NCBI GenBank assembly: GCA_020726325.1
Contig: DYST01000003.1
Coordinates: 1-50,304 of the forward strand
From: Thiomicrospira cyclica
GTDB taxonomy: Bacteria; Pseudomonadota; Gammaproteobacteria; Thiomicrospirales; Thiomicrospiraceae
Direction: 5' to 3'
DNA length: 50,304 bases
Shown here: one piece after another, positions 1 to 50,304 of the stretch
Position numbering within the stretch: position 1 is the stretch's first letter
Layout: the number at the start of each line of letters is the position of its first letter
The notes under the pieces: generated by a model
Told to the model about the DNA's origin: nothing
What the model saw: only the letters and a program-made list of their open reading frames with translations
The model's database searches: none
Translations under genes and position numbers: made by a program

Positions 1-69
1 AAATATAACGATCATGATTCATCTGGATTTGTGTCAACTCGTATAACGTCAAAAAGATTGTCTGCATGC

Positions 70-189
70 TCAGGCGAGACCCGACAATATTTTTGGGTCT
101 TGCGCTTGGTAAAGCTGCGCAAGCGTTGGATATTTTGATACTGAATCAGCAATAGCCCTTTCAAAGTCTTGACGTATCAAAATAGCCAT
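70..189 (-). pseudogene. Truncated phage baseplate-like protein (N-terminal fragment)
   Basis: Reading on the minus strand, ATG at 189 opens a 39-codon frame that stops at TGA (70-72). The start (MAILIRQDFERAIADSV) and the following SKYPTLAQLYQAQDP stretch resemble the N-terminus of phage baseplate J-like proteins, which are several hundred residues long, so this is only a stub. After the stop, the +1 frame stays open to 12 and reads EHADNLFDVIRVDTNPDES, probably a deletion junction or frameshift. It starts 5 nt after the stop of the 97-aa gene upstream, as in a phage tail operon. The family call is from memory and tentative. Confidence 0.45.
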
Positions 190-194
190 AATCG

Positions 195-488
195 TTACTG
201 CTCACCTGTAAATGTAAATTGCATACCGTAAACGTCAATCAGAATGTAAACCTTGTCTGGTGGTACATCCACGGTGTAAAGGTTAATGCTACTTCTGGGC
301 AATATCGACAAAATCGGCACGTCTTTAATCAGCTTTTTAACCTGTGCGTTTGCCAACCCTGCCGCATGTGGGGTCTGCAATACTTCCTTGAGATTATTGC
401 CATAGTCTGAGCCTAAATAACCGTCTTGAGGGGTTTGTAGCCAGTGATCAATCATCTTCATGATTTCGGCTGCTGTTATCGTGTTCAT
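195..488 (-). CDS. Small phage tail/baseplate-region protein
   Basis: This is a complete 97-aa frame. It is soluble, with no signal peptide or membrane segment. The motifs GYLGSDYGNNLKE and a C-terminal VYILIDVYGMQFTF strand pattern look like a small protein found next to baseplate J genes in Mu-like tail modules, but I do not recognise a named family. Its ATG (486-488) overlaps the TGA of the fragment upstream (485-487), and it ends 5 nt before the baseplate stub, so the three were once a translationally coupled tail operon. With both neighbours broken, it is probably a passenger of a dead prophage. Confidence 0.5.
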   Translation of the reverse strand: MNTITAAEIMKMIDHWLQTPQDGYLGSDYGNNLKEVLQTPHAAGLANAQVKKLIKDVPILSILPRSSINLYTVDVPPDKVYILIDVYGMQFTFTGEQ

Positions 489-586
489 GCTGCTAAAAAC
501 CAGTGTTTTTCTATGCGTTTATCATGCCATGATTTAATTGCTTCAATGGCAGGTTTTCCTAAAGTAGGAACAGACAAAAAGCGTCG
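485..586 (-). pseudogene. C-terminal fragment of an upstream phage gene
   Basis: An open frame of 33 codons runs from an in-frame TAA (587-589) to TGA (485-487). It has no start codon and contains KPAIEAIKSWHDKRIEKHW before the stop. The stop overlaps the ATG of the 97-aa phage gene in an ATGA arrangement, which is typical of coupled phage genes. I infer that this is the remaining tail of a gene whose 5' part was lost to the right. The product is unknown. Confidence 0.4.
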
Positions 587-608
587 TTAACAACGCAATA
601 AAAAATAT

Positions 609-637
609 TTGTATCTATAACATATTTTTGTTATGAT
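609..637 (+). promoter_or_regulatory. hicAB promoter with overlapping palindromic operator
   Basis: A -35 like TTGTAT (609-614), a 17-nt spacer and a -10 like TATGAT (632-637) stand 26 nt before the hicA start. Inside lies the palindrome ATAACA (617-622) / TGTTAT (629-634), separated by 6 nt. HicB proteins with a C-terminal DNA-binding domain repress their own operon, and a palindrome between -35 and -10 is where such an operator would sit. The elements are seen directly; the binding is inferred. Confidence 0.55.
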
Positions 638-663
638 AGAATAATGCTCAGCAAGGAGGCAAG

Positions 664-852
664 GTGAAACAAAGCGAGTTCAAAAGGTGGTTAGCCAGTT
701 TAGGTGCTACTTTCAAAGAGGGCGCAGGTCACACAAAGGTATTTATCAATGACAAGCAAACTACCATACCAAGGCATGGTAGCAGTGAAATAGATAATAA
801 CTTCGTAAAAAGAATCTGCAAACAATTAGGCTTAAACAAGCACCCTTTCTAG
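664..852 (+). CDS. hicA: HicA-family mRNA interferase toxin
   Basis: HicA is a small double-stranded-RNA-binding-fold ribonuclease that cleaves mRNA when freed from HicB. The 62-aa product has the family pattern: an N-terminal helix (EFKRWLASLGA), a GAGH loop with the likely catalytic His23, a basic strand and a C-terminal helix ending KQLGL. Length fits the family (about 58-65 aa). The start is GTG at 664 with AAGGAGG at 653-659. hicB follows 34 nt later. An overlapping promoter/operator lies upstream. The pair sits among phage remnants, which suits a mobile addiction module. Confidence 0.88.
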   Translation: MKQSEFKRWLASLGATFKEGAGHTKVFINDKQTTIPRHGSSEIDNNFVKRICKQLGLNKHPF

Positions 853-886
853 GGTGAAAAGGTTTACTTTGCCATTAGGAGGCACC

Positions 887-1303
887 ATGTTAATTTACCC
901 AGCTGTTTTTGAGCAAGAAGAACATACAATTGTTGTTCACTTTCCAGATATTCCAGAAGCGATTACTTTTGGTATTGGTATGGATGATGCACGGTTTATG
1001 GCACAAGATGCCGTTACTACCGCACTAGATTTCTACTTCGATGATATGCGTGCAATCCCCATGCCCTCCCCTGTTAAAGAGGGTCAGATAGCGATTAGCT
1101 TAGATGAAACGGCAAGTATGAAGGTAATGCTTCATAATGAGATGGTGAAACAGCATGTGATTAAAGCCGAGCTTGCCCGTCGTATGAATATTGCCCCTCA
1201 GCATATCAAACGCCTACTAAACCCAAAAGTACCGACCAAACTCACCACCTTATCAGAAGCCTTTGCCGCATTAGGTAAACGGTTAGAGATTCGGGTAGTA
1301 TGA
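887..1303 (+). CDS. hicB: HicB-family antitoxin
   Basis: HicB neutralises HicA and represses the operon. The 138-aa product has the N-terminal RNase H-like HicB fold (MLIYPAVFEQEEHTIVVHFPDIPEAIT) and a C-terminal helix-turn-helix region (ELARRMNIAPQHIKRLLNP), so it is the long, DNA-binding type. I start it at ATG 887, preceded by AGGAGG at 877-882; an in-frame GTG at 854 would add 11 residues but has no better ribosome-binding site. The stop TGA (1301-1303) overlaps the ATG of a third, frameshifted ORF, so that gene was translated with the antitoxin. Confidence 0.9.
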   Translation: MLIYPAVFEQEEHTIVVHFPDIPEAITFGIGMDDARFMAQDAVTTALDFYFDDMRAIPMPSPVKEGQIAISLDETASMKVMLHNEMVKQHVIKAELARRMNIAPQHIKRLLNPKVPTKLTTLSEAFAALGKRLEIRVV

Positions 1304-1451
1304 TGTTAGCCATGAAGCGTTATGAAGCAGAACAGATCACCAAAAAGCCAGAGAATTAGTTGAAAAACATGCCAAAGTAGATTGGGATACCTTCGTTAAG
1401 AATAGTGGAAGTTATCAAGCACCACCTGCCATGCTACCAGTAACGATATGA
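1303..1451 (+). pseudogene. Frameshifted small ORF coupled to hicB
   Basis: ATG 1303 (or 1312) begins MKRYEAEQITK and runs into a stop after a five-A run (1342-1346). Moving back one base after AAA AAG (1342-1347) restores a frame reading ARELVEKHAKVDWDTFVKNS and on to TGA at 1449-1451. Together they would give a protein of about 50 aa. The simplest reading is a one-base deletion in the A run; a programmed -1 shift is possible but unproven. Function is not recognised. The next 124 bases to the tRNA hold only short interrupted frames (for example one ending TEMDELATSDDVGI), which look like more decayed phage sequence. Confidence 0.45.
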
Positions 1452-1575
1452 GCAATGCGCCTGTCTGATAAATCTCTACCCATGTTCGGGTCAACATTGC
1501 TGCTGGTACTGAAATGGATGAGCTGGCAACCAGTGATGACGTTGGCATTTAGAACAGGTTTATGTTTTTTATGAT

Positions 1576-1652
1576 TGGTGCGCCTGAGACGATTCGAACG
1601 TCCGACCACCGCCTTCGGAGGGCGATACTCTATCCAGCTGAGCTACAGGCGC
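1576..1652 (-). tRNA. tRNA-Arg (anticodon CCG)
   Basis: The minus strand folds as a full cloverleaf. The acceptor GCGCCTG pairs with CAGGCGC, the D arm contains AGCTCAGCTGGATAGAG, the anticodon loop is CTCCGAA with CCG at positions 34-36, and the T arm contains GTTCGAATC. Discriminator A and an encoded CCA (1576-1578) complete the 3' end. The 3' half faces the phage-like remnants on the left, which is the usual geometry for an integrase attachment site in a tRNA gene. No integrase is in the window. Confidence 0.95.
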
Positions 1653-1748
1653 AACTTTTTCATTATAGCACGTTTAACCAGCAGGACAAATTCTGGATAA
1701 AATATACGCATAGCATAACAGAGGGCGGCTTCCTTAATGTTTTAAAAA

Positions 1749-3278
1749 TCAATGCCAATGCCGCCTTCTCATACCAAACAACAGCAAAGCGATGGCATAA
1801 CTTAACATCCCAACGAGAACCAATAGCAACAATGCCCCACTTCGCTCCCAGCCACTGGCAAGCGTCCAATCCGATAATAACGCCTGTTGCAACCACCACA
1901 AACTAACCGCCATCACTAAAACAGCAAATCCACTTTGCAACAGAAACCGCATCCAACCAACAATCGGTGTATAAAAGCCTTTTCTGCGCAACGCCCACCA
2001 CAATAAACCCGCATTCACCAACGCAGCGGTACTGACTGCCAATGCCAAGCCAATATGCGCCAATGGCTGAATCAGTGCTAACGCTAATACCAAGTTCACA
2101 ACCAAAGCAACCACCGAGACCTGTACAGGGATTTTCATCTGCTCACGAGCATAAAATGCAGGTGCTAATACTTTCACCGCCAAAAAGCCCAGCAATCCAA
2201 CGCCATATGCCGTTAATGCCTGTGCCGAACTAAGGGCATCGGCACTGGTAAAAGCACCGTAACCAAACAAGGTAAGCATTAACGGCTCAGACAACAATGC
2301 CAAAGCAACGGTTGCAGGCAAGCCGACCACCCAAATTAAGCGCAGCGCAAAATCGAGGGTTTGATTGTAACGATCCCAATCGGACTCTGCTCTTGCTTGA
2401 GACAAGCTAGGCAATACTACTGTCGCCAATGCCACACCAAAAACACCAACAGGAAACTCCATTAAACGATCGGCATAATACAACCACGACACGCTACCTG
2501 CGATTAAAAACGAGGCTAAAATCGTTGACACCAGTAAGTTAATCTGCGCCACACTCACACCAAGCAATGCAGGTGCCATATTACGCAACACCCGCCCGAC
2601 ACCTTCATGACTTGCAAGCGTAAAACGTGGATGCCAACCAACAGGCGTTAATGCCCACCACACCCACGCCAACTGAATAAAACCCGCAACCAACACCCCC
2701 CACGCCAAACTCATCGCAGGCACATCGAGCACTGGCGCGAGTAACCAAGCAGCAGCAATCATGGCGACATTGAGCCAAACAGGGTTAAAAGCTGGTTCCC
2801 AATAACGTGAGTAAGAATTCAGCACCGCTGCCAACATCGCCGTGAGTGAAATCAATAGCAGATAAGGAAAGGTAATGCGTAGCATATCAATTGCGATGGG
2901 CAAACGGGCATCGTTACTAAAACCAGGGGCAAAGAGAAGCATAATCGGCTCTGCCAACAGCATCCCAATTAAAGTGAGTGCCAATAAAAATAAGGATAAG
3001 CGTGTCCAAACCGCATCGAGCAATATGTGTGTTGCACCCTCGCCTTCTTTATGGCGCACATCGGTTAAGACAGGGACAAAGGCTTGCGAAAACGCGCCTT
3101 CTGCGGTGAGACGACGAAAGAAATTAGGAATTTTGAATGCCACAAAAAAAGCATCTGCCTCTGCCGAAGCACCAAACAAGCGTGCAATCACCATATCACG
3201 CACAAAACCAAGAATGCGTGAAATTAAGGTCATGCTACCAACCGTAGCAGCACCACGAAACAAGCGTTTAATTGTCAT
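1749..3278 (-). CDS. murJ: Lipid II flippase MurJ
   Basis: MurJ (MviN) is the inner-membrane flippase that carries lipid II to the periplasmic side for peptidoglycan synthesis. The 509-aa product has the family length and the conserved N-terminus RILGFVRDMVIARLFGASAEADAF, with many hydrophobic segments throughout (14 are expected). The SD-like GAGG lies 4 nt before ATG 3278. An intrinsic terminator ends only 12 nt upstream of the start, leaving no room for a separate promoter, so expression may depend on read-through from the gene at 3333-3518 or on a promoter overlapping the hairpin. Identification is firm. Confidence 0.96.
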   Translation of the reverse strand: MTIKRLFRGAATVGSMTLISRILGFVRDMVIARLFGASAEADAFFVAFKIPNFFRRLTAEGAFSQAFVPVLTDVRHKEGEGATHILLDAVWTRLSLFLLALTLIGMLLAEPIMLLFAPGFSNDARLPIAIDMLRITFPYLLLISLTAMLAAVLNSYSRYWEPAFNPVWLNVAMIAAAWLLAPVLDVPAMSLAWGVLVAGFIQLAWVWWALTPVGWHPRFTLASHEGVGRVLRNMAPALLGVSVAQINLLVSTILASFLIAGSVSWLYYADRLMEFPVGVFGVALATVVLPSLSQARAESDWDRYNQTLDFALRLIWVVGLPATVALALLSEPLMLTLFGYGAFTSADALSSAQALTAYGVGLLGFLAVKVLAPAFYAREQMKIPVQVSVVALVVNLVLALALIQPLAHIGLALAVSTAALVNAGLLWWALRRKGFYTPIVGWMRFLLQSGFAVLVMAVSLWWLQQALLSDWTLASGWERSGALLLLVLVGMLSYAIALLLFGMRRRHWH

Positions 3279-3290
3279 AAAACCTCAAAC

Positions 3291-3314
3291 AAAAAAGGCG
3301 GTCAAACGACCGCC
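3291..3314 (-). terminator. Intrinsic terminator directly before murJ
   Basis: GGCGGTC (3297-3303) and GACCGCC (3308-3314) form a 7-bp G+C-rich stem with an AAAC loop. On the minus strand it is followed by six U residues (3291-3296). It follows the stop of the small membrane protein gene and ends 12 nt before the murJ ATG. Confidence 0.85.
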
Positions 3315-3332
3315 CTTATCATCGGACTGAGA

Positions 3333-3518
3333 TTACTCAGCCGCTTTGCAGCCTGTATTCATACCAAGCAAGGTGTACAAGGGGCAAAAACCAATTGCGC
3401 CCGTTGCTAATGGTATCAGACCAATCCACCCCCAAGCAAAACCGTAGAGCGCGAGTACAATTAGCCCCATACCTAAAACAACCCGCAGAACACGATCAAT
3501 CCAACCTACATTACACAT
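3333..3518 (-). CDS. Small inner-membrane protein, YgaP-type transmembrane (DUF2892) domain
   Basis: This 61-aa protein has the pattern of the DUF2892 membrane domain: an N-terminal CNVGWIDRVLRVVLG, two hydrophobic helices (roughly 12-30 and 33-48) and a C-terminal FCPLYTLLGMNTGC. In other bacteria the domain is often fused to or encoded near rhodaneses; the rhodanese here is 29 kb away. I start at ATG 3518; the frame is open further upstream, but that would overlap the decarboxylase gene. It lies 34 nt after that gene's stop and is followed by a terminator. Specific function is unknown. Confidence 0.8.
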   Translation of the reverse strand: MCNVGWIDRVLRVVLGMGLIVLALYGFAWGWIGLIPLATGAIGFCPLYTLLGMNTGCKAAE

Positions 3519-3552
3519 AACTAACACGCTCCATTTTATGATTAAAAAAATT

Positions 3553-5820
3553 TTACAACTTAACACAGTCCACAGAATAACGCTTACTACCATCTGGCAT
3601 CTCTTCAACCGTTAGACCATGCACATCCGTGTTAAAACCTGGGAACTTCTCATTAAAGACACGCGCAAACTTGAGATAGTCTACAATGATTTTATTAAAA
3701 CGCTCACCTGGGATCAGTAGCGGAATACCCGGTGGGTAAGGCGTGACCAAGCTTGCAGTAATACGTCCCTCTAATTCATCAATCACGACACGTTCAATTT
3801 TACGATGGGTCATCATTGCAAAAGCATCCGCTGGCTTCATGGCTGCTTCCATTTCCGATAAGTACATATCTGTCGTTAAATGCGCGACATCATACTGTGC
3901 ATAGAAGCTATGGAATTGTTTACACAAATCGCGTAAGCCCACTTTTTCGTAGCGTGGATTTTTGGTAATAAATTCGGGTAAGACACGCCATAAGGGTTGG
4001 TTCTTATCAAAGTCATCTTTAAATTGCTGCAATGCAGCCATTAGGGTATTCCAGCGACCTTTGGTGATGCCGATGGTAAACATGATAAAGAAGCTGTACA
4101 AACCACATTTTTCGACGATAACACCATGCTCTGCTAAGTATTTAGTCACAATTGCAGCAGGAATACCCCACTCATCAAAATCCCCATCGACATCTAAACC
4201 GGGGGTAATAATGGTTGCTTTAATCGGGTCAAGCATATTGAAGCCATCGGCAAGATTGCCGAAACCATGCCAGCGATCGTTGGGCTTGAGTACCCAAGAA
4301 TCACGATCTTCGACGCCTTCTTGATTGCTGACATCGGGTCCCCATACTTTGAACCACCAAGAGTCGCCGTATTCTTCATCGACTTTCGCCATGGCATGAC
4401 GGAAGTTAATCGACTCTGAAATCGATTCTTCAACCAATGCCGTGCCACCTGGGGCTTCCATCATTGCTGCTGCCACATCGCAGCTGGCAATAATGGCATA
4501 CTGTGGACTGGTCGAGCTGTGCATTAAGTAAGCTTCATTGAATACTTGCAAATCAAGCTGGGTGTTTTCGGCGTTTTGTACCAAAATTTGCGAGGCTTGC
4601 GACAAACCAGCAAGTAACTTATGGGTTGATTGTGTGGCAAATACCATCGACTTTTCGGTACGTGTACCATCGCGCGAAATGGCGTGCATGCCTTTATAGA
4701 AGTCATGGAAAGTCGCGTGTGGTAGCCACGCTTCATCGAAATGCAAGGTATCAACCCAGCCATCCAAGCGTTCTTTAATCATGCCTGTATTGTAGAGAAC
4801 GCCATCGTAGGTGCTTTGGGTGATGGTCAAAATGCGCGGATCAGTTCCCAAGGTGCTGGCAATCGGATGTGCCGCAATTTTAGCCTTGATGGTATCGCGT
4901 TCGAACTCGCTGAGTGGAATTGGTCCAATAATGCCATAATGGTTACGGGTTGGTGTTAAAAATACAGGAATCGCACCTGTCATGGTAATGGCGTGCAGAA
5001 TCGACTTATGGCAGTTGCGGTCAACAATGACGATGTCGTTGTCGGCAACGCACGAGTGCCAGACCATTTTATTCGATGTCGATGTGCCATTGGTGACAAA
5101 GAACAGGTGATCGGCACTGAAAATACGCGCAGCGTTACGTTCCGATGCCGCAACAGGACCTGTGTGGTCGAGCAACTGTCCTAGCTCGTCTACCGCATTA
5201 CATACATCGGCACGTAATAGGTTTTCGCCAAAGAATTGGTGAAACATTTGCCCGACAGGTGATTTAAGAAATGCCACCCCGCCCGAATGTCCTGGGCAAT
5301 GCCACGAGTAAGAACCATCGGCAGCATAGTGCGTCAATGCACGAAAGAAAGGCGGTGCAAGACTGTCTAAGTAAGCCTTAGCTTCGCGGATGATGTAACG
5401 CGCTACAAATTCTGGCGTATCCTCAAACATATGAATAAAGCCGTTTAACTCACGCAAAATGTCATTCGGGATATGACGTGCAGTACGGGTTTCACCGTGT
5501 AAGAAAATCGGGATTTCAGCATTGCGCCAGCGGATTTCTTCAACAAAGGCGCGTAAATTCTTAATCGCTTGCGGCTCATTATTGCTACCGTCTGCATTTT
5601 GCGCAGTCGCTGTCATTTCCTCGTCATCAATCGCCAAGATAAAGGCACAAGCTCGACTTTGCTGCTGGGCAAAGGTCGATAAGTCGCCATAGCTGGTGAC
5701 ACCTAGCACTTCGATGTTTTCGGCTTGAATGGCATCGGCTAGAGCACGAATACCCAAACCAGAAGTGTTTTCAGAACGAAAGTCTTCGTCGATAATGACA
5801 ACAGGGAAACGAAAGCGCAT
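3553..5820 (-). CDS. PLP-dependent arginine/lysine/ornithine decarboxylase (AdiA-like)
   Basis: This is a fold-type I decarboxylase of the large Orn/Lys/Arg group, removing CO2 from a basic amino acid to make agmatine, cadaverine or putrescine. It has an N-terminal response-regulator-like wing domain (about 1-130), a PLP domain with SYSWHCPGHSGG, DRNCHKS and the PLP lysine in STHKLLAGLSQAS (Lys401), and a C-terminal domain with YPPGIPLLIPGE. Its 755 residues equal E. coli AdiA and exceed LdcI (715) and SpeF (732), so arginine is the best guess; substrate is not proven. The start at 5820 has AAGGA nine bases upstream. It may serve acid resistance or polyamine supply. Confidence 0.9.
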   Translation of the reverse strand: MRFRFPVVIIDEDFRSENTSGLGIRALADAIQAENIEVLGVTSYGDLSTFAQQQSRACAFILAIDDEEMTATAQNADGSNNEPQAIKNLRAFVEEIRWRNAEIPIFLHGETRTARHIPNDILRELNGFIHMFEDTPEFVARYIIREAKAYLDSLAPPFFRALTHYAADGSYSWHCPGHSGGVAFLKSPVGQMFHQFFGENLLRADVCNAVDELGQLLDHTGPVAASERNAARIFSADHLFFVTNGTSTSNKMVWHSCVADNDIVIVDRNCHKSILHAITMTGAIPVFLTPTRNHYGIIGPIPLSEFERDTIKAKIAAHPIASTLGTDPRILTITQSTYDGVLYNTGMIKERLDGWVDTLHFDEAWLPHATFHDFYKGMHAISRDGTRTEKSMVFATQSTHKLLAGLSQASQILVQNAENTQLDLQVFNEAYLMHSSTSPQYAIIASCDVAAAMMEAPGGTALVEESISESINFRHAMAKVDEEYGDSWWFKVWGPDVSNQEGVEDRDSWVLKPNDRWHGFGNLADGFNMLDPIKATIITPGLDVDGDFDEWGIPAAIVTKYLAEHGVIVEKCGLYSFFIMFTIGITKGRWNTLMAALQQFKDDFDKNQPLWRVLPEFITKNPRYEKVGLRDLCKQFHSFYAQYDVAHLTTDMYLSEMEAAMKPADAFAMMTHRKIERVVIDELEGRITASLVTPYPPGIPLLIPGERFNKIIVDYLKFARVFNEKFPGFNTDVHGLTVEEMPDGSKRYSVDCVKL

Positions 5821-5865
5821 GCGAGTGAGTCCTTGGATTCTAAAAGTGGTAAACAATATTGGCGC

Positions 5866-5874
5866 ATTATGACA
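5866..5874 (-). promoter_or_regulatory. Possible extended -10 promoter for the decarboxylase gene
   Basis: On the minus strand the sequence TGTCATAAT (5874-5866) fits an extended -10 element (TGn plus CATAAT), 45 nt before the start codon. No strong -35 is seen. Upstream, GCTGTAAC (5921-5928) and GTTACAGC (5945-5952) form an inverted repeat that may be the end of the ppnP transcript or an operator. Confidence 0.35.
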
Positions 5875-5977
5875 TAGTTATGTGACAGTTAAAGGAATAT
5901 TTAACGTTAAGTTAACAGGTGCTGTAACAGTCGAATAAACAACCGTTACAGCCCAGTCATCAATAAGCTAAACAGGA

Positions 5978-6289
5978 TTAGCCAAAATGACAAACATAGT
6001 GCACGGTTTCGCTCACTTCGATCACAAAGCTACCATTTTCAGGAACAGAAAAAGTCATCGCACCATCAATGACTTGCCAATCGCCACCATTGACCTGTAC
6101 ACGTCCTTTACCAGCCAACAATTCCATGACTTCTGGTACGCCAACATTAAATGTTAATGTTGCAGGCAAAATAACGCCAACACTTTTACGCGTACCATCG
6201 GCTAAGGTAAGGGTATGACTCACACAGTTACCATCAAAATAAACATTGGCTGTTTTGCTCACGCTGACGTTATTAAATGCTTCACTCAT
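5978..6289 (-). CDS. ppnP: Pyrimidine/purine nucleoside phosphorylase PpnP
   Basis: PpnP (formerly YaiE, DUF1255) is a small cupin-fold enzyme that cleaves several nucleosides with phosphate to a free base and ribose-1-phosphate. The 103-aa product matches the family: NVYFDGNCVSHTL, KSVGVILPATLTFN, EVMELLAGKGRV, DWQVIDGAMTFSVPENGSF and a C-terminal YVCHFG close to the E. coli YLCRYL. Length is close to E. coli (94 aa), with about nine extra N-terminal residues. It is divergent from the histidine kinase gene across a 131-nt gap and appears to be a single-gene unit. Confidence 0.92.
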   Translation of the reverse strand: MSEAFNNVSVSKTANVYFDGNCVSHTLTLADGTRKSVGVILPATLTFNVGVPEVMELLAGKGRVQVNGGDWQVIDGAMTFSVPENGSFVIEVSETVHYVCHFG

Positions 6290-6420
6290 CGGGGTGCTCT
6301 CCTTGAATCTGGTTTAAGGTATACTAATCACAAAAAAATATTGATGCAGTGTAAAAGGTTAAGATTAATACTGCAAGAAAAGCTTTCTATTCCATTTGAC
6401 GAACCCTAAGGAAATGAACC

Positions 6421-9027
6421 ATGACACGTTGGCTCAGTTTGATTCTGCTTTTGATGTTAGAAGTCATGATTATCAGCTTGTTATTCTTTAATCAAGAGCA
6501 AAAGGAAGAGCAGGAGCTGGGACGCGCGCTCGATTCGGTACGTATTTCATACCAAGCAGCATTACAAGTACAAGATACCGCAATGTACTCTGCTTTACAG
6601 GAAGTTATCTTGCGTCAGGATATTTTAGCGGCCTTTGCTGCTGGTGTCTGGAGTAATGATGCTGAAGAGCAAGATGGGTTCCGTAAAAAGTTGTATAACT
6701 TGCTTTATCCTACTTATCAGCGTCTTCTTGATGGAAATATGACGCAGTTTGCTTTTCATACTTTAGATGGACACAATTATTTACGCTTTCAACAGCCCGA
6801 CAAATACGGTGATATGCTTGGTGCTATTCGTCCGTTGCTCGCACAAGTGATTGATACCAATCAAGCTACTAAAGGATTTGAATTGGGAATTTTTGGTGGT
6901 GCTTTTCGTTTTATTTATCCCTTATCGCTTAACGGCCAACGTTTAGGTGTTGTCGAGGCAGGTTCATCTTTTGCTGCATTAGGAAAAACCATGCTAACGC
7001 TAACGCCGCACTATGAATATACCTTTATTATGCGACGTGATGTCATTAAAAATATGGTTAATCTTTCACAAACGGTGTACGAACCAACGCTCATTCATAA
7101 TTACTTTATTACTGAGTCATCTAGGGCATTGCCAGCAGCACTACAGCGTCCATTGTCTGCTGATTTTATTGCTCTAGAAGAACAATTAAAAAATGATGAC
7201 GATGTGCAAAAGGAAATGTTATCAGGACAAGCGATTTCGCGTTATTTATTAACCAATGGTCGTTGGTATAGCGTGAACTTACTACCAGTAAATGATGTTA
7301 ATCAAAAACATATTGGTTATGTGGTAGCCATAACCATTGCTAATGAGATTGCGCACATTCAAAATGAATTTTGGATAAGTGCCTTCGTTAGCAGCATTTT
7401 TATGTTTGTTTTAGGGTTATTGCTATGGCGTGCGCAACGTGAAGCCAAGCTACGTGGTGAGCAGCAGAAGCGGATGCAAATTATTACAGATACCGTTGGT
7501 GATGGTTTATATGTCGTCAATGAACTTGGCGAAATTATCTTTATCAATCCCGCTGCCTTGCAGTTGCTCGGCTATACATCCGAACAACAGGTTATGGGAC
7601 AAAAAGCTGCGTCTCTATTTTATGTTAATGCTGAGGGCGGACGCGGCATAGATCCGCTAGCCTGTCCAATTTGCCGCGTTTTCAAAACAGGCATCCCTTT
7701 CCGTGGCGATTTTAAGTTTATGCGAGTAGATGATACGCAATTTGACATTGAGATTGTCAGCCAGCCTGTTATTCAAGGTCAAAGCGTTACTGGCTTGGCA
7801 ATGCTTTTTAGAGATGTAACATCACGCAATGCAATACAAACAGAAATTATTGCTGCGCGTGAATTAGCAGAGCAGGCGAGCGCGTCAAAAAGTGCTTTCC
7901 TCGCGAATATGAGTCATGAAATTCGTACCCCCATGAATGGGGTATTGGGAATGACGGCGTTATTACAAGAAACACCACTCAATGAAGAGCAAAAAGACTA
8001 TGTGCAAACCATTCGTAGTAGTGGTGATGCCTTGCTTACCGTTATTGATGATATTTTAGACTATTCTAAAATTGAAGCGGGCATGATGACCATTGAGTCT
8101 GCCCCCTTGGATATTCGAGCCTTATTTAAGGACATACAACGACTGATGCACTGGCGCGTCGAGCAAAAAGGATTGCGTTTGTCTTTACGTATTACCGATG
8201 CCGTGCCGCATATTGTGCTGGGTGATTCGGTGCGTGTACGCCAAGTGTTGCTCAATTTAATTGGTAATGCTATTAAGTTTACCGATCAGGGCGGCATCGA
8301 AGTTGTTGCTTTATTACCCTATCATTCGGGCGACTCTTTCAAAATACGTGTGGAAGTGAAGGATACGGGTATTGGTATCGCTGAAGATAAAATTAACCGC
8401 TTATTCAAATCCTTTAGCCAAGTTGATGATTCGACCACGCGACGTTTTGGTGGTACGGGATTAGGCTTGTCGATTAGTAAGCGTTTGGCAGAGTTGATGC
8501 ATGGTGAAATTGGTGCAACCAGTATTGAAGGTAAAGGGTCGGTATTTTGGTTTAGCTTTATGGTACGTGCCGCAGGCAATGAAACACTTAAAGAAACAGA
8601 AACGCTCAGTAGTAGTATCCAAGAATTGCCACCAGCGCGTTTACTTTTGGTTGAGGATAATCTTGTTAATCAAAAGGTAGCAATGGCAATGCTGAGTAAA
8701 CTGGGGTACAAACCAGATATTGCCAACAATGGCAAAGAAGCACTTGAGTTGCTCAGAGAACATGATTATGACCTTGTATTTATGGATTGCCAAATGCCTG
8801 TTATGGATGGTTTTGATACCACGCGCGCTATTCGAGCTGGTTTTGGTGGACGTAATGCACAAATCACGGTTGTGGCATTAACTGCTAATGCGATGAAAGA
8901 AGATCAGGACGCTTGCTATGCGTCGGGAATGACTGACTATTTATCGAAGCCACTACAAATGCCAGCACTGGTCGCCATACTTAAAAAACATCTGGTGGTA
9001 GAGCCCTTGCCAACGTCAGAATCGTGA
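6421..9027 (+). CDS. Membrane hybrid sensor histidine kinase (Cache-like, PAS, HisKA, HATPase, REC)
   Basis: The 868-aa protein senses an unknown periplasmic signal. In order: TM1 (about 4-24), an extracytoplasmic domain of about 290 residues that looks Cache-like, TM2 (about 317-337), a PAS domain (about 352-470), a HisKA domain with FLANMSHEIRTPMNG (His499), an HATPase with the N box NLIGNAIKF and the G boxes DTGIGI and GGTGLGLSI, and a receiver domain with phospho-acceptor Asp789 in FMDCQMPVMDG and a late lysine in SKPL. There is no Hpt domain and no response regulator nearby, so the phosphorelay partner lies elsewhere. AAGGAA precedes the start. The 3' end overlaps the convergent comF by 47 nt. 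Confidence 0.93.
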   Translation: MTRWLSLILLLMLEVMIISLLFFNQEQKEEQELGRALDSVRISYQAALQVQDTAMYSALQEVILRQDILAAFAAGVWSNDAEEQDGFRKKLYNLLYPTYQRLLDGNMTQFAFHTLDGHNYLRFQQPDKYGDMLGAIRPLLAQVIDTNQATKGFELGIFGGAFRFIYPLSLNGQRLGVVEAGSSFAALGKTMLTLTPHYEYTFIMRRDVIKNMVNLSQTVYEPTLIHNYFITESSRALPAALQRPLSADFIALEEQLKNDDDVQKEMLSGQAISRYLLTNGRWYSVNLLPVNDVNQKHIGYVVAITIANEIAHIQNEFWISAFVSSIFMFVLGLLLWRAQREAKLRGEQQKRMQIITDTVGDGLYVVNELGEIIFINPAALQLLGYTSEQQVMGQKAASLFYVNAEGGRGIDPLACPICRVFKTGIPFRGDFKFMRVDDTQFDIEIVSQPVIQGQSVTGLAMLFRDVTSRNAIQTEIIAARELAEQASASKSAFLANMSHEIRTPMNGVLGMTALLQETPLNEEQKDYVQTIRSSGDALLTVIDDILDYSKIEAGMMTIESAPLDIRALFKDIQRLMHWRVEQKGLRLSLRITDAVPHIVLGDSVRVRQVLLNLIGNAIKFTDQGGIEVVALLPYHSGDSFKIRVEVKDTGIGIAEDKINRLFKSFSQVDDSTTRRFGGTGLGLSISKRLAELMHGEIGATSIEGKGSVFWFSFMVRAAGNETLKETETLSSSIQELPPARLLLVEDNLVNQKVAMAMLSKLGYKPDIANNGKEALELLREHDYDLVFMDCQMPVMDGFDTTRAIRAGFGGRNAQITVVALTANAMKEDQDACYASGMTDYLSKPLQMPALVAILKKHLVVEPLPTSES

Positions 9028-9682
9028 CCTGCTTAACACCTGCTTCTTGTAGTAGGCGAGTACAATGACTGAGCGTCGCGCCTGTTGTATAAACATCGTC
9101 GATGAGCAGAATCCGCTGATGTCCGTGTAGATTTTCAGGCAAAATAGAAAAAGCACCGACAAGGTTTTTCTGCCGTGCATTTTTATCTAGCCCTGCCTGT
9201 GCGGGGGTAAAAAGATTACGAACTAATGCCTTTTCTAATATGGGTAGTTTTAGGGTCGAGCTGACTGCTCGCGCCAAGGCATATGCGGTATTAAAGCCGC
9301 GAGCACGTAGTTTTTTGGGGTGTAAGGGAATGGGAATAATGGCTGTTGCTTCAGTCGTAATTGCTTGTAATGTTAACCAACCGCTCAGGGTTTCGCATAA
9401 GAGACGTGCAGCACTATGCCGACGTTGGTATTTCCAGTTTTGTATCAGTGTTTGTACACTGCCATCATAGACCAAACAGCTATAGGCTTGTTGCCAAGCA
9501 GGCGGTGTGAGACTACAACTCGCGCAGACGCTACTATCATCATTTGGCAAAGCGCAAAGCGGACAGGCAGAGACAACAACGCGCGCTTCACTCGCGCAGG
9601 CAGGACAAAGCTCATCATCGCGTGCAGTAGCACCGCATAATTGACATGAGGGTGGCAGTAAGTATTTTTCGAGCCAGTGCAT
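8981..9682 (-). CDS. comF: ComF family phosphoribosyltransferase-like protein
   Basis: ComF/GntX proteins have an N-terminal zinc-binding Cys cluster and a PRTase-like domain and are needed for DNA uptake in several naturally transformable bacteria. The 233-aa product shows CQLCG, CPAC, CPLC and CASC motifs within the first 60 residues, then a PRTase core with ILLIDDVYTTGATLS (the PRPP-binding signature) and a basic KLRARGFNTAY segment. It is divergent from bioB, as in many proteobacteria. Its last 47 nt overlap the 3' end of the histidine kinase gene on the other strand. Role in competence is inferred. Confidence 0.92.
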   Translation of the reverse strand: MHWLEKYLLPPSCQLCGATARDDELCPACASEARVVVSACPLCALPNDDSSVCASCSLTPPAWQQAYSCLVYDGSVQTLIQNWKYQRRHSAARLLCETLSGWLTLQAITTEATAIIPIPLHPKKLRARGFNTAYALARAVSSTLKLPILEKALVRNLFTPAQAGLDKNARQKNLVGAFSILPENLHGHQRILLIDDVYTTGATLSHCTRLLQEAGVKQVTILTLARALPPDVF

Positions 9683-9767
9683 ATTCGCGTGTAACAGTTT
9701 TTCAAGTGACGTGATAACGGTTAGAATAGCATTAAAATTCGGCTACGCATTATAAAAAGGGAAAAAA

Positions 9768-10733
9768 ATGACATTAAGCACCATCCGTCACGATTGGACA
9801 CATCAGGAAGTGGAAGCATTACTCAATCAGCCGTTCAATGATTTGATTTTTGCTGCACAGACGGTACACCGTCAACACTTTGACCCTAACTCGGTACAAA
9901 CCTCAACGCTATTGAATATCAAAACGGGCGGTTGTGCTGAAGATTGCTCTTACTGTTCGCAAAGCTCGCGTTACGATACGGGCTTAGATAAAGAGCAGAT
10001 GATGCAGCTCGATGAGGTACTGAACAAAGCAGCACAAGCAAAAACAACAGGTGCAACTCGGTTTTGTATGGGCGCGGCTTGGCGTAACCCGAATGCAAAA
10101 GATTTCGAAATGGTACTGAACATGGTGCGAGGTGTGAAAGACTTGGGCATGGAAGCCTGTTGTACACTAGGAATGCTCAATGATGAGCAAGCGGCACGTT
10201 TAAAAGAAGCGGGCTTAGATTATTACAATCATAACTTAGACACCTCAGAATCTTTTTATCCACAAGTGATTACGACACGTAGTTTTCAAGATCGCTTAGA
10301 CACCTTAGAGCGGGTACGTAATCAAGGGATGAAGGTCTGTTCTGGTGGTATTATTGGTATGGGTGAGTCGAATACAGACCGTGCGCAAATGCTGCGCACT
10401 TTTGCTAATTTGCCAGAACACCCTCATTCTGTGCCGATTAATTTGCTTGTGCCAATGGAAGGCACACCGCTTGCCGATATGCGCGGCAAAACCGATCCCT
10501 TTGACTTCATTCGTGTGATTGCCACGGCACGGATTATGATGCCTGCTTCATATGTTCGTTTATCGGCAGGTCGCAGCGAAATGACCGATGAAACACAAGC
10601 ACTCTGCTTTTTAGCAGGTGCTAACTCGATTTTCTATGGTGATAAACTACTAACAGCCGATAATCCTGACTCGCAACACGATTTAATGCTGTTTAAGCGT
10701 TTGGGCTTAACGCAAGCTACGGGTGGGTGTTAA
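9768..10733 (+). CDS. bioB: Biotin synthase BioB
   Basis: BioB is a radical-SAM enzyme that inserts sulfur into dethiobiotin to make biotin. The 321-aa product carries the SAM-cluster motif CAEDCSYC (Cys56, Cys60, Cys63), the [2Fe-2S] region with GMEACCTLG and [12 protein letters not shown], and [14 protein letters not shown]. The family length is about 315-350. It is the first gene of the biotin operon and divergent from comF (85-nt gap). In gammaproteobacteria bioF normally follows directly; here the ATPase gene of a defence module starts 29 nt after the stop, with no terminator in between. Confidence 0.98.
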
Positions 10734-10762
10734 GGTTAGTTTGAAATAAAGGCTGCTAGTAA

Positions 10763-12169
10763 ATGAAACTCACTTCAATTGAAATTGTTAATTTTCGTAA
10801 ATTTGAGAAATTAACTTGTCCTCTGCATCCTAATTTAACCGTACTGACTGCTGAAAATGGTGGTGGTAAAACAACGTTATTAGATGCTATTCGTATTGCA
10901 TTGTGGCCCTTTGTGAAGGGTTTTGATCTTGGTAGTCAGGCAGGAAAGTCGGCTACTATTACTATCAACGATGTTAGACAACAGTTAAAAGGCACTGGTA
11001 ACATGGAAGTACAACTTCCTAGTGGCGTTATAGTGAAAGAAATGTGGCTAAAGCCTGATGAAGAAATACTTGTTGAACGAGTTAGAGTGAAAAAAAATAC
11101 AGGAAACTTACTTAATAATCATGCTAATGCCTTGACGAAACGGGCTAAAAAGCTGCAACAGCAAGTAAGAGATGGGATTGATAGCGTTGATTTGCCTTTA
11201 ATTAGCTATCTTGGCACGTCTCGTGTATGGTATCAGGGTCGGAATACGATTCAAGAAAAAGAATTGATTTTGAATGCTAACGACTTTTCTAGAACCTCTG
11301 CCTATTTAAATTGTTTAGCTTACAGCGCAAGTTATAAAACATTTGCTATATGGTATACCCATATTTATCAAAGTTATCGTGAATCAATGGACTTAGTGCA
11401 AGAGAAAATAGGGATGGGTTTAGCAGGAACAGTCGTTTTGGATTCATTAGGGCAAACGTTTCAAAATGCGATTCATGTGATTCAATCGAGTGTTGATTAT
11501 GTTATTAAGCCCGTAACTGGGTGGCATAAAATCGAGTATAGCGTCAGACATCAAAAGCAATTAGTCATGTCTCATGATGAACACGGCGTAATGCCAGTTG
11601 ATATGCTCAGCGATGGCTTGCGGAATGCCATTGCGTTGGTGGCAGACATCGCTTTTAGAGCTTATAAACTGAATCCGCACTTTGGTAGAGAGGCTGCTAA
11701 AAAAACATCGGGCATCGTCATGATTGATGAGGTGGATATGTTTTTGCATCCAAAGTGGCAGCAAACCATTCTTCCATCATTGCAAGAAGCTTTTCCAGAA
11801 ATTCAGTTTATTGTCACGACGCATAGCCCTCAGGTGTTAAGTACGGTAAAAAGTGAAAATATTCGTGTTATTCAAGATGGCACAGTTTTTAGTGCGCCAC
11901 AGGGCAGCGAGGGCGCAGAATCTAAACGTCTGTTGGAGCGGGTTTTTGGTACCAAGTCTCGACCTAAAAATAATGCTTGGACAAATAACTTAAAAAATTA
12001 TCGTGATTATGTTTATAACGATAAGTGGGTTAATGGTTGGTCGGATGAAATGCTACGCTTGAAAAGTGAATTACATAAGCATTTTGGCAGTGAAGATCCT
12101 GAGTTAACGGAATTGGATTTGTATCTTGAAAACCGAGAGTGGGAGTTAAGTCTTGAAAAAGATAAATAA
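10763..12169 (+). CDS. ABC-type/AAA ATPase of a Septu-like defence module (PtuA-like)
   Basis: This 468-aa ATPase has the SMC/RecF-like layout: N-terminal IEIVNFRKFEKL, Walker A AENGGGKTT (Lys36), an ABC signature-like MLSDGLRNAIAL, Walker B IVMIDEVDMFLHPKW (Asp322, Glu323) and the switch His in VTTHSPQVL (His354). There is no TOPRIM domain, so it is not an OLD nuclease. With the HNH protein that overlaps its 3' end, it matches Septu, in which PtuA and PtuB form an ATP-controlled anti-phage nuclease complex. No retron reverse transcriptase is present. The gene looks A+T-richer than its neighbours: 21 G+C in 11281-11340 against 32 in 13081-13140 (bioF). Weak AAAGG upstream. Confidence 0.82.
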   Translation: MKLTSIEIVNFRKFEKLTCPLHPNLTVLTAENGGGKTTLLDAIRIALWPFVKGFDLGSQAGKSATITINDVRQQLKGTGNMEVQLPSGVIVKEMWLKPDEEILVERVRVKKNTGNLLNNHANALTKRAKKLQQQVRDGIDSVDLPLISYLGTSRVWYQGRNTIQEKELILNANDFSRTSAYLNCLAYSASYKTFAIWYTHIYQSYRESMDLVQEKIGMGLAGTVVLDSLGQTFQNAIHVIQSSVDYVIKPVTGWHKIEYSVRHQKQLVMSHDEHGVMPVDMLSDGLRNAIALVADIAFRAYKLNPHFGREAAKKTSGIVMIDEVDMFLHPKWQQTILPSLQEAFPEIQFIVTTHSPQVLSTVKSENIRVIQDGTVFSAPQGSEGAESKRLLERVFGTKSRPKNNAWTNNLKNYRDYVYNDKWVNGWSDEMLRLKSELHKHFGSEDPELTELDLYLENREWELSLEKDK

Positions 12170-12926
12170 AACTCAAGGTCAAGATAAATTAACGCCTTAT
12201 GCCCTCGTTAATCAGATGAATAGCTGGAAAAGTTTTAAAGGCAATAAGCCTGATGATGCGCGTGCTGATAAAAATCTTATGTTGCAAGATCAAGAAGGTT
12301 TGTGTGCTTATTGTGAGGCTAACATCGGCGATTTAGACCCTTATCAGCAATCAGTCGAGCACTTTCATGATAAATCGGACGATTCTAATCTATTGAATCA
12401 TAATTGGGGGCTAGACTGGCAAAATGTGTTTGCTGTTTGCAAAGGGGGAGAGACAGAGGGCGCAACCTACCCCACGCCTGATAATTTAAGTTGTGATAGA
12501 CACAAAGAGTATAGAAAGGATATTCCAGCTGCGTGTGAGGGTTATTTGCTCAATCCGCTCGATATAATCGCAAGTCCTGCTCTGTTTGAGTTTAATAAAG
12601 CAACGCTTCATTTGAAGCCTAATCTAGTAGCTTGTCAATCATTTACACCAATCCATAATCACCATTCAACTGTTGAAGAGCTAGTTCAAAACACAATCGA
12701 TATTTTGAATTTGAATTGTCAACGCTTAATTGATAGTAGACAGCAAGTATTAAACGCTTACAATAAAGAAATCGAAAAAATGCGACTTGTTAATAATCAA
12801 AATGGTCCTGCTCAGCTTGCACAGCACTGGTTTGGTAACAAGTGGCCTAGCTTTTTCACGACAAGACGCAGCTTATTAGGACAGCATGCAGAAGATTATT
12901 TACAAATAATTCAATACAATGGATAA
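12153..12926 (+). CDS. HNH endonuclease of a Septu-like defence module (PtuB-like, TIGR02646 type)
   Basis: The 257-aa protein shows the TIGR02646/PtuB pattern: LCAYCE (Cys51, Cys54), the HNH core VEHFHDKS (His70, His72), the WQNVFAVCKGG segment and NLSCDRHKEY, probably a zinc-supported HNH fold that cuts DNA. It starts at TTG 12153, with GGGAG at 12141-12145 seven bases before, and overlaps the ATPase gene by 17 nt, so the two are co-translated. Its stop overlaps the bioF start by 8 nt, which ties bioF translation to the defence gene. The phage target and trigger are unknown. Confidence 0.85.
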   Translation: MKKINKTQGQDKLTPYALVNQMNSWKSFKGNKPDDARADKNLMLQDQEGLCAYCEANIGDLDPYQQSVEHFHDKSDDSNLLNHNWGLDWQNVFAVCKGGETEGATYPTPDNLSCDRHKEYRKDIPAACEGYLLNPLDIIASPALFEFNKATLHLKPNLVACQSFTPIHNHHSTVEELVQNTIDILNLNCQRLIDSRQQVLNAYNKEIEKMRLVNNQNGPAQLAQHWFGNKWPSFFTTRRSLLGQHAEDYLQIIQYNG

Positions 12927-14127
12927 GTTGATGCACAACCACACTTGGCAAACCCGTCTTACCCAACGCTTAAGTAATCAGCGTGAAGCTGGCTTATGGC
13001 GTGATCGCCCCCTAATGACCAGTGCGCCAGCAGCGCGAGTTCAGGTCAATGGGAAATGGTTAATTAGCTTTGCTAGTAACGATTATTTAGGTCTCGCTGC
13101 CGATGCAAGTCTTGCTGCAGAGGCTCTTGCCCTCAATGCCGATGCTGGTCTGGGTGGCAGTAGTGCCTCTCATGTTTTGGCTGGGCATCATTTGCCGCAT
13201 CATTTGCTCGAAGATGAGCTGGCGGATTGGTTAGGGGTCGAGCGCGTCCTCTTATTTTCTAGTGGTTATCTTGCTAATTTAGCGGTACAAACTGCTTTTA
13301 TGCAGCAAGGCGATAGACTCATTCACGATAAGCTCAATCATGCCTCGTTGATTGATGGTGCTTTGTTGTCGGGGGTGAACTTTAAGCGTTATCCGCACAA
13401 TAATATGGCTGCTTTAGCACGACGCTTGCTACAGCCTAATGCTTGCTTAACCATGGTGGTGACAGACGGCGTGTTCAGCATGGACGGCGATGTGGTCAAT
13501 TTACCCGCAATGCTCGATGCCTTGGCGGATAAAGACGTGTTGCTGGTGGTCGATGAAGCGCATAGCTTCGGTGTTTTGGGTGAGCAAGGGCGAGGGTCTT
13601 TTTCTCATTTTAAGCGCAAAGCAAAGCCTAATGTTTTGCGTGTTGGTACTTTGGGCAAAGCCTTCGGTAGTAGCGGTGCATTTGTGGCAGGTTCTGGTTT
13701 ATTGATCGATACCATTGCTCAGTTTGCACGTAGTTATCGTTATACAACGGCGCAACCCCCTTACCAAGCAAGTTTTACCCGTGCGGCTTTACGTCGGGTA
13801 CAACAAGGCGATCATTTGCGTGCGCACCTTAATCGACTGATTACTCATTTTCGGGCGGGTGCAAAGGCTCTAGGGTTGACGCTAATGCCCTCGTTGACAC
13901 CCATTCAGCCTATTTTGCTTAATGACAATGCACGTGCGATGCGTTGGCAGCAGCAGCTTTGGGATGCAGGGTTTTGGCTTCCTGCCATTCGCCCACCGAC
14001 AGTACCAGAGGGCACGGCACGCTTACGCTTGTCGATTTGTGCCAATCATACCATTGAGCAGATAGAGCAATTATTACTTGAGCTTCAGAAATGTCAAATA
14101 AAGGATGGTTATGGCATTAATCACTGA
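12919..14127 (+). CDS. bioF: 8-amino-7-oxononanoate synthase BioF
   Basis: BioF is a PLP enzyme that condenses pimeloyl-ACP (or -CoA) with alanine to give KAPA, the first ring-precursor step of biotin synthesis. The 402-aa product has FASNDYLGLA, GSSASHVLAGHH, the cofactor-ring motif VVDEAHSFGVLG and the PLP lysine in GTLGKAFGSSGAF, with normal family length. ATG 12919 overlaps the end of the HNH gene and has no clear Shine-Dalgarno; ATG 12931 is an alternative. The overlap suggests translational coupling created when the defence module joined the operon. bioH overlaps its 3' end. Confidence 0.96.
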   Translation: MDKLMHNHTWQTRLTQRLSNQREAGLWRDRPLMTSAPAARVQVNGKWLISFASNDYLGLAADASLAAEALALNADAGLGGSSASHVLAGHHLPHHLLEDELADWLGVERVLLFSSGYLANLAVQTAFMQQGDRLIHDKLNHASLIDGALLSGVNFKRYPHNNMAALARRLLQPNACLTMVVTDGVFSMDGDVVNLPAMLDALADKDVLLVVDEAHSFGVLGEQGRGSFSHFKRKAKPNVLRVGTLGKAFGSSGAFVAGSGLLIDTIAQFARSYRYTTAQPPYQASFTRAALRRVQQGDHLRAHLNRLITHFRAGAKALGLTLMPSLTPIQPILLNDNARAMRWQQQLWDAGFWLPAIRPPTVPEGTARLRLSICANHTIEQIEQLLLELQKCQIKDGYGINH

Positions 14128-14893
14128 AAGTTGGGGAGAGGGTCCCGATTTAGTCTTTATTCATGGGTGGCGAGCACATTCAGCATTGTGGCGCATGTGG
14201 ATTCAGCAGCACTTTTTAGGGTATCGCATCACCCTAATCGATTTGCCGGGACATGGTAATAGTGCACCGATTCAAAGAACCGATGCCCCCTTAATGGATG
14301 ATTGGATTGGGGCACTGGTTGAAGTCTTGCCCGAGCATGCAATCATTGCTGGTTGGTCGTTGGGTGGTTTATTGGCGCAGCAGTTAGCGATCAGTCATCC
14401 GCAACGGGTGCGAGCACTGATTTTAATTGCCGCTAGCCCCTGTTTTGTGCAACGGGAGGATTGGAAACCTGCTTTATCTCGTCCCCTGATTCATCAGTAT
14501 ATTCAAGAAGTATCGAATAATGCAGTTACCTTGTTTAAGTCTTTTTTTATGTTGCAGTCATTAGGTAGTCCTAACCCAAAAAGACTATATCAACAGCTGA
14601 TTGCCAGTCTGATGGTATTGGCTACCGATATTCCATCGCTTAAGCAAGGGTTGCAATTATTAGAAGATATTGACTTGCGCCCAACCTTAACACAGATTCA
14701 ACAGCCCTCTTTATGGTTATTTGCAGAAAAAGATGCCATTGTTCCGATTGCTCTTTCACAAGAGATAGCAACTTTCTTGCCAGACTCACACTGTAAACAT
14801 TTACCGAATTGCGGACATTTACCTTTTATGACCTGTCCCGATGGTTTAGCAGTGACTATCCAATCTTTCTTAGATGAACTTGCCAATGATTGA
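14111..14893 (+). CDS. bioH: Pimeloyl-ACP methyl ester esterase BioH
   Basis: BioH is an alpha/beta hydrolase that removes the methyl ester from pimeloyl-ACP, ending the BioC-BioH route to pimelate. The 260-aa product has FIHGWRAHSALW, DLPGHGNS, the nucleophile elbow GWSLGG (Ser83), the acid in EKDAIVP and the catalytic His in NCGHLPFM. I prefer ATG 14111, with AAAGG six bases before; ATG 14105 would add two residues. It overlaps bioF by 17 nt and bioC by 20 nt, a tight bioF-bioH-bioC block. Confidence 0.92.
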   Translation: MALITESWGEGPDLVFIHGWRAHSALWRMWIQQHFLGYRITLIDLPGHGNSAPIQRTDAPLMDDWIGALVEVLPEHAIIAGWSLGGLLAQQLAISHPQRVRALILIAASPCFVQREDWKPALSRPLIHQYIQEVSNNAVTLFKSFFMLQSLGSPNPKRLYQQLIASLMVLATDIPSLKQGLQLLEDIDLRPTLTQIQQPSLWLFAEKDAIVPIALSQEIATFLPDSHCKHLPNCGHLPFMTCPDGLAVTIQSFLDELAND

Positions 14894-15797
14894 TCGTCAT
14901 GCGGTTCGTCGTCATTTTAGTCGTGCCTGCGCTTCTTACGATGCGGCTGCAATTTTGCAAAAAGAAGTCGCGAATCGATTAGCAGAACGCTTACCGCTGC
15001 TTAAAATCAAGCCGAGCCGTATTGTCGATTTAGGTGCGGGAACGGGCTTTTTATCACAACATATTCAAGCACACTATCCACAAGCACAGCTGTTAGCCGT
15101 CGATTTATCCGAGCAGATGCTAACTCAGTACCGTCATAACCTCAAATTACAACTGCGTTGGTGGCAAAAAATCAATCCTTTTGCACGAGCAAAAGATATT
15201 CATACCCTTGCAGCCGATGCCTATCAGTTACCTTTGAGCGACGCGAGTGTTGATATGCTCGTTTCAAGTTTGATGTTGCAATGGTGCGACGACTTACCCG
15301 CTGTCTTAGCAGAATGCCGCCGTGTGCTCAAACCTGATGGTGTCTTTTTTATTGCTAGTCTAGGACCAGATACTCTAAAAGAGATTCGTAATGCGTGGCA
15401 GACAGTAGACGGACATTCAGAGCAACATTTGCTGAACTTTGCTGATATTCATGATTTAGGTGATGCGGTATCACGTTCAGGTTTTGCTGACCCTGTACTC
15501 GATGTCGAACGGATTACCCTCACCTACGCCACACCAGGTGCCGCACTCGATGACTTAAAAAGCATCGGGGCAACCAATGCGAATAAAGGGCGTAGTATAG
15601 GCTTAATGGGCAAAGGCAGATGGACAAGATTTTTGCAGGCTTACCAAGCACAAGCACTGCCTGATGGGCGCATTCCTGCTACTTTTGAGATCGTTTACGC
15701 CCATGCCTTTGCAGGACAATTGCCACAGCCTCAGTCATTAGATGGGGTTGTTAGTGTACCGATTACTCAAATTAAGCGTTGGTTGCCAGTATCGTAA
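14874..15797 (+). CDS. bioC: Malonyl-ACP O-methyltransferase BioC
   Basis: BioC methylates malonyl-ACP with S-adenosylmethionine, so that the fatty-acid elongation system can build pimeloyl-ACP. The 307-aa product begins with the BioC-like AVRRHFSRACASYDAAAILQKEV, has the SAM motif I VDLGAGTGFLS, an acidic LLAVDLSEQM strand and MLVSSLMLQWCDDLP. It is somewhat longer than E. coli BioC (251 aa), mainly through inserts after the SAM core. Start ATG 14874 overlaps bioH; ATG 14886 is possible. It is the last recognised biotin gene here; bioA and bioD are not in the window. Confidence 0.94.
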   Translation: MNLPMIDRHAVRRHFSRACASYDAAAILQKEVANRLAERLPLLKIKPSRIVDLGAGTGFLSQHIQAHYPQAQLLAVDLSEQMLTQYRHNLKLQLRWWQKINPFARAKDIHTLAADAYQLPLSDASVDMLVSSLMLQWCDDLPAVLAECRRVLKPDGVFFIASLGPDTLKEIRNAWQTVDGHSEQHLLNFADIHDLGDAVSRSGFADPVLDVERITLTYATPGAALDDLKSIGATNANKGRSIGLMGKGRWTRFLQAYQAQALPDGRIPATFEIVYAHAFAGQLPQPQSLDGVVSVPITQIKRWLPVS

Positions 15798-15851
15798 CAA
15801 TCTGAGTTCGACATGAAAATAGCGTTAACATAATGATGAAAAAGCGTAACC

Positions 15852-15962
15852 ATGAGTCTACTACTATCTCGTTCCATCTTAAAAAATACTTTGCCTTACG
15901 AGGCGTTAGAACCTTATAATAAAAATCTTAAACACAAAATACGGAAGGAAACGCACAAGTGA
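15852..15962 (+). CDS. Possible 36-aa leader ORF of an unknown gene chain
   Basis: The frame runs from ATG 15852 to TGA 15960-15962, giving a basic 36-residue peptide (ending NKNLKHKIRKETHK). Its stop overlaps the GTG start of the next ORF in a GTGA arrangement. The ribosome-binding site is weak, and an alternative 28-codon frame starting at ATGATG (15832) covers the same region, so coding status is uncertain. It lies 54 nt after bioC on the same strand and may be read from the biotin operon. I do not recognise it. Confidence 0.25.
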   Translation: MSLLLSRSILKNTLPYEALEPYNKNLKHKIRKETHK

Positions 15963-16135
15963 ATAGCGACGTACTTCGCAATGATGCTGTTTTTATAGCT
16001 ATTTTTGGTGAGAATGGCTTAATAGACATGGATGATAAAGCCTTCGCAGAATATCTCAAACCCAAAAATAATGACTTAAAAATTGAATCATTAGATTGGG
16101 ACTGGGCAAAAAAACAAGTTGGCATCACTGCATAA
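15959..16135 (+). CDS. Uncharacterised 58-aa acidic protein
   Basis: GTG 15959 is preceded by AAGGAA (15945-15950, eight bases), and the frame runs 58 codons to TAA (16133-16135). The product contains AVFIAIFGENGLIDMDDKAF and ends DWDWAKKQVGITA; it is acidic and soluble. Its TAA overlaps the ATG of the 185-aa ORF (TAATG), so the two are almost certainly co-translated. A small acidic protein ahead of a larger partner resembles toxin-antitoxin or defence gene pairs, but no family is recognised and this is only a layout argument. Confidence 0.55.
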   Translation: MNSDVLRNDAVFIAIFGENGLIDMDDKAFAEYLKPKNNDLKIESLDWDWAKKQVGITA

Positions 16136-16692
16136 TGCGATTCCCTGACGATCTAATCGAGATTCTTGAGAAAAAATTCCTAGGATTTGATGCTGACTTT
16201 TCTGGTAACTGGAAAGAGATTCTTAAACAAGAATACGCATGGCATAAGATCAAAATTAAGACTGATATGGGTATTATCCATTCTGATGACGATCGCATGG
16301 ATCGGCATAAGGTTGCAGCAGCTATAACGCTATCGATTCTAACAGCGGAGCCGTTAGTAAACTGCACAGAATCTAAAAAACCTGTTGATCGATTGTCTAA
16401 TGAGTTTTTTGCGCTTTATGGCGCAATGATTGTCATGGTTTTATTTATGCGAAAAGATGGGCTTTTACAAACCCATCTTAGTCTTGAACAAGCTATCGCA
16501 AACCTGCTCAAGGTTAGTACAACGAACCATCTAGGTACTTACCCAGAGCAACTGCTGAAAGCATTCCGTGAAACGATCGACTTAAAGCATGCACACACAA
16601 TTTCGTACAAACCATTTGCTCACATTTACTTTCTGCTTGAAGTGCATCATCAATGCCGCTCATCGCTGAAAGCAACGCCAGAGAACGGATAA
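16135..16692 (+). CDS. Uncharacterised 185-aa protein
   Basis: The start ATG 16135 overlaps the stop of the 58-aa ORF; an in-frame upstream codon at 16096 would bury it in that ORF and is less likely. The product has no signal peptide or clear membrane span and looks largely helical. Segments to note are DDDRMDRHKVAAAITLSIL, FFALYGAMIVMVLFM and a C-terminal FAHIYFLLEVHHQC. The HK dyad and conserved-looking His residues could be functional, but I cannot assign a family. The gene is convergent with rpoH across a 202-nt gap in which I see no clear terminator. Confidence 0.6.
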   Translation: MRFPDDLIEILEKKFLGFDADFSGNWKEILKQEYAWHKIKIKTDMGIIHSDDDRMDRHKVAAAITLSILTAEPLVNCTESKKPVDRLSNEFFALYGAMIVMVLFMRKDGLLQTHLSLEQAIANLLKVSTTNHLGTYPEQLLKAFRETIDLKHAHTISYKPFAHIYFLLEVHHQCRSSLKATPENG

Positions 16693-16894
16693 GACTCAAC
16701 TGATCAAATTAGCTACAATTTGGATGATAAATCCTGTAGTCAAAAACACCAAACCAATCCATATGTATCTATTACCTTTGTGTAACCATCTTTAGTATTC
16801 CTCCTTCTCTACTGGGAAGCGATAGCATACGTTATTTTCAAGTCGTATTCAATCGTATTATCAGGCTAATGGTTGACCCGCGCCCCAATGCCCA

Positions 16895-17776
16895 TCACGC
16901 ACTCAACACCGATAATTGCGTTTTGAGCTTTTTTAATGCTGCCGTTTCAATCTGGCGAATACGCTCCAAGGAGACACCAAATTGGTGCGCTAAATCAGCT
17001 AGCGTTGCTTTATCATCACGCAGGATACGTGCCTCGATAATTTGTTGTTCGCGCGGCGTTAGTGTTTCAAGCGCGGCTTTAACTAAACTGACCTGATTGC
17101 GATCTTCTTCTTCATCGATCGCTTGTTGTTCGGGCATAGCACGATAATCAACAAGGGTAAGCTGCGGCGCATCATCTTCGTTGTCATCATTAGGCACAGC
17201 AACCGAGACATCGGGTGCTGACAAACGCATATCCATTGCCAAAACTTCTTCGGGTTTTACGCCTAATTCTTGTGCAATACGAATGGCTTGTGTGTGCGTG
17301 AGCGCATCAAGGCTATCTTTGTGGCTGCGCAGCTTAAAAAAGAGTTTACGTTGCGCTTTGGTCGTTGCAATTTTAACCATACGCCAGTTGCGCAATACAT
17401 ACTCATTAATTTCGGCACGAATCCAGTGACTGGCAAAGGTCATTAAGCGTACACCAGCACCGATGTCAAAGCGTTTTACCGCCTTCATCAAGCCAATACT
17501 ACCCTCTTGAATTAAGTCAGCTTCTGGCAAACCATAACCCTTGTAACCACGGGCAATCGGCACAACATGGCGCAAGTTACACAATACAAGCTGCTCGGCA
17601 GCACGTAAATCTTGCTGTTCATGATAGCGACGGGCTAACTCAACTTCCTCTTCAGCAGTCAGCTGAGGGAGGGCACGAATAAGACGCAGATAACCATGAA
17701 GGTCATTACTTGGTTCTGCTAAAACAAGTGCTTGTGCACTGGTAGGTGTCCAGGTTGTCAGATCATTGTGTGACAT
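16895..17776 (-). CDS. rpoH: RNA polymerase heat-shock sigma factor RpoH (sigma-32)
   Basis: Sigma-32 directs RNA polymerase to heat-shock promoters. The 293-aa product has region 1.2/2.1 (PQLTAEEEVELARRYHEQQD), region 2.2 (GYGLPEADLIQEGSIGLMKAV), region 2.4 (LMTFASHWIRAEINEYVLRNW), the RpoH box (QRKLFFKLR) that separates it from RpoD, and region 4 (REQQIIEARIL, LERIRQIETAALKKLK). Length is close to E. coli (284). AAAGGGAA stands before ATG 17776. The tat operon terminator lies just upstream, so rpoH should have its own promoter in the short 17777-17827 stretch. Confidence 0.97.
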   Translation of the reverse strand: MSHNDLTTWTPTSAQALVLAEPSNDLHGYLRLIRALPQLTAEEEVELARRYHEQQDLRAAEQLVLCNLRHVVPIARGYKGYGLPEADLIQEGSIGLMKAVKRFDIGAGVRLMTFASHWIRAEINEYVLRNWRMVKIATTKAQRKLFFKLRSHKDSLDALTHTQAIRIAQELGVKPEEVLAMDMRLSAPDVSVAVPNDDNEDDAPQLTLVDYRAMPEQQAIDEEEDRNQVSLVKAALETLTPREQQIIEARILRDDKATLADLAHQFGVSLERIRQIETAALKKLKTQLSVLSA

Positions 17777-17823
17777 AATCTTAATTCCCTTTTGAATATG
17801 AGTAAACGCTAATGCTTAATTCT

Positions 17824-17864
17824 AAAAACAAAATCAACACCCGTCAAGTGCGTGTTGATTTTGT
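17824..17864 (-). terminator. Terminator of the hisI-tat operon
   Basis: A perfect 13-bp inverted repeat, ACAAAATCAACAC (17828-17840) and its complement (17852-17864), with an 11-nt loop, is followed on the minus strand by four U residues. It lies 13 nt after the tatC stop and 47 nt before the rpoH start. The stem is A+T-rich, so efficiency may be moderate. Confidence 0.75.
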
Positions 17865-17877
17865 CGTCGGGATAACT

Positions 17878-18999
17878 TTATTTCTTACTTGATTCAGTTA
17901 AGGCTTCTGTTTTTACCTGAGTAAGTTCTTCATCTACAGTTAACACAGGATCGACTGTGGCAACAGGCATATTGAGCGCGTTAAGTTCATTATCTATCTG
18001 AGCAAAAGCGCGTTCAAAATCCTCATCACTATCGAGCGCGTTATCAATAATCGCATCTTTAGGTGGCTCATGTGCCAAATTTGACTGCGAAAAATCCATC
18101 GCCGCATCTTGGGCAACGGCTTGATTAATGCTATCTAGCCCCATAACACTCACAACACCAGCCGCAGCGGCGGTTTGCTGTGCTGTACCCTCAGCAGATG
18201 GTGTTGTCGGTGGCTGTGGTTCATTCACTGGTGCCTGTTGTTCTGCCAAGCGTTGATTAACCATGCGCCCACCAAACCACAAACCAATTTCGTACATTAA
18301 CCACATAGGCACAGCAAGCAAAGTTTGTGAAATCACATCAGGCGGTGTAATAAAAGCAGCAATCGAAAACGCACCAACAATCACGTAGGGTCGTGCATGT
18401 CGCATTTGTTCGGGGCTAACGGCATTAATCACCAAGAGCAAAACTGTAATGACAGGCACTTGAAACGCCAAACCAAAAGCAAAGAACATGCCGATAACAA
18501 AATCCAAATACAACTGAATATCGGTACCAATTTGTACCCCATCTGGCGTTGTACCAGCCATAAACTTGAATACAAGCGGAAAGACGATATAAAAAACAAA
18601 TGCACCACCCGCATAAAACAGAAAGGTACTCGCCATTAACATGGGGGCCGCTAATTTTTTCTCATTTTGGTAAAGCGCGGGCGCAATAAAAGCCCACAAC
18701 TGATACAACAAAAACGGCATTGATAAAAAGATAGCAGCAATTAGTGCTAATTTGAGTGGTGTTAAGAAAGGTGAAATAACCCCAATCGCCATCATGCTAC
18801 TGCCTTGTGGCAAATGACTCGTCAAAGGCTCTGCCATAAAGCTATACAGCTCATTAGCAAATGGAAACAGAACTAAAAAGACAAGAATAATGGCGATAAT
18901 GGCGCGTACCAAGCGGTCACGAAACTCTAATAAATGCCCGACAAGGGACATTTCTGTATCACTTGGCGGCTGAGAAGGAGGTGTGCTTGTGGTCGTCAT
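17878..18999 (-). CDS. tatC: Twin-arginine translocase subunit TatC with long C-terminal tail
   Basis: TatC is the multi-spanning core receptor for twin-arginine signal peptides. Residues about 15-250 hold the family features: the N-terminal HLLEFRDRL motif, ISPFLTPLKLAL, PFLLYQLWAFIAPALY, FGLAFQVPV and ARPYVIVGAFSIAAFITPPD, with six membrane helices expected. E. coli TatC ends at 258 residues; here about 120 more follow, rich in Ala, Pro, Gln, Asp and Glu and clearly acidic, presumably cytoplasmic and disordered. ATG 18999 overlaps the tatB stop by 4 nt. It is last in the operon. Confidence 0.96.
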   Translation of the reverse strand: MTTTSTPPSQPPSDTEMSLVGHLLEFRDRLVRAIIAIILVFLVLFPFANELYSFMAEPLTSHLPQGSSMMAIGVISPFLTPLKLALIAAIFLSMPFLLYQLWAFIAPALYQNEKKLAAPMLMASTFLFYAGGAFVFYIVFPLVFKFMAGTTPDGVQIGTDIQLYLDFVIGMFFAFGLAFQVPVITVLLLVINAVSPEQMRHARPYVIVGAFSIAAFITPPDVISQTLLAVPMWLMYEIGLWFGGRMVNQRLAEQQAPVNEPQPPTTPSAEGTAQQTAAAAGVVSVMGLDSINQAVAQDAAMDFSQSNLAHEPPKDAIIDNALDSDEDFERAFAQIDNELNALNMPVATVDPVLTVDEELTQVKTEALTESSKK

Positions 19000-19580
19000 G
19001 CCTGTTTCGCTGTACTTGCTGTATTTGCTGCCTCTGCAACCACTGGCGCGCTACTATCGCTGGCAAGTGGTGTGGGCGGTGGTTCGGGGATATTTGGTGC
19101 TTTCGATAACATCACACCATCTGATTGTTGATGATAATAAGGAGGAAGTTCTTCATAAGCTTCGCGCCCAAAGGTTGGACGCTGAATTTCTACCAAATCA
19201 GGCTCATCTGGTGTCGGTGTTGCTGTGTTTTGTGCGGCATTATGTGCTTCCGCTTCACGGTGTTGACGACGAATTTCTTCGGTACTCGGACGATCGTAAA
19301 AAGAAGCATCAATCTCTGCTACACTGGATTGAATATCATTTTTAAGGACACTGCCAAGATTTTGCAGTTGCGCAGCTTCTTTCGATAAATCGAGCTGTTG
19401 GCGCAGTGCCGCAATCTCACCATGCAAGTCAGTTTCGCTACGTACATTGTCAATAAAACGCTTTACTTTACCGACCATGCTACCGATACCACGCGCAACT
19501 TCGGGCAAGCGTTCAGGACCAATGACCACCAAGCCAATGATCAAAATTAACAATACTTCTGAAAAACCAAGTTCAAACAC
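18996..19580 (-). CDS. tatB: Sec-independent translocase subunit TatB
   Basis: TatB pairs with TatC to bind folded precursors. The 194-aa product has the short N-terminal membrane helix (MFELGFSEVLLILIIGLVVIG), the PERLPEVAR hinge and an amphipathic and coiled-coil region (about 25-90), followed by a Pro/Ala/Thr-rich C-terminal half. Glu8 of the helix, typical of TatB, is present. It is 56 nt downstream of tatA and overlaps tatC by 4 nt. E. coli TatB is 171 aa, so this is modestly longer. Confidence 0.96.
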   Translation of the reverse strand: MFELGFSEVLLILIIGLVVIGPERLPEVARGIGSMVGKVKRFIDNVRSETDLHGEIAALRQQLDLSKEAAQLQNLGSVLKNDIQSSVAEIDASFYDRPSTEEIRRQHREAEAHNAAQNTATPTPDEPDLVEIQRPTFGREAYEELPPYYHQQSDGVMLSKAPNIPEPPPTPLASDSSAPVVAEAANTASTAKQA

Positions 19581-19636
19581 AGTAACTCCTTGCTTGTTTG
19601 AGTCGAGGTAAAACCCAACTCAAACCACTGTACGCA

Positions 19637-19960
19637 TTAACCGTGATGGTGTTGCTGTGGCGCGGTCGTTGGCGCAGCAGTAGGATGTACTGTTGCAGCT
19701 ACAGGTGCTGTTGTTGGTGTTGTTGGTGTTGTTGGTGTCGTTTGCTGTGTCAACGGTTGAGGTTGTGCTGTTGGTGTTACCTGTGCATCGTACACATTAC
19801 CAGCTACTGGTGTTTCACCTTCTTTTTTATCGGTCACAGCATCTTTAAAACCTTTGATTGCTGCACCCAAATCACCACCGACGTTACGTAGGCGTTTTGC
19901 ACCAAATAATACCAAAACAATAGCCAAAACCAATAGCAGATGCCAAATACTCAAACCCAT
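19637..19960 (-). CDS. tatA: Sec-independent translocase subunit TatA with repetitive tail
   Basis: TatA oligomerises to open the Tat pore. Residues 1-40 have the standard form: a membrane helix ([18 protein letters not shown]), the FG hinge, [21 protein letters not shown] and then a charged segment. The rest of the 107 residues is low-complexity, with three TTP repeats in an Ala/Pro/Thr-rich stretch, and it ends QQHHHG, a His-rich tip. E. coli TatA is 89 aa. It follows the HIT gene by 29 nt and precedes tatB. Confidence 0.96.
19710..19736. repeat. Three 9-bp tandem repeats inside tatA
   Basis: GTTGTTGGT occurs three times in a row without mismatch (19710-19718, 19719-19727, 19728-19736). 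In the tatA frame each unit encodes Thr-Thr-Pro. Changes in copy number by slippage would stay in frame and alter only the tail length. Confidence 0.9.
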
Positions 19961-19989
19961 GACAATTTCCTCAAAAATATGTTAACTTT

Positions 19990-20304
19990 TTAATTACCCA
20001 ATAGATGAATGTGCACATGAAATACTTCTTGTCCACTCTTTTCACCTGTATTAATTTGTGTTCTGAACCCGTCGTTCAGACCGTGCGCTTTTGCCAGTTG
20101 CGGCAAGAGTAGCATCATATGCCCCATCAGATCTTTGTCTTCTGGTGTGAGTTCAAACAGTGTGGCAATTTCCTTTTTTGGAATGACCAACAAGTGAACT
20201 CGTGCACGCGGATTAATATCCTTAAAAACAATCACGCGATCATCTTCATAAACGATATCCGCTGGAATTTCGCGACGGATGATTTTACCAAATATAGTGC
20301 TCAT
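19990..20304 (-). CDS. hinT: HIT-family nucleotide hydrolase (HinT-like)
   Basis: HinT-type proteins hydrolyse purine nucleoside phosphoramidates. The 104-aa product has TIFGKIIRREIPADIVYEDD, DINPRARVHLLVIPKKEI and the histidine triad region EVFHVHIHLLG. I start at ATG 20304 (MSTIFGK), giving the usual length; an upstream in-frame codon would add five residues. It sits between hisE and tatA in a run of closely spaced minus-strand genes, an arrangement seen in many beta- and gammaproteobacteria. Confidence 0.94.
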   Translation of the reverse strand: MSTIFGKIIRREIPADIVYEDDRVIVFKDINPRARVHLLVIPKKEIATLFELTPEDKDLMGHMMLLLPQLAKAHGLNDGFRTQINTGEKSGQEVFHVHIHLLGN

Positions 20305-20343
20305 TGTGCATTTTTCCACATTAAGGCGAGCAACAAGTGATGA

Positions 20344-20673
20344 CTAATGCTCGCGGTTAGCTTTTTCCATATGCCCTGAAACGCCAAAGCGTCGGGCAAG
20401 TTCTTGTAGAACTTGGTTATGGTCGATGTTATGGTGCGCTAATAATACCATGCTATGAAACCATAAATCCGCCATTTCGTAGACGATTTCGTCTTTATCG
20501 TCAATTTTAGCGGCTAATCCCGTTTCCATACACTCTTCTGCCATTTTGCCACAAATCTTATCTGTGCCCTTATGAAATAGGCTGGCAACATATGAAGATT
20601 TCGCATCTTGATCTTTGCGACTAGCAATAACTTCGGCTAAAAGCGAAAGCATATCACTTTGATTATTTTCCAT
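20344..20673 (-). CDS. hisE: Phosphoribosyl-ATP pyrophosphatase HisE
   Basis: HisE removes pyrophosphate from PR-ATP, the second step of histidine synthesis. The 109-aa product has the all-helical MazG-like fold with SYVASLFHKGTDKICGKMAEECMET and DLWFHSMVLLAHH, including the EExxE-type metal ligands. It is encoded separately from HisI, whereas E. coli fuses them. It overlaps hisI by 11 nt, so the two should be co-translated. Confidence 0.96.
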   Translation of the reverse strand: MENNQSDMLSLLAEVIASRKDQDAKSSYVASLFHKGTDKICGKMAEECMETGLAAKIDDKDEIVYEMADLWFHSMVLLAHHNIDHNQVLQELARRFGVSGHMEKANREH

Positions 20674-21076
20674 ATAATTCCTTTGGGTCTTTAATCACAG
20701 GATCAGCCGCTTGCCAGTGTCCTGTTTGTTGATTTAAGGCTAAATAAAAACAACTTTTGCGCCCTGTATGGCAGGCGATACCACCCGTCTGACGTACTTT
20801 AAGCAGCAACACATCGCCATCACAATCTAAGCGAATATCCACAATCTGTTGCGTGTTGCCAGATTCTTCACCTTTATGCCACAGACGATTACGCGAGCGC
20901 GACCAATAAATGGCTTCGCCTTTTTCAAGTGTTAACAACAAGGATTCTTTATTCATCCATGCCACCATTAAAACATCGCCTGTATCGGCATCTTGGGCAA
21001 TGGTATTTAATAAACCCTTATCATCCCAAATAATGGCATCTAACCAAGGAAGGTTGGTGTCTACGTCTTTGCTCAT
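20663..21076 (-). CDS. hisI: Phosphoribosyl-AMP cyclohydrolase HisI
   Basis: HisI opens the adenine ring of PR-AMP, the third step of histidine synthesis. The 137-aa product shows MVAWMNKESLLLTL, AIYWSRSRNRLWHKGEESGN, the metal-binding DIRLDCDGD and the zinc-ligand GGIACHTGRKSCFY. It is the first gene of the hisI-hisE-HIT-tatABC operon, with no hisF or hisA upstream. An extended -10 promoter stands 56 nt before the ATG. Confidence 0.96.
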   Translation of the reverse strand: MSKDVDTNLPWLDAIIWDDKGLLNTIAQDADTGDVLMVAWMNKESLLLTLEKGEAIYWSRSRNRLWHKGEESGNTQQIVDIRLDCDGDVLLLKVRQTGGIACHTGRKSCFYLALNQQTGHWQAADPVIKDPKELYGK

Positions 21077-21131
21077 ATCTCATTTTCCCAGTCAAGTCAT
21101 TGCCATTTTGTGCAAATGTTGGCAGCGGTCG

Positions 21132-21140
21132 ATTATAGCA
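21132..21140 (-). promoter_or_regulatory. Extended -10 promoter of the hisI-tat operon
   Basis: The minus strand reads TGCTATAAT (21140-21132), a consensus extended -10 (TGn TATAAT). No good -35 lies at 17 nt, which extended -10 promoters can tolerate. A transcript starting about 7 nt downstream would have a leader of about 50 nt. Confidence 0.6.
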
Positions 21141-21181
21141 TGGCTCAATATGTGTTTCGGGGTCTTATTATAGTGAACCCT

Positions 21182-21210
21182 AGGGCAATCGCATTCAGGG
21201 CAATCGCATT
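21182..21210. repeat. 14-bp tandem direct repeat at the end of an IS remnant
   Basis: AGGGCAATCGCATT occurs at 21182-21195 and again at 21197-21210, separated by one C. The second copy, with the preceding C, looks like the terminal inverted repeat of an ISAs1-type element, and the transposase remnant lies on its inner side. The first copy lies just outside and may be left from a second, nested or earlier insertion end. Confidence 0.6.
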
Positions 21211-21234
21211 AAAAGACCATTGTTTTTATTGATA

Positions 21235-21417
21235 TTATGATTTAAACTTGGTCGTTCCTAGTCTGCCAGTGATGATTTTTAGCCAATAATCTTCGTCCCA
21301 GCCTGCATTGAGGCGTTTAATTTTGATTCCAACTTTGAGTGTTTTGTCAGCTTTTAGCAAGTTTAGAGCAATATGTCGCATCACAGCCATGTTCGCATCA
21401 CTTTTTAATGTTAACAA
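21235..21417 (-). pseudogene. C-terminal remnant of an ISAs1-family transposase
   Basis: The 60-codon frame contains ANMAVMRHIALNLLKADKTL and IKRLNAGWDEDYWLKII, which match the extreme C-terminus of ISAs1-family DDE transposases (RHIALNLLK and the K-R-x-x-AGWD-x-DY pattern). Those proteins are about 370 aa, so most of the gene is missing; the sequence upstream turns into the argA promoter region. One IS end survives at about 21196. The remnant separates the divergent hisI and argA units and is not expected to be active. Confidence 0.75.
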
Positions 21418-21436
21418 AGTTTTTATCGATTGTCGG

Positions 21437-21442
21437 TATAAT
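21437..21442 (+). promoter_or_regulatory. Probable -10 element for argA
   Basis: A perfect TATAAT lies 37 nt before the argA start. The best -35 (TTAACA, 21411-21416) has a long 20-nt spacer and overlaps the coding end of the IS remnant, so the present promoter may include IS-derived sequence. Only the -10 is convincing. Confidence 0.45.
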
Positions 21443-21479
21443 GTACCCCTTCTCGCATATTATTAGTGAAACTTGCCAT

Positions 21480-22790
21480 ATGACACCGCCAGACTTCGTT
21501 CAGGTTTTTCGCCAGTCCTCGCCCTATTTTAATGCTCACCGCGATAGTACCGTCGTGATTTACCTCGATGGCACACCACTACAACATGGTGATGCAGCCC
21601 TTCCGCTCATTCAAGACCTTGCTTTATTACAAAGTCTCGATGTGCGCATTGTATTGGTAGCAGGTGCTCGCCCCTTTATTGATGCAGAGCTTCACGCCCA
21701 AGGGTTGGAGTGGCACTATCACAATGGTCTGCGTATCACTCGCAAAGAACATTTATCTGGTGTGGCACAAGCTGTTGGGCAAATGCGGGTTGAATTAGAA
21801 TCATGGTTTTCGAGTGCAAAAGCCAAACAAAGCTATGCCGTGCGTCCCTTGTTTATTTCCTCGGGCAACTGGGTGATGGCAAAGCCATTGGGCATTATCG
21901 ATGGTATCGACTTTCAACATACAGGTGCAGTGCGTCGTATCGAAATAGAGCCAATCAAAGGCGTACTTGATATGGGACATATTGCTTTACTAACCTCACA
22001 AGCCTACTCAATGACAGGTGATATTTTCAACCTATCCAGCATGGATGTCGCTATCGAAGCTGCCATTGCCTTAGAAGCAGACAAGCTCATCTGGTTGGTC
22101 GATCCTGAACACTTAACTGCCGCTCGCCTTGCATTCCCAACAGAACTATCTGCCAATGATATGCCTGATTTATTGAGCCGATCCAACCTTCCAGAAGGCA
22201 CACAAAAACTCCTGTGCGATAGTTATCGTGCCGCACAAGAGGTAGACCGTGTCCACCTACTCGATCGCACACGAGATGGGGCATTATTACTCGAACTCTT
22301 CACCCTCGATGGTGTTGGCATTATGATTAACCAAAATGATTATGATGTCGTGCGTCAAGCAAGTATTGATGATATTGGTGGTATTTTATCCTTATTAGAA
22401 CCCCTAGAAGCTGGCGGCTCTCTGGTCAAGCGTCCACGCGAACAACTCGAAATGGAAATTGATTACTTTACCTTACTCGAACGTGATGGCACAATTATCG
22501 GCTGTGCTGCCCTTTATCCATATACCGACAGTGCTGCGGCCGAATTGGCTGCTTTTGCCATCGATGCTCAGTATCGCCGTGGTGGACGTGGGAGCAAACT
22601 CCTTGCCGAAATTGAAAAGCGTGCTCGAGCTACTGGCATTAAAAAACTCTTCTTACTGACCACACAAACCATGCACTGGTTTATTCGTCATGGCTTTGCA
22701 CAGGCAGACATTAGTGCCTTACCCAGTCAACGGGCTCAAATGTATAATTTTCAACGCCGTTCTGCGGTATTTACTAAGGAACTGGCATGA
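21480..22790 (+). CDS. argA: N-acetylglutamate synthase ArgA
   Basis: ArgA acetylates glutamate, the first step of arginine synthesis. The 436-aa product has the amino-acid-kinase-like domain (about 1-285; VQVFRQSSPYFNAHRDSTVV, VLVAGARPFIDAEL, KPLGIIDGIDFQHTG), which usually binds the arginine inhibitor, and a GNAT domain (about 290-436; IDDIGGILSLLEPLEAGGSLV, YRRGGRGSKLL, LTTQTMHWFIRHGF). E. coli ArgA is 443 aa. I start at ATG 21480, since the open frame upstream runs through the IS remnant and promoter. rnt overlaps its stop by 4 nt. Confidence 0.97.
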   Translation: MTPPDFVQVFRQSSPYFNAHRDSTVVIYLDGTPLQHGDAALPLIQDLALLQSLDVRIVLVAGARPFIDAELHAQGLEWHYHNGLRITRKEHLSGVAQAVGQMRVELESWFSSAKAKQSYAVRPLFISSGNWVMAKPLGIIDGIDFQHTGAVRRIEIEPIKGVLDMGHIALLTSQAYSMTGDIFNLSSMDVAIEAAIALEADKLIWLVDPEHLTAARLAFPTELSANDMPDLLSRSNLPEGTQKLLCDSYRAAQEVDRVHLLDRTRDGALLLELFTLDGVGIMINQNDYDVVRQASIDDIGGILSLLEPLEAGGSLVKRPREQLEMEIDYFTLLERDGTIIGCAALYPYTDSAAAELAAFAIDAQYRRGGRGSKLLAEIEKRARATGIKKLFLLTTQTMHWFIRHGFAQADISALPSQRAQMYNFQRRSAVFTKELA

Positions 22791-23437
22791 GCAAATCGCC
22801 CAATCGTCCCAAACACCCCCTAGCCCGCCGCGTGCGTGGTTTTTTACCTGTCGTTATCGATGTTGAAACGGGTGGTTTTAACTGCAATACCGATGCCCTA
22901 CTCGAAATTGCCGCCGTTATTTTAGATGTCAACGCTGATGGTTTATTGATTCCTGGTGAAACTGTTCATGCTCATATACAACCCTTTGCAGGTGCCAATA
23001 TCGAAAAAGCAGCAAAAGACTTTTTAGGCTACGATCCTTTTAGTCAACTCCGCCTTGCCATCGATGAAAAAACAGCTTTAGAAGCCATTTTTGCCCCGAT
23101 CAATAAACGGATTAAAGAAACAGGCTGTACCCGTGCCATTTTATGCGGACACAATGCCTTTTTCGACTTAGCATTTGTTAAAGCAGCTGCAGATCGTCAT
23201 AAGCTGAAATCACCCTTTCACCAATTTAGCACCCTCGACAGCGTAACATTAGGGGCTTTGGTTTATGGTCAGACAGTACTGGCAAAAACTGCCATGTTTT
23301 CGGGCATGCCGTGGGATAACGAACAAGCGCACAGCGCCTTGTACGACACACAACAAACAGCCGAACTCTTTTGTAGTATCTTTAATCGCTACCCCTTACC
23401 CGTCATTGATGCGATTAATAGAAGCGAAAAGGATTAA
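22787..23437 (+). CDS. rnt: Ribonuclease T
   Basis: RNase T is a DEDD-family 3'-5' exonuclease that trims tRNA CCA ends and finishes 5S and 23S rRNA. The 216-aa product has the Exo I motif VIDVETGGF (Asp25, Glu27), a central GHNAFFDLAFV and an Exo III HSALYDTQQTAELF, with normal length. ATG overlaps the argA TGA (ATGA), so it is co-translated with argA. A hairpin ending the unit begins inside its stop codon. Confidence 0.96.
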   Translation: MSKSPNRPKHPLARRVRGFLPVVIDVETGGFNCNTDALLEIAAVILDVNADGLLIPGETVHAHIQPFAGANIEKAAKDFLGYDPFSQLRLAIDEKTALEAIFAPINKRIKETGCTRAILCGHNAFFDLAFVKAAADRHKLKSPFHQFSTLDSVTLGALVYGQTVLAKTAMFSGMPWDNEQAHSALYDTQQTAELFCSIFNRYPLPVIDAINRSEKD

Positions 23438-23460
23438 GACTTCGTCTTAATCTTAATTAT
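23432..23460 (+). terminator. Terminator-like hairpin after rnt
   Basis: GATTAAGAC (23432-23440) and GTCTTAATC (23444-23452) form a 9-bp stem with a TTC loop, followed by TTAATTAT. The rnt stop codon lies inside the left arm. The stem is A+T-rich and the U tract is broken, so the terminator is probably weak. Confidence 0.55.
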
Positions 23461-23469
23461 TTAATGACT

Positions 23470-23539
23470 AGGGGAAGGGAAGTGATCATTATTCATAAAA
23501 CTAAGTCAGTTTACCCCTTCCCCCAGAGCCCCCTTCCCT
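23470..23539. repeat. G/C-tract inverted repeat between rnt and a HIT gene
   Basis: AGGGGAAGGGA (23470-23480) can pair with CCCTTCCCC within 23515-23524, and a second similar C-tract (CCCCCTTCCCT, about 23529-23539) offers an alternative partner. The result is one purine tract and two competing pyrimidine tracts, quite unlike the surrounding A+T-rich spacer. Nothing else is recognised in this 143-nt gap. Confidence 0.5.
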
Positions 23540-23580
23540 TAATGTAAAGCATCACTATTTTCAGACAAAAGGAAACCAGC

Positions 23581-23997
23581 ATGTCTTTCACACTACATCC
23601 CCAAATTGAAGCGGATAGCTTCTTTATCTGTGACCTACCGCTATGCCAAGTTCGCCTAGAAAACGTACGTAATTTTCCATGGCTTATTTTAGTACCACGT
23701 CTTAGCGATATCAGCGAAGTTCATCAACTCAGCAAGGAGCAACAGACACAACTCATTGCTGAAAGCAGCCTGTGCGCACAAGCACTGTTAGCGCAATTCG
23801 AGCTACATAAAATCAATGTCGGCGCCTTGGGTAATCTCGTGCCACAATTGCATTGGCATGTCGTGGGCAGAAAACAAGATGATGATGCTTGGCCAAAACC
23901 TGTTTGGGGCTTTGCTAACACCGATCCTTGGTGTCATAGCGAAGCTGAAACCCTGTGTTTGCACATAAAAAAAATGATTATTGTCAACAGCCATTAA
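23581..23997 (+). CDS. HIT-domain protein
   Basis: The 138-aa protein belongs to the HIT superfamily branch seen in many proteobacteria: it starts FTLHPQIEADSFFICDLPLC, has a mid PWLILVPRLSDISEVHQLS and the triad region VPQLHWHVVGRKQDD. The first triad position is Gln rather than His (QLHWHV), so activity may differ from HinT. Substrate is unknown; nucleotide phosphoester or phosphoramidate hydrolysis is the family role. AAAGGAAACCAGC precedes the ATG. It stands alone between argA-rnt and the molybdoenzyme operon. Confidence 0.88.
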   Translation: MSFTLHPQIEADSFFICDLPLCQVRLENVRNFPWLILVPRLSDISEVHQLSKEQQTQLIAESSLCAQALLAQFELHKINVGALGNLVPQLHWHVVGRKQDDDAWPKPVWGFANTDPWCHSEAETLCLHIKKMIIVNSH

Positions 23998-24091
23998 AAT
24001 AACTTTTAAAGACCATAAACAGAAATTATGCACTTATAAGGGATCATTCATTTTTCTTAATCTGCATCAATAAATAAGTTATTAATAAAAT

Positions 24092-24146
24092 CCTGATATG
24101 CTCCTTTTGATAAAGTAGTAACTGACTTAATTTACTACATATCAGG
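24092..24146 (+). promoter_or_regulatory. Leader inverted repeat reaching the ribosome-binding site of the molybdoenzyme gene
   Basis: The right arm TTACTACATATCAGG (24132-24146) is fully complementary to two blocks on the left, CCTGATATG (24092-24100) and TAGTAA (24116-24121), separated by a bulge (24101-24115). The end of the right arm merges into the AGGGG Shine-Dalgarno before ATG 24156. If transcribed, the stem would partly hide that site; as DNA it could be an operator. A TTGAT half-site (24107-24111) resembles half of an FNR box. The pairing is seen; the role is inferred. Confidence 0.5.
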
Positions 24147-24155
24147 GGTAGCACC

Positions 24156-26951
24156 ATGGCTTGGTCCTTTCCAAAACTGACGCGTCGCACATTCTTAAAA
24201 GGTTCTGCGGCGGTTGGTCTTAGCGGCATCGTTGGCAGCCACATCGCCAATGCAGGATTACCATCTTTATCTGATCTCAAATTTGCGTCAAAAAAACGCG
24301 GCGCAATGAAAGAGAAAATCTCTTACACCATCTGTAACTTCTGTTCTGGCTTGTGTAACGTTGAAGTGCGCACGCTGACTGATGGCGTGCAGTCGCGCAT
24401 CGTCAAACTCGAAGGTAACCCTGTTTCTAAAATGAACCGTGGTCGCGTTTGTGCTCGCGGACAGTCGGGTCTTTTTCAAACCTACGATACAGATCGCATT
24501 AAAACACCGCTCATTCGTGTTGAAGGCTCTAAGCGCGGCGAAATGAAATTTCGCAAAGCAACTTGGCAAGAAGCATACGAATATATCGCTAAAAAATCTA
24601 AAAACATCCAACCTTGGGAATGGACAATTGTCGGTGGCTGGAGTACTTGTGTATTCTTCTTGAACCCATTGTTTGCATTTGCACACGCGAACCGCACACC
24701 AAACTTCTTAGCATCACCAATGCAGCATTGCGTGACAACAGGTGAATTGGGAACAGATTCTGTAACAGGAAACTTTAAACCACACGGTGAAATTCTGCCG
24801 AACTACGACAATGCGCGTTATATTCTATTGGTTATTAACAACTCATCAATTGCTGGGGTCAACGTACCTCGCGCTGTGCAGTTTGCTGAAGCTAAGCAAC
24901 GTGGCGCAAAAGTAGTTGCCATTGATCCTCGCGTTTCAGAAACCGTTGCTAAAGCAGATGAGTGGATTCGTATTCGTCCAGGTACCGACTTAGACTTCAT
25001 CCTTGCAATCATTCGCGAAGTGATGAGCAAAGACTATTACGACAAAGCTTTCTGCCAAAAACACACCGACTTATCTTTCTTATTGTTCAAAGACGGCAAC
25101 GAATGGCGTCCGATGACCAATGACAAGCAAGAGCCATTGGTATGGGATGAGCTGAGCAAGTCTGTCAAAGCTGTCTCTGCTTACAATAACAACAACGAGT
25201 TTGATACTGCTGGCAACAAAATCTCTCCTGCATTACGTACGCCTCAAGATTTAACTGTTGACGGCAAAGTGGTGTCAACCGTATTTGATGCGCAGTTAGC
25301 AGAAATTGATCACTGTACACCTGAATGGGCTGAAAAAGCGACGACCGTTTCTGCCGAAACTGTGGTTCGTATCGCTTACGAATTCACCCACATCAAACCA
25401 GCAATCATTGATCCAGGTTGGATGGGTGCGCGTTACAACAACATCCAAATGTTGCGTCGCGCACAAGCAACACTACAAACATTGATTGGTGGCATTGATA
25501 CGATTGGTGGTTGGGTGAATGCTGCAAAAGTACATAAAACAGCCGCCAAAATGCACGAAGCTAAATTGGCTGGCAAAACAATGCCTAACCCTGTAACCAG
25601 CATGACGGGTATGCCAGGTTGGAAGGCACAAAGAGACTTCTTCTCTGATAGCAAAAACTGGGAGCACGGTTACCCAGCTTGGAACTTTGCATATGCCGCA
25701 CAGGAAAAAGCAGCAGGTCGTCCTTACGTCAGCATTCCTTTCATGGCGGATACAGGCTTGTACGAGTCAGTTGATGGCAAAGTCATGCATGAAGGCAAGC
25801 CTTATATGACAAAAGCCTTCTTAAGCGTTGGCGCGAACCCTGTCCACCACTACTTCCCAGAAGGTCGTTGGAAAGAAATGTTGGGTAGCGACAAAGTTGA
25901 TCTCGTGGTTGTAATCGATGTATTACCATCAGATACCACTGCATATGCCGATGTCATTCTGCCAGAGTCAACTTATTTAGAACGTGATGAAATCATTATT
26001 GGCAACAACGGTATCAGCCCAGACTTAAGTGTCACGACGCGTTTCAAAGCAATTGATCCTTTGTATGACACCAAATCAACGACTGATATTTTATTTGAGT
26101 TGACTGAAGCAATATCTGGTGCTGAAGGTGTCGAACGTCTGTACAAGAGCTTCGAAATCATGGTTGGCCCTAAAGCTGACAAGGCAAAAGAAGTGGTCGC
26201 TAAATTCAAAGCCGCTAATGAGCCAGCACCTTACACTGCTGCTTACCGTCAAATGAGCATGAACGGTATGGCAAAAGCAATCGACACCACGCCAGAGAAT
26301 CTAGAAAAAGTACTACGCGAAAAAGGTATTTACGAAATTGATACCATGGAGCATATGCTTGAAAAGTATTCCATGCCGCGTAAAATTCCAGCACTCACGA
26401 AATCAGGTCGTCTTGAAATTTACTCAAGCTTCTACGACAGCTTACGTGTCGATGGAAAAACACGCGCGCCGAACTTTAGCGTGTTAGCAACAGCAATGCC
26501 CTCTGGCGTACATGGTGATAAACGTTCACTAGAAACGCTAAAAGGTGACGAATTTTACTTCACTTACGGTAAGACACCAACGGTTTCGCATGGCTCAACC
26601 AATGCTAACAATCCTGTATTGCATGCCATCAATACGTTTAAAGAAGACATTTACACAGGTATTTGGATTAACGATTCGCGTGCTAAAGCACTCGGCATTA
26701 AATCTGGCGATAAACTCAAAATTACTAATAATGAGTCTCCTAACTTGTCGATTACAGGCAAAGCATATGTAACGAACCAAATTCATCCAGATACAACTTT
26801 CATGTATTCATCTTTTGGTTCTGAAAACAAAGGACTAACACGTGCTGCTGGATTTGGTAGTGCCATTAACAAATTAATTGGCTATAAGGTAGATCCTGTT
26901 GTTGCGGGTTTCCGCTCGCAGGAATTTACCATTAAAGTTGAAAAAGTATAA
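24156..26951 (+). CDS. Periplasmic molybdopterin oxidoreductase, polysulfide/thiosulfate/sulfur reductase type
   Basis: This is the 931-aa catalytic subunit of a DMSO-reductase-superfamily complex. Residues 8-30 are a twin-arginine signal (LTRRTFLKGSAAVGLSG). A [4Fe-4S] site follows: Cys60-x2-Cys63-x3-Cys67-x31-Cys99. Then come MGD-binding domains, with a candidate molybdenum ligand Cys192 in PMQHCVTTGE. With a four-cluster ferredoxin and an NrfD-type membrane subunit, the layout fits PsrA/PhsA/SreA enzymes reducing sulfur compounds with quinol. The Tat signal argues against the cytoplasmic sulfite dehydrogenase SoeA. PsrA and PhsA are about 760 aa, so this is a longer branch; substrate is unproven. 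Confidence 0.85.
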   Translation: MAWSFPKLTRRTFLKGSAAVGLSGIVGSHIANAGLPSLSDLKFASKKRGAMKEKISYTICNFCSGLCNVEVRTLTDGVQSRIVKLEGNPVSKMNRGRVCARGQSGLFQTYDTDRIKTPLIRVEGSKRGEMKFRKATWQEAYEYIAKKSKNIQPWEWTIVGGWSTCVFFLNPLFAFAHANRTPNFLASPMQHCVTTGELGTDSVTGNFKPHGEILPNYDNARYILLVINNSSIAGVNVPRAVQFAEAKQRGAKVVAIDPRVSETVAKADEWIRIRPGTDLDFILAIIREVMSKDYYDKAFCQKHTDLSFLLFKDGNEWRPMTNDKQEPLVWDELSKSVKAVSAYNNNNEFDTAGNKISPALRTPQDLTVDGKVVSTVFDAQLAEIDHCTPEWAEKATTVSAETVVRIAYEFTHIKPAIIDPGWMGARYNNIQMLRRAQATLQTLIGGIDTIGGWVNAAKVHKTAAKMHEAKLAGKTMPNPVTSMTGMPGWKAQRDFFSDSKNWEHGYPAWNFAYAAQEKAAGRPYVSIPFMADTGLYESVDGKVMHEGKPYMTKAFLSVGANPVHHYFPEGRWKEMLGSDKVDLVVVIDVLPSDTTAYADVILPESTYLERDEIIIGNNGISPDLSVTTRFKAIDPLYDTKSTTDILFELTEAISGAEGVERLYKSFEIMVGPKADKAKEVVAKFKAANEPAPYTAAYRQMSMNGMAKAIDTTPENLEKVLREKGIYEIDTMEHMLEKYSMPRKIPALTKSGRLEIYSSFYDSLRVDGKTRAPNFSVLATAMPSGVHGDKRSLETLKGDEFYFTYGKTPTVSHGSTNANNPVLHAINTFKEDIYTGIWINDSRAKALGIKSGDKLKITNNESPNLSITGKAYVTNQIHPDTTFMYSSFGSENKGLTRAAGFGSAINKLIGYKVDPVVAGFRSQEFTIKVEKV

Positions 26952-26962
26952 GGAGATAGGTC

Positions 26963-27685
26963 ATGGCACGTTATGCAATGGTGGTTGACCTCAATGCTTG
27001 CATCGGCTGTAACGCCTGTATGGCAGCTTGTGCAATCGAAAACCAAACCCCTTTTTGGGCTGGAAAATGGCGTACAACGGTCGAAGATATTGCCAAGGGC
27101 AATAGCGAAGACTCTGCGATGCGTTTATTCTTCCCGCGCTTATGTAATCACTGCGACAACCCACCTTGTGTGACGGTTTGTCCAACAGGTGCGACCTATA
27201 AAACCACATCAGGTATTGTTGATGTTGACGATGAAGTCTGTATGGGCTGTCAGGCGTGTGTCCTTGCTTGCCCATATGATGCACGTTATGGCATTCACTA
27301 CGAAGAAAATACCGAGAAAAAAGCCGTATTCGGCGAAGACATGTTGAAAAAAACACGTCCTTCTGTTGATAAATGCAACTTCTGTCGTGACCGTGTTGAA
27401 ATCGGTCGTTTACCTGCATGCGTCGAAACCTGTGTTGGTAACTCACGCATGTTCGGTGACTTGGATAATCCAAACGATAAAATCACTAAAATTGTGAAGA
27501 GTGGTTTGGCACAACCTTTGTTACCACACCTGGGTACGCGCCCAAATGTGTATTATATTCCCGTTACAAAACAGGCAATACATCATCTTCCAGATGCTGA
27601 TGCACGTCGTTTACACCACGGTCATCATGCGGATGCCAGCGGTGTTGTTGCTCCACAATTCATTGACTTAAGCAAGGAGGCATAA
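26963..27685 (+). CDS. Ferredoxin-like electron-transfer subunit with four [4Fe-4S] clusters
   Basis: This DmsB/PsrB-type subunit carries electrons between the membrane anchor and the molybdenum subunit. The 240-aa product has four Cys clusters: CIGCNACMAAC, CNHCDNPPCVTVC, CMGCQACVLAC and CNFC with CVETC. It has no signal of its own and would be exported with the Tat-directed subunit. The C-terminus is rich in His (HHLPDADARRLHHGHHAD), unusual for the family and perhaps metal-binding. AGGAG lies before ATG 26963, 11 nt after the catalytic gene. Confidence 0.93.
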   Translation: MARYAMVVDLNACIGCNACMAACAIENQTPFWAGKWRTTVEDIAKGNSEDSAMRLFFPRLCNHCDNPPCVTVCPTGATYKTTSGIVDVDDEVCMGCQACVLACPYDARYGIHYEENTEKKAVFGEDMLKKTRPSVDKCNFCRDRVEIGRLPACVETCVGNSRMFGDLDNPNDKITKIVKSGLAQPLLPHLGTRPNVYYIPVTKQAIHHLPDADARRLHHGHHADASGVVAPQFIDLSKEA

Positions 27686-27687
27686 TC

Positions 27688-28614
27688 ATGACTTATGCTA
27701 TTCAAGAACAATGGAACTGGCTGGTTGCTGTCTACCTATTTTTAGGTGGTATGGGTGCAATGGTCATGACCGTGTCAATTTTTGCGCACATTTATAAAAT
27801 TGGTGGCAGCGATAACAGTAAACTCGCATGGTGGGGCAACTGGATCGGCTTGATTATGCTTGGTATCGGTTCGGCGATGTTATTTTATCATTTGCTGAAT
27901 CATATCGCTGTATGGCGCGTACTCGTTGGTGTTTTCTACAAACCTGATGCATGGATTGCATGGGGTACGTGGTTCATTATCTTTGCTATGATCGGTGCAT
28001 TTTGGTACAGCTTACCGCTCACTAAAAATATGCCTGTTATCGAAAACTGGGGTATTTATCAGTGGTTTAAAGGCTTGTGCGAAAAGAATCATACTGCGAT
28101 TGGTTGGTTTACAGCAGTTAACGGTATCTTAACAGCCGTTTACACAGGTTTACTGTTGCAGTCTATGCCAGCGATTGCCTTATGGCATAATCCCGGTATC
28201 CCAGTATTGTTTACCGTTTCAGCAACATCGACAGCGATCGCAACGCTATTGATTGTGCAGTACACCATTCTTAAAAATGAACAAGATCATGCCTTACGTC
28301 ATTTCTTCGAAAAGACCGATGCATGGTTGATTGGCTTTGAGTTGGTTATCGTCTTCGCTTTCTTCCATTACTTGTTATCAGGTTCGGAAGGTGGTTATGT
28401 GAGCCATGATTTATTATGGGGCAGTGCTGGCTGGGTCTGGGGCTTTGTTGTTGTCGGCTTAATTATCCCCTTCATCATTGAAGTGGGTACACTGACAAAA
28501 CGTATTCCTAGCGGTGCCACAACAATCATTGCTGCTGCGAGCATGGTATTAATTGGTGGTTACCTACTGCGTCATTATATGCTTGCTTCTGGTATTTACG
28601 AATACCCTTGGTAA
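27688..28614 (+). CDS. NrfD/PsrC-family membrane anchor subunit
   Basis: The 308-aa hydrophobic protein has about eight membrane helices and the NrfD/PsrC-type N-terminus (EQWNWLVAVYLFLGGMGAM). Such subunits bind quinol in the membrane and pass electrons to the ferredoxin subunit without haem. AAGGAGG precedes the start, which comes 2 nt after the ferredoxin stop. Two hairpins follow the gene before the chaperone genes, so subunit genes are likely to be made in excess of the maturation genes. Confidence 0.92.
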   Translation: MTYAIQEQWNWLVAVYLFLGGMGAMVMTVSIFAHIYKIGGSDNSKLAWWGNWIGLIMLGIGSAMLFYHLLNHIAVWRVLVGVFYKPDAWIAWGTWFIIFAMIGAFWYSLPLTKNMPVIENWGIYQWFKGLCEKNHTAIGWFTAVNGILTAVYTGLLLQSMPAIALWHNPGIPVLFTVSATSTAIATLLIVQYTILKNEQDHALRHFFEKTDAWLIGFELVIVFAFFHYLLSGSEGGYVSHDLLWGSAGWVWGFVVVGLIIPFIIEVGTLTKRIPSGATTIIAAASMVLIGGYLLRHYMLASGIYEYPW

Positions 28615-28620
28615 GTCGCT

Positions 28621-28640
28621 TGATGTAGAATAGTACATCA
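28621..28640 (+). repeat. Inverted repeat after the NrfD-like gene
   Basis: TGATGTA (28621-28627) and TACATCA (28634-28640) form a 7-bp stem with a 6-nt loop, a few bases after the stop codon. With the second hairpin 13 nt further on, it makes a tandem structure in the 81-nt gap before the TorD-like gene. It could stabilise the upstream mRNA. Confidence 0.5.
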
Positions 28641-28653
28641 GCACTCAGATACA

Positions 28654-28680
28654 TGCCCAGCAACTGCTGGGCATTGTTTT
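28654..28680 (+). terminator. Intra-operon terminator or attenuator
   Basis: TGCCCAGC (28654-28661) and GCTGGGCA (28666-28673) form an 8-bp G+C-rich stem with an AACT loop, followed by TTGTTTT. It has the form of an intrinsic terminator but lies between the structural genes and the two chaperone genes, which have no evident promoter of their own. Partial read-through is the likely use. Confidence 0.65.
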
Positions 28681-28695
28681 ATAAAGGAACACACT

Positions 28696-29208
28696 ATGTC
28701 AGAATCCGTACAAGAGCTTAATTTATTATCTGGTTTATTAGCAGAGCCTTGCGAAGACTCATTAGTAGCCATCGAAGAGCTTGCACCACAACTGCCTTGG
28801 TTATCAGTAGAGGCACTTGAGCAACTACGCCATACCCCATTACCCGATTGGCAGGCAGAACATACAGCCTTATTTGTCAGCGGACATCCTAAAACCCATT
28901 GTATGCCGTTTGAATCGGTTTGGATGGAAGGTCAGATGATGGGTGAAGCGGTCATGCGTATCAATGACTATTATCAAATTGCTGGTTTTTCCATTGAAGC
29001 AGACTTACCTGCCGATTTCCTTGGTACAGAGCTACAATTTTTAGCATACTTAATTGAACATCACCGCGAACAAGAAGAACTCATGCACGAAGTCTTAGAC
29101 GGAATGAATGCATGGATTCCTAAATTTGCCACAGCTGTGCGTATTCATGCTGATTTATTAATCTATAAAGATTGGGCAAAGCGGTTAGAGGCATTGTTTA
29201 GCGCATGA
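28696..29208 (+). CDS. TorD/DmsD-family molybdoenzyme chaperone
   Basis: These all-helical cytoplasmic proteins bind the twin-arginine signal of a molybdoenzyme and hold it until cofactor is inserted. The 170-aa product has WQAEHTALFVSGHPKTHCMPFESVWMEG, the usual Y/F-x-x-LF and P-x-E-S region, and a helical C-terminal half (GTELQFLAYLIEHHREQEE). AAAGGAA stands before the ATG. Its stop overlaps the next start by 4 nt. The likely client is the Tat-exported subunit of the same operon. Confidence 0.88.
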   Translation: MSESVQELNLLSGLLAEPCEDSLVAIEELAPQLPWLSVEALEQLRHTPLPDWQAEHTALFVSGHPKTHCMPFESVWMEGQMMGEAVMRINDYYQIAGFSIEADLPADFLGTELQFLAYLIEHHREQEELMHEVLDGMNAWIPKFATAVRIHADLLIYKDWAKRLEALFSA

Positions 29209-29765
29209 GTAACTGGCAACTTATTGATTCAGTAATTGCAGATAATTTACCTGAATTACTCGAAAAAACCTTTGCGCAGCTCTATAACGATGACTTCGCT
29301 GATGCCATGATGGGTATCAATCATAAACTTAAGGTAGAAGTTCGTGGTTGGCATGTGAAAGACAATTGGGCAATGGGTGTACTACTCACGCCTTGGATGT
29401 TAACCAAAGTCTATATCCCACTAAGCACGCCAGATGCACCAGAAGTCCCTGCTGACTGGCAAGCCGATGCACGTCACAATAAACCCTACGTGGTGATTGG
29501 TGATTTAATGACCCTCACGATTGAGGGTCAAGCGCACAGGGTACATATTAATTATCACCCGATATTAGGGCATTATTGCGTGCAACCGCTGGTGCAGAAA
29601 ATGAATACCTACCCCGATAACGAAGCTGCTTTCGCTGCTTGGGGTGAAGTGCTCAAATTCCGTAAAGAATATCGCGCTAAATTACAGTCAGAAGCAGAAA
29701 ACGCCGCACAAAAAGCAGCAGAAATCGATAGCAGCAAGCGAAATTTATTAACGCGATGGCTATAA
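29205..29765 (+). CDS. HybE-like protein ([NiFe]-hydrogenase assembly chaperone family)
   Basis: The 186-aa product resembles HybE-family chaperones: a helical N-terminus with LEKTFAQLYNDDFADAMMGINHKLKVEVRGW, then NWAMGVLLTPWMLTKVYIPL, the family's GxLxTPW-type strand, and a charged C-terminal helix. HybE normally helps mature hydrogenase-2 in E. coli, but no hydrogenase gene is in this window. Here it is translationally coupled (ATGA) to the TorD-like chaperone, so it probably serves the molybdoenzyme complex or links it to a hydrogenase elsewhere. A terminator follows. Confidence 0.72.
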   Translation: MSNWQLIDSVIADNLPELLEKTFAQLYNDDFADAMMGINHKLKVEVRGWHVKDNWAMGVLLTPWMLTKVYIPLSTPDAPEVPADWQADARHNKPYVVIGDLMTLTIEGQAHRVHINYHPILGHYCVQPLVQKMNTYPDNEAAFAAWGEVLKFRKEYRAKLQSEAENAAQKAAEIDSSKRNLLTRWL

Positions 29766-29783
29766 AATAAACCTATCCTATAT

Positions 29784-29811
29784 AAAAACCCCGCATAAAC
29801 GCGGGGTTTTT
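29784..29811. terminator. Bidirectional terminator between the HybE-like and chemoreceptor genes
   Basis: AAAAACCCCGC (29784-29794) and GCGGGGTTTTT (29801-29811) form an 11-bp stem with an ATAAAC loop and A/T runs on both sides. It lies between convergent genes and can end transcription in both directions. Confidence 0.92.
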
Positions 29812-29831
29812 ATTTTTAGAGGGGATACCCC

Positions 29832-31955
29832 CTAAGACAGTAATTTAGGGTCTTGTTTTCTTAAGGGCAAGGACGACCCCGTCTTAAAGAAAGACATATT
29901 ATCTTGTAAAACATTTGCCTGCTCTCCTAAACTATTAGCAGCCGCAGTGGTTTCCTCAACCAGTGCTGCATTTTCTTGCGTCATCTGATCAATGTCATGA
30001 ATTGCATGATGTACTTGTGTAATACCAAACGCCTGCTCAGCAGAAGCAGCTGCGATCTGCCCGACCGAATCCGTTACCAGACCAATCGCTTGATTAATTT
30101 CTTGCAGCCTTTCACCCGACAGGTCTGCTAAACGCGTACCTGACTCAATGCGCTGTACACTATCATTAATCAAATGTTTAATATCTTTCGCTGCATCTGC
30201 CGACTTACCTGCTAAGGTACGCACCTCACCTGCGACAACCGCAAAACCACGACCATGCTCACCTGCACGCGCCGCCTCAACGGCTGCATTCAACGCCAAC
30301 AAGTTTGTTTGAAAGGCAATACCATCAATTAAAGAAACAATATCACTAATCTTGTGACTCGATTCACGAATAGCTGACATCGCATCAATTGTCTGTTGCA
30401 TTACAGCAGCACCTTGCAAAGCTTTTGCTTTCACATCATCAGCCTGACGAGCAGCCTGCTCTGCATTACGCGTATTACTTTGTACTGCACTCGTCATCTG
30501 ATTCATTGTTGAACTGGTTCGTTCTAATGCAGCAGCTTGCTCTTGTACACGAAAAGATAAATCAGCCGAACCACGTGACACCTGCCCAGCAGCATCATTC
30601 ACAATATATGCCGATTGCACAGCATCACTCACAATCGCCTTAATTTTATCTGCTGTTGCATTGATTGACTGACCCAATAGGCCTAATTGTCCCTGATAAC
30701 GTGCCGAAATGGATTGTGTTAAATCGCCGCCAGATTGAGCAACTAACACACGCACAACATCAGAAATAGCCACCTCTAACGAAGTCATCGAGCTATTGAT
30801 CTTATTTTTCATAATCAGCAAGGCACCCAGTGCTGGAGAATTAACGCGTGCACTAAACTCACCGTCATTCATTTGATTCATCACTTCATTAATATCGTTC
30901 AACACCGCATCAATCGTTGCTAATGCTTGCTCAACCTGATGACGGAAAGCTTGTGGCACACGCTCATCCATTTGAATATCAAATCGACCAGCCTGCAACC
31001 CCGCCATAACCTTAGACAACTCACCCATCATGAAGGCAACACTTTGCGCTGAGGCATTAACGCCCTGCTTAAGCGCGTCCAAATCACCAACATAATGCCC
31101 TGTCATGCGTTGACTAAAGTCCGCTTGCGCAATCGCTGCAATAACCGAATTCGCCTCATCAATAGCTGCTTGTTGCGCCGCCAATAAATCATTTAATACG
31201 CGAGCAGTCTTACCGATTTCATCATTACTCGTTACAATCACGCGTTTGCTAAAATCTGCTGTTAACTCAATATCATGTAACGCTGTTTGCATTGACGACA
31301 ATGAGCGCACAATTTGAGCAGAAATCCAAAAACCAACCACAATCAACAAAACAAGTAATGACAAAAATAAAGATAGCAAAATATATTTGGTTTGCTTTGT
31401 ATCTACCTCACTTTGCTCAAAACTATTTGCAACAGCAGACTCAAATAGCGGTAACAAGTTATTCATTGGCTTAATTGTGCCACCATGAATTTTAGGCCAA
31501 TCCTCTTCTAACAGAGACATAACTTTCTTAATGTTTTCATCATGATAAGCTTCAGAAAGACGATCTAAGAACTTAGGTAGCTTTTCAGACAATGTCTTTT
31601 CTACCTTTTCCATCTGCTTTTTTTGCTCGTCAGCTAAAGACTCTTTTGTAATCAGTGATTGAAACTTAACCCAATCCTGTTCAATAGCAACTCTCGCTTC
31701 TCTTAGATGCACATTAGATGCAACAAATGGAAGTTGCTCTAATGAAACGGCTGCCATACGATAACGTATTTCTTTTAAGTTTTCATTTACACTACGCAAC
31801 AAACCAATGGGAACAACATTATCCTTATAAACAAACGATGCTGAACGCTCAGAACTCTGCACACTGAACCAGCCAGCCGCACCAATGAGTAACAAACTCA
31901 AAAAAGAAAAAACAACTAACAAACCAATTTTGGAACGAATGGATAATTTATTCAC
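29832..31955 (-). CDS. Methyl-accepting chemotaxis protein
   Basis: The 707-aa chemoreceptor has TM1 near residues 8-29, a periplasmic four-helix-bundle-type sensor (about 30-190), TM2 (about 192-212), HAMP-like segments (about 215-400) and a long cytoplasmic coiled coil with the conserved tip IDGIAFQTNLLALNAAVEAARAGEHGRGFAVVA. There is no C-terminal NWETF-type pentapeptide for CheR or CheB. I prefer GTG 31955, with GGGG nine bases upstream; a TTG five codons earlier is possible. The ligand is unknown. Its place between the sulfur-type molybdoenzyme and the rhodanese suggests, without proof, a sulfur or redox cue. Confidence 0.94.
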   Translation of the reverse strand: MNKLSIRSKIGLLVVFSFLSLLLIGAAGWFSVQSSERSASFVYKDNVVPIGLLRSVNENLKEIRYRMAAVSLEQLPFVASNVHLREARVAIEQDWVKFQSLITKESLADEQKKQMEKVEKTLSEKLPKFLDRLSEAYHDENIKKVMSLLEEDWPKIHGGTIKPMNNLLPLFESAVANSFEQSEVDTKQTKYILLSLFLSLLVLLIVVGFWISAQIVRSLSSMQTALHDIELTADFSKRVIVTSNDEIGKTARVLNDLLAAQQAAIDEANSVIAAIAQADFSQRMTGHYVGDLDALKQGVNASAQSVAFMMGELSKVMAGLQAGRFDIQMDERVPQAFRHQVEQALATIDAVLNDINEVMNQMNDGEFSARVNSPALGALLIMKNKINSSMTSLEVAISDVVRVLVAQSGGDLTQSISARYQGQLGLLGQSINATADKIKAIVSDAVQSAYIVNDAAGQVSRGSADLSFRVQEQAAALERTSSTMNQMTSAVQSNTRNAEQAARQADDVKAKALQGAAVMQQTIDAMSAIRESSHKISDIVSLIDGIAFQTNLLALNAAVEAARAGEHGRGFAVVAGEVRTLAGKSADAAKDIKHLINDSVQRIESGTRLADLSGERLQEINQAIGLVTDSVGQIAAASAEQAFGITQVHHAIHDIDQMTQENAALVEETTAAANSLGEQANVLQDNMSFFKTGSSLPLRKQDPKLLS

Positions 31956-32069
31956 GACAACAAACCCCAATTAAATACGGGCACAATTCTTATCTTTATT
32001 ATCTAAACAAGAGCCAAGAGCATCACCGATACACAGCAACGCCCTTAACTTATCATAAAAAGTAAAAAA

Positions 32070-32510
32070 TTACTCTAAAGCACCACTTGCAGCTTTCCAC
32101 TCTGGCATGCCACCACGGAACCAATAAACTTTTTTATGACCTGCTTTAACGGCACGATCGCTACCTTTATAGCCTTTCCAACACTCAGGACCATTACAGT
32201 ACCCAATCAAAGCTGCATTCTTATCAGCAGGTAACTTAGATAAATCAACCGAATCTAATGCGGCATCATAATCAACGCTTTTCGCACTTTTTTCTTTGTA
32301 AGGAACACTAATCGCACCAATGATATGCCCTTCTTCGTATTCTGCTGCAACACGGAAATCAACAGCAACAACACCCGCAGCAATTAGCGATTTAACCTTA
32401 GCAGCATTCACCATCTCAGCACCTGCCAATGACATTGGCGTGTCAGCTGCAAAAACAACAGTAGAAAATAATAACGACGCGCTCGCAACCAAAGTAGCAA
32501 ATTTCTTCAT
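32070..32510 (-). CDS. Periplasmic rhodanese-like sulfurtransferase
   Basis: The 146-aa product has a Sec signal peptide (MKKFATLVASASLLFSTVVFA, cleavage near residue 22) and a single rhodanese domain: VVAVDFRVAAEYEEGHIIGA, then the active-site loop YCNGPECWKG with the likely catalytic Cys105 and a second Cys110. Such exported rhodaneses bind and pass on sulfane sulfur from thiosulfate or polysulfide. It is 114 nt upstream of the chemoreceptor gene on the same strand and about 2.3 kb from the molybdoenzyme operon, which supports a joint role in periplasmic sulfur chemistry. Confidence 0.92.
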   Translation of the reverse strand: MKKFATLVASASLLFSTVVFAADTPMSLAGAEMVNAAKVKSLIAAGVVAVDFRVAAEYEEGHIIGAISVPYKEKSAKSVDYDAALDSVDLSKLPADKNAALIGYCNGPECWKGYKGSDRAVKAGHKKVYWFRGGMPEWKAASGALE

Positions 32511-32757
32511 ATCAATATCTCCAAATTTAATCTTTTTACTTTAATCGACCACAACCAAACAATAACAAGAAATCACTTTTCCATATCATTGATGTTGCAT
32601 CTATTTGCGAATTTACCCCTATATGAATACAAAGTCAACACATCTTCTAAATACGCATAAAAAAACCGTACTTACAAGGTATCAATTTTAAAGAAAAAGG
32701 TAAAATCGAAGAAATAGATTCCGACTTTTATGAAAATAATGGCCTTTTAGCAGCTTT

Positions 32758-33615
32758 TTAAATATTCCACTTAATCTCTTTTACCTGTGGCTGCAACTGT
32801 TCTACACTCTGCGGCACAATAGGAGTTGCATCTGCTTCATTTTGCGCAATAATTTCAACAATTTTAGATGCCATTTCGCGGAAAATAGCACTAACCTTAT
32901 CGTCAGGATGCGCTAAGACAAAAGGCACACCCGATTCATCGCCTTGTTGGATACGTTTATCTAACGGCAAAGAACCCAAAAAGTTAACCAAATACTGTAA
33001 AGACATCAACTGCGCTGCATCATGACCAAACAAATGTTCTTCATGTCCACATTGCGGACAGATAAACATATTCATATTCTCGACCACGCCCAACACAGGA
33101 ATATTAAGCTGATGCAACATCTTCAAGCCTTTTTTTGCATCCAATAATGCCAATTCCTGAGGGGTTGATACCACCAATGCACCAGCAACAACGACTTGCT
33201 GACTCAAACTCAACTGAATATCACCCGTACCAGGTGGTAAATCAACAATCAAATAGTCCAATTCTGGCCAAATCGTATCAAAAAGCAATTTCTCCAATGC
33301 TGAATTTAACTGCGCACCACGCCAAATTAACGCCGAATCTTCCCGTTGCAAATGAAAACCAATCGACATCACCGCCAAACCATGCGCCATAATCGGTGAC
33401 ATCTTACCGTCTGCATTAATATCAGGACGCTGTTCACTAACACCGAAAATTAACGGTTGCGATGGGCCGTACAAATCAGCATCTAAGACACCGACTTTAT
33501 AGCCTTCTAACTGCAACGCCATCGCTAAATTAGCTGCAACAGTGGATTTGCCCACGCCGCCTTTTGCTGAAGAAACAGCAACAACATGCTTAATATTCGG
33601 TAATAATTTACTCAC
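32758..33615 (-). CDS. apbC: Fe-S cluster carrier ATPase Mrp/ApbC
   Basis: This ParA/MinD-like P-loop protein carries [4Fe-4S] clusters to target proteins. The 285-aa product has the deviant Walker A SSAKGGVGKST (Lys18 and Lys23), DADLYGPSQP, VDLPPGTGD and the cluster-binding CPQC in NMFICPQCG. The N-terminal DUF59 domain of longer Mrp forms is absent. The start is GTG 33615 with AAGGAAGG before it, 10 nt after the mobA stop, so mobA and this gene form one unit. It may help load the Fe-S-rich molybdoenzyme complex, though its role is normally general. Confidence 0.94.
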   Translation of the reverse strand: MSKLLPNIKHVVAVSSAKGGVGKSTVAANLAMALQLEGYKVGVLDADLYGPSQPLIFGVSEQRPDINADGKMSPIMAHGLAVMSIGFHLQREDSALIWRGAQLNSALEKLLFDTIWPELDYLIVDLPPGTGDIQLSLSQQVVVAGALVVSTPQELALLDAKKGLKMLHQLNIPVLGVVENMNMFICPQCGHEEHLFGHDAAQLMSLQYLVNFLGSLPLDKRIQQGDESGVPFVLAHPDDKVSAIFREMASKIVEIIAQNEADATPIVPQSVEQLQPQVKEIKWNI

Positions 33616-33625
33616 GACACCTTCC

Positions 33626-34210
33626 TTAATTCGGTTTATTTCTATTCATTAAAATAGCAGGATCATACTGCCAGCGATAGCGTGATAATTGCAATTCCGA
33701 TAAATAACGCCCAACACGCTGCTCACCCGATTCTAATAATCGTTCAATCGCATCAATACAATCAACATGTAATAAAAAACACAGACTATGACGACCTAAA
33801 GCATCACACAACACAGCACCCTTAGTTTGCTCTACAGTCGCTAATTGATAAAGACGCAGCCCAATATCTAAGGGTAACCAAGGCATATCACAAGCAGTAA
33901 CCAATACCCATGAAATACCCTCAGCTCGTGCCATTAATAACGACGACCAAGCCCCCTTCATTGGACCTGCAGGAAAATGAGATACGGGCTCAACAATTAA
34001 GGGTAAAGATAAATCCATTGCCCAATGCACTTGATCTTCGCGTACACATAAACCCATAAAATCATGCTGCCACGACAAACGACGCGCCATCACCTGTGCC
34101 AACGGCAAACCAAAATGATCGCCCAAAGCCTTAGGATAGCCAGCCCAACGACGAGAGTCGCCACCTGCCAAAACGGCAAAGGATACATTTAAAGAAAGAT
34201 GTTTTTTCAT
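33626..34210 (-). CDS. mobA: Molybdenum cofactor guanylyltransferase MobA
   Basis: MobA adds GMP to molybdopterin to give the MGD cofactor used by DMSO-reductase-family enzymes. The 194-aa product has the nucleotide-binding LAGGDSRRWAGYPKAL, HFPAGPMKGAW, TACDMPWLP and a C-terminal GEQRVGRYL. I start at ATG 34210; a TTG nine codons upstream is also open. There is no clear Shine-Dalgarno, and a -10-like TATACT ends five bases before the ATG, so the message may be nearly leaderless. It fits the MGD enzyme encoded 4-10 kb away. Upstream lies the hepT-mntA cassette. Confidence 0.9.
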   Translation of the reverse strand: MKKHLSLNVSFAVLAGGDSRRWAGYPKALGDHFGLPLAQVMARRLSWQHDFMGLCVREDQVHWAMDLSLPLIVEPVSHFPAGPMKGAWSSLLMARAEGISWVLVTACDMPWLPLDIGLRLYQLATVEQTKGAVLCDALGRHSLCFLLHVDCIDAIERLLESGEQRVGRYLSELQLSRYRWQYDPAILMNRNKPN

Positions 34211-34215
34211 GACGA

Positions 34216-34232
34216 CAGTATAACAAAATTGA
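34216..34232. repeat. 17-bp direct repeat, mobA side of the hepT-mntA cassette
   Basis: CAGTATAACAAAATTGA here and CAGTATCACAAAATTGA at 35096-35112 match at 16 of 17 positions and bracket the hepT-mntA pair. This copy carries the -10-like element upstream of mobA on the minus strand. Confidence 0.7.
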
Positions 34233-34243
34233 GGCAAGACTCT

Positions 34244-34606
34244 TTATAAATCAGACCCCAACCCGCCAAGTTTGTTTGGCAATTGCACGATGACATAACA
34301 CGCTTCAATTTCATTCCTAAACGCTTGTGGAATCCTGCTCCAATCGACAATCTGAACAATAATGGGCAAATTGCTGTCCGAAAAGGCTTCGCGCACTGCC
34401 GATAGTCTGAACAGGTCTCGTGCGGCATTATCGGGAAAATGTGCGACTAAATCCAAATCACTGGCATCGTAATGGTCACCGTTAACACGCGAACCATATG
34501 CCCACACGGCAGCTTCAGGGATATGCTGTGCCAATATGGCTTTGACCTGTTCGAGATAGTTTGACGGCAGAAAAAGCATCGATTGTTCAGCCATTCGTCG
34601 TTTCAT
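34244..34606 (-). CDS. mntA: MntA-type nucleotidyltransferase antitoxin
   Basis: MntA antitoxins inactivate HepT toxins by adding AMP units to them. The 120-aa product has the minimal nucleotidyltransferase signature GSRVNGDHYDASDLDLV, exactly GS-x10-D-x-D, and a following strand IVQIVDW. It overlaps hepT by 20 nt; internal ATG codons at 34594 and 34579 are other possible starts. The pair lies in one orientation between tcdA and mobA and is bracketed by 17-bp direct repeats. Confidence 0.87.
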   Translation of the reverse strand: MKRRMAEQSMLFLPSNYLEQVKAILAQHIPEAAVWAYGSRVNGDHYDASDLDLVAHFPDNAARDLFRLSAVREAFSDSNLPIIVQIVDWSRIPQAFRNEIEACYVIVQLPNKLGGLGSDL

Positions 34607-35030
34607 CCTGACCTAATTTTTCACTTAAACACACGATGAGGGTTCGCACATCTTCGAGAAATAGAGGGATGAGCACCAGCGTTTCTTCAGCAAAAGCTTC
34701 GCCATAATCATGGGCAGTATTGTTGCGATTATCTCGATAACGAAACCAACGCTCGACCTCATCTAAGCTCATTAAATCATGCACAGCCGCCAACCGTAGC
34801 ATATCTTTAACAGGCGTACTTTCGAGCTTTTTACCACCATGTCCATATACTTTCAATGCTTTTTTGAGCAACTTAAAAGCAGTTTCTTGCGTCAATTCGT
34901 AACCTTTGACAATAGCATTACGAAACACTTCTTGATCGATACTGTTTTCTTCGGCTTGCTGATACAAACGCAGCGATGACTCTAGCGTTTTAAGACAGCG
35001 TTGTAATTGGTCAGTATTGAGGTAGATCAT
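34587..35030 (-). CDS. hepT: HepT-type HEPN toxin (HI0074 family)
   Basis: HEPN toxins of this type are RNases controlled by the partner nucleotidyltransferase. The 147-aa product is all-helical, with FRNAIVKGYELTQETAFKLLKKAL, EVERWFRYRDNRNNTAHDYGE and the catalytic motif RNNTAHDY (R-x4-H-x-Y). I start at ATG 35030 (MIYLNTDQ); the frame is open for 12 more codons. It is the first gene of the module, and a promoter-like sequence with the second 17-bp repeat lies upstream. Confidence 0.87.
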   Translation of the reverse strand: MIYLNTDQLQRCLKTLESSLRLYQQAEENSIDQEVFRNAIVKGYELTQETAFKLLKKALKVYGHGGKKLESTPVKDMLRLAAVHDLMSLDEVERWFRYRDNRNNTAHDYGEAFAEETLVLIPLFLEDVRTLIVCLSEKLGQDETTNG

Positions 35031-35095
35031 GAGAATAGCCCCATAAAAAAAATTGGCAGATAACACGCCTAATAAAGATGCTTTACTTATCTTTA

Positions 35096-35112
35096 CAGTA
35101 TCACAAAATTGA
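35096..35112. repeat. 17-bp direct repeat, tcdA side of the hepT-mntA cassette
   Basis: CAGTATCACAAAATTGA is the partner of the copy at 34216-34232 (one mismatch). On the minus strand it reads TTTTGTGATACTG and could supply a -10-like GATACT for hepT, 66 nt before its start. The two copies are 880 bp apart. Confidence 0.7.
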
Positions 35113-35133
35113 AAAAAACTACATAAGGTGCAT

Positions 35134-35853
35134 TTAATTTTTAACCAACTCTCGCAACACCTCGCCTGCCAACATCAGACCAAATAAAGCAGGCATATAG
35201 CTAATTGTACCATTCACCACACGCGTACCACCTGTCATAACAGCCTCAGGCTCACCAGTCGGACGTGGTAACTCTCTCGATGCCACACAAACAATCCCAC
35301 GTCCAATACCCGCTTTACGCAATTTACCGCGCACCTGACGTGCCAAGCCACAACCTTCTGTATCCATGACATCCATCACACCGACCTTACGCACATCTAA
35401 GCGGCGACCAGCACCCATACTGCTATAAACAGGCACTCCAGCTTTAACTGCAGCAATCAATAATGCAACCTTACAACTGACACTATCAATAGCATCTATC
35501 ACAATATCTGGTTGAATTTGTGTTAAACGCTCAGGCGCATCCTCACAAATCATCTGCTCGATACAAACGACGTCACAAGCTGGATTAATCTGTAGAATAC
35601 GATCTCGCATCACATCCACCTTCGATAAGCCAACAGTTGATGTTAACGCCACTAACTGTCGATTACGATTCGAATCACTGACCACATCCATATCAATCAG
35701 CGTCAATTTTCCAATCCCTGCACGTGCTAAAGCCTCAGCAACATGACCACCGACACCACCGACACCTGCTAACAGCAGATGCGTTTTACGTAATTTATCG
35801 ATACCTGTATCACCAACTAATAACCGTGTACGTGCCTGCCAATCATTACTCAT
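35134..35853 (-). CDS. tcdA: tRNA threonylcarbamoyladenosine dehydratase TcdA
   Basis: TcdA (CsdL, ThiF/E1-like) makes the cyclic form of the t6A37 modification on ANN-decoding tRNAs. The 239-aa product has the nucleotide-binding GVGGVGGHVAEALARAGIG, the metal and ATP region DMDVVSDSNRNRQ, DAIDSVSCK and the RPTGEPEAVMTGG tail segment. Length is near the family value (about 268 in E. coli, shorter here at the C-terminus). Its ATG follows the tatD-like stop with no gap, so the two are co-transcribed and probably coupled. Confidence 0.93.
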   Translation of the reverse strand: MSNDWQARTRLLVGDTGIDKLRKTHLLLAGVGGVGGHVAEALARAGIGKLTLIDMDVVSDSNRNRQLVALTSTVGLSKVDVMRDRILQINPACDVVCIEQMICEDAPERLTQIQPDIVIDAIDSVSCKVALLIAAVKAGVPVYSSMGAGRRLDVRKVGVMDVMDTEGCGLARQVRGKLRKAGIGRGIVCVASRELPRPTGEPEAVMTGGTRVVNGTISYMPALFGLMLAGEVLRELVKN

Positions 35854-36579
35854 TTAGTTTTTACTCCATAAAGAAGCCCAATTTTGAGCAGATTGCTGCT
35901 CAATTTCAGCAACAGAAACATCCCAAATCAACGCAAGACTTAAGCCTAAATCAGCAATATCATCAGGTACAGTATTGTTAGCCTTACGAATACCATAAGG
36001 TGCATCTGTTTCGAGCAAAATAAGCGACTTATCCAAACCTTGCAGCAACTGCCGACGCTTATCCGTAATTTGATACAATAATCTAGCCCCTACACCAATA
36101 TAAAAACCCAATGCTTGCCAACGCTGCGCTTGTTGTAACGACCCTGTAAACCCATGAACAACGCCCTGACAGTCTATACACTTACGAATAACACCATAAC
36201 CACGTTCCTCATCATTGACTAAATGCAAACTCATCACACGATTAGCATCACCTGCCAACCCTACTTGACGTACAAAGACATCCCACTGGATAGCCTGATT
36301 CAATCGCCTGCGTGGCGAAGCATCCAATCCAATTTCACCAATCGCTAAAGAAGCATCCGCCAGCAACACATCTTCTAATGACTGCCAAGGCAAATCCTCC
36401 CGTGCAACCCAAGGATGAAAACCAACTGCCTGCCGCCAATCACCCGATAAAGACTTTAATTTATCGTGTGTCAGCTGCCAATCCAACGCATCAACGCCCA
36501 CAGCCAAACCACCCGCAACCCGTTGAGGTTGCCAAGAATCCGCTAATGCATTTAAATGAAAATGGCTATCGAACCACAT
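35854..36579 (-). CDS. TatD-family metal-dependent hydrolase
   Basis: TatD-family proteins are metal-dependent DNases of the amidohydrolase fold. The 241-aa product has the metal ligands in FDSHFHLNAL, the Glu in AIGEIGLDAS, a His in MSLHLVND, VHGFTGS and the Asp in LLETDAPYG. TatD paralogues (TatD, YcfH, YjjV) cannot be told apart here. An intrinsic terminator ends 16 nt before its start; GGAAG serves as ribosome-binding site. Confidence 0.88.
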   Translation of the reverse strand: MWFDSHFHLNALADSWQPQRVAGGLAVGVDALDWQLTHDKLKSLSGDWRQAVGFHPWVAREDLPWQSLEDVLLADASLAIGEIGLDASPRRRLNQAIQWDVFVRQVGLAGDANRVMSLHLVNDEERGYGVIRKCIDCQGVVHGFTGSLQQAQRWQALGFYIGVGARLLYQITDKRRQLLQGLDKSLILLETDAPYGIRKANNTVPDDIADLGLSLALIWDVSVAEIEQQSAQNWASLWSKN

Positions 36580-36595
36580 TGTTTACTTCCAATAC

Positions 36596-36625
36596 AAAAA
36601 AAGCCGAGCAATGCTCGGCTTTTTT
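36596..36625. terminator. Terminator of the ribosomal supercluster (after rplQ)
   Basis: GCCGAGC (36603-36609) and GCTCGGC (36613-36619) with an AAT loop are flanked by seven A and six T residues, so the hairpin can work in both directions. It follows the rplQ stop by 17 nt on the minus strand and stands 16 nt before the tatD-like start. Confidence 0.92.
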
Positions 36626-36642
36626 ACGCTTCTCATCGCTAC

Positions 36643-37014
36643 TTATTCAGCAGCAGATGCGCTTTCAACTAACTGTATCACTGCCATCGGCGCAGCGTCA
36701 CCAGCACGTTGACCAATTTTCAATACGCGCGTGTAACCACCAGCGCGTTCTTTGAAACGTGGACCAATGTCGGTAAACAACTTGCCAACGATATGAGCAT
36801 CACGCGTACGCGCGAATGCCAAACGACGATTGTGAACAGAATCAACTTTAGCCAAAGTGATTAAAGGCTCTGCGTACATACGCAATTCCTTAGCCTTAGG
36901 CAAAGTTGTCTGGATTTGCTCATGTTCAAACAGTGCATTGCACATATTTTGAAACATTGCCTTACGGTGCGAGCTTGTGCGGTTGAATTTACGACCGCTA
37001 TTCATATGACGCAT
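36643..37014 (-). CDS. rplQ: 50S ribosomal protein L17
   Basis: L17 binds 23S rRNA near the exit side of the large subunit. The 123-aa product shows [21 protein letters not shown], the near-invariant family start, and [20 protein letters not shown]. Length is typical (127 in E. coli). It is the last gene of the alpha operon, 16 nt after rpoA, and is followed by a strong terminator. Confidence 0.98.
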
Positions 37015-37030
37015 GGTAAATGCCCCTTAA

Positions 37031-38014
37031 TTATTGCGTGGCCTTAGCAGCCAAAGACGCTGGTGGCCAGTTTTCTAGCTTCATACCCAAACTTAACCCA
37101 CGTTGCGCCAAAACATCTTTGATTTCTTGCAAAGACTTCTTACCCAAATTAGGTGTTTTAAGTAACGCACTTTCTGTACGCTGCACCAGATCACCAATAT
37201 AAAAAATATTTTCCGCTTTCAAGCAGTTAGCCGAACGAACTGTTAACTCTAAATCATCAACAGGCTGTAAATACACAGGTTCAAACTCAATTTCCTTAAC
37301 ACCAGCTGCCTTAACATCGGTGTAAGTCATATCAACAAAAGCTGATAATTGAACATGCATAATTGTCGCTGCTTGACGAATGACTTCTTCAGGATCCAGC
37401 GTACCATCTGTTTCGATATTGATAATTAACTTATCTAAATCAGTACGATTTTCAACACGCGTGTTTTCAACCGCATAACTCACAGACAGAACAGGAGAAA
37501 AAGAAGCATCCAAACGTAGTACACCAACAGGCGAGGTTTCACCCTCACGGTAACGCTGATTCGCTGGAGAATAACCACGACCACGCTGAACTTTTAACTG
37601 CATTGACAAGGTCGCACCTGTTTCTAGATGTGCAATGACATGCTCAGGATTTACGATATCAATATCATGGGTCGCTTCAATATCCGCAGCAGTCACAATA
37701 CCTGGACCCTGCTTCTTCAAAGTTAACATGACCTCTTCACGAGATCCCATGTTCAACGCAACACCCTTTAAGTTCAACAAAATCTCAAGTACGTCTTCAC
37801 GCACACCGTCAATTGTTGAAAACTCATGGAGCACACCATCAATCTGCGCCTCTACGACAGCACAACCCGCCATAGAAGACAACAAAATACGGCGTAATGC
37901 ATTGCCCAGCGTATGACCGAAACCGCGTTCAAGCGGTTCCAGTGTTACTTGGCTATGTGTGTTAGACAAACGCACAACATCGACTAAACGTGGCGTCAGC
38001 AACTCATTCATCAT
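37031..38014 (-). CDS. rpoA: RNA polymerase subunit alpha
   Basis: Alpha dimerises to start RNA polymerase assembly and its C-terminal domain contacts UP elements and activators. The 327-aa product has the N-terminal domain ([23 protein letters not shown]), a linker and the C-terminal domain with [21 protein letters not shown] and [13 protein letters not shown]. Length is near E. coli (329). It lies in the usual order rpsD-rpoA-rplQ. Confidence 0.99.
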
Positions 38015-38050
38015 TTACGGCTATCCTTAGGTCTCAACCCTGTTTACGGA

Positions 38051-38671
38051 TTACTTAGAGTACAATTCGACGATTAAATGTTCTTTAATGTCAGCAGACA
38101 AATCACTACGATCTGGCAATGCCTTAAACACACCCTCAAACTTACTCGTATCGACTTCAACCCAAGTTGGCAAGCCTTTACGACCTGCTAATTCGATTGC
38201 TGTAGCAATACGCTGCTGCGTACGAGCACGTTCACGAATCGTAACCACGTCACCCGCTTTCACTTGCATCGAAGCAATGTTAGCAGTACGACCATTAACC
38301 ATCAATAAACGGTGAGAAACGACTTGACGCGCTTCAGCACGTGTCGAAGCGAAGCCCATACGATAAACAACGTTATCCAAACGACCTTCTAATAACTTCA
38401 ACAAGTTTTCACCCGTAGAGCCTTTTTGACGAGCTGCTTCTTTAAAATAACCTGCAAATTGCTTTTCTAGCACACCATAAATACGACGCACTTTCTGTTT
38501 TTCACGCAACTGAATACGATATTCAGTTGGTTTTGACATAGCTGCACCATGTTGACCTGGTGGCTGTTGCAAATTGCATTTACTTTCCAACGGACGCAAA
38601 GAACTTTTCAATTCTAGATCAGTACCTTCGCGACGTGAAAGTTTACATTTTGGACCAATATATCTTGCCAT
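38051..38671 (-). CDS. rpsD: 30S ribosomal protein S4
   Basis: S4 nucleates 30S assembly on 16S rRNA and in E. coli represses the alpha operon. The 206-aa product has [19 protein letters not shown], the S4 RNA-binding domain ([27 protein letters not shown]) and a C-terminal [17 protein letters not shown], the same length as E. coli. A single Cys in PKCKLSRR is kept, but the zinc-type Cys set is absent. Confidence 0.99.
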
Positions 38672-38686
38672 GAAAACGAACCTCGG

Positions 38687-39082
38687 TTACACGCGACGCT
38701 TTTTCGGAGGACGGCAACCATTATGTGGAATTGGCGTTACATCCGAAATGTTCAAAATTTTAAAGCCGAGCGCATTAAGCGCACGAACTGCCGACTCACG
38801 ACCAGGACCTGGCCCTTTGATACGGACATCCATGTTCTTAACACCGTACTCCAACGCAACGGTACCAGCACGTTCTGCGGCAACCTGCGCTGCAAACGGT
38901 GTACTCTTACGCGAACCACGGAAACCGCTGCCACCAGCAGTAGCCCAACTCAAGACATTACCTTGACGATCAGAAATACTCACAATCGTGTTGTTAAAGC
39001 TCGCGTGGACATGGGCAATCGCGTCGTTCACTGTAATTTTTACTTTCTTACGAACGCGCGAATCTTTGGAAGGTCTAGCCAT
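38687..39082 (-). CDS. rpsK: 30S ribosomal protein S11
   Basis: S11 sits on the 30S platform next to the mRNA exit. The 131-aa product has [42 protein letters not shown] and the conserved C-terminus [18 protein letters not shown]. It is 18 nt downstream of rpsM in the alpha operon. Confidence 0.99.
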
Positions 39083-39100
39083 ACTAATTCTCTCTTCCTA

Positions 39101-39457
39101 TTATTTCTTAATTGCCTTGCGCGGACCCTTGCGAGTACGAGCATTTGTCTTGGTACGTTGACCACGTGCAGGCAAGCCGCGACGGTGACGAATACCACGA
39201 TAACAACCCATGTCCATCAATCGCTTGATGCTCATGGAAACTTCACGACGCAAATCACCTTCCACCGCAAAGGTGCCGATTTGGGCACGAATGGCTTCCA
39301 GTTGATCTTCTGTCAATTCACGCACTTTTGTTGTAGGAGCAATTCCTACAGCTGCGCAAATACTTTTAGCACGCGTGGGTCCAACGCCATAAATGGCACG
39401 AAGACCGATCACGATATGCTTATTGACTGGGATGTTTACACCAGCAATACGGGCCAT
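39101..39457 (-). CDS. rpsM: 30S ribosomal protein S13
   Basis: S13 lies in the 30S head and contacts the P-site tRNA. I start at ATG 39457 ([10 protein letters not shown]), nine bases after AGGAG; an ATG two codons earlier is too close to it. That gives 118 aa, as in E. coli, with [16 protein letters not shown], the basic [20 protein letters not shown] and a lysine-rich end. It follows secY by 79 nt that hold a strong promoter but no rpmJ. Confidence 0.99.
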
Positions 39458-39502
39458 ACCCATCTACTCCTAATTTTGTACGCCAAGAAGCGGTAACCCA
39501 CT

Positions 39503-39531
39503 ATTATAGCGAGTTACTCCGCTCCATTCAA
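39503..39531 (-). promoter_or_regulatory. Alpha operon promoter between secY and rpsM
   Basis: On the minus strand TTGAAT (39531-39526), a 17-nt spacer and a perfect TATAAT (39508-39503) make a good sigma-70 promoter. It starts 5 nt after the secY stop and would give a leader of about 40 nt before rpsM. This is too short for the S4-binding pseudoknot leader known from E. coli, so autoregulation may differ. Confidence 0.75.
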
Positions 39532-39536
39532 GCTTA

Positions 39537-40847
39537 TTAACGCATTTGCATTTTTTTCATCATGCCTGGGTATTGTCCCGACATAATGAAAGACTGCATT
39601 TGAGTCATGAAATCCATCACAACTACCACGATGATCAATAATGAAGTGCCACCAAAATAGAAAGGGACATTCCAATAAAGGATCAAAAACTCAGGCAACA
39701 AACAGACCGCCGTAATATACAAAGCGCCTGCTAAAGTCAACCGACTCATAATGGTATCCAGATAGCGTGCCGTTTGATCACCAGGACGAATACCTGGGAC
39801 AAAGGCTCCCGAACGACGTAAGTTGTCGGCCGTATCTTTTGGGTTGAATACAACTGCGGTATAAAAGAATGTAAAAAACAAAATCGCAATTGCATACAGT
39901 CCAACATATAGCGGTTGACCTGGCGACAAGGTTGTCGCTAAATCTTTCAGCCATCCCATGCCTTCGCCAGCACCAAACCAGCCTCCCAGCGATGCTGGAA
40001 AGAGAATAATACTTGAGGCGAAAATAGGAGGAATAACACCCGCCATGTTTAGTTTGAACGGAATATGCGTCACTTGTTGTTGAAACATCGAACGCGCATT
40101 CGTTCTTTGAGAAAAATGCACCGTGATCCGTCGCTGACCGCTTTCAACGAAAACGACAAAGCCAGTTACCAGCAAAATGACTGCTAATAACATGAAAACA
40201 ACGAATACACCCAATTCACCTGTGCTCACTAATTCTAGTGTGCCAGCGAAAGCAGCAGGCAAGCCAGCGACAATCCCTGCAAAGATAATGATTGAAATAC
40301 CATTACCCATACCACGCTCAGTGATTTGCTCACCAAGCCACATTAAGAACATCGTTCCTGACACTAAGGTCGAAACTGCAATAATCTTAAAGCCAATACC
40401 AGGATTAATCACCACAGACAAGCCATTAATCTGCTGCGCTTCCAAGGCAATTGCAACACCTAACGCCTGAAAGGTAGCCAAAGCCACCGTACCATAGCGC
40501 GTATACTGTGTTATCTTGCGACGACCAGCCTCACCTTCTTTTTTCAATTGCTCTAATGTTGGCGATACAATCGTCAACAACTGAACAATAATTGAAGCAG
40601 AAATATAAGGCATAATCCCTAAAGCGAGTACAGAAAGACGCTCTAACGCACCACCTGAGAACATGTTAAACATGTCCAAAATGGTACCTTTTTGCTGTGC
40701 AAACATCGCTGCCAGAGCAACAGGATCAATTGAAGGTACAGGAATATGTGTACCCAGTCGATAAACAATCAACGCACCCACAACAAAGAGGATGCGTTGA
40801 ACAAGTTCTTGTGACCAAGTACTTTGAGCTGGTGTCACTGCTGACAT
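39537..40847 (-). CDS. secY: Protein translocase subunit SecY
   Basis: SecY forms the channel of the general secretion pathway in the inner membrane. The 436-aa product has ten expected membrane helices, including [38 protein letters not shown], a [16 protein letters not shown] loop and the cytoplasmic [22 protein letters not shown] region. Length is near E. coli (443). It follows rplO by 1 nt, the standard spc operon order. Confidence 0.99.
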
Positions 40848-40848
40848 A

Positions 40849-41343
40849 TTAAGCTACTTTTGCCTTTCTTGCCGCACGCTTAACAGATTCTTTAATCTTC
40901 GTGCTTTTTGCGTCAAGAAGTTTGCCACCAGCAGCTTCAATCGCAGCAGTAGCAGCGGCAGTCGCCTTGATACCGACTAAAGTAACCGCTTTTGTGATCG
41001 AACCACTTGCAACAACTTTAACGAAATCAAACTTACCAGCAACAACACCTGCCGCTTTCAAAGTCGCAACATCAATTGTTTCACCTTCGATACTGTTTAG
41101 GGCATCAAGACGAATATCTGTTGCTTTTAAGCCTTTCAATGAAGTGAAACCAACCTTAGGCATACGACGTTGCAAAGGCATCTGACCACCTTCGAAACCA
41201 ACCTTATGGTAACCGCCAGAGCGTGATTTCTGACCTTTATGACCCTTACCAGAGGTTTTGCCGAGCTTAGAGCCCATACCACGACCGAGACGCTTAGGAG
41301 CCTTTTTTGCACCAATTTCAGGTGCAAGATCATTAAGACGCAT
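40849..41343 (-). CDS. rplO: 50S ribosomal protein L15 with extended C-terminus
   Basis: L15 helps late 50S assembly. The product has [52 protein letters not shown] and [14 protein letters not shown]. It is 164 aa against 144 in E. coli; after the usual end (AAGGK) about 20 extra residues, lysine-rich, are added. I choose ATG 41343, the second of two ATG codons that overlap the rpmD stop, for spacing from GAGGTGG. Confidence 0.98.
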
Positions 41344-41345
41344 CA

Positions 41346-41528
41346 TCAAGCCACCTCTTCCACTTTGAGCATATAGCCAATGCTACGAATCATGCCACGC
41401 ACTTCTGGTGTATCCACCAATACGCGAGATGAATTCATTTTACGCAAACCCAAACCTTTAACCGTTTCACGGTGGTTAGGCTTGCGACCAATTGGGCTTT
41501 TTACCAATGTTACTTTTACTTGTGCCAT
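41346..41528 (-). CDS. rpmD: 50S ribosomal protein L30
   Basis: This small 60-aa large-subunit protein shows [38 protein letters not shown] and [15 protein letters not shown], as in E. coli L30 (59 aa). It starts 2 nt after rpsE and its stop overlaps the start of rplO, so it is tightly coupled in the spc operon. Confidence 0.98.
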
Positions 41529-41530
41529 GA

Positions 41531-42049
41531 TTAGTTCCCCAAAATCTCAGCGACTGTTTTACCACGCTTTGCAGCAATGCTATCAACAGTATGCATTTCG
41601 GTTAAGCCTTTCACAGCCGCACGCACTACGTTACCGTCGTTGCGCGAACCTGTGATTTTAGACATCAGGTTATGCACACCAGCAGCTTCCATTACCGCAC
41701 GCATCGCACCACCAGCGATAACACCAGTACCTTCAGATGCAGGAATTAATGTAATCTTAGTAGCACCAAATTCAGCGATGGTTGGGTGAACAATCGTACC
41801 ATTGCTCAATGGAATTTCGCGCATTGTTTGCTTAGCACGATCCATTGCTTTCTTGATTGCGACTGGCACTTCACGTGCTTTACCTGTACCAAAACCAACG
41901 CGACCATTGCCGTCACCAACAACTGTTAGTGCAGAGAAAGTCATAACACGACCACCCTTAACAACTTTGGTTACGCGGCGAATAGATACCAGCTTTTCGA
42001 TCAGCGCATCACGCTGCTGATCATTTTTGTCTTCAATTTCGACGCTCAT
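41531..42049 (-). CDS. rpsE: 30S ribosomal protein S5
   Basis: S5 helps translational accuracy and mRNA unwinding at the entry channel. The 172-aa product has the double-stranded-RNA-binding-like N-domain ([21 protein letters not shown]), [17 protein letters not shown] and the C-domain [21 protein letters not shown]. Length is near E. coli (167). Confidence 0.99.
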
Positions 42050-42060
42050 CTTGTCTATCC

Positions 42061-42414
42061 TTAGAACTTGAGACCGGCTTCACGAGCAGCATCAGCTAAC
42101 GCCTTGACACGACCGTGATACAGGAAACCGGAGCGATCAAATGCGACTGCTTCGATACCAGCAGCTTTAGCACGCTCAGCAATTGTTTTACCAACAGCGA
42201 CAGCCGCATCCACATTACCCGTGTACTTCAATTCAGACGCCATAGCTTTCTCGACAGTCGAGCAAGCAGCAATCACTGTTGCACCATCAGCTGCAATCAG
42301 CTGAGCGTACATATGACGTGGCGTACGCATGATGCACAAACGTGGCATACGCAGTTCGCGGATTTTCATGCGTGTGCGTAGAGCACGACGCAGACGACTG
42401 GTTTTCTTATCCAT
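42061..42414 (-). CDS. rplR: 50S ribosomal protein L18
   Basis: L18 binds 5S rRNA with L5 and L25. The 117-aa product, the same length as E. coli, has [35 protein letters not shown] and a C-terminal [25 protein letters not shown]. It follows rplF by 10 nt in the spc operon. Confidence 0.99.
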
Positions 42415-42424
42415 GTCTTAATCC

Positions 42425-42958
42425 TTACTTCTTCTTCACTTCTTTGCGAACGATGACTTCGTCAGAATACTTAACACCCTTACCTTTATAAGGCTCTGGT
42501 GGACGGTAACCGCGAATTTCAGCCGCAACTTGACCCAACACTTCCTTGTTAATTCCTTTTAACAGAATTTCAGTCTGTGTTGGTGTTTCTGCTGTAATAC
42601 CAGCAGGCAACTGATGCACAACTGGATGAGAGAAGCCCAATGTTAGGTTAACAGCATTACCCTGCACAGCAGCACGGTAACCAACACCAACCAACAATAA
42701 CTTACGCTCAAATCCAGCGTTCACACCCTGAACCATGTTGGCAATGTTAGCACGCATCGTACCAGCTTGAGTCCAAGCAACAGCCGATTCACTCGCCACA
42801 TTAACAACTACTTCAGAAGCGGTTACTGATACAGCAACTAACGGGTGAATGCTGCGCGACAAAGTACCTTTAGTACCTTTAACGCTCACCATACCATCCG
42901 CAACACTTACCTCTACACCCTTAGGAAGGGCAACAGGCTTTTTAGCAATACGAGACAT
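42425..42958 (-). CDS. rplF: 50S ribosomal protein L6
   Basis: L6 lies near the factor-binding region of the large subunit. The 177-aa product, the same length as E. coli, starts [19 protein letters not shown] and has GTKGTLSR, two related halves and the conserved ending [19 protein letters not shown]. It follows rpsH by 11 nt. Confidence 0.99.
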
Positions 42959-42969
42959 CGCACAACTCC

Positions 42970-43365
42970 TTAGGCAACAGTACAGATGACTTCGCCACCC
43001 ATGCCCGCATTGCGTGCTTGGCTGTCGGTCATGATACCGCGAGATGTGGATACAACAGCAATACCTAAACCGCCCATCACCTTAGGCAATTCATCCTTGC
43101 CCTTGTACACACGCAAACCTGGACGGCTTACACGTTTGACAGCTTCGATTACAGGCTTGCCTTGAAAATACTTCAACTCAATCTTGAGGGTAGATAAAGC
43201 ACCTTCGCTGGTTTCAGCAAAGTCAGCAATATAACCTTCATTTTTGAGCACTGTAGCAATTGCCTTCTTCATTTTGGAAGATGGCATTTGTACCATACGG
43301 TGTGTAGCACGTTGCGCATTCGAGATGCGAACTAACATATCACCAATAGGGTCAGACATACTCAT
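42970..43365 (-). CDS. rpsH: 30S ribosomal protein S8
   Basis: S8 binds the central domain of 16S rRNA and in E. coli represses the spc operon. I start at ATG 43365, nine bases after AAGGA, giving 131 aa (130 in E. coli); a TTG two codons earlier is less likely. The product has [16 protein letters not shown] and the C-terminal [24 protein letters not shown], including the conserved STSRG. Confidence 0.98.
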
Positions 43366-43389
43366 GGTCAATGATCCTTCTAGAAATAC

Positions 43390-43695
43390 TTACCAGCTTG
43401 CCTTGCGCAAACCAGGAATTTCCCCGCGCATGGTTAGCTCACGCAATTTGATACGACTCAAACCGAACTTACGATAAACACCGTGAGGACGACCCGTCAA
43501 ACGACAACGACGCTGTTGACGAATCGGTGCTGAGTCACGAGGCATTTTATTTAATGCATCAACAGCAGCCATACGCTCATCAAAGCTTAATGACTCGTTA
43601 CGACTTTTCGCACGCAAATCGTCACGCTTAGCCTTGTAACGATTTACAAGCTCAGTGCGCTTTTTATCGCGCTCAATCATGGAGGTTTTAGCCAT
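43390..43695 (-). CDS. rpsN: 30S ribosomal protein S14 (zinc-independent type)
   Basis: S14 is part of the 30S head. The 101-aa product is the long form without the zinc-binding CxxC pairs, with [32 protein letters not shown] and the ending [12 protein letters not shown]. Length equals E. coli S14. It lies between rplE and rpsH. Confidence 0.99.
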
Positions 43696-43703
43696 AACTC
43701 ACC

Positions 43704-44243
43704 TTACTTCTTGAACGGGAAATTAAAAGCCGTCAATAAAGCACGACCTTCTTCATCAGTTTTTGCAGTCGTAGCGATAGTAATGTTCATACCACGCATT
43801 GCATCCACTTTCTCAAATTCAATTTCTGGGAAAATGATTTGCTCACGAACACCAAAGTTGTAATTACCCATGCCATCGAAACCCTTGGCATCTAAGCCAC
43901 GGAAGTCACGAACACGTGGCAATGCAACGTTAACTAAGCGATCTAAAAACTCATACATATGAGCACCGCGTAACGTTACTTTACAACCAATTGGCCAACC
44001 TTCACGCACTTTAAAGCCAGCAACTGACTTACGCGCTAAAGTCTGCACAGGCTTTTGACCTGCAATCTTTTCCATATCAGCCATGGCGCTAACCAAGACT
44101 TTCTTATCCGCCAATGCTTCACCAACACCCATATTCAGGGAAATTTTAGTGAGGCGCGGTACCTGCATGACTGACTTATAGCCGAACTGCGTTTGCAATG
44201 CTGCTACAACGTCTTTGCGGTAAAACTCTTTTAAACGTGACAT
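43704..44243 (-). CDS. rplE: 50S ribosomal protein L5
   Basis: L5 binds 5S rRNA and contacts the P-site tRNA and the small-subunit head. The 179-aa product has [39 protein letters not shown], the loop [10 protein letters not shown] and a final [15 protein letters not shown], the same length as E. coli. Confidence 0.99.
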
Positions 44244-44257
44244 CTATCCACCCGCAA

Positions 44258-44569
44258 TCAGTCAACGACCTTGCCGGTCGACTTGAAAAAACGCACTTTT
44301 TTATCATCCACAAATTTGTAACCAATACGGTCAGCTTTTTGTGTTTCTGTATTATAGAGCGCAACGTTAGAAGCATGAATGGTCGCTTCTTTTGCAATAA
44401 TGCCACCTTCAACACCTGCAGCTGGATTTGCTTTTACGTGTTTCTTGCGGACATTGACACCTTCAACCACCAAGCGATCGTTTTTAAGAATAGCTACGAC
44501 ATTGCCGCGCTTGCCCTTATCACCGCCTGTGATTACGATAACTTCATCGCCTTTGCGAATACGGTTCAT
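44258..44569 (-). CDS. rplX: 50S ribosomal protein L24
   Basis: L24 starts 50S assembly on 23S rRNA. The 103-aa product has the KOW motif [33 protein letters not shown] and [18 protein letters not shown]. Length is like E. coli (104). It follows rplN by 14 nt. Confidence 0.99.
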
Positions 44570-44583
44570 AACTTAAATGCTCC

Positions 44584-44952
44584 TTACAGCACTTCTGGCG
44601 CCAAAGACACGATCTTCATAAACTTATCGCCACGAAGTTCGCGTGTCACTGGTCCAAAGATACGGGTGCCGATTGGCTCCTGTTTGTTATTCAGGATAAC
44701 AGCGGCGTTGTCGTCGAAACGAATCGCGCTACCATCTGGACGGCGTAATGCTTGTGCTGTACGAACAACAACCGCAGTATACACGTCACCTTTCTTTACC
44801 TTACCACGTGGCGCAGCGTCTTTAACGCTGACCTTAATGAGATCACCCACGCCAGCATAGCGACGCTTAGAACCACCAAGGACTTTGATACACATGACTC
44901 GTTTGGCGCCAGAATTGTCCGCCACTTCGAGAATCGTCTGCATCTGAATCAT
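44584..44952 (-). CDS. rplN: 50S ribosomal protein L14
   Basis: L14 binds 23S rRNA at the subunit interface. I start at ATG 44952 ([18 protein letters not shown]), preceded by TGGGGTG, which gives 122 aa (123 in E. coli); the open frame extends 12 codons more into the spacer. The product has [21 protein letters not shown] and [23 protein letters not shown]. It is the first gene of the spc group. Confidence 0.98.
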
Positions 44953-44992
44953 TGCAGCACCCCAATAGAAAAAAATCAATAATAACACAACA

Positions 44993-45040
44993 ACCGTCTT
45001 TCTAGCCAGTTTCGCAAAGCGACTTAGCCTAAAAGACGGT
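44993..45040 (-). terminator. Hairpin at the S10-spc junction
   Basis: ACCGTCTTT (44993-45001) and AAAGACGGT (45032-45040) are perfect complements across a 30-nt loop that contains a smaller TCGC/GCGA stem. It lies in the 116-nt gap between rpsQ and rplN, where E. coli ends the S10 operon and starts spc. The minus-strand sequence after it is T-rich (TGTTGTGTTATTATTG) but not a clean U tract, so attenuation or mRNA processing are alternatives. Confidence 0.5.
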
Positions 45041-45068
45041 GTAATTCAACCAAATTTTGACAAGTATA

Positions 45069-45329
45069 TCAGTCTTCAGCGCGCTCGTCAACACTAACAA
45101 GTTGCCAAGCCTTACGCTTAGAAATTGGTTTTGTTTCTGAAATCGTTACTGTGTCTCCGATACGACAAGTATTTTCCGCATCATGAGCCATATATTTGTC
45201 GGTTTTTTTCATAACCTTGTTGTACAAGGGGTGACGAACAGAACGCACAACGGTTACCACAATGGTTTGTGGCGTTTTTTGTGCACTGACGACAACGCCC
45301 TGCAGGGTACGCTTAGTGCCTACGCTCAT
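45069..45329 (-). CDS. rpsQ: 30S ribosomal protein S17
   Basis: S17 binds the 5' domain of 16S rRNA. The 86-aa OB-fold product has RTLQGVVVSAQKTPQTIVV, RSVRHPLYNKVMKKTDKYMAHD, the family signature GDTVTISETKPISKRKAW and the end LVSVDERAED. It overlaps rpmC by 4 nt and is last in the S10 group. Confidence 0.99.
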   Translation of the reverse strand: MSVGTKRTLQGVVVSAQKTPQTIVVTVVRSVRHPLYNKVMKKTDKYMAHDAENTCRIGDTVTISETKPISKRKAWQLVSVDERAED

Positions 45330-45514
45330 ACTGCTACCCCTTTTTGAGTCATAACAGTCTTAACGCGAGCGATATTACGACGCACTTTGCGTTGTAATGA
45401 GGTGTCGCGTACCTGACCCATTTTAGATTGCATGCGTAGGTTAAATTGTTCCTTACGCAGCGCCAACAACTCTTCTTTTAGCTGTTCCATAGTTTTATCT
45501 TGCATTGCGTCCAT
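45326..45514 (-). CDS. rpmC: 50S ribosomal protein L29
   Basis: L29 sits beside the nascent-chain exit. The 62-aa helical-hairpin product has MEQLKEELLALRKEQFNLRMQ, the family signature region, and a basic RRNIARVKTVMTQ. The start at ATG 45514 is 1 nt after rplP; ATG 45505 is an alternative. It overlaps rpsQ. Confidence 0.97.
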   Translation of the reverse strand: MDAMQDKTMEQLKEELLALRKEQFNLRMQSKMGQVRDTSLQRKVRRNIARVKTVMTQKGVAV

Positions 45515-45515
45515 G

Positions 45516-45929
45516 TTACATCACCGAACGTTTAACAAACACGGTCTTAACAGGCAGCTTGGCAGAAGCCAATGCGAAAGCTTCACGGGCAGCTTCTTCG
45601 CTAACACCTTGAATTTCGTAAAGGATTTTACCTGGCTGAATCTGAGCGACCCAATACTCAACGCTACCCTTACCTTTACCCATACGCACTTCTAGTGGTT
45701 TTTGAGTAATCGGCTTGTCAGGGAACACGCGAATCCAAATTTTACCACCACGCTTCACTGAACGCGTTAATGCACGACGTGCCGCTTCAATTTGACGTGA
45801 GGTGAGATTGCCACGATCTACAGACTTAAGACCAAACTCGCCAAAGCTGACTGAGCTGCCTGTCTGCGCTAGGCCGCGGTTGCGACCTTTTTGTACCTTA
45901 CGAAACTTTGTACGCTTAGGTAATAACAT
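45516..45929 (-). CDS. rplP: 50S ribosomal protein L16
   Basis: L16 helps place the A-site tRNA. The 137-aa product (136 in E. coli) starts [20 protein letters not shown] and has [42 protein letters not shown] and [19 protein letters not shown]. It follows rpsC by 12 nt. Confidence 0.99.
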
Positions 45930-45941
45930 AACAGCTACTCC

Positions 45942-46640
45942 TTACTTTGCCGCGTTCGCACGTGGGCGACGTTGCTTAGGTGCTTCTGCTTGACGTTCAA
46001 CTAAAGGCAATTTACCTAAAATTTCGCCTTTGAAGATCCAAACCTTAACACCGATAATACCGTAAGTGGTTAGGGCTTCTGCGAAACCATAATCCACATC
46101 CGCACGGAATGTATGTAAGGGTACACGACCTTCACGATACCATTCTGTACGCGCAATTTCAGCACCATTCAAACGGCCAGAGACCATAATCTTGATGCCT
46201 TTCGCGCCAGCACGCATCGCATTGGTAACCGCACGCTTCATCGCACGACGGAATTGAACACGCTTCTCTAATTGTTGTGTGATTGACTCACCCACTAATT
46301 GAGCATCGAGTTCAGGCTTACGCACTTCTTCCAACGTGATCGATACAGGAACGCCAGCCAAAGCGGTTACTTCTTTGCGTAACGCTTCAATATCTTCGCC
46401 CTTACGACCAATGATATTACCTGGACGCGCTGCATGTAGCGTAATACGCATACCATTAGCGACGCGGTCGATATGAATTTTACTAACACCATTCGCCATT
46501 AACTTCTTTTTAAGGAAGGTGCGAACTTCAAAGTCACCGACAACAAAATCGGCAAAATTTTTGCTACTAGCATACCAACGTGAGTTCCACTCTTTGGTGA
46601 TCCCCAGTCGAATGCCATTAGGATGGACTTTCTGACCCAT
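45942..46640 (-). CDS. rpsC: 30S ribosomal protein S3
   Basis: S3 lines the mRNA entry channel. The 232-aa product (233 in E. coli) has [20 protein letters not shown], the KH domain with [14 protein letters not shown], and a C-terminal domain with [19 protein letters not shown] and [10 protein letters not shown]. Its place between rplV and rplP is standard. Confidence 0.99.
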
Positions 46641-46652
46641 TGCTAAACTCCC

Positions 46653-46988
46653 TTAACGCTTGTCGCCGACGACGACAGTGATGTGGCTTAAACGCTTAAC
46701 AATGCGATTACCACGACCCTTAGCACGAGCACTCATGCGCTTCATACGGGGACCTTCGTCAACATAGACAGCAACGACTTTTAATGTATCGATGTCTGCG
46801 CCTTCGTTGTTTTCAGCGTTAGCCATGGCAGAATCCAGAACCTTTTTCATGAGGTCTGCTGCTTTCTTGTCAGAAAACGCCAGCATATTTACAGCAGTTT
46901 CAGCTGTTTTGCCGCGAATCAAATCCGCAACCAAACGCGCCTTTTGCGGAGAGATGCGGGCATAACGATGCGTTGCACTTACTTGCAT
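46653..46988 (-). CDS. rplV: 50S ribosomal protein L22
   Basis: L22 extends a loop into the exit tunnel. The 111-aa product (110 in E. coli) has [40 protein letters not shown] and the tunnel-loop region [18 protein letters not shown]. The macrolide-relevant loop looks normal. Confidence 0.99.
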
Positions 46989-46998
46989 GGTTTGCTCC

Positions 46999-47274
46999 TT
47001 ACTTCTTCGCTTTCTTGTCGGCCGCGTGTCCGCGGAACGTACGCGTTAGTGAAAATTCACCAAACTTGTGACCGACCATGTTTTCAGATACATATACAGG
47101 AATGTGCTCTTTACCGTTATGCACAGCAATCGTCATCCCCACCATTTCTGGCAGAATCATGGAACGGCGCGACCAAGTTTTGATCGGCTTTTTCGAACCA
47201 GACTCCTTAACTTCGAGCACCTTTTTCCAAAGGTGATGGTCAACAAACGGACCTTTTTTAATCGAACGTGGCAT
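46999..47274 (-). CDS. rpsS: 30S ribosomal protein S19
   Basis: S19 binds the 30S head beside S13. The 91-aa product (92 in E. coli) has [41 protein letters not shown] and the family signature [17 protein letters not shown]. It follows rplB by 10 nt. Confidence 0.99.
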
Positions 47275-47284
47275 GTCTCAATCC

Positions 47285-48118
47285 TTATTTCTTAGCTTGG
47301 TGACGACTGCGTACAATGAACGCATCGTTAAGCTTGCTCTTACGTGTCTTCTTACCTTTAGTTTGAACGCCCCATGGAGTCACAGGATGCTTACCAAATG
47401 TACGACCTTCACCACCACCATGTGGGTGATCAACTGGGTTCATAGCAGTACCACGAACGGTCGGACGAATACCGCGCCAACGAGCAGCACCAGCTTTACC
47501 TAGCTTACGCAAGTTATGTTCTGTATTGCCAACTTCGCCGATTGTTGCTTTGCATTCTGGGTTAACACGACGCAACTCACCTGAGCGCAAACGCACTAAC
47601 ACAAACGCGCCATCACGACCCGCAATTTGAATAGAAGTACCAGCAGAACGAGCAATTTGCGCACCCTTGCCAGCTTTCATTTCCATCGCATGCACAATTG
47701 TACCAACTGGAATGCTGCGTAGTGGCAATGTGTTACCCACTTTGATATCAGCAATATTAGCCGATACAACAGTTGCACCCATCTCGATATTGCGTGGTGC
47801 TAAAATATAACGACGTTCTCCGTCAGCATACTTTAACAACGCCAAATGCGCACTACGGTTTGGATCATATTCTAAACGCTCAACTGTCGCTGGAATGTCA
47901 AGCTTATCGCGCTTGAAGTCAACGATACGGTAATTACGTTTGTGACCACCACCTTGGTGACGTGTCGTGATATGACCATTGTTATTACGACCACCTTTAC
48001 GCTTTAGGCTTTCGACTAAAGACGCAACAGGATCACCCTTGTACAAGTTAGGTTCAACAATTTGAACCACAAAGCGTTGACCAGGTGAGGTCGGTTTTTT
48101 CTTGACGATTTTTGCCAT
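47285..48118 (-). CDS. rplB: 50S ribosomal protein L2
   Basis: L2 is needed for subunit joining and peptidyl-transferase function. The 277-aa product (273 in E. coli) has [51 protein letters not shown] and the His-containing [10 protein letters not shown] short N-terminal extension ([12 protein letters not shown]) differs slightly from E. coli. Confidence 0.99.
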
Positions 48119-48132
48119 GATTGTTTCCGCCC

Positions 48133-48426
48133 TTATTCTGCCGACATCAACTCGATCTGCTGACCGGGTTGTAGACTAACAATGGCTTTACGCAACGCAT
48201 TACGACGACCTGGACGGCCTTTAAATACTTTACGCTTACCAGCAATATTAATCACGTTAACAGCATTGACTGTGACGTTGAACAGGGCTTCAACCGCTGT
48301 CTTAATCTCAGTCTTGGTTGCAGTTGTGTCTACATCAAAGACATACTTGCTGTTCTCTGCCATACGCGCACTCTTTTCAGAGATGCGTGGCGCACGCAGA
48401 ATGGTATAAATTTTTTCTTGGTTCAT
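48133..48426 (-). CDS. rplW: 50S ribosomal protein L23
   Basis: L23 sits at the tunnel exit and docks trigger factor and SRP. The 97-aa product has [37 protein letters not shown] and a basic [15 protein letters not shown]. Length is near E. coli (100). It overlaps rplD by 4 nt. Confidence 0.99.
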
Positions 48427-49043
48427 GCTAGGCGCTCCTCAATTGCTTTGAGTGCATCACGTGTTACGATGATTTTGCCGTAACCAATCAAACTGACTGG
48501 ATCGATACTATCAACATCACACACACCACCAGCGTAAACGTTACGAGAAGCTAAGTATAGATTCTCATCTAACATTTCGGTAACGATTAACGCATCGCTA
48601 ACACCTAAAGACTTCATCTTAGCAACAAATTCTTTTGTCTTAGGCGTTTCTAGTGTGAAGTTATCCACAACCATTAAACGATCTTGACGATTTAATTCTG
48701 CCAAAATGCTGCACATTGCTGCGCGGTACATCTTTTTGTTAACTTTTTGATCAAAGTTACGTGGAGAAGCTGCAAATGCGCGACCACCGCCAACCCATAA
48801 AGGACCGACTGATGAACCCGTACGAGCACGACCTGTACCCTTTTGGTTAAATGGCTTTGTTTTACCACCGACCACTTGGGCACGTGTTTTTTGAGCCTTA
48901 GTGCCTGAACGAGCGCGTGCCATGAAGGCAACGACCACTTGATGCACCAACGCTTCATTGAAATCGGCACCAAATAAGGTGTCGTCGGCAGTTACAGTGC
49001 CTACATCGGCGCCTGTCTTGCCATCAAAGAGTTTGATATCCAT
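48423..49043 (-). CDS. rplD: 50S ribosomal protein L4
   Basis: L4 lines the exit tunnel and in E. coli represses the S10 operon. The 206-aa product has [20 protein letters not shown] in the tunnel loop, [20 protein letters not shown] and [16 protein letters not shown]. Length is near E. coli (201). The leader before rpsJ is short, so L4-type leader control as in E. coli is not evident. Confidence 0.99.
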
Positions 49044-49055
49044 GTACTACCTTCC

Positions 49056-49694
49056 TTAGCCTTTAACCGCTGGCGATACAATGATGTCAGTACCGTTAGC
49101 ACCTGGCACAGCGCCACTTACTAAAATCAGACTTGCATCACTATCAACACGCACGACTTTCAGATTGAGCGTAGTTTGTTGCTCGCTACCCATATGACCT
49201 GGCATTTTTTTACCCTTGAATACACGGCCTGGTGTCTGGTTTTGACCAGTCGAACCAATAGCACGGTGTGAACGCGAGTTACCGTGAGTCATATCTTGAG
49301 TACGGAAGTTGTGACGTTTAACACCACCTTGGAAACCTTTACCTTTGGTAGTTCCCGTGACATCAACCATCTGACCTTCGCTAAAGAGAGTCACATCGAA
49401 TGCTTGAGCTTCTTGATGCGCAGCTGCTTCTTCTGCCGTTAGACGGAATTCCCACAAACCACGACCAGCTTCAACATTATGCTTAACAAAATGACCTGCT
49501 TCTGGCTTGTTAACACGGTTCGCCTTAACAGAACCTGTTGTTACTTGCACAGAGACATAACCATCTGTTTCTTCTGACATAAAACGCACGATACGGTTCG
49601 CTTCAACTTCAATCACCGTTACTGGTGTTGAGTTGCCAGTCGCATCAAAAACGCGCGTCATGCCAAGTTTTTTACCTACTAGACCAAGGCACAT
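49056..49694 (-). CDS. rplC: 50S ribosomal protein L3
   Basis: L3 starts 50S assembly and reaches the peptidyl-transferase centre. The 212-aa product (209 in E. coli) has [58 protein letters not shown] and [13 protein letters not shown]. The Gln methylated by PrmB in E. coli is preserved in the SIGQN-like segment (STGQN). Confidence 0.99.
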
Positions 49695-49754
49695 TGTTTT
49701 AACCTCGTATTATTACAGTTGTCATTACAATTGATGACAGCCCATTAAAATGGA

Positions 49755-50066
49755 TTAGCGCAGTTCGATCTGCACGTCCACACCAGCAGCAAGATCGAGC
49801 TTCATTAATGAATCTACAGTCTTTTCTGTTGGCTCTACGATTTCCAACATACGTTTATGCGTGCGCAATTCGTATTGATCGCGTGCATCTTTGTTAACGT
49901 GTGGGGAAACGAGCACAGTAAAACGCTCTTTTTTGCTTGGCATCGGGATTGGACCACGAACCTGAGCACCAGAACGCTTGGCAGTATCACTGATTTCGCG
50001 TGCAGCTTGATCGATCAACCGGTGATCGAAGGCTTTCAGGCGAATGCGAATGCTTTGAGTTGCCAT
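49755..50066 (-). CDS. rpsJ: 30S ribosomal protein S10
   Basis: S10 is in the 30S head and also partners NusB in antitermination. I start at ATG 50066 ([15 protein letters not shown]), giving 103 aa as in E. coli; the frame is open upstream but reads through the leader. The product has [21 protein letters not shown] and [20 protein letters not shown]. It is the first gene of the S10 operon. Confidence 0.98.
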
Positions 50067-50121
50067 TAAAATTCTCCAAAGAACAAATAAAACGACACCA
50101 TAAGGCATCGTGGAATTCGGC

Positions 50122-50150
50122 ATTATAGAGCAGTGCCTAAATAAAAGCAA
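50122..50150 (-). promoter_or_regulatory. S10 operon promoter
   Basis: On the minus strand TTGCTT (50150-50145), a 17-nt spacer and a perfect TATAAT (50127-50122) form a strong sigma-70 promoter. The start point near 50115 would leave a leader of about 50 nt before rpsJ. It lies just downstream of the tuf terminator. Confidence 0.85.
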
Positions 50151-50180
50151 ACACTTTAACAAACAGATTATTAAAGCATA

Positions 50181-50212
50181 AAAAAAGCCTGTCATTTCTG
50201 ACAGGCTTTTTT
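50181..50212. terminator. Terminator after tuf
   Basis: AAAAAAGCCTGTCA (50181-50194) and its full complement (50199-50212) form a 14-bp stem with a TTTC loop and a U run on the minus strand. It separates tuf from the S10 operon, which then has its own promoter. Confidence 0.93.
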
Positions 50213-50251
50213 TTAGGGTTCTTAAGGCTCGTGCCCTAAGAAAACGGTGTA

Positions 50252-50304
50252 TTACGCTAAGATTTTAGCAACAACACCCGCACCTACCGTACGACCACCT
50301 TCGC
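50252..50304 (-). CDS. tuf: Elongation factor Tu (C-terminal end only)
   Basis: Only the last 17 codons are in the window, reading [16 protein letters not shown] before TAA (50252-50254). This is the conserved C-terminus of EF-Tu, which delivers aminoacyl-tRNA to the ribosome. Position upstream of rpsJ is the usual str-S10 junction. The rest lies beyond the right edge. Confidence 0.95.

Follow-up and report, generated by a model that had tools for sequence, protein, structure and literature searches.

The window, a stretch of 50,304 nucleotides from Thiomicrospira cyclica, carries a lineage-specific insertion between the convergent genes bioC and rpoH, which contains a promoter-like site and a two-gene unit. 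The two genes encode a 58-aa acidic protein and a 185-aa all-helical protein. Such pairs are now known from Methylococcaceae, other Pseudomonadota, Spirochaetota and Fibrobacterota, that is from at least three phyla, while none of the libraries searched contains the family. With a confidence barely above even, we read the pair as an undescribed type II-like toxin–antitoxin (or abortive) module in which the 58-aa protein would be the antidote and the 185-aa protein the effector. Should this reading hold, the family would be a new one within a known kind.

Gene organisation between bioC and rpoH

The initial annotation had described a chain of three frames linked by two stop/start overlaps, and all three frames and both overlaps are found where it had placed them. 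The features of the region are as follows.

15800–15802, no strand: possible 3-bp target duplication ATC, left
15803–15825, + strand: left arm of an imperfect terminal inverted repeat, TGAGTTCGACATGAAAATAGCGT, 19 of 23 positions complementary to 16829–16851
15852–15962: 36-aa frame, basic (pI 10)
15891–15920, + strand: sigma-70-like promoter of the pair, TTGCCT-18-TATAAT, 10 of 12 consensus positions with a perfect −10 hexamer (consensus match)
15943–15949, + strand: ribosome-binding site GGAAGGA of the 58-aa gene, read from the sequence, 9 nt before the GTG
15959–16135, + strand: gene 1, 58-aa acidic protein with GTG start, putative antitoxin (profile match, E 3e-7)
16135–16692, + strand: gene 2, 185-aa all-helical protein, putative toxin (27-member alignment; model)
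16829–16851, − strand: right arm of the imperfect terminal inverted repeat
16852–16854, no strand: possible 3-bp target duplication ATC, right

The 36-aa and 58-aa frames overlap in a GTGA at 15959–15962, and the TAA stop of the 58-aa frame shares one base with the ATG of the 185-aa frame (TAATG, 16133–16137). The 58-aa protein has a pI of 4.4 and is preceded by a good ribosome-binding site, in agreement with the earlier description. The 36-aa peptide does not survive as a gene. The best promoter-like site of the region falls within its frame, its product is basic, and it has no family match in the library profiles. Since this frame is unsupported, the chain consists of two genes and not three. 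Judged by sequence comparison, the 58-aa and 185-aa frames are real genes.

The promoter was called from its agreement with the consensus alone, and sites of this kind are about as numerous in the region as expected by chance (six, against a shuffle mean of 4.3). Transcription of the pair from the biotin operon is possible, despite its own promoter-like site. No intrinsic terminator is found near the pair. A search of the region for an RNA element gave no match in Rfam and only short, two-copy repeats.

The pair arrived by a recent insertion

The gap between bioC and rpoH is 1097 bp in the window. Three congeners have the two genes convergent as well, at a distance of about 15–65 bp and with no such pair between them. 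The extra DNA of about 1.05 kb (15803–16851) is bracketed by 23-nt inverted repeats. The absence from the congeners and the repeats together identify it as an insertion, bounded by terminal inverted repeats as a transposon- or MITE-like element would be. The 19 of 23 match between the arms is reached by none of 400 shuffles and by none of about 410 stretches of the same length in the window. The same triplet ATC is found directly outside both arms, although three bases alone are weak evidence of a target-site duplication. Several IS families would be compatible with TG...CA ends and a short duplication. No other copy of the arms is present in the genome (81% complete), neither a further copy of the element nor a parent IS sharing its ends is found in the genome, the congeners or plasmids, and six other loci of the family show no inverted repeats with these ends. 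With no other copy or parent element found, we do not assign the element to a named family.

There is a minority possibility that the repeats are coincidental and that the pair came by homologous or illegitimate recombination, which would concern its route of arrival and not its function. The arms are imperfect, unique in the incomplete genome and absent at the other loci examined, and plasmids contain nothing that matches the ends of the element; but both arms sit at the insertion edges, and the controls given above never reach their complementarity.

The biotin operon upstream has itself been interrupted. A Septu PtuA–PtuB pair (PADLOC E 1e-143 for PtuA and 7e-88 for PtuB) lies between bioB and bioF at 10763–12926 on the + strand, 3 kb upstream of our pair, so that the neighbouring operon is indeed defence-bearing, as had been noted. 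In the three congeners bioB-bioF-bioH-bioC run uninterrupted, with no Septu. Type I Septu is thus another recent insertion in the same operon, and two separate accessory modules have gathered in and just behind it. The Septu proteins are unrelated to the pair, which has no ATPase or HNH domain.

Relatives and their distribution

Nothing was found when single sequences were searched against viral and genome contigs, plasmids, phages and 369 genomes of the class. The family was revealed only by a back-translated degenerate DNA pattern for MDRHK[IV]AAA, a stretch chosen as a lead, and its hits were afterwards verified by alignment and profile. Five hits were obtained in a genome collection of 257 billion bases. 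Translation identifies three of them as true relatives, from Methylococcaceae (L004), Treponema (L003) and Fibrimonadales (L006), and the other two (L005 and L007) as chance frames. Chance also accounts for three hits of a wider pattern in viral contigs. Further members were found with profiles built stepwise.

At the Methylococcaceae locus the pair recurs in unchanged order, a 56-aa ORF followed by a 188-aa protein. Its small protein is 35% identical to the 58-aa protein of the window over 49 aa (blastp E 2.6e-12), and its large protein is 33–35% identical to the 185-aa protein. In the class of the Fibrimonadales contig, 13 of 126 genomes match at E <= 0.01, with up to 8 matches per genome; these copies are scattered, and truncated or degraded ones are found among them. 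At one locus (L062) the large gene is degraded and the small gene intact. Of 247 genomes sampled from the phylum of the Treponema contig, 12 have the family. For the window's own phylum the figure is 8 of 349 sampled genomes, namely the genome of the window and seven from outside its class. Among 58 genomes of the window's family, a single-sequence search finds the pair in this genome only, one 35-residue match (E 0.0095) being taken as chance, and a 27-row profile finds no other member in the genomes of the genus and family that it was run against. The distribution is mobile, patchy and often multi-copy, as in type II toxin–antitoxin systems.

The small protein and its pairing with the large one

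The window's 58-aa protein carries the family motif F-x-x-Y-L-x-x-x-N-x-D-x-x-I-x-x-L-x-W, and the homologous small partners share N-x-[DE]-x-x-[IV]-x-x-[VLI]-x-[FWI] towards the C-terminus. Its profile match has an E value of 3e-7, while the best of 2000 shuffles gives 0.21 and no other frame of the window matches the small-protein profile. No recognisable DNA-binding domain is found in it.

A small ORF is found in the partner position of all 51 intact large ORFs. In 36 of the 51 cases it is homologous to the window-type small protein by profile, while the remaining 15 partners are diverged or of another type; by sequence, the partner position of the first copy at L061, and perhaps that of L080, seems to contain only an unrelated ORF. 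An ORF of such size and position also precedes 52 of 198 control ORFs. Thus it is the homology of the partner, and not its mere presence, that carries weight. The gaps in the 36 homologous pairs mostly range from −14 to +35 nt. The unit is accordingly an operon of two genes, a small one and its larger neighbour, whose frames are coupled or overlap, as in type II systems. The order and spacing of the pair, whose co-occurrence had been called for as a check, are conserved in at least three phyla.

Between near relatives, dN/dS is 0.07–0.11 for the small gene and 0.08–0.26 for the large gene, which indicates that both are under purifying selection in relatives. These ranges cover the computable comparisons, several others being saturated, and there is one outlier, a short small-gene comparison with few substitutions (omega 0.75). 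Both genes thus appear to be translated and conserved as separate proteins, again like type II systems. Furthermore, the distances of the small and large proteins are correlated (Mantel r 0.83, reached in 0 of 2000 permutations). This co-evolution is at most compatible with the gene 1 product binding or neutralising the gene 2 product.

The initial annotation would have been refuted if the two frames were pieces of one broken gene, or if the 58-aa frame were not conserved as a separate protein. The frames overlap and contain no recognised domains, but the chance of a broken gene or a chance ORF is practically nil, refuted by relatives from three phyla in which the small ORF stands apart and carries a motif of its own, by purifying selection and by the matching order of the genes.

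The large protein

In the 27-member alignment Tyr34, Asp56 and His58 are invariant, and Arg57, Lys59, Ala62 and Glu169 are nearly so. An AlphaFold model built from four sequences, namely the proteins of the window and of the pattern-search loci, is all-helical (pLDDT 75, pTM 0.77); a single-sequence model was discarded (pLDDT 42). In the model Tyr34 lies in helix 2, the DRHK segment opens helix 3, and Glu169 is found in the last helix. These conserved polar residues, Tyr34, Asp56/Arg57/His58/Lys59 and Glu169, may form an active site of the large protein, and the signature provides defined residues for mutation.

Neither protein had been recognised in the initial annotation, and the profile and structure searches it had proposed lead to the same result. 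Pfam, NCBIfam, PHROGs and PADLOC hold no family match to either protein, and no enzyme or housekeeping family matches the pair. Foldseek finds no resembling structure in the PDB (best E 1.3), viral structures include none like the model (best E 0.67), and the family profile has no match among PDB sequences. Across the 27 members, PADLOC-DB 2.0 gives nothing beyond isolated weak hits; one of these, PDC-S04 (E 0.003, in one of the 27), is treated as chance. No named toxin or antitoxin family is significantly matched by profile, sequence or fold, and we claim none. Nothing relevant on the motif or on similar systems was found in the open-licence literature.

Functional reading of the pair

We suggest that the 58-aa acidic protein would be made first and that the TAATG overlap would couple translation of the 185-aa protein to it. 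The small protein would bind and silence the large one through its conserved C-terminal segment. The large protein would be the effector, with Tyr34, DRHK and Glu169 as its functional site. Once the small protein is lost, by degradation, phage takeover or loss of the element, the large protein would halt growth.

A toxin–antitoxin or defence-like unit had been proposed at the outset, and it is backed by the anatomy of the pair (a leading small gene, the overlap and a homologous partner in different phyla), its patchy multi-copy occurrence, its recent insertion and the adjacent Septu. Our reading as a toxin–antitoxin-like module follows from the conserved order and spacing, purifying selection, co-evolution, the scattered and degraded copies, patchiness and insertion, together with some toxin–antitoxin, defence or prophage neighbours and the lack of any enzyme or housekeeping match. 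As to these neighbours, one copy (L068) lies about 0.4 kb from a YafQ-family toxin, and close to it are also an XRE regulator and a protein that partially matches a TIR effector; another (L067) has a P22-type portal nearby, indicating a prophage; and the Methylococcaceae pair is followed about 0.5 kb downstream by a PDC-M48B-type metallo-beta-lactamase protein. Neighbours differ at most loci, and many copies lie beside ordinary or housekeeping genes. Against the toxin–antitoxin-like reading stand these many ordinary neighbours, the absence of a known toxin fold in the PDB search, a small protein that lacks the recognisable DNA-binding domain of many type II antitoxins, the membrane protein and membrane-segment partner at L015 and L016, which are unusual for a toxin–antitoxin pair, and a tandem array at L061 in which one intact large ORF (4597–5280) has no recognisable small partner immediately before it.

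It is somewhat unlikely that the two genes form an abortive system dedicated to phage defence instead of a stability-type toxin–antitoxin module. In such a system a phage cue would free the small protein, acting as sensor or inhibitor, and the large protein would be the effector. The Septu in the same operon, absent in the three congeners, the PDC-M48B-type protein and the TIR-like and XRE neighbours speak for it; but the 27 members have no PADLOC match beyond isolated weak hits, the neighbours vary at most loci and are often housekeeping genes, and its mechanism overlaps that of a toxin–antitoxin module.

It is unlikely that the pair is a non-toxic accessory unit (a regulator, an adaptor or membrane-linked signalling), with the large helical protein as a binding protein and the small one as its ligand or anchor. 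Membrane-associated variants in Spirochaetota and the lack of a known toxin fold agree with such a role, and the conserved polar residues could be structural. However, selfish or defence modules would better account for the high number of copies, their patchy occurrence, the recent insertion and the decay of some copies, and there is no stable tie to one pathway.

Returning to the toxin–antitoxin-like reading, the pair resembles YafQ–DinJ and RelBE in being a bicistron with a small acidic first gene and a short overlap, in its multi-copy, patchy and mobile occurrence, and in the copy near a YafQ-family toxin. In contrast to known type II systems, its toxin candidate is mostly 180–230 aa long, all-helical and without sequence or fold similarity to any known toxin, and its small protein has no recognisable DNA-binding domain. 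HEPN toxins (HEPN–MNT) likewise combine an all-helical putative effector with a second gene, whereas here D-R-H-K stands at a helix start in place of the R-x(4-6)-H RNase motif, neither Pfam HEPN nor the PDB gives a match, and the partner is not a nucleotidyltransferase. It is possible, if doubtful, that the 185-aa family is a new helical toxin class with an undescribed Tyr/Asp-Arg-His-Lys/Glu active site and a new short antidote, spread over at least three phyla and here the sole cargo of a small transposon-like element. If active site and fold are truly new, the family would be more than a new toxin–antitoxin family.

Variant copies and neighbouring loci

In the Spirochaetota loci L015 (724–1902) and L016 (1262–2460), the gene 5' of the pair encodes an integral membrane protein, and a membrane segment is found at the N-terminus of the small partner. 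In a genome of the Fibrimonadales class, three family members are found in tandem (L061, 4597–6563, + strand). The second and third have lost DRHK and read GKNE and DDYH instead, and a small ORF precedes the second. Later tandem copies at L023 and L030 have also lost DRHK, their similarity being marginal. At L064 (607–3318, − strand) six similar ORFs stand in tandem directly downstream of a family pair, and the one tested is DUF5618. A strong DNA hairpin with 16-nt arms (6556–6691, fold z-score −5.8) is observed at the Methylococcaceae locus between the pair and the metallo-beta-lactamase gene. In the window itself, a HicA–HicB-like pair (62 aa and 149 aa, by eye) lies at 664–1303 on the + strand, about 8.5 kb before the biotin operon.
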